Position numbers and translations under genes: made by a program. 30,355 nucleotides of DNA from a virus, in IMG/VR virus record IMGVR_UViG_3300038441_001850, positions 1 through 30,355 of that record, one strand, 5' to 3'. This document shows, in pieces, positions 1 to 30,355 of this stretch (position 1 is the stretch's first letter; each line of letters begins with the position of its first letter). The notes beneath the pieces were generated by a model. That model was not told the origin of the DNA and did no database searches. It was given only the letters and a program-made list of their open reading frames with translations.

Positions 1-110
1 TTCAGGGGGCGGTGCATCTCCAGCTCGTAATGCACCGCCCGGTAGCCGAAGCGCGCCACGAGGTCGGCGACTTCGGCCCCGAGTGGGTCGGTCGGGAATA
101 GCTCGGCCAT
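1..110 (-). CDS. Hypothetical protein, C-terminus cut by window edge
   Basis: Only the first 36 or so codons are present, starting at the ATG whose complement is at 108-110; it reads MAELFPTDPLGAEVADLV and then runs off the left edge without a stop. There is no convincing Shine-Dalgarno sequence, but a near-consensus promoter (118-146) puts the likely transcription start on or next to the ATG, so it is probably translated from a leaderless mRNA. The visible part is soluble, with a short acidic start and a mixed helix. I do not recognise the family. It shares direction with the HNH gene upstream, whose stop codon lies inside this gene's -35 box. Confidence 0.6.
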   Translation of the reverse strand, partial: MAELFPTDPLGAEVADLVARFGYRAVHYELEMHRPL

Positions 111-117
111 CCGACGC

Positions 118-146
118 AGTTTACCCGTCGCGCGGCGGCCCGTCAA
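118..146 (-). promoter_or_regulatory. Sigma-70 type promoter, leaderless geometry
   Basis: Read on the minus strand: TTGACG (146-141), a 17-nt spacer, then TAAACT (123-118). This matches TTGACA-N17-TATAAT at 5/6 and 4/6 positions with ideal spacing. Seven bases separate the -10 box from the ATG at 110, so transcription would begin at or beside the start codon, as in the leaderless transcripts common in actinobacteria. The HNH stop codon overlaps the -35 box. Confidence 0.65.
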
Positions 147-511
147 ACGGCGGGTCTGCGAACCACCAGCTCAGCTGCCTCGGCGCCCTTGCGATCCACG
201 CTGTGGATGTGGTGGTGATGCACCGTGCAGACAGCGATCAGGTTCTCGTCCGTGTCGGGGCCGCCCTGGCTTCGAAGCCGCCGGTGGTGGGCGTGGAGAC
301 GACCCCCACACGGAACGTCGAGAGCGTAGCCACGAGGGTGCGCCTGGCAGACCTTGTCCCGCCGCAGCACCCGCTCGCGCAGGACCGGATCGAGCGCCTC
401 CCGCTTCATCGGCTTGGGCTGGATGGCCTTGCGCTTCAGCCCGTCGCCTCGCTTCAGCGGTGCCCCGCGCTTCAGGGAGCCGGTGCGCTTCAGGGGGCCA
501 CCACGCCTCAT
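143..511 (-). CDS. HNH endonuclease
   Basis: A 122-residue HNH nuclease expected to cut DNA with a bound divalent metal. The core is visible in order: an RRDKVCQ segment, a CGGRLHAHHRR segment carrying the first catalytic histidines, then DENLIAVC and a VHHHHIHS tail with the last histidine. The N-terminus is a basic run of short 'LKR' repeats (GPLKR, GSLKR, APLKR, DGLKR), common in small phage HNH proteins. I chose ATG 511 because a good GGGGAG ribosome site lies 6-7 nt upstream; the longer frame from GTG 547 has none. Small HNH proteins of this type often sit beside the terminase genes and cos site in phages, which may place a genome end near the left edge. That last point is inference. Confidence 0.85.
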   Translation of the reverse strand: MRRGGPLKRTGSLKRGAPLKRGDGLKRKAIQPKPMKREALDPVLRERVLRRDKVCQAHPRGYALDVPCGGRLHAHHRRLRSQGGPDTDENLIAVCTVHHHHIHSVDRKGAEAAELVVRRPAV

Positions 512-533
512 CTGCCACTCCCCGTGGTCGGAT

Positions 534-565
534 TTGCGCGCCGCCACCGCGGGGCGTAGTAAGGT
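534..565 (+). promoter_or_regulatory. Possible weak promoter for the replication genes
   Basis: TTGCGC (534-539) is followed after 17 nt by TAGTAA (557-562), with an overlapping TAAGGT (560-565). Neither -10 candidate is ideal. It lies in the divergent gap between the HNH gene and the replication initiator, where a plus-strand promoter is expected. The rest of 512-693 holds only the hairpins listed separately; I see no gene in it. Confidence 0.25.
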
Positions 566-572
566 ATCGGTC

Positions 573-593
573 GCCCCCCGGGTCAGGGGGGGC
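573..593 (+). promoter_or_regulatory. Leader hairpin upstream of replication initiator
   Basis: GCCCCCC (573-579) pairs perfectly with GGGGGGC (587-593) around a 7-nt loop. It lies in the leader about 100 nt before the replication initiator start. A smaller CCCGG/CCGGG hairpin follows at 635-649. They could slow or attenuate transcription; there is no U-rich tail. The function is unknown. Confidence 0.4.
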
Positions 594-669
594 TAACCGA
601 ACCGAGCAGGAGACGTTCCCAGCGACTCGCACCGCCCGGCACAACCGGGTTCATTGTAGCCGCCGAGAC

Positions 670-686
670 GCCTCCACGATGGAGGC
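670..686 (+). promoter_or_regulatory. Hairpin burying the replication initiator ribosome site
   Basis: GCCTCCA (670-676), loop CGA, TGGAGGC (680-686): a perfect 7-bp stem. The 3' arm contains the GGAGG at 681-685, which is the only Shine-Dalgarno sequence for the ATG at 694. Folding would hide that site, so the hairpin is a candidate translational control element. Sequence complementarity is directly seen; regulation is inferred. Confidence 0.5.
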
Positions 687-693
687 TGATGCG

Positions 694-1557
694 ATGACGA
701 TTGTGCGAGCCCCGAGGCATGACCGCTGGCTGGTCATGGAGAAGTCGACGATCGAGGATGAGCGGCTCAGCTTCCGAACACTCGGGCTGTTGACGTTCAT
801 CCTGAGCAAGCCGGACCACTGGCGAGTCGATGCTTCGGCGCTGAGCGCTGCGCGCGGCGAGGGCCGCGACGCTGTCCGCCGATGCCTCAGTGAGTTGGAG
901 GCGGCTGGTTATCTCACTCGATGCCGCACCCAGGACGAGCGTGGACGGTGGTCGAACGACTCCGTCATCTCCGAGATACCTACCGGCGACGGATTTCCAG
1001 GCGCCGGTACACCAGGCGCCGGTTCACCGGGCGCCGGTTCGCCAGGCCCTCTTAAGAGTCCTGTAGTGAGTACTGTGAGTGATAGCGAAAGTGACCTTCG
1101 GTCCCTTTCGCGCGCCGCCGCTCCGAAACAGCGCGAACGCAACCAGCTCTTCGACGCCGTGGTCGAGGCGTGTGGGATGAACTACGACGAGATGACAGCG
1201 CGGGAACGGCGGGCCTGCGGAGTGGCGGTGGCGGAGTTGGCGAAGGTGGGAGCCACGCCGCTTGAGGTCGAATGGCGGGCCGATGTGTACCGGCACACGT
1301 TCCCGCAGACGCGGGTCACCCCGCCCGCCCTGGCGAACCAATGGTCAAAGCTGGCGCGGATGCCGGAGCCACCCCCGCGCCCAATGACAGGGGCGGACGC
1401 GGTCATGGCCCGACACCGGGCCGAGGCGGAGAAGGACGGGCGGGGATTTATCGACACCACCAGTTCAGAGGGGACCGCCAATGGATCACCGTCAAGCAAT
1501 CGACCTGGTCGAGTACCTCCGGGCAGCAACAGGCATCTGGCGCCCGGAGACGGTTGA
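694..1557 (+). CDS. Winged-helix replication initiation protein
   Basis: A 287-residue protein probably acting at the phage origin to recruit the replicative helicase. Residues about 10-90 form a winged helix-turn-helix: LSFRTLGLLTFILSKPDHW, then RDAVRRCLSELEAAGYLTR, typical of phage replisome-organiser proteins. A low-complexity linker with three GAG(T/S)P units follows, then a second helical region (NYDEMTARERRACGVAV to NQWSKLARMP) in the place where DnaD-like proteins carry their partner-binding domain. ATG 694 is chosen because GGAGG lies 8 nt upstream; an in-frame ATG at 679 lacks a site and falls in a hairpin loop. The last 25 codons overlap the next gene in another frame and look non-conserved. 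The role is inferred from fold and position; binding sites were not found. Confidence 0.7.
   Translation: MTIVRAPRHDRWLVMEKSTIEDERLSFRTLGLLTFILSKPDHWRVDASALSAARGEGRDAVRRCLSELEAAGYLTRCRTQDERGRWSNDSVISEIPTGDGFPGAGTPGAGSPGAGSPGPLKSPVVSTVSDSESDLRSLSRAAAPKQRERNQLFDAVVEACGMNYDEMTARERRACGVAVAELAKVGATPLEVEWRADVYRHTFPQTRVTPPALANQWSKLARMPEPPPRPMTGADAVMARHRAEAEKDGRGFIDTTSSEGTANGSPSSNRPGRVPPGSNRHLAPGDG
1000..1044 (+). repeat. Three tandem 15-bp repeats
   Basis: Units 1000-1014, 1015-1029 and 1030-1044 all begin GGCGCCGGT and differ at a few later positions. They encode GAGTP, GAGSP and GAGSP in the linker between the two domains of the replication initiator. An in-frame 15-bp unit can change copy number without breaking the protein. 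Confidence 0.85.
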
Positions 1558-2089
1558 CGTGTTCGTCACTCGCCTCCGTGATTGCGAGCACGAGGCGGCA
1601 GCCGCAGCCGTCGCCGACATGTGCGATACCTGGACCGGCAACCGCGGTCCGAGCCTGGGCCAGTTCATGGAGAAGTACTGGGCGCAGGTGACGCTCCAAC
1701 AGCAGCGGCACGACCTGCTCGCCGTACCCAGCGGCACGCCCGGGTGCAATGGATCAGGCTTCGCCGCCGACGGCGCTCCTTGCCGTCGGTGCTGCCCTGT
1801 GCTTTGGGAGCTGTCGCAACAGCCCGACAAGTGGGAGCTGTACATCAACGGCACGCCGCTCTACATCCTCCACTCTGGCGCCCGTCGGCACATGCCTCCC
1901 CGGTGCCAGACGGACACGTTCCACGATCGCGAACCGGACACGTTCCGCGATGGCGTTCTCATCGCGGCCCCGGGTTACGCCGATCAATGCCAGCAGCGGG
2001 GCAAGCGACCGGACTGGCGAATCTTTCAGAAGTGGATCGACTCGATACCGGAGCCGCCTGAAGAACCGCAGCCACCAGAACCGTTCTAA
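1481..2089 (+). CDS. Probable helicase loader (G39P-like N-terminus)
   Basis: A 202-residue protein. The first 70 residues (AIDLVEYLRAATGIWRPETV, then a helical stretch ending GPSLGQFMEKYW) resemble the N-terminal domain of phage helicase loader/inhibitor proteins such as SPP1 G39P, which deliver the DnaB-type helicase to the initiator. The middle has a Cys-rich stretch (GCNGSGFAADGAPCRRCC) that could bind zinc. The C-terminus is Pro/Glu-rich. ATG 1481 has a good AGAGGGGA site just upstream, yet lies 77 nt inside the initiator gene, a larger overlap than elsewhere in the window. Together with the previous gene it makes an initiator-loader pair. The loader assignment rests on context and a remembered motif, so it is moderate. 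Confidence 0.55.
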   Translation: MDHRQAIDLVEYLRAATGIWRPETVDVFVTRLRDCEHEAAAAAVADMCDTWTGNRGPSLGQFMEKYWAQVTLQQQRHDLLAVPSGTPGCNGSGFAADGAPCRRCCPVLWELSQQPDKWELYINGTPLYILHSGARRHMPPRCQTDTFHDREPDTFRDGVLIAAPGYADQCQQRGKRPDWRIFQKWIDSIPEPPEEPQPPEPF

Positions 2090-2096
2090 CCACAAC

Positions 2097-2125
2097 GGAC
2101 CGGGGCGCTCGCAACGCCCCGGTCC
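2097..2125 (+). terminator. Strong hairpin after the replication genes
   Basis: GGACCGGGGCG (2097-2107) and CGCCCCGGTCC (2115-2125) are perfect 11-bp arms around the loop CTCGCAA. It begins 8 nt after the loader stop codon. There is no T-tract, but many actinobacterial terminators lack one. It may terminate or attenuate transcription between the replication and envelope genes. Confidence 0.55.
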
Positions 2126-2149
2126 GCTACCAACTGGAGAGGAACCTCC

Positions 2150-2266
2150 ATGCGTATTATCGGCTTTTGCGTCCGTTGCCACCGTGTCAAAGCGGTGCGC
2201 GTCACCCAGGTCCGACCGGGCACCCACCAACTCGGTGTGTGCCGTGATTGCGAGGCCAAGCGGTGA
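2150..2266 (+). CDS. 38-residue zinc-ribbon protein
   Basis: A tiny basic protein beginning MRIIGFCVRCHRVKAV and ending GVCRDCEAKR. The two CxxC pairs (FCVRCH and VCRDCE) are about 20 residues apart and would form one small zinc ribbon. The start has a GGAGAGGAAC ribosome site upstream, and the stop overlaps the next start as GTGA. Similar one-knuckle proteins are frequent in actinophage early regions and often bind nucleic acid or protein partners; the role here is unknown. Confidence 0.65.
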   Translation: MRIIGFCVRCHRVKAVRVTQVRPGTHQLGVCRDCEAKR

Positions 2267-2847
2267 GGGCGGTGGCGTTGGTGGGCTGCCTCGTGCTCGC
2301 CGTGTTCGTACCCCCGCCCCCGCAACCGACCGACACCGACGTCCCTCCCACCAGCCTCACTGGTGTGCCGGAGACAGCAGCTACGACGGCGGAAGTTGTA
2401 GGGCTCCCGTCCCCGGCGCCTCCCATGATGGCCGACGGCATCGACGTCGATCCAGCGCCAGCGATGGCGGCCCGCACCGTCCACGGCTGCGACGCCGCCG
2501 CCGAAGTGCTCTGCACGCAGAACCCGCCGCCGCGACCGGTGTGGGCGTACTGCGAACAGTGGCACGACATGGCCGAAGCCGTCGGCTGGCCCGAGAGCCA
2601 GGGGGGCGTCCTCAGCTACGTCCTGTACCGGGAGTCCAAGTGCCAGCCCGGTGCCACCGGCAGCCTCGTGTGCTCCAACGGCCGCTGTGGCCGGGCGCTG
2701 GGTCTCACGCAGCTGCTCGGGTGGTCGTGCCCGCCGAATGGGTGTTACGACCCATGGTCGAACCTCAGCCGGGCGTATCAGCTGTGGCGAGAGCAGGGAT
2801 GGCATCCATGGTGCCTGCGGGGCGATCCCGTGACAGGGAGCTGCTGA
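2263..2847 (+). CDS. Secreted lytic transglycosylase-like protein
   Basis: A 194-residue protein predicted to be exported and to cleave peptidoglycan. Residues 2-16 (RAVALVGCLVLAVFV) form a hydrophobic signal segment, followed by a Pro/Thr-rich linker to about residue 70. The C-terminal part looks like a small SLT/lysozyme-type domain: YRESKC with the likely catalytic Glu at residue 124, GRALGLTQLLGW, and a final NLSRAYQLW/GWHPW helix. Six cysteines around the domain suggest disulfides, consistent with action outside the membrane. The GTG start overlaps the previous stop. Being exported, it is not a canonical cytoplasmic endolysin; the amidase at 11089 fills that role. It could help DNA entry, wall remodelling or placement of the surface protein encoded next. 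Residue assignment is inferred from motif spacing. Confidence 0.65.
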   Translation: MRAVALVGCLVLAVFVPPPPQPTDTDVPPTSLTGVPETAATTAEVVGLPSPAPPMMADGIDVDPAPAMAARTVHGCDAAAEVLCTQNPPPRPVWAYCEQWHDMAEAVGWPESQGGVLSYVLYRESKCQPGATGSLVCSNGRCGRALGLTQLLGWSCPPNGCYDPWSNLSRAYQLWREQGWHPWCLRGDPVTGSC

Positions 2848-2993
2848 TGGGTCGGGCTCGGCCGACGTGGGAGGTGGCGATCATCAGCGCGGCCATGACG
2901 GCCGTGGTCCTGGTGATCGCCGTCTGCCTCGCCATCTTCACCATCGCCACCCTGCTCTTCGGGCTGGCGCAACTCCATGCCCACTGGCCCTGA
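2847..2993 (+). CDS. 48-residue single-span membrane protein
   Basis: It starts MGRARPTWE and continues with one long hydrophobic helix (about residues 11-40, AAMTAVVLVIAVCLAIFTIA), then a short LHAHWP tail. The ATG overlaps the stop of the transglycosylase-like gene, so the two are probably translated together. The basic N-terminus suggests it stays in the cytoplasm. It could anchor or regulate the secreted enzyme, or act as a small holin-like or signal-arrest protein; the sequence does not decide. Confidence 0.6.
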   Translation: MGRARPTWEVAIISAAMTAVVLVIAVCLAIFTIATLLFGLAQLHAHWP

Positions 2994-3023
2994 CAAGATT
3001 CCCTACCTGAAAGGAACCCGCTC

Positions 3024-3098
3024 ATGCCAGGACACCCGCCGAACTGGCCGGACGAGCAACGCCTCGTCGGGAGCGAAACCAAGGAGGAGCCGAAGTGA
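3024..3098 (+). CDS. 24-residue leader peptide before surface protein
   Basis: A 24-codon frame, MPGHPPNWPDEQRLVGSETK then EEPK, whose TGA overlaps the next gene's GTG. It is preceded by an exact copy of GAAAGGAACCCG (3009-3020), the same element that precedes two other genes here, which argues that ribosomes really start at this ATG. The peptide is hydrophilic and carries no domain. Its likely job is translational coupling: ribosomes finishing it would reach the GTG of the surface protein, with AAGGAGGAG inside its coding sequence serving as that gene's ribosome site. Confidence 0.5.
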   Translation: MPGHPPNWPDEQRLVGSETKEEPK

Positions 3099-4723
3099 GA
3101 AGGACCGCCGTCGTCACGGTGCTGGCCGTTGTGCTGGGCATCGTCTGCCTGTGGGTGGGGACGGCGCGAGCCAACCCTGTCCCGCCGGACTCCACCACCT
3201 CGACGGAGGCGTCCACGACGACTTTGACCGAGGCTCCTACCACCACCGCCGACACGACGCCGCACAAGGTGTTCGTGTGCAAGTACGTCGGCACGCCGGG
3301 CGTGGATGAGCGGCTGCAGACCGGGCAGAACCCGATCGACGTCGACATCCACTCGCTGATCGGCTTCGTCGCCATCGGAGCGTTCTTCCAGGACGCCCAG
3401 GGCCGCTCGGTGGCGATCGCCTTCGACACCGGCCAGGGGTCGCCGGGCGTCGGCGCCTGCCCGCAGGGCACCGGCACCACCACCACGACCGAGGCCTCGA
3501 CGACCTCCACGGAGGCATCGACGACGACGGAAGCGCCGACCACGACCACCGAGGCGTCGACGACCACCACCGGGGCCTCGACGACCACGACCACGGTGTG
3601 CCCGCCAACCGACAAGTGGTTCAACACCACGACCACGACGGCGTGCCCGCCGCCCAGCAGCAGCACGACGATGCCGGGCAGCAGCACGAGCAGCAGCTCC
3701 GTCCCGATTGGTCAGTTCTCGATGAACGTCCTGGCCATCTGCCCCGAAGTGTCCAAGGTCCCGACCATCGCCATCACCTTCCCGAATCGCCCGGAGCTGG
3801 ACGGCCTGACGGGCACGCTGACGTTCTCCACCGGCGGCTCGACGCCGCTCGTGTTCTCGTCGGGCGGGCAGGTCACGGTTCCGTATCCGGCTTCGGCGGG
3901 GTCCGGGCCAGTGACCCTGACCTACACGATCGGCGGTGAGAGCGCGACCCCGGTGACGCTCGACTTCCCCGCCAACTGCACGCCGACCACCACGACGCTG
4001 CCGGGGTCCACCTCGTCGGCACCCCCGAGCGGGGCCACGACGACCTCGCCGCTGGCACCGCTCCCGCCCGGCAGCACCCTGGCGCCGAGGGTCAACGACC
4101 TGAGCATCGGCTCCGCCGCCAGCGTCTGCTCGCGCGACGTACCCCTGGTGAACCTCACCTTCGGCAACCAGCCCGAGTTCAACGGCATCGTCGGCACCAT
4201 CGAGTTCGTGAGCCTCGACGGCACCCTGCACGAGACGCACGAGGTCACCTACGAGGCCAACTCCACGGTCACGCTGCTGTACCCGGGGGCCACCATCGAC
4301 CCGGTAACCGGCGAGGCCACCGACTGGCCGGGCTGGATGCTGAACAGCGACGGCTTCTGGGTGCTCGACCCGACCGACGCCGCCTACCGCGACGGCATCC
4401 GGGTCATCGCCACCCTGCCCAACGTGGGCGGTGAGGCGGGCTCGATCCCGGCCGCTGGCCCTGGTCAGGCTCGGCCGCTGTTCCAGCAGGCGGCTCCGCA
4501 CGTCGCCGAGACGACGATCACCTACCCGCCCGAGACGGCGGCCTGCAACAGCCCCGCAGGCCCGTTCATCCCCGGCCAGCCGACGCCGCACAGCCCGCAC
4601 CCGGGCGGCAGCATCCCGATCACCGGGTCGAACGCCGAGGGCCTGCTGCTGGGCGCAGCGTTGATCCTGGGCGGCGGGGGGGGCCTGATCCTCGTCACCC
4701 GGCGGCGGATGCTCGTGCGGTGA
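3095..4723 (+). CDS. Sortase-anchored cell-surface protein with Thr-rich linkers
   Basis: A 542-residue surface protein of host type. Order: signal peptide (1-26, cleavage after GTARA); Thr/Glu linker (33-55); a domain starting KVFVCKYVGTPGVDERLQTG (58-122) of a kind I recall from actinobacterial wall proteins; a long TTTTEAST linker (127-168); a beta-rich Ig-like domain (205-295); a second Thr/Ser/Pro linker; another beta-rich domain (330-480); then a sorting signal with IPITG (507-511), a hydrophobic stretch and RRRMLVR. Host sortase would be expected to join it to peptidoglycan. GTG is the start, overlapping the leader peptide stop, with AAGGAGGAG upstream. A phage carrying such a gene suggests a 'moron' altering the host surface, for example adhesion or blocking superinfection; that function is inference. 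A run of eight G residues (4676-4683) lies in the anchor segment. Confidence 0.8.
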   Translation: MRRTAVVTVLAVVLGIVCLWVGTARANPVPPDSTTSTEASTTTLTEAPTTTADTTPHKVFVCKYVGTPGVDERLQTGQNPIDVDIHSLIGFVAIGAFFQDAQGRSVAIAFDTGQGSPGVGACPQGTGTTTTTEASTTSTEASTTTEAPTTTTEASTTTTGASTTTTTVCPPTDKWFNTTTTTACPPPSSSTTMPGSSTSSSSVPIGQFSMNVLAICPEVSKVPTIAITFPNRPELDGLTGTLTFSTGGSTPLVFSSGGQVTVPYPASAGSGPVTLTYTIGGESATPVTLDFPANCTPTTTTLPGSTSSAPPSGATTTSPLAPLPPGSTLAPRVNDLSIGSAASVCSRDVPLVNLTFGNQPEFNGIVGTIEFVSLDGTLHETHEVTYEANSTVTLLYPGATIDPVTGEATDWPGWMLNSDGFWVLDPTDAAYRDGIRVIATLPNVGGEAGSIPAAGPGQARPLFQQAAPHVAETTITYPPETAACNSPAGPFIPGQPTPHSPHPGGSIPITGSNAEGLLLGAALILGGGGGLILVTRRRMLVR

Positions 4724-4740
4724 CGATTTACGCTGCGGGG

Positions 4741-4923
4741 GTGGCCAAGAAGCGGCGGCCACCCCCGCCGATCACCGTCCCCAAGACGGATGACGACCTC
4801 ATCTACGGGGCGTGGACGCTGATCGCCAACGCCTACGGCGGGGACTGGTCCAAGGCCGCGCCTGAGTGGCGCTACGCCGCTGAGTGGTGGCGGGATGCCT
4901 ACCACCACCACATTGATGGCTGA
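4741..4923 (+). CDS. Small hypothetical protein (60 aa)
   Basis: It reads MAKKRRPPPPITVPKTDDD, then a tryptophan-rich helical part (GAWTLIANAYGGDWSKAAPE, then WRYAAEWWRDAYHHH). I chose GTG 4741, which has a TACGCT box 6 nt upstream (leaderless-type spacing) and a G-rich stretch; a GTG at 4720 would also work and would overlap the surface-protein stop. The basic Pro-rich start followed by a helical pair is seen in small phage proteins of unknown role. It overlaps the next gene by 8 nt. No function can be assigned. Confidence 0.6.
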   Translation: MAKKRRPPPPITVPKTDDDLIYGAWTLIANAYGGDWSKAAPEWRYAAEWWRDAYHHHIDG

Positions 4924-5224
4924 CGAACTCAGCGCCAGCCGGGCCCGCAGGGCGCAGCACGAGAGCGAGCATCGGGCCCGCCAGTTCCTGACCACCGCGC
5001 CTCGCTGCGACGTGTGCGGGCGCCAGATGGCCTTTCGGGGCCGATCCCGCCACTTCATGTGTGAGCAGGACGCCATGGAGGGCAAGGTCTGTATCTGCCC
5101 ACCCGATTGCACGAGGGATCGCTGGGGCAACGGTAGTCGTCGCTGCGATTCCGAGTGCGTGCCGTGCCGCATCATGCGAGGGAGGGTGTACGAACCACCT
5201 CGCAAGCGGTCAGAATCTACCTAG
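4916..5224 (+). CDS. Cys-rich zinc-binding protein (102 aa)
   Basis: Starts MADELSASRARRAQHESEHR, a basic helix, and is followed by a dense cysteine array: RCDVCGRQM, HFMCEQD, VCICPPDCTRD, RRCDSECVPCR. Ten cysteines and nearby histidines could hold two or three zinc ions. The tail is basic (PPRKRSEST). It is the last gene before the hairpin-rich gap at 5225-5412 and probably ends the transcription unit that began near 2150. I do not recognise the family; nucleic-acid or protein binding is the plain guess. Confidence 0.65.
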   Translation: MADELSASRARRAQHESEHRARQFLTTAPRCDVCGRQMAFRGRSRHFMCEQDAMEGKVCICPPDCTRDRWGNGSRRCDSECVPCRIMRGRVYEPPRKRSEST

Positions 5225-5250
5225 CGGGAGTACGAACCCGTTGGGTAGTT

Positions 5251-5365
5251 GAGCCGTCCGTCAGCCCTGCGTCTCGTTCCTTTCCGCAGGGTTGGCGGCG
5301 GCTCTCTCATCCACAGGCACCCTGTGGATGAGTGTCCTGAGCAGCCGGTCCGCCTTGCGGCGGAC
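5251..5365 (+). promoter_or_regulatory. Three consecutive hairpins in the intergenic gap
   Basis: Hairpin 1: GAGCCG (5251-5256) with CGGCTC (5299-5304), and inside it AGCCCTGCG (5263-5271) with CGCAGGGTT (5285-5293, one G-T pair), around a pyrimidine-rich loop. Hairpin 2: CTCATCCACAG (5306-5316) with CTGTGGATGAG (5322-5332), perfect, 5-nt loop. Hairpin 3: GTCCGCC (5348-5354) with GGCGGAC (5359-5365), loop TTGC. They could be a tandem terminator, a structured non-coding RNA, or an operator or origin. Each arm of hairpin 2 holds an 8/9 match to the DnaA box TTATCCACA. Confidence 0.55.
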
Positions 5366-5384
5366 GCCCCGCGGCGGGTAGACT
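5356..5384 (+). promoter_or_regulatory. Probable promoter of the recombination/accessory operon
   Basis: TTGCGG (5356-5361), 17-nt spacer, TAGACT (5379-5384), then a short leader with GAAAGGAACCCG directly before ATG 5413. The -35 match is partial (3/6) and the -10 match fair (4/6); the spacing is ideal. The -35 overlaps the 3' half of hairpin 3, so RNA or protein binding there could affect the promoter. Confidence 0.45.
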
Positions 5385-5412
5385 TACGGGGTAGGCCGAC
5401 GAAAGGAACCCG

Positions 5413-5898
5413 ATGCCTGGAGTGGATGATCTGCTCGCCTTGGGCGAGGACTGCATCGACGGCGACACCCCCGAGCTAGCCCGGCGCTACCGGCTCGCGC
5501 TGGAGGCGGGGGCCGCGCTGCGTCAGCTCGTGGACGACCTGAGTGACGAGCTGGCCGCCCGGATGGAGGCGGACCAGGTGCGCGTGCCCGGCGTGGGGAT
5601 GCTGGAGCGCAAGCGCGAGAGGCGCAGCACCTGGCTCCACGAGCACTCGTCTGTCGAGTTCCGCAAGGCGGTCGGCGACACGGCGGTCAACCGCATCGCC
5701 CTCGACGTGGGGACCGGTGAACTCGACCCGGTGCGCCGGAACATCGGGCGCGCCGTGGTCGACCTGTTGTGGGAGTACGTGCCCTCGTTCTCGTCCGTGA
5801 AGGCGGCGGGCAAGCGCGACGGCATCGACGTGGACCAGTTCCGGACCACGAGCTACGTGGAACGGGTGGAGCTGAGCCTGGAAGGAGAGCCCGCATGA
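5413..5898 (+). CDS. Conserved-looking phage protein of unknown function
   Basis: A 161-residue acidic, mostly helical protein: GEDCIDGDTPELARRYRLAL opening, then LVDDLSDELAARMEADQVRV, GMLERKRERRSTW and VPSFSSVKAAGKRDGIDVD. The tone is like hypothetical proteins found next to recombination genes in actinophages, but I cannot name a family. It is the first gene of the operon, directly behind a promoter and an exact GAAAGGAACCCG ribosome-site element, and its stop overlaps the HNH start (ATGA). Context with the HNH and ERF genes suggests a part in DNA metabolism; that is inference. Confidence 0.65.
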   Translation: MPGVDDLLALGEDCIDGDTPELARRYRLALEAGAALRQLVDDLSDELAARMEADQVRVPGVGMLERKRERRSTWLHEHSSVEFRKAVGDTAVNRIALDVGTGELDPVRRNIGRAVVDLLWEYVPSFSSVKAAGKRDGIDVDQFRTTSYVERVELSLEGEPA

Positions 5899-6383
5899 CG
5901 AAGCACCTGACAGACCGTCTGGTGCGCTTCACCTCGTTCGCAGAGTTCAAGCGGTTGGCTTCCATCGAGACCGACGACCACGTGGTCTGGCCTCACGCTA
6001 AGGGCGGGCATCGCGACCGGCCCTACGGCCAGTTTCGCGAGGACGGGCAGCTGAAGCGCACCCATGTCGAGGCGCTCCGGCGGCGCGTGCCGCCCCCGTT
6101 CGTCGGGGCAGAGGCGCGCCACGGCCCTGGCTGCCCGACGCTGTGCCTGAACTACCGGCACCTGACGTGGGGCACGAGGGCGGAGAACGTCGCTGATATG
6201 CGCCGCGACGGGACGTGGCTCTACGGCGAACGCAACCCCCGGGCCCGCCTGTGGCAGGGCGCCGTCGATCGCATCCGCGTCGAGGCCCAGCAGGGTGAGC
6301 TACAACACGACATCGCCCTGCGATGGGGGGTGGCGCAACCAACCATCAGTGGGATCGTCGCCAGAAGGAAGTGGTCCCAATGA
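5895..6383 (+). CDS. HNH homing-type endonuclease with C-terminal HTH
   Basis: A 162-residue protein. The HNH core is RHGPGCPTLCLNYRHL (about 75-90) followed by TWGTRAENVADM, matching the usual 'H..C....C.N..HL..GT..EN' pattern with H76, N86 and H89 as likely active-site residues. After residue 110 comes a helix-turn-helix (AVDRIRVEAQQGEL, IALRWGVAQPTISGIV, RRKW), the DNA-binding module typical of free-standing phage homing endonucleases. It would nick or cut a target site and promote its own spread. It sits between the leading operon gene and ERF with 4-nt overlaps on both sides, so it is co-translated rather than sitting as an independent insertion. ATG 5895 has GGAGAG upstream. Confidence 0.8.
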   Translation: MTKHLTDRLVRFTSFAEFKRLASIETDDHVVWPHAKGGHRDRPYGQFREDGQLKRTHVEALRRRVPPPFVGAEARHGPGCPTLCLNYRHLTWGTRAENVADMRRDGTWLYGERNPRARLWQGAVDRIRVEAQQGELQHDIALRWGVAQPTISGIVARRKWSQ

Positions 6384-7105
6384 GCATCGAAGAGATCGGA
6401 TACATGAGCACCATGGAGCCGGAGGCCTTCAGGGCATCCGGACCCAATGTGCTCCTGGCCTTCGCCAAAGCGCTGAACGCGGTGGAGGACATAGCCAAGA
6501 CGCAGACTGCCGACACAGGGAAGTTCGTCTACAGGTTTGCTGATCTCGGAGCGGTGTTCGACGAGGTCAAGCGGGCCTGCCAGATGTTCGACCTCAGCGT
6601 GTTCCAGGTGCCCTCGCACGATGGGGACAAGCTGGCGGTGACCACTGTTCTCCTCCATGACTCTGGCGAGTGGCTGGAGTTCTCTCCGCTGGGGATGCGC
6701 CTTCCGAACGACGCGCAGGCAGTCGGGAGCGCCCTCACCTATTCGCGCCGATATGCCCTGCTGACGCTGTTCGGCGTGTGCCCCGAGGACGACGACGGGC
6801 GAGCGGCGACCCAGGCGGCGCGCGCGCCCGAGCAGAACCAGGGCTACCGTTCCCCGGCCGAGCAGATGGTCTACGCCGAGATCGCCATGCTCGACACCGA
6901 CACCCGCAAGCGGCTGGTCGATGACTTCAAGCGCTCGATGGGCTCAGGCATGAGCGATCTGCCGCCGAACAAGCACGGCGACGCGCTGACGTTCGTGCGG
7001 GGCTGGCTCGACCAGGAGCAGGAACGCCTGGAGGCGGCGCGGCTGTCGGCGGGCATCAAGGAGGACGCCAAGGACGAGGCGTCGCGGGCGGGGTACGACC
7101 ACTGA
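6380..7105 (+). CDS. erf: ERF-family single-strand annealing protein
   Basis: A 241-residue recombinase that would coat and anneal complementary single strands during phage recombination and repair. The ERF signature is clear: NVLLAFAKALNAVEDI, KFVYRFADLGAVFDEVKRAC, LAVTTVLLHDSGEWLEF, and the hallmark DAQAVGSALTYSRRYALLTL (about residues 110-130). The C-terminal third is acidic and helical, with a tail (KEDAKDEASRAGYDH) of the sort that binds SSB or other partners. ATG 6380 overlaps the HNH stop and has AAGGAAG upstream. No partner exonuclease or SSB is visible in the window, although both often sit near ERF. The family call is strong; the partners are unknown. Confidence 0.9.
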   Translation: MSIEEIGYMSTMEPEAFRASGPNVLLAFAKALNAVEDIAKTQTADTGKFVYRFADLGAVFDEVKRACQMFDLSVFQVPSHDGDKLAVTTVLLHDSGEWLEFSPLGMRLPNDAQAVGSALTYSRRYALLTLFGVCPEDDDGRAATQAARAPEQNQGYRSPAEQMVYAEIAMLDTDTRKRLVDDFKRSMGSGMSDLPPNKHGDALTFVRGWLDQEQERLEAARLSAGIKEDAKDEASRAGYDH

Positions 7106-7227
7106 TGGCCGAGCCGTCGCCCGCCATGAAGGCGCTGACCGTCGTCGTCGCCATCGTGGTGATCGGCTGCATCATGGCGTTGGTCGTCGCCCTCACCTGG
7201 CGCCTCGTGCAGGCGATCCTGCCGTGA
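7105..7227 (+). CDS. 40-residue single-span membrane protein
   Basis: It begins MAEPSPAMKALT and continues as one hydrophobic helix (about 10-31, VVVAIVVIGCIMALVVALTW), ending RLVQAILP. It overlaps the ERF stop (TGATG type) and its own stop overlaps the next GTG, so it is embedded in the operon. No family recognised. A membrane peptide among DNA-metabolism genes could be a host-takeover or superinfection-exclusion factor, but nothing in the sequence proves it. Confidence 0.6.
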   Translation: MAEPSPAMKALTVVVAIVVIGCIMALVVALTWRLVQAILP

Positions 7228-7550
7228 GCAACACCTACCGCTGGCACTGTCCGGCGGGGCACTACGAGCACGTCGCCATCGACGTCGGGACGGGTGTCCC
7301 AGCCCACCTACCCCGATGCCCCTACGTCCTTCCGGGCGGTCGGGTGTGCGCCCAGGAGCTGGCCGCCACCGTCACCTACGGAAAGGACGCGCTGCGATGC
7401 GGTTTCGAGTGGGGCCTGGAAGACCCCAACGAGGAGGACCGATTACTTGGGCACTCTCATCGCTGTCGGCTGCTGCCCACGGTTCATGGGCACCGGCATG
7501 TGTGTGGCTGTGCGGCCTATATCGACGTGGACGACGGGTGGCGGCCATGA
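7224..7550 (+). CDS. Cys/His-rich hypothetical protein (108 aa)
   Basis: Starts at a GTG overlapping the previous stop: MSNTYRWHCPAGHYEHVAID. Candidate metal ligands come in groups: WHCPAGH near the start, RCPYVLPGGRVC in the middle, then HSHRCRLLPTVHGHRHVCGC towards the end. It could bind one or two zinc ions. No known family is recognised. It lies between two very small genes in the same overlapped run. Confidence 0.6.
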   Translation: MSNTYRWHCPAGHYEHVAIDVGTGVPAHLPRCPYVLPGGRVCAQELAATVTYGKDALRCGFEWGLEDPNEEDRLLGHSHRCRLLPTVHGHRHVCGCAAYIDVDDGWRP

Positions 7551-7777
7551 GTTGCGACAAGGCCCACATCTGCGAGCTGTGCGGCGAGCCCGCCGACCTG
7601 AACATCAACGTCCGTTGGTTCTGCCGGGCTCACGCCCGCCAGGGCGCCATCCGCGAGGCACGGTTGGAGGCGTTCCTGAAAGGCGCCCCGCCCGAGACGA
7701 TTCAGGCGGCGGGGAGGTGGATGGCCGAAGCACTGGACGACTTGGAAGTCCTACGAGAGGAAGAAGGGAACCAATGA
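7547..7777 (+). CDS. Small CxxC zinc protein (76 aa)
   Basis: It reads MSCDKAHICELCGEPADLNI, then RWFCRAHARQGAIR and a charged helix rich in Glu and Leu (EALDDLEVLREEEGNQ). CELC plus FCRAH would make one zinc knuckle at the N-terminus, with the helix free to contact a partner. The ATG overlaps the previous stop, and its own stop overlaps the DUF4314-like gene. The function is unknown. Confidence 0.65.
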   Translation: MSCDKAHICELCGEPADLNINVRWFCRAHARQGAIREARLEAFLKGAPPETIQAAGRWMAEALDDLEVLREEEGNQ

Positions 7778-7977
7778 TCACTGACCTGTGGGACGACAGC
7801 GTGAAGGGGCGGCGCGTCCGCCTCGACGCCTGCACCGACCAGCACACGACCCTGCCGCCGGGCCTAGAGGGCACGGCCAACCACATCGACGCCCTGGGCA
7901 CGCTCCACGTGACGTGGGACAACGGCTCGACCCTCGGCCTCGTCGCCGACGCCGGGGACCGCTGGACGTGGCTATGA
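7774..7977 (+). CDS. DUF4314-like small beta protein (67 aa)
   Basis: A 67-residue protein of the DUF4314 type, common in phages and plasmids of Gram-positive bacteria with no known activity. The pattern is visible: GRRVRLDACTDQHTTLPPGL, then GTANHIDALGTLHVTWDNGS and LGLVADAGDRWTW. The family is predicted to form a small SH3-like beta barrel with G-V-x-x-I-D and H-V-x-W-D-N-G-S as core strands. ATG 7774 has GAAGGGAACC upstream, a relative of the repeated GAAAGGAACCCG element. The family name comes from memory of the motif. Confidence 0.7.
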   Translation: MITDLWDDSVKGRRVRLDACTDQHTTLPPGLEGTANHIDALGTLHVTWDNGSTLGLVADAGDRWTWL

Positions 7978-8030
7978 GCTACCCGACGCACAGACGTTAC
8001 GAGTGCGTGCTGAAGAAAGGAACCCGATGA
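7974..8030 (+). CDS. 18-residue overlapping mini-ORF
   Basis: MSYPTHRRYECVLKKGTR, with start overlapping the DUF4314-like stop and stop overlapping the next ATG. Its last codons contain the GAAAGGAACCCG element that serves the following gene. It may simply keep ribosomes moving across the junction. It could also be chance; its neatly linked overlaps are the only support. Confidence 0.35.
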   Translation: MSYPTHRRYECVLKKGTR

Positions 8031-8194
8031 CCACCGAGCGGTACCGGCCACCGGCGAGTCGGAACGAGACGCCGGTCACCGGCCCGCCCTACTACTCCAA
8101 CTGCCAGCGCCTGGTCATCCTCGACTTCCCTACGCCCGAAGAGGCCGAGGCGTGGGACAGGGCCGGGCAGCCGATCCACCTGGAGCCGTCGTGA
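8027..8194 (+). CDS. Small hypothetical protein (55 aa)
   Basis: It reads MTTERYRPPASRNETPVTGP, then LVILDFPTPEEAEAWDRAGQ. The N-terminal half is Pro/Arg-rich and probably disordered; the end suggests a short strand-helix. The start follows an exact GAAAGGAACCCG (8015-8026), giving good support for translation. The stop overlaps the next GTG. No family recognised. Confidence 0.6.
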   Translation: MTTERYRPPASRNETPVTGPPYYSNCQRLVILDFPTPEEAEAWDRAGQPIHLEPS

Positions 8195-8364
8195 CGTGCG
8201 ACGTGAGCCGCTGCGCCAGCGATGCCGTCGTGCTCGTGCAGTTCCGGCAGAGCCAGCGACCGACGCCCTATTGCAGATATCACGCCTTCCACCGCGGCGG
8301 TACGCCACGATGGAAGCAGGAGCACATCCGTCTCATTCAGAAGGTAGGAGGGGTCCCCACATGA
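8191..8364 (+). CDS. Small zinc-knuckle protein (57 aa)
   Basis: From GTG 8191 it reads MTCDVSRCASDAVVLVQFR, then TPYCRYHAFHRGGTPRWK. CDVSRC with CRYHAFH gives a classic four-ligand zinc site. The pattern 'C..C...AV..V.F......YC..H' occurs in many actinobacterial phage proteins of unknown role. It overlaps both neighbours by 4 nt. Confidence 0.6.
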   Translation: MTCDVSRCASDAVVLVQFRQSQRPTPYCRYHAFHRGGTPRWKQEHIRLIQKVGGVPT

Positions 8365-8651
8365 GCGAACTCGGCATCACCATCACCAGACCCCGTGGCT
8401 ACTCCAGCTACGAGGTGGCCCAGGAGGTCGGCATCACGTACCGCCAACTCGACCACTGGGTCCGGGTCGGCAGCATCGACATCGAGCGTGTGCGGCGCGT
8501 CGGGAGCGGTTGCCCGCGCCGCTGGACGGAGGAGGAGGTCGCGCGCCTGCGGACGATCGTGGCCCGCTACAACGAGGCGATGGCCATCGTCGAGGCATTC
8601 CGCTCCGGCGCGCTGTGGGCGAGCACCGCCCCGAAGGAGGTGGCCGCATGA
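8361..8651 (+). CDS. MerR-type helix-turn-helix protein
   Basis: A 96-residue DNA-binding protein. Residues 15-60 match a MerR/excisionase-type winged helix: SSYEVAQEVGITYRQLDHWV, then RRVGSGCPRRWTEEEVARLR. A C-terminal helix (VARYNEAMAIVEAFRSGAL) may dimerise it. There is no effector domain, so it is either a small transcription regulator or an excisionase (recombination directionality factor). No integrase is visible, which leaves regulator more likely on what can be seen. ATG 8361 has GTAGGAGGGG upstream and overlaps the previous stop. Confidence 0.7.
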   Translation: MSELGITITRPRGYSSYEVAQEVGITYRQLDHWVRVGSIDIERVRRVGSGCPRRWTEEEVARLRTIVARYNEAMAIVEAFRSGALWASTAPKEVAA

Positions 8652-8902
8652 GCGAGGAGCGCGAGCAGTTCATGGCCGTCGTCGGCATGGTCGATGTCGA
8701 GCTGCCGGGGATGCCCCCGGTGGAACGGGAGCCCGACGTCTACGACCACGCCCTGGCCGTGCTGATGCAGGCGCTGGCGACCGTCGAGGCCGCCATCGAG
8801 GAGAAGGTGGAGCTGCGGGCGCAGACCAATGCGGAGATCAAGATTCTCCGCGATGAGCACGACCGTCTGTCCCGCATGAGGCGCATTGCCGAGGGCAAGT
8901 AA
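8648..8902 (+). CDS. Small coiled-coil hypothetical protein (84 aa)
   Basis: After MSEEREQFMAVVGMVDVELP comes a long charged helix (LAVLMQALATVEAAIEEKVE, then IKILRDEHDRLSRMRRIAEG) with heptad-like hydrophobic spacing, so a coiled-coil dimer is likely. ATG 8648 has GAAGGAGGTGG upstream, a near-perfect ribosome site, and overlaps the MerR-like stop. It may partner that regulator, but only position supports the idea. Confidence 0.6.
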   Translation: MSEEREQFMAVVGMVDVELPGMPPVEREPDVYDHALAVLMQALATVEAAIEEKVELRAQTNAEIKILRDEHDRLSRMRRIAEGK

Positions 8903-9249
8903 TGCCGCCTCAGCGGCAGGCGGGAATCGACCTGCTCGCCGCCCTAGAGGAAGTCGAACGCCGAGTGGCCGACGCGGCCAACAAGCACCTACCCAGGAAC
9001 GAGCGCCACGCCGCCGCCATGTACCGGGAGCTGACGGTCATCCAGGAGGCAGCCCGGCAGTTGCAGGCATACGAGTGGGCCGACGCCGACGAGGTTGTCG
9101 TGCTCGCCTGCACGCAGCTGGCAGCCCAAGCCCGGGGGCTGTTGAAGAAGCTCACCCGCGCCGTGGCGCAGGTCGAGCCGAGAGAGACGAAGGATTCCGG
9201 TCCGGGCATGCCCGAGTTCATCGACCACGCACTAGGAGAGGAACGCTGA
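8902..9249 (+). CDS. Helical hypothetical protein (115 aa)
   Basis: It reads MPPQRQAGIDLLAALEEVER, then RHAAAMYRELTVIQEAARQL, and ends with an acidic tail (PGMPEFIDHALGEER). Almost entirely helical with Ala and charged residues; no transmembrane segment and no metal motif. Its ATG shares one base with the previous TAA, and its stop shares one base with the next ATG. I cannot name a family. Confidence 0.6.
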   Translation: MPPQRQAGIDLLAALEEVERRVADAANKHLPRNERHAAAMYRELTVIQEAARQLQAYEWADADEVVVLACTQLAAQARGLLKKLTRAVAQVEPRETKDSGPGMPEFIDHALGEER

Positions 9250-9845
9250 TGGACTTAGCCACGATCACCATCGAGCCCGACGAGGCGAAGGCGAGGTTGG
9301 CGGAGTACGAGAAGGTGCTGCGGGAGGACCGCAACGCCGAGGACGCGGCGATCGCCATGGGCTACCGGGCCGCCGCTCGGGGCCTGCCGGTGATCCAGCT
9401 GTCGAAGTGCATGGACCGGGGCGGGTGGTTCGACTACGGGCTGCCCAAGCTGGCCGTCGCCCGCGCTGACGTCTCGCAGGTGTGGGTCCACACCGGCGTG
9501 GGCCACAACGGCGAGCGCATCCAGCTCACGTTCAGCGACAACCAGCGCTTCGACAACCGGGGGGCGCTGGTCGGCGCCCACACCGTCCGCACCACCCAGG
9601 CGCCCCCGAGCTACATCCACGGCCAGCGGTGGCGGGGGTCGGCCATCGTCCCGATCGTGCCGCCTCGCCACCGACCGCGGCGCCCTCGGCTCTCGCGCTG
9701 CCACATCCTCTGGGAGGTCGAGGACTGGTCCGACGTCGTGCCGGTCGACCCGGCCCTGATCCGCCACATCCGAGGCGACCTGTGGGCGGTCTTAGCGACG
9801 TGGGAGCTGACCGAGCTAGAGCGCGCCGTCCTGGCCGCCCGGTGA
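9249..9845 (+). CDS. Hypothetical protein (198 aa)
   Basis: The largest unknown of the small-gene run. It has an N-terminal helix (EAKARLAEYEKVLREDRNAE), a mixed core (LPKLAVARADVSQVWVHTGV), a basic Pro-rich stretch (IVPPRHRPRRPRLSRCHILW) and a final helix (LWAVLATWELTELERAVLAA). Proteins with the HILWEVE and DPALIRHIRGDLWAVLATW segments seem familiar from actinobacterial mobile elements, but I know of no function. ATG 9249 has TAGGAGAGGAAC upstream, a relative of the repeated ribosome-site element. Confidence 0.65.
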   Translation: MDLATITIEPDEAKARLAEYEKVLREDRNAEDAAIAMGYRAAARGLPVIQLSKCMDRGGWFDYGLPKLAVARADVSQVWVHTGVGHNGERIQLTFSDNQRFDNRGALVGAHTVRTTQAPPSYIHGQRWRGSAIVPIVPPRHRPRRPRLSRCHILWEVEDWSDVVPVDPALIRHIRGDLWAVLATWELTELERAVLAAR

Positions 9846-10018
9846 GGCACGTCCCCACCGTCACGAGCGACGAAGACGGCAACATCTGGCTCGTGTGCTC
9901 GTGCGGCTTCACGGAGGTCCACGGCTTCAACCCGAACCTCGAATCGCTGTGGACCGCCTACCAGGGACACATGCGACGGGTGGCCGGGGGGCCCGCTATT
10001 GACGTCCATCGTCAATAG
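9842..10018 (+). CDS. Small CxCG protein (58 aa)
   Basis: From GTG 9842: MRHVPTVTSDEDGNIWLVCS, CGFTEVHGFNPNLESLW, ending AGGPAIDVHRQ. The 'D.DG.I.LVCSCGF' start resembles half of a small zinc ribbon, with later histidines as possible extra ligands. Its stop lies in the 3' arm of a perfect 10-bp inverted repeat (9995-10019). The function is unknown. Confidence 0.55.
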   Translation: MRHVPTVTSDEDGNIWLVCSCGFTEVHGFNPNLESLWTAYQGHMRRVAGGPAIDVHRQ

Positions 10019-10019
10019 C
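9995..10019. repeat. Perfect 10-bp inverted repeat at a gene junction
   Basis: GCTATTGACG (9995-10004), spacer TCCAT, CGTCAATAGC (10010-10019). It spans the stop codon of the CxCG protein and the possible TTG start of the next gene. It could be a protein-binding operator or an mRNA hairpin controlling the TTG start and the lysis genes downstream. Confidence 0.7.
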
Positions 10020-10190
10020 CCCGACCCGCTGGACCCGCGGTGGCCACGCCTCCTCGTGGCTGCCCGGGTCTGGCGGGCCACCGGGAACGAGCGGGCCATC
10101 GCCAACCTGCGGGCCGCTATCGACGCCTTCGACCCCGGCGTAGGCTCCGACCATGATGACCCTGGGGGAAATCGCCAGCGGCAACGCTGA
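9999..10190 (+). CDS. Possible small protein from a TTG start (63 aa)
   Basis: The frame reads MTSIVNSPDPLDPRWPRLLV, AARVWRATGNERAIANLRAA, IDAFDPGVGS, which looks like a real helical segment and fills an otherwise empty gap. The only long-enough start is TTG 9999, which lies in the 5' arm of the inverted repeat and has a G-rich run upstream. It overlaps the next gene by 38 nt. Either a hairpin-controlled gene or a chance frame; the protein-like middle is the main support. Confidence 0.4.
   Translation: MTSIVNSPDPLDPRWPRLLVAARVWRATGNERAIANLRAAIDAFDPGVGSDHDDPGGNRQRQR
10141..10152 (+). promoter_or_regulatory. TANNNT box with leaderless spacing before lysis genes
   Basis: TAGGCT (10141-10146) lies 6 nt before ATG 10153, the geometry of an actinobacterial leaderless promoter. 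The whole 15-mer TAGGCTCCGACCATG matches the one at 10916-10930 (TAGGGTCCGCCCGTG) at 12 of 15 positions. There is no good -35. Confidence 0.35.
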
Positions 10191-10389
10191 CACTGCGGAT
10201 GTCATGTTCCTGCTCGGAGCGATCGCCTTCGGACTGGCGATGCTCATTGCGTTGGTCCGAATCTTCACCCGCCCCCGAGTCCACGACCCGGCCGACCCTG
10301 GCCACCGGCCGATCACCCTGGCGCCGTGGGAGGCCGTGCTGGTCCCGCTGGGGCTCGGGCTGGTGGCGGTGGGGTGGCTCGTCCTGTGA
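10153..10389 (+). CDS. Two-helix membrane protein, holin candidate 1
   Basis: A 78-residue protein with helices at about 18-38 (VMFLLGAIAFGLAMLIALVR) and 58-78 (AVLVPLGLGLVAVGWLVL), joined by a charged loop (TRPRVHDPADPGHRP). Length and topology suit a class II holin, which would form the membrane lesion that frees the endolysin. It is the first of three consecutive small membrane proteins upstream of the amidase, so the true holin cannot be picked from sequence. ATG 10153 is followed directly by a second ATG. Confidence 0.55.
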   Translation: MMTLGEIASGNADTADVMFLLGAIAFGLAMLIALVRIFTRPRVHDPADPGHRPITLAPWEAVLVPLGLGLVAVGWLVL

Positions 10390-10400
10390 TCCACTAGCGG

Positions 10401-10670
10401 ATGCCCCCCGACCCGGGACAGCCCGGTCCCGCGGTCACGCCCGCCTGGTGGTACTTCACCCGCCAGGTGGTGATGTTCCTGCTGGGGGTGGCGCTCGTGA
10501 TCTTCTCGATGGTCGAGGACGACGCTCCCTTCCTCGTGGCCGGGCTCGTGATCTTCGGGATCATCCCGATCGAGCGCGTGCTCAACCACTTCCTTCGTGA
10601 CGACGTGTGTCCGCCAGAGCCACCGTTAGAGCCGCTGCCCGAGCCGCTTCCGACCCCGGTCGAGCAGTGA
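10401..10670 (+). CDS. Two-helix membrane protein, holin candidate 2
   Basis: An 89-residue protein: a Pro-rich start (MPPDPGQPGPAVTPAWW), helices at about 22-40 (QVVMFLLGVALVIFSMV) and 43-58 (FLVAGLVIFGIIPI), then a soluble Pro/Glu tail (PPEPPLEPLPEPLPTPVEQ). A charged or Pro-rich C-terminal tail is usual in holins and antiholins. No clear ribosome site precedes ATG 10401, only a weak AGCGG. Its stop overlaps the next GTG. Confidence 0.55.
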   Translation: MPPDPGQPGPAVTPAWWYFTRQVVMFLLGVALVIFSMVEDDAPFLVAGLVIFGIIPIERVLNHFLRDDVCPPEPPLEPLPEPLPTPVEQ

Positions 10671-10918
10671 TTCGCCTCATCCGCCGTCTGGCGCTGCCCA
10701 TCGCCATCACCAGCCTCGCCGTGAACATCGTCATCCTGGTGTCGTCGGTGGTGCTGTGGTGGCTCGCCATCGTCAACGGCTGGCTCGACTCGGTGACGTT
10801 CGTGTCCAACGTGTCGATGCTGGCGCTCGTCTTCGCCGGGGTGTCGGGCATCGCCGCCGCCGTGGCCGGGCTCCTGGCCCTGGTGCCGACCGACGACATC
10901 CTGCCCAAGCAGGACTAG
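10667..10918 (+). CDS. Two-helix membrane protein, holin candidate 3
   Basis: An 83-residue protein from GTG 10667: basic start (MIRLIRRLALP), helix 1 about 9-36 (AITSLAVNIVILVSSVVLWW), helix 2 about 52-74 (ALVFAGVSGIAAAVAGLLAL), then an acidic tail ending PTDDILPKQD. Basic start, two helices and a charged tail are the usual holin plan. It is translationally coupled to candidate 2, and the pair may be holin and antiholin; this is inference from context. Confidence 0.55.
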   Translation: MIRLIRRLALPIAITSLAVNIVILVSSVVLWWLAIVNGWLDSVTFVSNVSMLALVFAGVSGIAAAVAGLLALVPTDDILPKQD

Positions 10919-10927
10919 GGTCCGCCC
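10893..10927 (+). promoter_or_regulatory. Possible leaderless promoter before the small acidic gene
   Basis: ACGACA (10893-10898), 17-nt spacer, TAGGGT (10916-10921), then 6 nt to GTG 10928. The -35 matches at 4/6, and the -10 fits TANNNT. The first three bases of the -10 are also the stop codon of the upstream gene. It would give the endolysin genes their own promoter. Confidence 0.4.
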
Positions 10928-11092
10928 GTGGCTGAGAGACGGCGAAACCAGGAAGAGCTGGGCGACGACGAGGCCCTCTACGAGTTCTGGGCCTTCATTG
11001 AGCGGCGCCGGGCCAACGGGAGGCCCGACTACGACCTGGACGACGTAGCCCGCTTCCGCGAGGCGCTGGATGAGTTCGAGGCCCAACGATGA
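10928..11092 (+). CDS. Small charged protein before the endolysin (54 aa)
   Basis: From GTG 10928 it reads MAERRRNQEELGDDEALYEF, WAFIERRRANGRPDYDLDDV, ARFREALDEFEAQR. Highly charged, helical, no cysteines and no membrane span. Its stop overlaps the endolysin ATG as ATGA, so it is probably a coupled gene of the lysis operon. It could be a small chaperone or regulator; the family is unknown. Confidence 0.6.
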   Translation: MAERRRNQEELGDDEALYEFWAFIERRRANGRPDYDLDDVARFREALDEFEAQR

Positions 11093-12030
11093 GCTACCGC
11101 TACCTCACCGACCTCGACGCCTGCCTGGCCGCCCGCGGCATCCCCTACACCGAGGTGGGCTACAGCCCGCTGTCGCCCGAGGGAGCCGCTGATTGGCGAT
11201 CCCGGGGCCGACCCGAGTCCATCGGGCCGTTCGACCCGCAGGGCGTGCTGTGCCACCACACGGCGGCGCCGACCAGCGCTACACCGCAGGCCAGCCTCAA
11301 CTGCATCCTGGCCGGGAACTCCAGCGCTCCCGGACCCATCGCCCAGCTGTTCATCTCGCGCGAGCCGATCGTCTACATCGTCGCCGCCGGACGCGCGAAC
11401 CACGGTGGGGGTGGCATCAGGCCCGGCCTGGACAGCAACTGCGAGGACATGAACGAGCTCCTCATCGGCATCGAGGTGGACAACAACGGCGTCGGCGAGT
11501 ACTGGGAGAACCGCCAGACCGACCTCTACGCCCGGGTGGTCGAGGCGCTGTGCTCGTGGTACGGCTGGGAGTTCGGCGACGTGTATCTGCACGCCACCTC
11601 GGGGCCTCCTAATGGTGGGTGCAACTCCAAGATCGACCCGGCGGGGCCGTGGCAGCGTCAGCCCGAGCTGTACGGCTCGGCAACATGGGACCTCGGCACC
11701 TGGCGGAACTTCTGCGCTGAGCAGGGCGGCGGCGCGCCACCAGGACCAGGAGGAGACGACATGGCATACGTGATCTACGAGTCGATCGACGACGGCGGCA
11801 GCCGCTGGGCGTGGGCCGACTTCCTCGGCCTGGAGGCCAACGGCATCTGCGAGTCCATCGTCTGGATCGAGGGCGACTACAAGGCGCAACTCGACGCCGC
11901 CGCCAACCCGCCGCTGGAGCACAAGCGTCGCCGTCAGGGCGGCTACACGACGATGCGGCTGGAGGGCGGGAAGCCGCAAGGCGACCAGCAGTACAACTGG
12001 CAGGACTCCGACTTCCGTAAAGTCACGTAG
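11089..12030 (+). CDS. Endolysin: N-acetylmuramoyl-L-alanine amidase
   Basis: A 313-residue zinc amidase that would cut between N-acetylmuramic acid and L-alanine at lysis. Residues 50-190 form an Amidase_2/PGRP domain: GVLCHHTAAPTSATP (H56/H57), FISREPIVYIVAAGRANHGG, LLIGIEVDNNGVGEYW with E129, and HATSGPPNGGCNSKIDPAG with H168 and D183. Two His plus the Asp would hold the zinc. A Gly/Pro linker (GGGAPPGPGGDD, about 213-224) leads to an 89-residue C-terminal part (YVIYESIDDGGSRWAW onward) of unknown family, most likely the cell-wall-binding domain. It has no signal peptide, so it depends on a holin. A strong internal ribosome site and ATG at 11761 could yield the C-terminal domain alone. Confidence 0.9.
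   Translation: MSYRYLTDLDACLAARGIPYTEVGYSPLSPEGAADWRSRGRPESIGPFDPQGVLCHHTAAPTSATPQASLNCILAGNSSAPGPIAQLFISREPIVYIVAAGRANHGGGGIRPGLDSNCEDMNELLIGIEVDNNGVGEYWENRQTDLYARVVEALCSWYGWEFGDVYLHATSGPPNGGCNSKIDPAGPWQRQPELYGSATWDLGTWRNFCAEQGGGAPPGPGGDDMAYVIYESIDDGGSRWAWADFLGLEANGICESIVWIEGDYKAQLDAAANPPLEHKRRRQGGYTTMRLEGGKPQGDQQYNWQDSDFRKVT
11748..11763 (+). promoter_or_regulatory. Internal ribosome site and start in the endolysin
   Basis: AGGAGGAG (11748-11755), a 5-nt spacer, and in-frame ATG 11761 (Met225). The site falls exactly at the end of the Gly/Pro linker, so translation from it (11761-12030) would give an 89-residue free C-terminal domain. Several phage endolysins are known to produce such a separate binding subunit. 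Confidence 0.6.
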
Positions 12031-12036
12031 CGGGCG

Positions 12037-12082
12037 TCCGGTAGGGACCGGAGGGCGCAGCAGGCCCCTCCCTGCCGGGCGC
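12037..12082. terminator. Convergent hairpins between lysis and tail operons
   Basis: TCCGGT (12037-12042) and ACCGGA (12047-12052) make one stem; GCAGG (12060-12064) and CCTGC (12071-12075), extended by GCGC/GCGC, make another. They fill the gap between two convergent gene blocks, where a bidirectional terminator is expected. There is no T-tract. Confidence 0.45.
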
Positions 12083-12501
12083 TACGGCGTGGCGCAGATG
12101 TTGAGCAGGTCGCCATAGGTGCAGACGTCGACCCGCAGCGGGGCTCCACCAGAGCCGTCCCCCACGAGGCCGGAGCCGACGAAGATGGTCCCCGCCGGGA
12201 CGCCCACCGGCAGCGGGACGTACTGACCGCTGGCGTCGCGCGACAGCACATCGCCCGGGTTCCCGGTGGCGGCGCAGTCGATGCACCGCACGTCGGCGGT
12301 GATGACCAGCGGGCTGGTCCCGGTCCCCGCGCCCGACACCGAGAACGTGACGTCGCCGCTGGAGGCGAAGGTGATGAGGGAGCCGACCGGCGCCGAGATG
12401 ACGTAGGGGTCGTTGAAGCCACCGGACCCGGTGATGCCGATGCCCGCGCCCGCCTCGATGGCGCACGTGCAGATGTCTCCGGCACAGCGGCAGCGCGCCA
12501 C
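12082..12501 (-). CDS. Minor tail or fibre protein with Cys-rich start
   Basis: A 139-residue protein, last of the leftward tail operon. The start is Cys-rich (MARCRCAGDICTC), then a beta-rich part: IEAGAGIGITGSGGFNDPYV, PVGSLITFASSGDVTFSVSG, VRCIDCAATGNPGDVLSRDA, and a small CTYGDLLNICATP end. Similar 'C-C-GxGI-x-GSG-NPYVIS' starts occur in minor tail proteins of actinophages. GTG 12501 is chosen because GAGGG lies 7 nt upstream; the overlapping longer frame lacks support. Probably a virion surface component, inferred from position and fold. Confidence 0.6.
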   Translation of the reverse strand: MARCRCAGDICTCAIEAGAGIGITGSGGFNDPYVISAPVGSLITFASSGDVTFSVSGAGTGTSPLVITADVRCIDCAATGNPGDVLSRDASGQYVPLPVGVPAGTIFVGSGLVGDGSGGAPLRVDVCTYGDLLNICATP

Positions 12502-12511
12502 TAGACGGCCC

Positions 12512-13282
12512 TCATGGCAGACAGATCGCTGACATCTGGTGGTAGGTGCCGTCAGCGACCGTGTCGAACTCCTCGTTGGCACCAGCGAGCGCCGACTGCA
12601 TCGTTCCGATGAAGGTGTCGCCGGTGATCGTGACCGGGGAGCTGACGCTCAGCACCATCGACTCGCTGGACACGCCCGCGCCATCGCCGATGAGGAAGTC
12701 GGCGGCGCCGATGATCCCAGGCCCGGTGGTGTTGCGGAACACCTTCATGGTTCCCGGGACGGGCCCGTTCAGCGTCGGGTTGACGTGGCACAGGTAGGTC
12801 ATCTGCACGATGCGGTAGCCGGGGGGGATGTTCAACCAGCACGTCGTGGTCTGGATGTTGCTGACGTGGTGTGCCTCGCCCGCCGCCACCACCAGCTGCG
12901 GCGCGATCGACCGCCAGGCGCCGACTACGGGGTTGTAGACCTCGGTGACCTGGTGCTCGGTGCAGAAGGCGGTCATACCTGCCACCACGAAGGGGAGAGC
13001 GGCGGTGGCAGCCGCGTGCGAGGAGAAGGCGGCCACCCACGTCATCACCCAGTTGGAGCCGTCCCACAGGTACTCGGCCGGGGGAGGGCCGGAGGTGTAG
13101 ACGTGGTTGCCGACGACGCGGGGCGCGTTGGCGACGACGTCGTTGCGGTCGACGTAGGTCTTGGACTGGATCGTGCCGGTGTCGGTGTTGATCGCCTCGG
13201 CCAGCTTCTGGATATCGGTGTGCACGCTGACCGGATCGTTGACGAGCGGGTACGGGTAGCCCCGGCTTGTCGTGGCTGGCAT
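12512..13282 (-). CDS. Minor tail protein (256 aa)
   Basis: It begins MPATTSRGYPYPLVNDPVSV, HTDIQKLAEAINTDTGTIQS, an N-terminal pattern ('GYPYP...D......I..LA.AI') often seen in phage fibre and minor tail proteins, where it forms the part that attaches to the tail. The middle has the 'YLWDGSNWVMTW' motif of fibre proteins, and the C-terminal 120 residues are beta-rich (VVAAGEAHHVSNIQTTTCWL onward), suiting a receptor-binding or trimerising domain. ATG 13282 has GAGGGAGG upstream, a strong site. Confidence 0.65.
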   Translation of the reverse strand: MPATTSRGYPYPLVNDPVSVHTDIQKLAEAINTDTGTIQSKTYVDRNDVVANAPRVVGNHVYTSGPPPAEYLWDGSNWVMTWVAAFSSHAAATAALPFVVAGMTAFCTEHQVTEVYNPVVGAWRSIAPQLVVAAGEAHHVSNIQTTTCWLNIPPGYRIVQMTYLCHVNPTLNGPVPGTMKVFRNTTGPGIIGAADFLIGDGAGVSSESMVLSVSSPVTITGDTFIGTMQSALAGANEEFDTVADGTYHQMSAICLP

Positions 13283-13313
13283 CAGGCCTCCCTCGTGGCG
13301 CGAACAGTAGTAG

Positions 13314-14435
13314 TCATGAGACCCGGTACCGGCCCTGGACCAGGATGTTGTTGCCCGGCGCGACGGTGTAGTCGCCGATGACGGCGGGGACGCCGTTGCC
13401 GGGGTTGCCGTCGGACGTGCCCCGCCACGGCTGGAGGTAGCTGGAGTTGCGGTCGGCGGGAAATGAGGGGAACACATGGGTGAACGGGGTTTGAATGAGG
13501 GCGAGCCCGAGGTAGCCGACGGCCAGGGCGTTGATGTACGTCTTGGAGGTCAGCAGGTGTTCGGGGAATATCGGTGACGCGTTCACGGGCAGCGAGAACA
13601 GCAGGTTGCCGACGCCGCCGTTGATGGTCGAGCCCATCGCCAGGTAGATGAACAGCTCGCAGTAGTTGCCGGTGACGAGGTACAGGCCGATGATCGTCGA
13701 GTTGCCGTAGGCGGGGTTGGCGCCCTGGCCGACCCACACCGGCGTATACGGCAACCAGTCGGACGTGGCGGCGTTGTCGGCCCAGCGCACATCGCCGTCG
13801 GCGCCCGAGTTCTTGACGATGATCTGCCCGAGGAGACCGCCCGGCGGGATCGGCCCGCCGGGGTCGCCTTTGGGGCCGCCTACGGCGGTGACGGTCAACG
13901 CCGAGCTGGCCGACAGGGTGAGGCTGGCGACGTCGGCGTTGCCGAACAGCTGCACCACGTCACCGACGCCGAGCTGCACGAGGTAATCGGCGACGTACTG
14001 GACGTAATGACCGGACACACCACCGGCGGCCTGCACGTCGCGGGGCGGTTGGCCGACGCCGCCGCGGGTGAGCAGGAACCGGATCGACAGGCCGACATGC
14101 GCTTGCGCCGAGTTGGCGATGACCTCGAAGTGGTACCGACCGGCGACGTCACAGCGCACCCCGGCAGCGCCACCCAGGTTGGTGAGCCCCGACTGGTCGG
14201 CGCCGGTGTTGGTCAGGTTGATCCCGTTCCACGCCCCGCCGGTCGCCAACGTCGTGCCGATCGAGGCGTACAGGAACCCGCCGATGGTCGGCGTCGGCCC
14301 CACCCGCAGCCACGTCACCCCGTCGGATTCGTACAGGCCCTTGTCGGTCGTGTTGAAGTAGACGTCGCCCGCTCGTCCCACTGGCGGCGCCGCCGCGTAG
14401 GGGGCGGCGTTGGTGATGCCGAACGAGCGGGACAT
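13314..14435 (-). CDS. Tail fibre protein with collagen-like segment (373 aa)
   Basis: The N-terminus (MSRSFGITNAAPYAAAPPVG, AGDVYFNTTDKGLYESDGV) is a fibre adaptor motif. A beta-rich domain follows, with RCDVAGRYHFEVIANSAQAH and LFGNADVASLTLSASSAL, shaped like a C1q/TNF-type jelly roll. A short collagen-like run (GPKGDPGGPIPPGG) links to a C-terminal knob: WLPYTPVWVGQGANPAYGNS, LYLVTGNYCELFIYLAMGST. That knob pattern is frequent at the ends of phage fibres. ATG 14435 overlaps the previous gene's TGA. A role in host binding is inferred. Confidence 0.7.
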   Translation of the reverse strand: MSRSFGITNAAPYAAAPPVGRAGDVYFNTTDKGLYESDGVTWLRVGPTPTIGGFLYASIGTTLATGGAWNGINLTNTGADQSGLTNLGGAAGVRCDVAGRYHFEVIANSAQAHVGLSIRFLLTRGGVGQPPRDVQAAGGVSGHYVQYVADYLVQLGVGDVVQLFGNADVASLTLSASSALTVTAVGGPKGDPGGPIPPGGLLGQIIVKNSGADGDVRWADNAATSDWLPYTPVWVGQGANPAYGNSTIIGLYLVTGNYCELFIYLAMGSTINGGVGNLLFSLPVNASPIFPEHLLTSKTYINALAVGYLGLALIQTPFTHVFPSFPADRNSSYLQPWRGTSDGNPGNGVPAVIGDYTVAPGNNILVQGRYRVS

Positions 14436-16564
14436 CAGCCGATCACCACGACCCGAGCACCGGCGCCGAGGTTCGGGTTGTAGCGGACGGTGGCGGTGTT
14501 GACGGTGGTGGCGTCCCAGTCGACGTCGACGGCGGTCGCGCCCACTCGCACCTGGAGCACGATGTCGGTGGTGTTGAGGTTGTGGGTGACCGTCTCCGGC
14601 GAGGCGGTGCCGGTGAGCGCGGCGGCGTACTTGCGGGTGGCGCCGACGACGAGGCTGTCGGCGTAGGCCCGGGTGGCGATGACCGCCGTGTCGACCGCGA
14701 CGTCGTTGGCGTTGGCGATGATGCCGGTGCCCGCGCCCACGTCGAAGGTGCGATCCGCGGTGAGGTCGCCGCCGCCGGTCAGACCCGCCCCGGCAGTGAG
14801 CAGGCGGGATGTCTGGACGTCGTTGAGGTCTCCGGCGTCCACGTAGGCCCGGGTGGCGATCGTGGCCGTGTCGACGGCGACCGAGTTGGCGGCGACGGTG
14901 ATGCCCGTCCCAGCGACGACGTCGAGCACGTTGCCGGTGAGTGTGAGCCCGCCACCGGCGACGGCAGCCGCCAGGCCCGGGTTCGGGTAGTTGCCCGAAA
15001 GGGCACCGCCCGCTGCCCCCGTGGGCGGGCCGCCGGTGGCAGGAGCCGGACCCCAGGTGCCGTCGGCCTTGAGGACGTCGGTGGCGACGCCGGTCGAGGC
15101 GGGGACGATGCCGGAGGCGGTCGATGTGAAGGTGGAGACGCCGAGGGTCAGGTTGCCGCTCAGGGCGCCGCCGCCGGTGAGCGGCGCCGTCGTCGTGATC
15201 GTCCGGGTCAGCGGGACGTACAGCAGGTCCGCAGCGGCCTGGTTGAAGCCCCCCACGGGCGTCTCGGTCCCGGCCGAGTTCAGCGTGTACCAGAGGCCGT
15301 CGGCCTTGGGGTACAGCAGGTTGCGACCAGCGAGCGGAGCGGCGGGCGTGGCGATCTGGGCAGCGTTGTAGTAGCCGTCGTTGATGATCGCGGTGCCGAC
15401 CGAGATGCTGCGCAGGCGCTGGGCCGAGATACCGATGTCCCACGAGTTATCGATCCCCGGGAGCAGGCGCCCTCCAGCGTCGATGGTCCAGTAGATGCCA
15501 CCGGCGCCGAGCCACAGGTCGCCGGTGCCCGAGCCCCGCAGCAGTAGCGGGAAGCTCCCGCCGCCCGTCGACTCCCCGACGATCTCGTGGTAGTTCCCGG
15601 CGTTCCAGCCGATGGCCAGACGTCGGTAGGTGGTCACACCACCGCCGGTGAAGCCGTACACCCGCAGCCGCTTGACCAGTCCGCCGCCGCCGACCTCGCG
15701 GATGTCCAGGTTGCCGCTGGCCGGGTTGATCCAGTCCGTGTCGACCTCGGGCACGACCAGGGGGCCGGTCATGGTGTCGCCGGGGATGTTGACGTAGCGG
15801 GTGTCAGCTGCCGCCTGCGAGATGCCGCCCCCGCCGAACTGGGACCACGCCGGAGGCGCGGAGTGGACCCAGGCGGTATCACCCTGCGTTGTGCCCTCGT
15901 TGACGAAGATGGCGGCGCCGTCCTCGGGCGCCGGGGTGGCGTCGGTGGAACGAGTCCAGGCGGCGGCGTTGGCCACGTAGATGCCGTTCTGCGCGGCCGT
16001 GGTCTGGTCCTTGACCAGGATGCGGTCTCCCGCCACGGGAGTGACACCGTCGATGGCGGCCAGACCGCTCAGGCCCAGGTTGCCCGTCGAGGCGACGCGC
16101 GCGGCGTCCTTCCACGACAACCCCACGGCGACCCCGTCGACGTAGGCCTTGGTGGCGCCATCGTTGGGGTTGACCGGCGTCGCCAGGTTGGTGATGAAGT
16201 GCGTCGCCATCGAGATGTCGCCGACCGGGTCGGCCAGCGCATCGAGCGGGATGGTGGCGTGATCGGCGGCGACGTGGTTGGGCGAGCCGTGGGTGTGGTC
16301 CTGGCGGGCGTACAGCGTGCTGGTGCCGACGGCCGTCGCCTGCGCGAAGACCGTCTCGGCCACCACCGTCCCGGCGGGCACCGCTCCGGCACCGCCCATG
16401 GCGTCGACCCACTGCCCGCCGTCCCACCACTTCAGGATGTTGTTGGTCGAGTCGTACCAGAGCTGCCCGGTGACCGGCGTGGCGGGCGCGCCGGGCAGGT
16501 TGTGCACGCGGGCGTTGCGTAGCTCGTTCTGCGAGAGGTCGATGGGTGCGAAGACGGTGGGCAT
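14435..16564 (-). CDS. Large tail fibre protein (709 aa)
   Basis: Domains in order: adaptor (MPTVFAPIDLSQNELRNARV, GQLWYDSTNNILKWWDGGQW); a fibre domain around 150-245 (GLSWKDAARVASTGNLGL, AAIDGVTPVAGDRILVKDQT, NEGTTQGDTAWVHSAP) known from many marine and soil phage fibres; a beta part with TDWINPASGNLDIREV and LWLGAGGIYWTIDAGG; a Gly/Thr-rich region with two copies of a block (VAVDTATIATRAYVD and VAVDTAVIATRAYAD) plus 'GAGLTGGGDLTADRTF'; and a C-terminal beta domain (SPETVTHNLNTTDIVLQVRV). ATG 16564 has TTAGGAGC upstream. Repeats suggest a long trimeric rod. Confidence 0.75.
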   Translation of the reverse strand: MPTVFAPIDLSQNELRNARVHNLPGAPATPVTGQLWYDSTNNILKWWDGGQWVDAMGGAGAVPAGTVVAETVFAQATAVGTSTLYARQDHTHGSPNHVAADHATIPLDALADPVGDISMATHFITNLATPVNPNDGATKAYVDGVAVGLSWKDAARVASTGNLGLSGLAAIDGVTPVAGDRILVKDQTTAAQNGIYVANAAAWTRSTDATPAPEDGAAIFVNEGTTQGDTAWVHSAPPAWSQFGGGGISQAAADTRYVNIPGDTMTGPLVVPEVDTDWINPASGNLDIREVGGGGLVKRLRVYGFTGGGVTTYRRLAIGWNAGNYHEIVGESTGGGSFPLLLRGSGTGDLWLGAGGIYWTIDAGGRLLPGIDNSWDIGISAQRLRSISVGTAIINDGYYNAAQIATPAAPLAGRNLLYPKADGLWYTLNSAGTETPVGGFNQAAADLLYVPLTRTITTTAPLTGGGALSGNLTLGVSTFTSTASGIVPASTGVATDVLKADGTWGPAPATGGPPTGAAGGALSGNYPNPGLAAAVAGGGLTLTGNVLDVVAGTGITVAANSVAVDTATIATRAYVDAGDLNDVQTSRLLTAGAGLTGGGDLTADRTFDVGAGTGIIANANDVAVDTAVIATRAYADSLVVGATRKYAAALTGTASPETVTHNLNTTDIVLQVRVGATAVDVDWDATTVNTATVRYNPNLGAGARVVVIG

Positions 16565-16573
16565 GGTGGGCTC

Positions 16574-16867
16574 CTAAGAGAGGTACGCCTCGCCGCCCAG
16601 GGCGGCCGAGAAGGTGAGGCGGACCGTGGTGGTGCTGGGGTATTCCGTCTCGCACCACACCTCACGTCGGGTGGAATCGACAGCGGTGACGTTCGGGTAG
16701 AAGCCGAGGCCGTGGGTGATGTTCCACACGGCCGCCGGGACGGCCTGGACGTGGAGGTAGGAGCCGCCAGCGGGCCCGGCGGGGCCGGGGTCGCCCTTCG
16801 GGCCGGGCGGGCCGTAGAGCGGCTTGTAGGTGCCGGTGGCCGTGTCGAGGTACTTCAGGACGGCCAT
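16574..16867 (-). CDS. Short collagen-like minor tail protein (97 aa)
   Basis: It starts MAVLKYLDTATGTYKPLY, then GPPGPKGDPGPAGPAG (five to six Gly-X-Y triplets), then a compact beta domain (VWNITHGLGFYPNVTAVDST, VRLTFSAALGGEAYLS). That C-terminal pattern, 'W.I.H.LG..P.V...DS......F...G.AYL', is widespread at the ends of phage structural proteins. The triplets probably drive trimerisation. ATG 16867 has GAGGATGAG upstream, overlapping the end of the previous gene. Confidence 0.7.
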   Translation of the reverse strand: MAVLKYLDTATGTYKPLYGPPGPKGDPGPAGPAGGSYLHVQAVPAAVWNITHGLGFYPNVTAVDSTRREVWCETEYPSTTTVRLTFSAALGGEAYLS

Positions 16868-16868
16868 C

Positions 16869-17645
16869 TCATCCTCCGATGTTGGCCGTGGGCACGGACG
16901 CGTTGGTCAGCGTGAGCCAGCCGTTGTTCACGAACGTGGTCGAGTCGAGGGTCACTCGGCCATCGCTGCCGACCTGGAGCATGACGGCGCCACCCTGGCT
17001 GCCGACCTGGAGCATGTGCACGACGGCGGGACGGAAGGGTGAGGCCAGCGTCCAGATCAGCGAGTCGGGGGCCGGTGTGCCCGCCGTGTACTGGATCATC
17101 CCCATCAGCTCGATGCGCCCCCAAGACAGGCGACAGGCCAGGTCGGCGAAGCCCGTCCCGTAGTTGGTCCATCCGGCGGCCAGCGGGGTGATGGCCGTCC
17201 AGACGCCGGGGGAGCCCTCGGGGGCGCCGGTGTCGATCCATAGCTCCGGCTCATTGTTCACGATGGCGGGGGTGGTCGTGGATATCTCGACCTCGCTCTC
17301 GCCCGTGGCCTGCGGGCCGGGCGGTCCCGCGGGCCCCGGCGGCCCCGGCGGACCAGCTGGACCGGTGCCGCCACCTGAGCCTCCAGTCGGCGGAGCGGGG
17401 ACGGGCCCGAACTCCCACTGCCCGTTGGGCAGGCGGGTGGCGACGAGGTCCTGGTCGACGATGAGGTAGCGCTCACCGGGGGGGCCGTCGGGCGGGAGGT
17501 CGGGCAGGGACGGCACCGCGCCGAAGGTGGTGTCCCGCCACTGCATGTTGCCCATGGGACGGCGCTCGACCCAGTTCAGGCGGGTGTTGAGGTCGGACAG
17601 GTAGCTCGGTAGCGACGAGCGCCGTTCGATCTCCCGGTTGGCCAC
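16869..17645 (-). CDS. Collagen-like minor tail protein (258 aa)
   Basis: From GTG 17645, overlapping the previous TAG as TAGTG: MANREIERRSSLPSYLSDLN, TRLNWVERRP, the N-terminal helix typical of minor tail proteins that dock behind the tail tip. After a loop with 'GERYLIVDQDLVATRLPNGQ' comes a collagen-like stretch (GPAGPPGPPGPAGPPGPQ, about six triplets) and a C-terminal beta domain ending LTNASVPTANIGG. The first 30 residues look like a docking segment and the rest a trimeric projection. Confidence 0.65.
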   Translation of the reverse strand: MANREIERRSSLPSYLSDLNTRLNWVERRPMGNMQWRDTTFGAVPSLPDLPPDGPPGERYLIVDQDLVATRLPNGQWEFGPVPAPPTGGSGGGTGPAGPPGPPGPAGPPGPQATGESEVEISTTTPAIVNNEPELWIDTGAPEGSPGVWTAITPLAAGWTNYGTGFADLACRLSWGRIELMGMIQYTAGTPAPDSLIWTLASPFRPAVVHMLQVGSQGGAVMLQVGSDGRVTLDSTTFVNNGWLTLTNASVPTANIGG

Positions 17646-18748
17646 TACGGCCACACTCGCGTGGAGGGGGCGCTGATGGCGGTGAAGGCGACGGTCTCGC
17701 CGCCGGGTGGTGCCTCGGTGACGACGACCTCGTGCAGCCGCTGCCATTCGCTCACGGTGCGGCACATGCGGGTGACGGTGACCGGGAACCAGGCCCCAGG
17801 GATCAGGTCCTCGACCTGCCACGGTGCCCCCGGCAGGAGGGTCGTGTTGGCGGGGATGACGATGGCCGTCGGAGCAGGCACCGAGTCGGCGATGTTGCGG
17901 GCAGCCGTGTCGGACCACTGCGCCAGGTCCTCCGACGACGGCTGATCGACGCTGGTCCCCTCGGTCGTGTTGGAGATGAGCAGGTCGATCCAGCCGTAGG
18001 TGTCGACCCACGCGCGCTGCTGGGCCATCCCCGCGTAGCCCTTGCCGTTGGTGACATAGCCGCGGGTGTAGGTCTGGTAGCCGTACTCCACGATGCGCGG
18101 GAACTGGCTCATGTACTGCTCGTCGAGGGCGGGCAGCACGACCCACGACAGGTGGATGTCGAAGTAGTAGATATCGCGGTTGATCACGGTGTAGTCGGCG
18201 CCGTAGTCCTCGGCGTACTTGTCGAAGTCCTCCCAGACGTACATCTGGAAGGCGTTCACGACGCGGGAGGTGCGCGGCTCGTTGTAGCTGTGGCGCACCG
18301 GGCGGAGGTGGGGCAGCACGCGCCACGGGTCGCTGTTGATGCTGTAGCACTGGTCCCGCAGCAGCCAGTCCATGCGGTCCAGGGTGTCGCCGATGTTCGG
18401 GTAGCTCTGGTTGTAGCCCACCGTCAACACCGTGCGCTTGGTGACCCACAGGATGTCCTCGGCGAAGATGCGGACCACGTCCCACTCGTACTCGATGCGG
18501 GTGATGGGCCCCTGCCACACATCGACGCCGTTGCGGCGGATGTGCAGCTCGTTGACGAGCGTGCGGAGATCGCCGAGAAGATCGCAGCACTGGTGCGTGG
18601 CCACGGTGACCTCGGCCTGCGACACGTCGTCACGGATGCGCTGCCACTTCACCGCCAACAGCGGCGTCAGCTCGCCGAGGAGGTTGTAGGCCCCGCGGTC
18701 GTAGATGAACGCCTCGTGCGTGCCGCAGGTGAACCCGGTGTCGGTCAT
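17645..18748 (-). CDS. Gp37-like tail-tip protein (367 aa)
   Basis: It resembles the siphovirus ReqiPepy6 Gp37-like group of actinophage tail-tip proteins: CGTHEAFIYDRGAYNLLGEL, VKWQRIRDDVSQAEVTVATH, then ELHIRRNGVDVWQGPITRIE and YEWDVVRIFAEDILWVTKRT. The family probably forms the baseplate hub next to Dit. Many aromatic residues in the centre (YVWEDFDKYAEDYGADYTVI) and a beta-rich C-terminus (PWQVEDLIPGAWFPVTVTRM). ATG 18748 overlaps the Dit-like stop as ATGA. The family name is from memory of motif order. Confidence 0.7.
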   Translation of the reverse strand: MTDTGFTCGTHEAFIYDRGAYNLLGELTPLLAVKWQRIRDDVSQAEVTVATHQCCDLLGDLRTLVNELHIRRNGVDVWQGPITRIEYEWDVVRIFAEDILWVTKRTVLTVGYNQSYPNIGDTLDRMDWLLRDQCYSINSDPWRVLPHLRPVRHSYNEPRTSRVVNAFQMYVWEDFDKYAEDYGADYTVINRDIYYFDIHLSWVVLPALDEQYMSQFPRIVEYGYQTYTRGYVTNGKGYAGMAQQRAWVDTYGWIDLLISNTTEGTSVDQPSSEDLAQWSDTAARNIADSVPAPTAIVIPANTTLLPGAPWQVEDLIPGAWFPVTVTRMCRTVSEWQRLHEVVVTEAPPGGETVAFTAISAPSTRVWP

Positions 18749-20157
18749 GCCGTCGGGATGGAGGACACCCGGAGCATGAGGCGGACGGCCCGGTCCACCT
18801 CCTGGTCGATGGTGACGCGGTAGTTGCCGTGGGGCAGCTCGGCGTAGGAGATGGGGTCGGCGTCCCAGTCCTTGACGAACCCCGCCAGGCGGCGCGGATC
18901 GCCGTCGCGCGTCACGATCACGGCCCGCTGCGCGTTGTCGATGGCCAGGATCGAGTGGGCCGGGAGGAATGGCACCAGCCATCCCGCCACCCGAACGTCA
19001 CCGGACCACAACCCCACCCGCACGTGCTCGGCATGATCGTCGTAGGCGGTGAGTTCGATGAGCGGAGCCGTCCGCGCCAGCATCCGGTACTCGGTGTTGT
19101 CCCACCACAGCGCCTCTCGCAGCCACTCGTCGGGCAGGTCGTAGGCGGGCAGCGGGGCGGGGCGGGTGAGCACGTTGGCCAGGTCCTGCAACCGGGTCTG
19201 GCCGGGGACGGCGAAGGGGTCATCGGGAACGGGGACCGGCTCGGTGGCGGTGGAGACGACAACGCCGCCGAAGGTTGTGGTGGAAGCGGCCGCTCCGGGC
19301 AGCGCGTGCTTAGCGGGGTCAGCCGCTACCAGGGTCAGCTCGAACTCGGCCAGGGCGCCCTGCGTGTACATGGCGGGGGCCTGGAGCACGTTCGGCCCCG
19401 ACGTGACCATGACGTTGTAGTACTGGCGCAGGTAGGGCACGACGCAGGCGTCGGCGCAGCACGACCACGGCGGGGGCCCGGCCGACAGCTGCTCGTAGAT
19501 GCGGGGCCACCAGCACCACTGCTCCACGGCCAGCGGGGGTCCGGCGACGAGGTCGGCGTAGGTCGACAGCCACCAGTTCTCCTTGCACGGCGGCCCCGGC
19601 GGAGCCAGTTCGCCGTAGGTGGCAGGCCAGCACGTGCCCATGGGGTCGGGGTCCTCGCACATGCACGGGCAGCAGTCGAAGAAGGTGAGGCTGTCGCCGA
19701 TACAGGGCTGGGTCGGGGTGGAGGCGAAGAAGTTGAGCCACTCCAGCCCGGCGGCCAGCGCGCAGTCGTCCACGGCGACGGCCAGGCAGCGCACGACGAG
19801 GGTGCGGGGGCCGAAGTAGGGCGGGCCGAGTACCCCGCCGTAGGTGACGGCGTTCTGCACGGTGACCGAGCGCGTGGCGGAGACGTCGCCCTGGACGTCG
19901 AGGCCGATCACGCCGAGGAAGCCCCAAGTGTCGGTGTTGTTCTCGTCGTACCACGGCGCCCGGTCCAGCGCCGGGCTCCGGTACTTCCCGCCGCCGGGGA
20001 GGACCTGGGCCGTGGTGGGGCAGTCCTCGCACTCCTGTAGCCAGCAGATGCCCATGTTGCGGGCGTAGGCGTAGGCGCGGGTGTTGTTGACGAGTTCAAC
20101 GAAGGAGCCGGTGGAGATGGGATTGCCCGTCCCGAGGGTGAGAAAGCCGGGGTACAC
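18745..20157 (-). CDS. Dit-like distal tail protein with Cys-rich insert (470 aa)
   Basis: Directly after the tape measure, where siphophages encode the distal tail (Dit) protein. The N-terminal part (TGSFVELVNNTRAYAYARNM to RTLVVRCLAVAVDDCALAAG) and the C-terminal beta part (AEHVRVGLWSGDVRVAGWLV, RVTIDQEVDRAVRLMLRVSS) suit a Dit ring. Between them, residues 152-238 hold 11 cysteines and three copies of a W-x(3)-Y-x(2)-L-x(2-3)-G-P-P motif (177-190, 196-208, 217-229). GTG 20157 is the start, with TAGGAG about 10 nt upstream. Dit is assigned from position; the insert has no known function. Confidence 0.65.
   Translation of the reverse strand: MYPGFLTLGTGNPISTGSFVELVNNTRAYAYARNMGICWLQECEDCPTTAQVLPGGGKYRSPALDRAPWYDENNTDTWGFLGVIGLDVQGDVSATRSVTVQNAVTYGGVLGPPYFGPRTLVVRCLAVAVDDCALAAGLEWLNFFASTPTQPCIGDSLTFFDCCPCMCEDPDPMGTCWPATYGELAPPGPPCKENWWLSTYADLVAGPPLAVEQWCWWPRIYEQLSAGPPPWSCCADACVVPYLRQYYNVMVTSGPNVLQAPAMYTQGALAEFELTLVAADPAKHALPGAAASTTTFGGVVVSTATEPVPVPDDPFAVPGQTRLQDLANVLTRPAPLPAYDLPDEWLREALWWDNTEYRMLARTAPLIELTAYDDHAEHVRVGLWSGDVRVAGWLVPFLPAHSILAIDNAQRAVIVTRDGDPRRLAGFVKDWDADPISYAELPHGNYRVTIDQEVDRAVRLMLRVSSIPTA
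19444..19704 (-). repeat. Cys-rich segment with triple W-Y-L-GPP repeat
   Basis: It codes for residues 152-238 of the Dit-like protein. Repeats at the protein level: WPATYGELAPPGPP, WLSTYADLVAGPP, WPRIYEQLSAGPP, spaced 19-21 residues, flanked by CCPCMC and WSCCADAC. DNA copies are diverged, so the repeats are old. Confidence 0.75.
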
Positions 20158-20167
20158 GGTTCGTCTC

Positions 20168-23100
20168 CTAGCTCGCCATGGCCGCGGCGCGATTGACGAT
20201 CTGCTGCGCCACCGCCGCCGGATCGGCTGATGTCGGCGTGATGTTCTGGTACACGTTCACCTGCTTGCCGACGGCATTGCCGGGGTTGCCGGTGGCATTG
20301 GTGGTGGGGACGCCGCGCAGCAACGCCGCCATCGAGCGCACGCTGGGGTCGACGAGGGACAGCGGGCGGTCGAGGGGGATGAGCGCCTCCCGGCCAGCCT
20401 CACCGATGATGGCGGGGGTGGCCGAGGTGAAGATGCCGCCCTCAGCCCCGAAGACGCCGAAGCCGGACGTAAAGGCGTGGCCGATGCCGCTGATGACGTC
20501 GCCCGGCGAGGGGATGAAATCCTTGATCCTGTCGAGGATTCTGCCGCCGACGGAGCCGATGCCGCTGACGATCTGGTTCACCAGCTCCACGCCCGCATTG
20601 AACAGCGCGCTGATGGAGCCCGATATCCAGCCCACGATGTCGCTGGGCAGGTTGGCGAAGAATGTGGTGATCCCGTGGACGGCACTGTTGACGCCGCTCA
20701 GGATCGTCTCGATGAACGAGGTACCGAGGGACAGCAACGCGCCGATACCGGCACTGGCGTAGCCCGCGGCGGTGCTGGGAAGCGAGGAGAAGAAGTCCCA
20801 CACCGCCGAAGCGGCAGCGGTGACACCGTCCGCCACCCAGCGGATCATCTGGTTCCCGAGGTCTTCCAGCGCGTGGTACGCGGCGATGGTGAAGCTGGCG
20901 GCCATGTCAGGCAACCCGGTGAACCACTCCCAGAGCGTGGGCGCCAGGCTGACGATGCCCTGGATCAACCACGTGATGAACTCACCGCCGAGTTCGACGA
21001 GGCGAACGGCCCCGCCGACCACGAGGCCAGCGGCGTAGAAGGGCAGCAGCAGCCACCACTCCGCCAGCTTCGGCAGACCCTGCGTGAGGCCCGTCACGAG
21101 CCAGTCGAGCATCTGGGAGCCGATGTCGAGGAAGGTCGAAGCAGCGGTCTGGAGGTAGCCGAGAATGGTGCTCGGCAGGTTGACGAAGAAGTCCGACACC
21201 GTCGTCCACGCTGATTGCAGCCCGGTCCAGATGTTCTGGACCAGCGAGCTCCCGAGGCCCTGCAGGAGGCTGTAGCCGTTGGCGATGGCGTCGACGATGG
21301 TCTGCGGCAGGTGGGAGAACCAGTCGACGACCGCCTGGAAGGCGCCGGGAAGTGCCTTGAGAAGCGCCGCGGCGAGCTTCTGAAAGCCGGTCTCCACGAA
21401 CGTGAGCGCCTTCGACACGCCCTCCAGCAGGGGCGTCAGTGGTTTGAGCACGAGGTTGATGAGCTTGAGGAGGATTTCCAGCAGCGGCGCGACGACGGGG
21501 AAGAGCAGGGCGGTGACCTCGACCCACCCGAGGAACGAACGCACGAGGATCGGCAGCAGGGGGACGAGGACCTTGACGACGGAGTCGAGAAGCTTCACCA
21601 GCTCGGGGATGAGCGGCTTGATCGCCGTGAACATCTCGTCGAAGGCCTTGGCCACGTCCGGCAGTACGGTGGCCAGCTCCTTGCCGAAGGCATCGACCAG
21701 GGGCTGGAGCGAGGGCAAGAGGGCGGCCAGCGCCTTGGCGAGAAGGTCGATGGCCTTGGCCAGGGTGTCGCCCATGACGGGCAGAAGGGGCCGGACCGCC
21801 TCCATCAGGTCGCCCAGCATCTTCACGATGGGGGGCAGGACGATGGCCAGCCCGTCGCCGATGGCCTTGACCACTGGGGTGAGGGCCTTGGCCAGGTCGC
21901 CGATGAGGCTCGCCAGCGGGGGCAGAAGGGGCTTGAGCGCGTCGACGGCCTGCAGCAGCTCCGTCCCGATGGCCGTCGCCAGCTTCTCGATCGTCGGCAG
22001 AACCGGGGTGATGGCCTTGGCGATGGCCGAGATGGCCTCTTCCAGGGCGGTCGAGATACCGGCCCGGCTGATGATGGCGAGAAGCTCGGCCACCACCGGC
22101 AGCGCGTCCCCGATGGCTTGGGTCAGCACGCCGAAGGAGTCGACAGCGGCGGGTGACGTGAGGTTCTTGAAGGCCCCCACGACCCCGTCCAGAATCGGCT
22201 TCAAGTCGGCCAGGATTTGCTTGCCCACCTCGAAGAAGTGCAGGAGGGCTGCCTGACCATCGGGCGTGTTCAGCCACTCGTTCCACTTGCCGACGATGTC
22301 CGAGAGCGCGCGCACCAGGCCGCTGCCGGAGTCAGCTCCCGCCTGGAAGATGGTGAACAGCAGCTTTCCGACGTTCTTCAGCAGGTCCCACCAGGTCGAC
22401 AGCGCGGTGAGGCCGTCTTGGAGGAACTGATTGATGCCGCCGGTCTGCTGGCCCGCCTGGACCATGGCCAGCAGGCTGTCGGCCGCGTTCTTCAGCATCC
22501 CGGCCAGACGCTCGGCCGCCGGGGTGGCCGCCTCGATGAAGGGCTGGATGGTGGAAACGACGGAGGCCACGGCCTGGCTCAAGCTGTCCATGGCGGGGGT
22601 GAGATTGGTCACCAAGGACTTGAAGTCGATGCCCTCCAGAGCGGTAATAACGTCCTTGGCGAAGGTGTTGGCCTGTCCGGCGGCGACCACCAGCGCGTCG
22701 CCCATATTCTTGATGAGGGGGGTGGCACCAGCCAGCACGTCGGCCATGCCCGAGAACAGGGCCTCCTGCGTGTCCCGCTGGATTCCACCGAGTGTGTCCT
22801 GCAGCCCCACGAAGGCCGTCGCGGTGGCGGCCGCCGACGGGCTCAGTTCCTTCAGCGCGTTGGTGATCTCCTCGGCCTGTGCGTTGAAGGCCCGTCCCTC
22901 CTTCTGCGCCGTCTTCCACTCGGTGCGAACGGCCTTGAAGGCGGTGGTCATGCCCTGCGAGCCGACGATGACCGCGCTCAGGGCGCCGCCGAGGCCGAAC
23001 ACCAGAGGCGTGGCGGCGCCCGCCGCCGCGCCCAGAGCCTGGAAGGCGGAGCCCGCCACCTGGGCAGCGACGGAGGCCAGGCTCTGCGCGAGGAGGGCGA

Positions 23101-23812
23101 TCGGCTCACTGAGGAAGGCGATGGCTCCGGCGATGGCCTGCTCCCTCAGACTCAGGCCGCTGAGGAACCCCCCGCCGTAGCTCTTCCCGCCCTCGTTGCC
23201 CGCCTTCGCCAGGTCGGCCTTGGCCTTCTCCAGGGTTGGCTCGTCGAGCGAGACCCCGATCTCGGCCTCGGCCGCGTGCCCGGCGAAGGCGGCCTTCAAC
23301 CGGGCCTTGATCGACTCGATCTCCGGTCCCAGGTTCTCGGCGATGGAGACGGCAACGTTGCCCCGCACCAATGCCAGACGGGCGTGTATCTCCTCCAGGG
23401 CGGCCCGGAGCTGGACAGAGTCGACCTCCGCCCCGATGGGCACGTCGACCTCGGAGATGGCCGCCCGCAGCTCGGCCAGCACGTCGGCCATCTTCCGGTC
23501 GTTGATCTCCGGGCTGAGTCGTAGGTCCAGCTCCTGCGCCCGAAGCTCGGCCTGGAGCCGCTTCAGGTCAGCCCGGAGCCGTGAGTCCTCGATGCCGATG
23601 TCGACGGCGATCCCCGACAGCGCCCGGTCGATCTTGGAGCGCACCCGGGCAAGGGCTTGGTCAAGCTTCTGCTTGCCAATGTCGCCCAGCTTCTCGTCGA
23701 TCTTCCGCTTGGCCTCTTCACCGGCGATGGTGGCCGCCGCGGTGAGCTTCGCCTTCAGCTGCGACGTGTCGGCATCGACCGTGACTTCGATGGAGCCGAC
23801 CGACCGGGCCAT
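20168..23812 (-). CDS. Tape measure protein (1214 aa)
   Basis: The longest gene, placed right after the assembly chaperones. It sets tail length; at about 0.15 nm per residue it predicts a tail near 180 nm. N-terminal helices (residues 1-230) include LKAKLTAAATIAGEEAKRKI. A hydrophobic patch follows (about 235-305, EQAIAGAIAFLSEPIALLAQ and SAFQALGAAAGAATPLVFGL), usual in tape measures. The middle is a long helical rod of Pro-punctuated segments (LPPLASLIGDLAKALTPVVK). Residues 828-1091 are six repeats of exactly 44 residues. The C-terminus has the common EGGIFTSATPAIIGEAGREA tail-tip motif. ATG 23812 follows the chaperone stop by 3 nt. Confidence 0.95.
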   Translation of the reverse strand: MARSVGSIEVTVDADTSQLKAKLTAAATIAGEEAKRKIDEKLGDIGKQKLDQALARVRSKIDRALSGIAVDIGIEDSRLRADLKRLQAELRAQELDLRLSPEINDRKMADVLAELRAAISEVDVPIGAEVDSVQLRAALEEIHARLALVRGNVAVSIAENLGPEIESIKARLKAAFAGHAAEAEIGVSLDEPTLEKAKADLAKAGNEGGKSYGGGFLSGLSLREQAIAGAIAFLSEPIALLAQSLASVAAQVAGSAFQALGAAAGAATPLVFGLGGALSAVIVGSQGMTTAFKAVRTEWKTAQKEGRAFNAQAEEITNALKELSPSAAATATAFVGLQDTLGGIQRDTQEALFSGMADVLAGATPLIKNMGDALVVAAGQANTFAKDVITALEGIDFKSLVTNLTPAMDSLSQAVASVVSTIQPFIEAATPAAERLAGMLKNAADSLLAMVQAGQQTGGINQFLQDGLTALSTWWDLLKNVGKLLFTIFQAGADSGSGLVRALSDIVGKWNEWLNTPDGQAALLHFFEVGKQILADLKPILDGVVGAFKNLTSPAAVDSFGVLTQAIGDALPVVAELLAIISRAGISTALEEAISAIAKAITPVLPTIEKLATAIGTELLQAVDALKPLLPPLASLIGDLAKALTPVVKAIGDGLAIVLPPIVKMLGDLMEAVRPLLPVMGDTLAKAIDLLAKALAALLPSLQPLVDAFGKELATVLPDVAKAFDEMFTAIKPLIPELVKLLDSVVKVLVPLLPILVRSFLGWVEVTALLFPVVAPLLEILLKLINLVLKPLTPLLEGVSKALTFVETGFQKLAAALLKALPGAFQAVVDWFSHLPQTIVDAIANGYSLLQGLGSSLVQNIWTGLQSAWTTVSDFFVNLPSTILGYLQTAASTFLDIGSQMLDWLVTGLTQGLPKLAEWWLLLPFYAAGLVVGGAVRLVELGGEFITWLIQGIVSLAPTLWEWFTGLPDMAASFTIAAYHALEDLGNQMIRWVADGVTAAASAVWDFFSSLPSTAAGYASAGIGALLSLGTSFIETILSGVNSAVHGITTFFANLPSDIVGWISGSISALFNAGVELVNQIVSGIGSVGGRILDRIKDFIPSPGDVISGIGHAFTSGFGVFGAEGGIFTSATPAIIGEAGREALIPLDRPLSLVDPSVRSMAALLRGVPTTNATGNPGNAVGKQVNVYQNITPTSADPAAVAQQIVNRAAAMAS
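20540..21331 (-). repeat. Six tandem 44-residue (132-bp) repeats in the tape measure
   Basis: Residues 828-871, 872-915, 916-959, 960-1003, 1004-1047 and 1048-1091. Each starts with an aromatic pair (WF, FF, WW, WF, FF, FF at positions 4-5), has LP at 8-9, an aromatic or hydrophobic at 15, a G near 27, and a G at 37. No insertion or deletion breaks the 44-residue register. Confidence 0.85.
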
Positions 23813-23815
23813 CAG

Positions 23816-24160
23816 CTAGTCCCCGGTCCGGCCACCACCATCGGGCGATGGTACGCCCTGGCCCGGCGGGGCAGCGGCCTTGGGCTGCATGCTCATGGCG
23901 GCAGCGAAGGCCATGAAGCTCTCGCCGTCCCGATCGAGGTCCACCTCAGTGACGAGGGCGGTGCCTGGGGGCGGGCGGTTCAGCTCGAAGTCGAACCGCT
24001 CGGCGTCCTTGGCTCGCTGCACGGCCCACCAGTAGATCACGTTGAACCACGACTGCGGGCTGAGCGCCCACAGGTCTACCCCGTGGTAACTGGCCTCGCC
24101 GTCGATCGCTTCCCAGTAGGCGTCCGCGATGGCGACGAGGCGGGCGCAGGTGTAGTAGGG
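23816..24160 (-). CDS. Tail assembly chaperone, frameshifted (T) extension
   Basis: This frame has no start of its own and is reached by a -1 shift from the G frame. Product after the shift: PYYTCARLVAIADAYWEAID, WALSPQSWFNVIYWWAVQRA, RFDFELNRPPPGTALVTEVD and a Pro/Gly tail. The combined GT protein would be about 217 residues, made at low level, and binds the tape measure during tail assembly, as in lambda gpGT. No classic X-XXY-YYZ slippery heptamer is in the overlap. The best site is CCT at 24159-24157, where a Pro tRNA can re-pair with CCC one base back. The stop lies 3 nt before the tape measure ATG. Confidence 0.75.
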   Translation of the reverse strand, partial: PYYTCARLVAIADAYWEAIDGEASYHGVDLWALSPQSWFNVIYWWAVQRAKDAERFDFELNRPPPGTALVTEVDLDRDGESFMAFAAAMSMQPKAAAPPGQGVPSPDGGGRTGD

Positions 24161-24468
24161 CGGGCGGACCACTCCTCCATGAGCCCTTGGATCAGATCGA
24201 CCACGATCTCCACGTCCACGCCGTCCTGCAGGTCGGCGCGGATGACGGCGAAGTCCTCCTCGTCCATGACGGCGGCGAGGAAGTCGAACAGGGCGGCCAG
24301 CGAGCTGAGCTGCACCCGGCCGTCGACCATGGACGACAGCAGGAGCGCGAGCTGACCGCTGGCCGGGGCGTGGGCTGTGAGCACCTCGTCGTCCCATTGG
24401 AACTGGATGTCGACGGCGTTGGGCACGGCCGCCTTGCCCCGATGGGCGGCGGTGGAGAACTGGCGCAT
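24076..24468 (-). CDS. Tail assembly chaperone (G protein)
   Basis: A 130-residue protein, MRQFSTAAHRGKAAVPNAVD, HAPASGQLALLLSSMVDGRV, FDFLAAVMDEEDFAVIRADL, EIVVDLIQGLMEEWSARPTT. Acidic, helical, made in large amounts, and placed just before the tape measure: the G half of the conserved G/GT pair. A strong AGGAGGTC site (complement of 24476-24483) lies upstream of ATG 24468, fitting high expression. The last 27 or so codons overlap the -1 frame and look non-conserved. Confidence 0.85.
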   Translation of the reverse strand: MRQFSTAAHRGKAAVPNAVDIQFQWDDEVLTAHAPASGQLALLLSSMVDGRVQLSSLAALFDFLAAVMDEEDFAVIRADLQDGVDVEIVVDLIQGLMEEWSARPTTPAPASSPSRTPTGKRSTARPVTTG

Positions 24469-24492
24469 GGTGGGACCTCCTGGCGGCGCACT

Positions 24493-24918
24493 CTAGATGT
24501 GGCCGGGGAGCACGTAGCGAGCTGCGTCGCGCAGGATGTGCTGACCGGGGCGGCCGCTGGTGAAGCGCACCACCTTGGTCTCGCCTTCCCACACCGTCCA
24601 CGAGAAGCGCTGGTACCCGACGACGCCGCTGCGCCCGAACTCCACGATGTCGGCGTGGGGCGCGGAGTTGACGATGTGGGCCCGGACCCGGTGGCCGTTG
24701 GAACCGACGCGCGTCCACGAGAAGCTGGCCTTGTAGAGGCCGCGCCGAGGGGCCCGGTGCAACTCGTTCAACGGGTCGTTGATAGGAGCGGCGGCCTGGG
24801 CGAGGCGCTCGATCTCGTTGGCGGTCTCGTCCCGCCACTCGTACACGCCCCCGCCCGGCGTGTTCAGGGCCGAGATGATGAGGCCGTCCTCGATGCGGAC
24901 CTGGACGTCAGAGGCCAA
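24493..24918 (-). CDS. HK97 gp10-like tail completion protein (141 aa)
   Basis: From TTG 24918: MASDVQVRIEDGLIISALNT, YKASFSWTRVGSNGHRVRAH, NSAPHADIVEFGRSGVVGYQ, SGRPGQHILRDAARYVLPGH. The 'A..A..VEFG......F......GQHILRDA' pattern matches gp10-like proteins of the head-tail junction. It overlaps the previous gene by 11 nt and lies 24 nt before the chaperone start. No major tail tube gene lies between this gene and the chaperones, which is unusual. Confidence 0.6.
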   Translation of the reverse strand: MASDVQVRIEDGLIISALNTPGGGVYEWRDETANEIERLAQAAAPINDPLNELHRAPRRGLYKASFSWTRVGSNGHRVRAHIVNSAPHADIVEFGRSGVVGYQRFSWTVWEGETKVVRFTSGRPGQHILRDAARYVLPGHI

Positions 24919-25420
24919 GGTAGGCCACCCAGAATCCGCCCACGCAGCCTCCGGCGGGGCCGATGGGTTGGTAGCGCTCGACGGCGATCTGCGGAGCGTC
25001 GCAACACAGTAGGGCCCGGTAAATGGCCTCGGCGTCGGCCATCTGGTTCAGGGTCACCTCGCCCATTCCCTCGGCGTCGACGGGGGTGCCGTCCTCGGGC
25101 ACCGGCATGCACCGCACGCATCCCGCCTCCACCTGCCACGCCAGGGTCCGCACGCAGGGGCGGCCGTCGAGGATGGGGATGGGGAAGGTGTCGACGGGGG
25201 CGATCCCCGCCACCCGCACCCAGGCGCTCCCGCATCGTCCGTCGCCGCACCCCTCGCAGTACTCCAGGCTCACGTCGAACCCCGGCACCAGCGAGCACGA
25301 GCACAGCGGCCCGGCCCCACCGTTCCACTCCAGCTCGTTGCACAGGCAATCGGCCAACGCCGACAGGTAGGGCATGATCGTCGATGTGGTTGGCAGGATG
25401 ATCGGGTGGGTGACGGTCAT
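24908..25420 (-). CDS. Cys-rich neck-type structural protein (170 aa)
   Basis: MTVTHPIILPTTSTIMPYL, ADCLCNELEWNGGAGPLCSC, YCEGCGDGRCGSAWVRVAGI, VRCMPVPEDGTPVDAEGM, IYRALLCCDAPQIAVERYQP, GGCVGGFWVAYLGL. Fifteen cysteines. I recall the pattern 'ADCLC.EL......C.C.LVPG....YC..C....AWVR' from many actinophages, where it sits between capsid and tail genes. A role at the head-tail neck or as tail terminator is likely but not proven. ATG 25420 overlaps the TIG-protein stop. Confidence 0.6.
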   Translation of the reverse strand: MTVTHPIILPTTSTIMPYLSALADCLCNELEWNGGAGPLCSCSLVPGFDVSLEYCEGCGDGRCGSAWVRVAGIAPVDTFPIPILDGRPCVRTLAWQVEAGCVRCMPVPEDGTPVDAEGMGEVTLNQMADAEAIYRALLCCDAPQIAVERYQPIGPAGGCVGGFWVAYLGL

Positions 25421-25929
25421 GACAGGGTGAAGTGGAACAGCATCGGCTCGGAGGACTCGGCCCCGGTGCGCACGATGACGGGGACCGAGACGGCCTGGGT
25501 CCACGAGGCGGGCGAGACGTACATCCGCAGATTGGTGGTGTCGACGTAGGCCGTGGGCACGTCGACGTTGTTCCAGTTGATGACGCTGGTCTCGTCGAAG
25601 CCGGTCCCGTGAACGTTGAGGGTGAAGTCCGCCGACCCGCACACGGCGGTGTCGGGGACGAGGCCGACGACGGTGGGGCCCGACGACGGCGGCAGCGGTG
25701 CTCCCGCCTCCACCGCGGCGATGCGCTCGCGCAGCGTCTGGACCTCGCGGATGATGGTGGACAGGAGGCCGCCCATGTCGTAGCCCCGGCTGGCGGTCAG
25801 CTCCATGAAGGTGATGTGGGTGAAGTAGGGGCCGGTCCCCTCCGGGTCGTAGCTGCCATCCGTGGACGGCTGTATCTGCTCGATGATGTCCGACGCCACG
25901 GCCGGGTCGAGGGGGAGTAGTTCGCTCAT
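25417..25929 (-). CDS. IPT/TIG Ig-like domain structural protein (170 aa)
   Basis: It begins MSELLPLDPAVASDIIEQIQ, with a mixed helical N-terminus to about residue 80, including a short coiled region (IREVQTLRERIAAVEAG). The C-terminal 90 residues are an IPT/TIG Ig-like domain: PTVVGLVPDTAVCGSADFTL, VHGTGFDETSVINWNNVDVP, VSPASWTQAVSVPVIVRTG. Ig-like domains decorate capsids and tail tubes and may bind carbohydrate. It could be a tail tube decoration or a neck protein; it overlaps both neighbours by 4 nt. Confidence 0.65.
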   Translation of the reverse strand: MSELLPLDPAVASDIIEQIQPSTDGSYDPEGTGPYFTHITFMELTASRGYDMGGLLSTIIREVQTLRERIAAVEAGAPLPPSSGPTVVGLVPDTAVCGSADFTLNVHGTGFDETSVINWNNVDVPTAYVDTTNLRMYVSPASWTQAVSVPVIVRTGAESSEPMLFHFTLS

Positions 25930-27857
25930 CGGGCCTCCAATGCCGCGACCTTCGCCGAGAGTGTGTCCACGAGCGCGCCGAGACGCTTCACCTCGGCAAT
26001 GGCCAAGGCCAGTACACCACCGACCTCGTAGGCCAACATGCCGTCGCCGTCAACGCTCACGAGGTCAGGGTCGGCCGCCTCGACGTCCTGCGCGACGAGG
26101 CCGATCTCGGGCTTGTCGGGGACGGTGGTCGGGTTGCCGTTGGCGTCCTCGGTCGGGCCGATGCGGTCGTAGCGGACCGGGCGCAGCTTGGCGAACATCT
26201 CTTTGACCCGGTCCCCGGCAAGTTCGATCACGTTGCGCTTGAGCTTGATGTCGGAACGGTTGGCGAGACTGCCGACACTGCACTGCCCGTAGATGTAGAA
26301 CTGCGCCGCCCCGGCGTTGCCGCCCCACGACTTGTACCAGAAGTTCATGCCGTTGTTGGTCGAGGTGACGTGCTGCATCTCCGTTTCCCACTGACCACTG
26401 CCGCGGTACTGCAACACCTTCTGCTCGTAGAGGGACGTGCCCCCGCTGTCCTGGACGAGGTGGACGTTGAATGTCTGGCCGCTGGTGGTGCTGTTCGTGC
26501 GGTTGTTGAGCGACCGACCGCCGAGGAGCCAGAGGGCGCTGGTGTCCATCTGGTACATGAGCGTGCCGGGGACGTTGCCGGGGCTCTGGTAGAAGCCGAA
26601 CTTGCCTTGGTACGACAACAACTGCTCGCCGTTGTAGGCGTTGTCCCAGCGCCAGCCGTGCCACGTGTCGCCGATGTAGACCCCGCCGTTGGAGACGACG
26701 AGGGTGCCGGTCATCGTGTCGCCCGCCTTGCTGACGTAGGCGGCGGTGGCGTCGGCGGGCTTGAGATACCGGGCGTCGCCGTTGACCGTGTCGATGATGT
26801 CCCGGGCGTTGAGGCCGTTGTTGCCGATGATGCGGGGCTGGCCAGCAGCGGTGCCGGTGCCCGTCATCAACGTCAGCGGCTTGTCGGTCCAGTCGTAGAT
26901 GCGGGACCCGCCGGTGAAGGTGACGCCGAGGTTGGTGCCGTTGAAGGTGAGTTCGCCGGTCATGGTGAACGCGGCCACGTTCTTGTAGAACGTGATCAGG
27001 CTGCCCAGGAAGTCGGCGACGTGGTTGTTGGGGGCGTCGGTCGAGATCTGGCTGTAGGGGGCGAGGGACGAGCCGTGGACCCACAGCTCCAGCCCGTTGG
27101 GGCCGATCTGGGAGCCGTGGTGCGCGGCGCGTATCTCGTGACGGTAGGTGCCGGTCCCCCCGGCACTGGCCCCCTGGCCGTTGTAGCCGAACTGGATCAC
27201 GACGAGGGCGTTCCCGCCGCCGCCGCCGTTGACGGCGACGAGACGGCGCCCGAGGATCGACGTGGCCGACCCGGCGGCCACCAGGTTGCCCCCCGCCGGG
27301 GTGGAGTTCTGGTTCAGGTAGAGGTTGGCGCCGTTGATGTTCTCGTGGCCGGTAAGGGTGCCGCCGGTGAGCTTCAGGTGGGGCCCGTCCCACTGGTAGT
27401 TCCCGTCGGTGCTGTCGATCTTGGTCAGAGCCTGGTCGGCGGTGCCCCCGGGGAACGACGGCCCGGGGAGGCCGTCAGCTCCGGTCGGCCCGGTGGGGCC
27501 GGTCGCCCCGATTGGCCCACGCACCAGGCCGACGTCGATCCATCCGGCCGGGACGACGCCGGTCGACACGTACTGCCACAGGTGGCCGAGGGCGGCGCTG
27601 GCCGGGTTGTTGTCGATGAGCGCCTCGCCCACGACCATCTGCTTGCCGCCGGGGAAGGTGCCCGCCCCGTCCCATCCCGCCGGGATGAGGCCGGTGGCCG
27701 GGAGGGTGGCCGGAGTCTGGGTGACGAACTGGCCCACGATGATGGTGGCCTGACCGTCTTGCCCGTCAATGCCCGGATTGCCCTGGGGCCCCGGGGGACC
27801 GGGAATGTTGGAGATGGTGGCCCAGGCAGTGCCGTCCCAGTACCGCAGTGCAGGCAT
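25926..27857 (-). CDS. Tail fibre with peptidase S74 chaperone (643 aa)
   Basis: Starts MPALRYWDGTAWATISNI, then collagen-like runs (GPPGPQGNPG and GPIGATGPTGPTG) flanking a block (37-123) shared with the next fibre upstream. Beta-rich rod domains follow. The C-terminal 109 residues are an S74 intramolecular chaperone: SDIKLKRNVIELAG with Ser535 and Lys540 as the likely cutting dyad, then KPEIGLVAQDVEAADPDLVS, and a coiled coil ending TLSAKVAALEAR. The chaperone trims itself off after the fibre trimer folds. ATG 27857 shares one base with the previous TAA (TAATG) and has GGGAG upstream. Confidence 0.85.
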   Translation of the reverse strand: MPALRYWDGTAWATISNIPGPPGPQGNPGIDGQDGQATIIVGQFVTQTPATLPATGLIPAGWDGAGTFPGGKQMVVGEALIDNNPASAALGHLWQYVSTGVVPAGWIDVGLVRGPIGATGPTGPTGADGLPGPSFPGGTADQALTKIDSTDGNYQWDGPHLKLTGGTLTGHENINGANLYLNQNSTPAGGNLVAAGSATSILGRRLVAVNGGGGGNALVVIQFGYNGQGASAGGTGTYRHEIRAAHHGSQIGPNGLELWVHGSSLAPYSQISTDAPNNHVADFLGSLITFYKNVAAFTMTGELTFNGTNLGVTFTGGSRIYDWTDKPLTLMTGTGTAAGQPRIIGNNGLNARDIIDTVNGDARYLKPADATAAYVSKAGDTMTGTLVVSNGGVYIGDTWHGWRWDNAYNGEQLLSYQGKFGFYQSPGNVPGTLMYQMDTSALWLLGGRSLNNRTNSTTSGQTFNVHLVQDSGGTSLYEQKVLQYRGSGQWETEMQHVTSTNNGMNFWYKSWGGNAGAAQFYIYGQCSVGSLANRSDIKLKRNVIELAGDRVKEMFAKLRPVRYDRIGPTEDANGNPTTVPDKPEIGLVAQDVEAADPDLVSVDGDGMLAYEVGGVLALAIAEVKRLGALVDTLSAKVAALEAR

Positions 27858-30355
27858 TAGCGCGCTCCCATGTCGAAGACCTGGATACGGGACCGTTGGC
27901 TGATGCCACCGCCCGATCCCAGGAAGGTCACGGCGGCGCCGGAACGCAACTGCACCGAGATGTCCATGTTCACGGCGCCGTTGGCGTCGGTGAGGGCGCG
28001 ACCGATCACGTTGTACGTGGTCCCGGGGTAGCCGCCCGCGACGGGGGCGGGCATGAGTAGCTCCCGTCCGCCCGTGGTCATGCCGGGGACGCCGAAACTG
28101 AACGACCGGCCGGTGGTTCCGGCCGCGTACATCTGCGGCGTCAGCACCCACAGGAAGCGGCGCAGACTGCTCTTTGGGAGTCCGGTGATGGCGACGGTCG
28201 CCCACACCTGGCTTGTGGTGTTGATTCCCTTCTCGGCTGGTTGGACGTCAGCCACCAGTCCCTGGGGCAGGGCGTCGAGCGGGTTGGCCGGATCGGGCTG
28301 ATCGGTGTCGATCCAGATCGTGTAGTCGCCCCGGGGTGCTGGTGCGGCGGGGTCAATCCACACCTCCAGCGATGCCGGGCCAGGAGGGCCGGGGACACCC
28401 TGCGGGCCGCGGATGATGCCCAGGTCGATCCACCCGGTCGGATCGGTGGCCGTCGACACGTACTGGAACAGGTGCCCGGCGTCGGCGGCGAACGGATCGA
28501 GCGGGGCGTAGTACAGCGACTCCCCGACGTTGAGCTGGTAGGCGGCGGCGGGGTTGCCGACGCCGTCCCAGTCGATTGGGATGAGACCGTCAAGAGGCAG
28601 CTCGGACGGCAGGCGGGTGACGAAGTCGTCGACGATGAGCGTGGCCGGACCAGGAGGACCGATGGGGCCCATGAGGCCGCCGGTCTGGTTGACCCACACA
28701 CCGGTCTCGACCTGGTACACCTCGCCGGAGTAGGTGTCGAGGTAGAAGTCGCCCTCGCGTGGCGTCACGCTGCTGATGGGGGCGGGGAAGGCGGGCGGAG
28801 TCGTGGCGCCCTGGAGCCAGTAGGTGCCGTCGATGCCGGTGGGGCCGATGACCGTGGGCACGAGGTCGACACGCACGACGTCGCCGTCGTTGAAGGCACC
28901 GCCCGAGGCGGTGGTCACGACCGTCAACCGCCAGTAGGTCGTCAGGTCGGTGGGCGCCGCCGTCACCCGGGCGATGAGGCGGGCCCCGGTCTGGGTGCGG
29001 AGGTAGACGTAGTCCTCGACGGCGAGCAGGGACAGGAAGGGCGTGCGGTCGATCCCGGCGCCGAAGGGTGCGCCCGTGGACACGTCGTGGATCATGAGGC
29101 GGAGGCTGGCGTCCCGACGGATCTCGCCCGTGGCCGGGGCGGTGGTGGCGGCGCGCCAGATCCAGTAGTCGGTCAGGACAGACCCACCGGGGGAGCCCTC
29201 GGGACCCATGAGGCCGCCCGGTTGGAGGACCCAGGTACTGGCCTCGACCTGATACACCCGGCCGGTGACGGTGTCGATGTAGAAGTCGCCCTCGTGGGGT
29301 ACGACGCCGCTGATGACGGAGGGGTAGGCGGGCGGGGGTGCCGTCCCCTGATGCCAGATGGTGGCCGGGGCCTTGTGGACGAGGTTGAAGGTGGTCGTCT
29401 CGTTGGTCGAGATGACCCCGTCCTGGGCCACGACGAGCAACCCGAAGGCGTGGTACGTGCCGCCGTTGAGGACGGAGGTAACGGTGTAGAGCAGGTAGTT
29501 GGCGTCGGCCGTGCGGAGGTGGATCTGGTCGCCTACCTCCAGCGCGCTGACGCCGAGGGTCTGGTCGGTACCGCCCAGGTCGCTGTGGTGGAGGTAGAGG
29601 GTCTGCCCGGTGGCGTCGAGGCGGTAGCTGCCGGTGTTGGGGGGTGGGCCGACGGTGGCCGAATGGCGCCACGTCGACTCCAGGTAGGTGTTCCCGGCGG
29701 GACCGGCGATGCCCTGGGGGCCGCGCAGCCCGCCCGCCTGCTGGGTCCACACTCCGGCGTTGACCTGATAGACGAACCCGGTCACGGTGTCGACGAACAG
29801 GTCCAGCTCGCGGGGCGTGATCCCGTCGATGGTGGTCGGGAAGGCGGGCGGCGGGGCCGTGCCCTGGAAGAAGTAAGTGCCGTGCAGGTCGCCCGGCAGG
29901 TCCACCCACACGCCTCCCTGCACCTGCCGCACGTTGCCGGTGGAGGTGTTGAAGTAGAGGTCGCCTTCGCGCGGCGTCACGCCGCCGATGGGCGCCGGGT
30001 AGGCAGGCGGCGCTCCCGCGCCCACCAGCCAGTAGGTGCCGTCGATGCCCTTGATGGAGGCGACCTGGGTCCAGGCCGCACCCACGACCCAGTAGGTCAT
30101 CCCCGTCACCGTGTCGAGGTAGGCGTCCCGTACCCGGGGGGTGATGCCAGCGATGGCGGCGTTGAAGGCGGGCGGCGGTCCGGTGGCCACGAACCAGTAG
30201 CTGCCGTCGATGCCCTGCGCGCCTATGGGGCCGATGGGGCCGATGGGACCGGGGACGCCACCGGGGCCCAGGTCCATCCAGACCGAGCCGTTCCACTGGT
30301 ACACGTGCGTGTCCAGGGCGTCGCCCACGCCCGGGTTCATGAACTGCATCGCCTC
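27857..30355 (-). CDS. Giant collagen-like tail fibre, N-terminus cut by window edge
   Basis: At least 832 residues; the frame is open to the right edge, so the first ATG seen (30349) may not be the real start. It alternates collagen-like runs (GPIGPIGPIGAQG, GPIGPPGPAT, GVPGPPGPAS) with five copies of a ~50-residue module (TYWLVGAGAPPAYPAP, VTPREGDLYFNTSTGN, then a V-W-V segment). Two copies of a second domain lie at about 221-325 and 391-498, with WRHSATVGPPPNTGSYRLDA and WRAATTAPATGEIRRDASLR. A C-terminal beta domain (TTSQVWATVAITGLPKSSLR onward) ends the protein. Likely a long trimeric fibre. It shares a block with the S74 fibre next to it. Confidence 0.75.
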   Translation of the reverse strand, partial: EAMQFMNPGVGDALDTHVYQWNGSVWMDLGPGGVPGPIGPIGPIGAQGIDGSYWFVATGPPPAFNAAIAGITPRVRDAYLDTVTGMTYWVVGAAWTQVASIKGIDGTYWLVGAGAPPAYPAPIGGVTPREGDLYFNTSTGNVRQVQGGVWVDLPGDLHGTYFFQGTAPPPAFPTTIDGITPRELDLFVDTVTGFVYQVNAGVWTQQAGGLRGPQGIAGPAGNTYLESTWRHSATVGPPPNTGSYRLDATGQTLYLHHSDLGGTDQTLGVSALEVGDQIHLRTADANYLLYTVTSVLNGGTYHAFGLLVVAQDGVISTNETTTFNLVHKAPATIWHQGTAPPPAYPSVISGVVPHEGDFYIDTVTGRVYQVEASTWVLQPGGLMGPEGSPGGSVLTDYWIWRAATTAPATGEIRRDASLRLMIHDVSTGAPFGAGIDRTPFLSLLAVEDYVYLRTQTGARLIARVTAAPTDLTTYWRLTVVTTASGGAFNDGDVVRVDLVPTVIGPTGIDGTYWLQGATTPPAFPAPISSVTPREGDFYLDTYSGEVYQVETGVWVNQTGGLMGPIGPPGPATLIVDDFVTRLPSELPLDGLIPIDWDGVGNPAAAYQLNVGESLYYAPLDPFAADAGHLFQYVSTATDPTGWIDLGIIRGPQGVPGPPGPASLEVWIDPAAPAPRGDYTIWIDTDQPDPANPLDALPQGLVADVQPAEKGINTTSQVWATVAITGLPKSSLRRFLWVLTPQMYAAGTTGRSFSFGVPGMTTGGRELLMPAPVAGGYPGTTYNVIGRALTDANGAVNMDISVQLRSGAAVTFLGSGGGISQRSRIQVFDMGAR
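28688..30214 (-). repeat. Five copies of a ~50-residue fibre module
   Basis: Copies 1-3 are tandem (29735-30214, spaced 53-55 residues). Copies 4 (29219-29368) and 5 (28688-28837) are separated by the second domain type. Shared core: PPA(Y/F)P, a VTPREGD-like turn, a D-T-x-T-G step, VYQV and W. Confidence 0.8.

Follow-up and report, generated by a model that had tools for sequence, protein, structure and literature searches.

Five plus-strand genes at 2150-4723 of a viral genome fragment raise the question of why a phage should encode a secreted, sortase-type surface protein. The fragment, referred to here as the window, is a whole linear IMG/VR record of 30,355 bases and is probably an incomplete piece of a genome. 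In its left part, the plus strand encodes an Erf-type annealing protein and a tRNA-Gly and, judged by eye, a helix-turn-helix protein, an amidase-like endolysin, and several small membrane proteins. In its right part, the minus strand encodes collagen-like tail fibers, minor tail proteins, and a 1,214-aa tape-measure-like protein, again by eye. An earlier note had interpreted the five genes as a module that opens the wall and installs a surface protein during infection or lysogeny, and all five of its ORFs were confirmed, as follows:

2150..2266 (+): Cys4 zinc-ribbon-like peptide (ZnR), 38 aa, CxxC...CxxC (ORF reading; sister copy)
2263..2847 (+): exported lysozyme/SLT-like protein, 194 aa from GTG 2263 (weak SLT_3 match; invariant Glu124 and CPPNGC)
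2847..2993 (+): one-span membrane peptide (TM), 48 aa (ORF; sister copy)
3024..3098 (+): leader ORF, 24 aa, with a stop codon overlapping the surface-gene start codon GTG (ORF reading)
3095..4723 (+): secreted sortase-type surface protein, 542 aa (sequence, anchor profiles, and model)

Neighboring genes overlap, stop with start, at 2263/2266, 2847, and 3095/3098, so that translational coupling is likely.

The view that the last gene encodes a secreted sortase-type protein held up well, as it has a Sec signal, an IPITG motif, a hydrophobic helix, and an RRR tail. Its parts are:

3095..3172 (+): Sec-type signal peptide with RR, a hydrophobic core, and ARA before NP (sequence; cleavage by eye)
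3263..3457 (+): CKYVGTPG domain, common to actinobacterial and Saccharibacteria cellular surface proteins
3458..3706 (+): Thr/Glu/Ser-rich linker, predicted to be disordered (sequence; pLDDT mostly <50)
3707..3988 (+): first Ig/FnIII-like beta-sandwich (model; profile match)
4100..4567 (+): C-terminal Ig-like domain, DWPGWMLN..GFWVLDPTD, the conserved hallmark of the family (profile and model)
4613..4627 (+): IPITG sorting motif (sequence)
4634..4720 (+): rest of the sorting signal, a hydrophobic helix (modeled at residues 514-541) with the basic tail RRRMLVR

By inspection, the signal peptide shows RRTAVVTVLAVVLGIVCLWVGTARA directly before NP, and the C-terminus combines an xPxTG motif with a hydrophobic helix and a basic tail; IP.TG belongs to the sortase motifs used in PMC12617251. 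The window anchor scored just under the curated cut-offs (15.7 vs. 20 for Pfam Gram_pos_anchor and 14.2 vs. 15.9 for NCBIfam LPXTG_anchor), and relatives exceeded such cut-offs (L045, 21.9 and 22.6; L050, 18.5 with NCBIfam). In the AlphaFold2 model, residues ~211-290 and ~336-440 form confident sandwiches and residues 514-541 form a C-terminal helix, and a profile match at 3749-3895 (E 9e-9) identified the first sandwich as a diverged copy of the C-terminal Ig-like domain. VIA matches were to generic Ig-like folds (best Z 7.7, rmsd 2.9, 91 aligned; Z 7.4 to WxLIP), and the C-terminal domain had no credible match among the sequences of solved structures.

To what extent the genes form a unit could be judged from a sister phage, L002 (IMGVR_UViG_3300027743_000005, 60.7 kb), in which ZnR, the SLT-like gene, TM, and the surface gene follow in the same order. 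Identities between the two phages were 68% for ZnR (L002:6353-6469), 63% for the SLT-like protein, 60% for TM (L002:7309-7458), and 57% for the surface protein, and the corresponding dN/dS values of 0.20, 0.39, 0.43, and 0.52 indicate that the cassette genes are under purifying selection. Given their recurrence in L002, four of the five genes are judged to be real beyond chance. Three genes are inserted in the L002 cassette, two for proteins of 83 and 117 aa and one for a second one-span protein. L002 has no conserved counterpart of the 24-aa leader ORF, which may be a remnant; the 117-aa gene takes its place. The 117/118-aa gene (L002:7651-8004) also occurs at L013:4089-4445 (-) and L130:3211-3567 (-), and its family is putatively nucleoside deoxyribosyltransferase-like, by eye.

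The SLT-like protein has a hydrophobic N-terminal export segment and a catalytic-type Glu within YRES, i.e., in the (R)ES...GLxQ context of SLT/lysozyme-like lytic transglycosylases. Its SLT_3 (Pfam) score of 19.4 is below the cut-off of 27, as is the score of its L002 counterpart with the SLT model (19.3; cut-off 21.3), and Glu124, GLxQL, and CPPNGC are invariant in an alignment of four phages. This SLT family was found in three further phage lineages (the L013 group, L009, and the L130 group), whose records gave no match to the surface domain, and a search of 296 Actinomycetota genomes at E 1e-8, run without a positive control, returned no relatives. A secreted SLT lies within 8 kb of the surface gene in 4/22 loci vs. 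0/18 control loci, an excess that is suggestive only. This proximity, like the gene order and start coupling that the window shares with L002, would suit a conserved four-part module in which wall opening by the SLT-like protein allows the surface protein to be installed, as the earlier note proposed. However, we consider such a module unlikely, since most surface-family members have no such SLT neighbor, the SLT family occurs without them, and sortase substrates usually need no additional wall enzyme. In the 20 distinct fragments beyond the window and L002 that carry the surface family, this SLT protein is nearly always missing. Thus, the gene order stands in one sister phage but a general module is not supported; in the narrow sense, the four-gene module is limited to the window and L002. 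The finding worth following is the phage surface-protein family, not the cassette.

A search of IMG/VR with the C-terminal domain recovered 23 loci, and removal of duplicates left 21 distinct phage relatives, or 22 family members with the window. Every member with its start inside the record appears to be secreted, and a modular, Thr-rich build is shared by nearly all. The GC content of the loci ranges from 41 to 73%, and gene contexts vary widely: the surface gene lies downstream of tape-measure and tail genes in L003 and L036, after tail fibers in L004, L041, and L042, upstream of terminase in L034, between replication genes in L040, and among replication and recombination genes in the window. 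A small membrane protein at window 10153-10389 is holin-like by eye, and it resembles, also by eye, proteins near the surface gene in L004 (6902-7093), L006 (3501-3689), and L041 (10037-10231).

Sorting signals were found at the C-terminus of 13/22 members (twelve by a strict script, plus L035) and in only 1 of 670 other ORFs of the phage loci, itself a surface protein. The statement that sortase-anchored proteins are rare in phages therefore needs qualifying, as such an anchor is present in 13 distinct phage fragments. An N-terminal lipobox occurs in seven phage members, six of which also have a sorting signal. Eight of the nine members lacking a sorting signal stop exactly one residue past an LPxT-like motif (at L004:8426, L038:8423, L041:8444, L043:5374, L044:8447, L047:8229, L036:8486, and L005:797), with the ends LPPTR (four times), LPATR, LPITE, IPATP, and LPPAL; the ninth, L048, ends in VPTE. 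Among the other 670 ORFs, one has an LPxT-plus-one end, namely L044:11434-13461, another secreted surface protein whose L047 homolog ends in LPATG and a membrane helix. We rejected, as a general explanation, a programmed frameshift that would append a membrane anchor behind LPPTR: a short downstream membrane ORF in the -1 frame is present in L004, L038, and L048, but there is no such ORF in L041, L043, or L044. Since anchor types are interspersed on the family tree and some members carry a lipobox, export is kept while the anchor changes repeatedly. Other secreted proteins were seen at these loci. L044 and L047 share two further adjacent secreted proteins (L044:10314-13461 and L047:3239-6580; 53% and 40% identity) with N/Q-rich repeats that are curlin-like by eye, one copy ending in LPATG and a helix. 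L045:7594-8169 (-) encodes a lipoprotein with an Rpf-like segment (VNWDAVAQCES) and is convergent with the surface gene.

The protein modules have cellular counterparts. Among named genomes, the CKYVGTPG domain was found at 28 loci, almost all of them from Actinomycetota or Saccharibacteria; the proteins often bear sorting signals, and one is fused to a sortase-like domain. By profile search, the C-terminal domain was present in 7/20 of the CKYVGTPG-bearing genomes and in 9/396 Actinomycetota genomes, and most of the cellular proteins with a visible end finish in LPxTG-like signals. These homologs led us to drop the notion of a phage-only C-terminal domain; a scan of genome contigs with that domain alone found nothing. 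A tree was built from 18 cellular and 22 phage copies. One branch (support 73/99) separates the phage copies from the cellular ones, and the phage/cellular split needs one change vs. 13.5 in shuffles. This topology fits, rather than proves, a scenario in which an actinobacterial surface protein was captured once and then spread among phages. Cellular origin of the modules would also be expected of passive host-derived cargo (a moron) that brings no gain to the phage. We regard this as very improbable, given retention in 22 distinct fragments, purifying selection, and repeated change of the anchor.

Taken together, the Sec signal, the IPITG motif with helix and RRR tail, the sorting signals in 13/22 members, and the LPxTG-like cellular relatives make surface display of the 3095-4723 product very likely. 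On the other side stand a window anchor under curated cut-offs and nine members that end without a sorting signal. The sequences further suggest that carrier phages repeatedly place this protein on infected cells or secrete it from them. The earlier note had also offered lysogeny as a setting. However, tyrosine integrases were found in 2/21 carrier records, a serine recombinase in none of the 21, and neither in the 60.7-kb sister L002. Lysogenic conversion is therefore unlikely as a general role, with the caution that the carrier records are fragments, so that missing integrases are weak evidence. Since most carriers have no integrase, action within the lytic cycle is the most likely timing.

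In the mechanism that we propose, the captured and rebuilt host-type protein would be exported by Sec and then attached to the wall by host sortase through its C-terminal signal, displaying two Ig-like domains on a Thr-rich stalk at the infected actinobacterial cell. The co-expressed SLT-like protein would probably trim peptidoglycan locally. By covering surface receptors or competing for them, the displayed protein would keep other phages from adsorbing and would likewise prevent adsorption of the phage's progeny to debris. We infer the wall attachment, the lytic timing, and the exclusion role, and display combined with a role against superinfection or re-adsorption in lytic infection is a reading that we hold tentatively, somewhat short of probable. 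Ig-like folds are generic (VIA Z 7-8) and equally suited to adhesion, in which the domains would bind infected cells to one another, to other cells, or to matrix and bring new hosts to emerging virions. Biofilm-associated and WxL-type surface proteins are among the matches to the Ig/FnIII-like folds, the cellular relatives of the family are surface proteins, and SasX, a phage-borne LPXTG protein, has been linked to colonization (PMC7285666). However, phage tail proteins and receptors match these folds as well, and the soluble members (8 or 9 of 22) are less well explained by adhesion, which we rate as possible but clearly less probable. Proximity to tail-fiber, holin-like, or amidase genes in several phages might instead point to a lysis or late-phase accessory, or to a virion-associated protein, yet Sec signals, lipoboxes, and sorting signals are not virion features and the window gene sits among replication and recombination genes, so that this reading appears improbable. 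For a surface protein of lytic infection, we favor exclusion or progeny protection over infected-cell adhesion.

Some carriers also encode a protein with a sortase fold. A weak PF04203 match was present in 4/26 carrier or related records, and a wider search yielded eight distinct phage versions of this small exported protein:

L002:1174-1692: ~6.3 kb upstream of the surface gene
L034:2696-3082: directly after the surface gene, overlapping its stop
L042:8528-8911: directly after the surface gene, overlapping its stop
L049:4199-4633 (-): sortase-fold gene
L107:3309-3797: sortase-fold gene
L108:3941-4339: two genes before an amidase
L113:3884-4294: directly after an SLT-like lipoprotein
L112:3866-4354: with a Cys one residue before the Ser described below (LQCS)

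For the L002 protein, all 50 best VIA rows were sortases (Z 12-14). The phage proteins share the fold of the class E sortase SrtE1 (PDB 5cuw; profile E 1e-10; VIA Z 13.4, rmsd 2.0, 110 aligned) but, unlike SrtE1, all eight have Ser at the catalytic Cys position and do not conserve the Arg, while the His is kept. In L002, LQTS aligns with LTTC of cellular sortases and there is no Cys at the end of strand beta-7; since the catalytic Cys is absent, we do not class this protein among active sortases. Ser is likewise found in the cellular relatives L114 and L115. The surface proteins of both L034 and L042 use the motif LPPAG. No sortase was found in the window, but the position matching the L002 gene would lie beyond the window's left end. 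By tblastn against INPHARED (50,697 phages), neither the sortase-like protein nor the surface protein, its relative L046, or the window SLT-like protein had a match, and no report of phage-encoded sortases was found in the literature searched. It is conceivable, though doubtful, that the family amounts to a widespread system by which actinophages dress the host, in which one captured sortase-type protein has diversified and is delivered by a wall anchor, a lipid anchor, both, or release after LPxT, and in which the Cys-to-Ser sortase-fold protein of some carriers handles or blocks the sorting of tails. These Ser-for-Cys proteins pose a clear biochemical question.

Previously known phage-encoded wall-anchored proteins come from a few staphylococcal prophages. 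A family with host-derived modules in 22 environmental fragments, most of them not from obviously temperate phages, would show that actinobacterial phages routinely rework the host surface. Since actinobacterial surface receptors are poorly known, the family is of value as a concrete gene candidate for superinfection exclusion or infected-cell adhesion. Its closest cellular likeness is to sortase-anchored surface proteins of actinobacteria (Demequina, Cellulomonas; L083, L095, and L098), which have the same CKYVGTPG/WPGW domains and LPxTG-like tails, whereas the phage copies stand apart on the tree (73/99) and differ in their Thr-rich stalks and the variety of their anchors. Among phages, the T5 lipoprotein Llp is a superinfection-exclusion surface protein. 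Proteins of this type are likewise exported and expressed by the phage on its host, and part of the present family has a lipid anchor; the likeness is one of description, exclusion being only proposed here. Prophage superinfection-exclusion proteins block receptor binding, and GamR, a wall-anchored LPXTG protein, serves as a phage receptor (PMC9863714). A parallel in design is offered by the staphylococcal surface proteins SasX/SesI, encoded by phiSPbeta-like prophages (PMC7285666), which are also made by the host cell and equipped with a signal peptide and an LPXTG anchor. However, SasX/SesI belong to staphylococcal temperate phages, whereas the present family is of actinobacterial type, combines CKYV with Ig-like domains, occurs mostly in records lacking an integrase, and has often swapped or lost its anchor.
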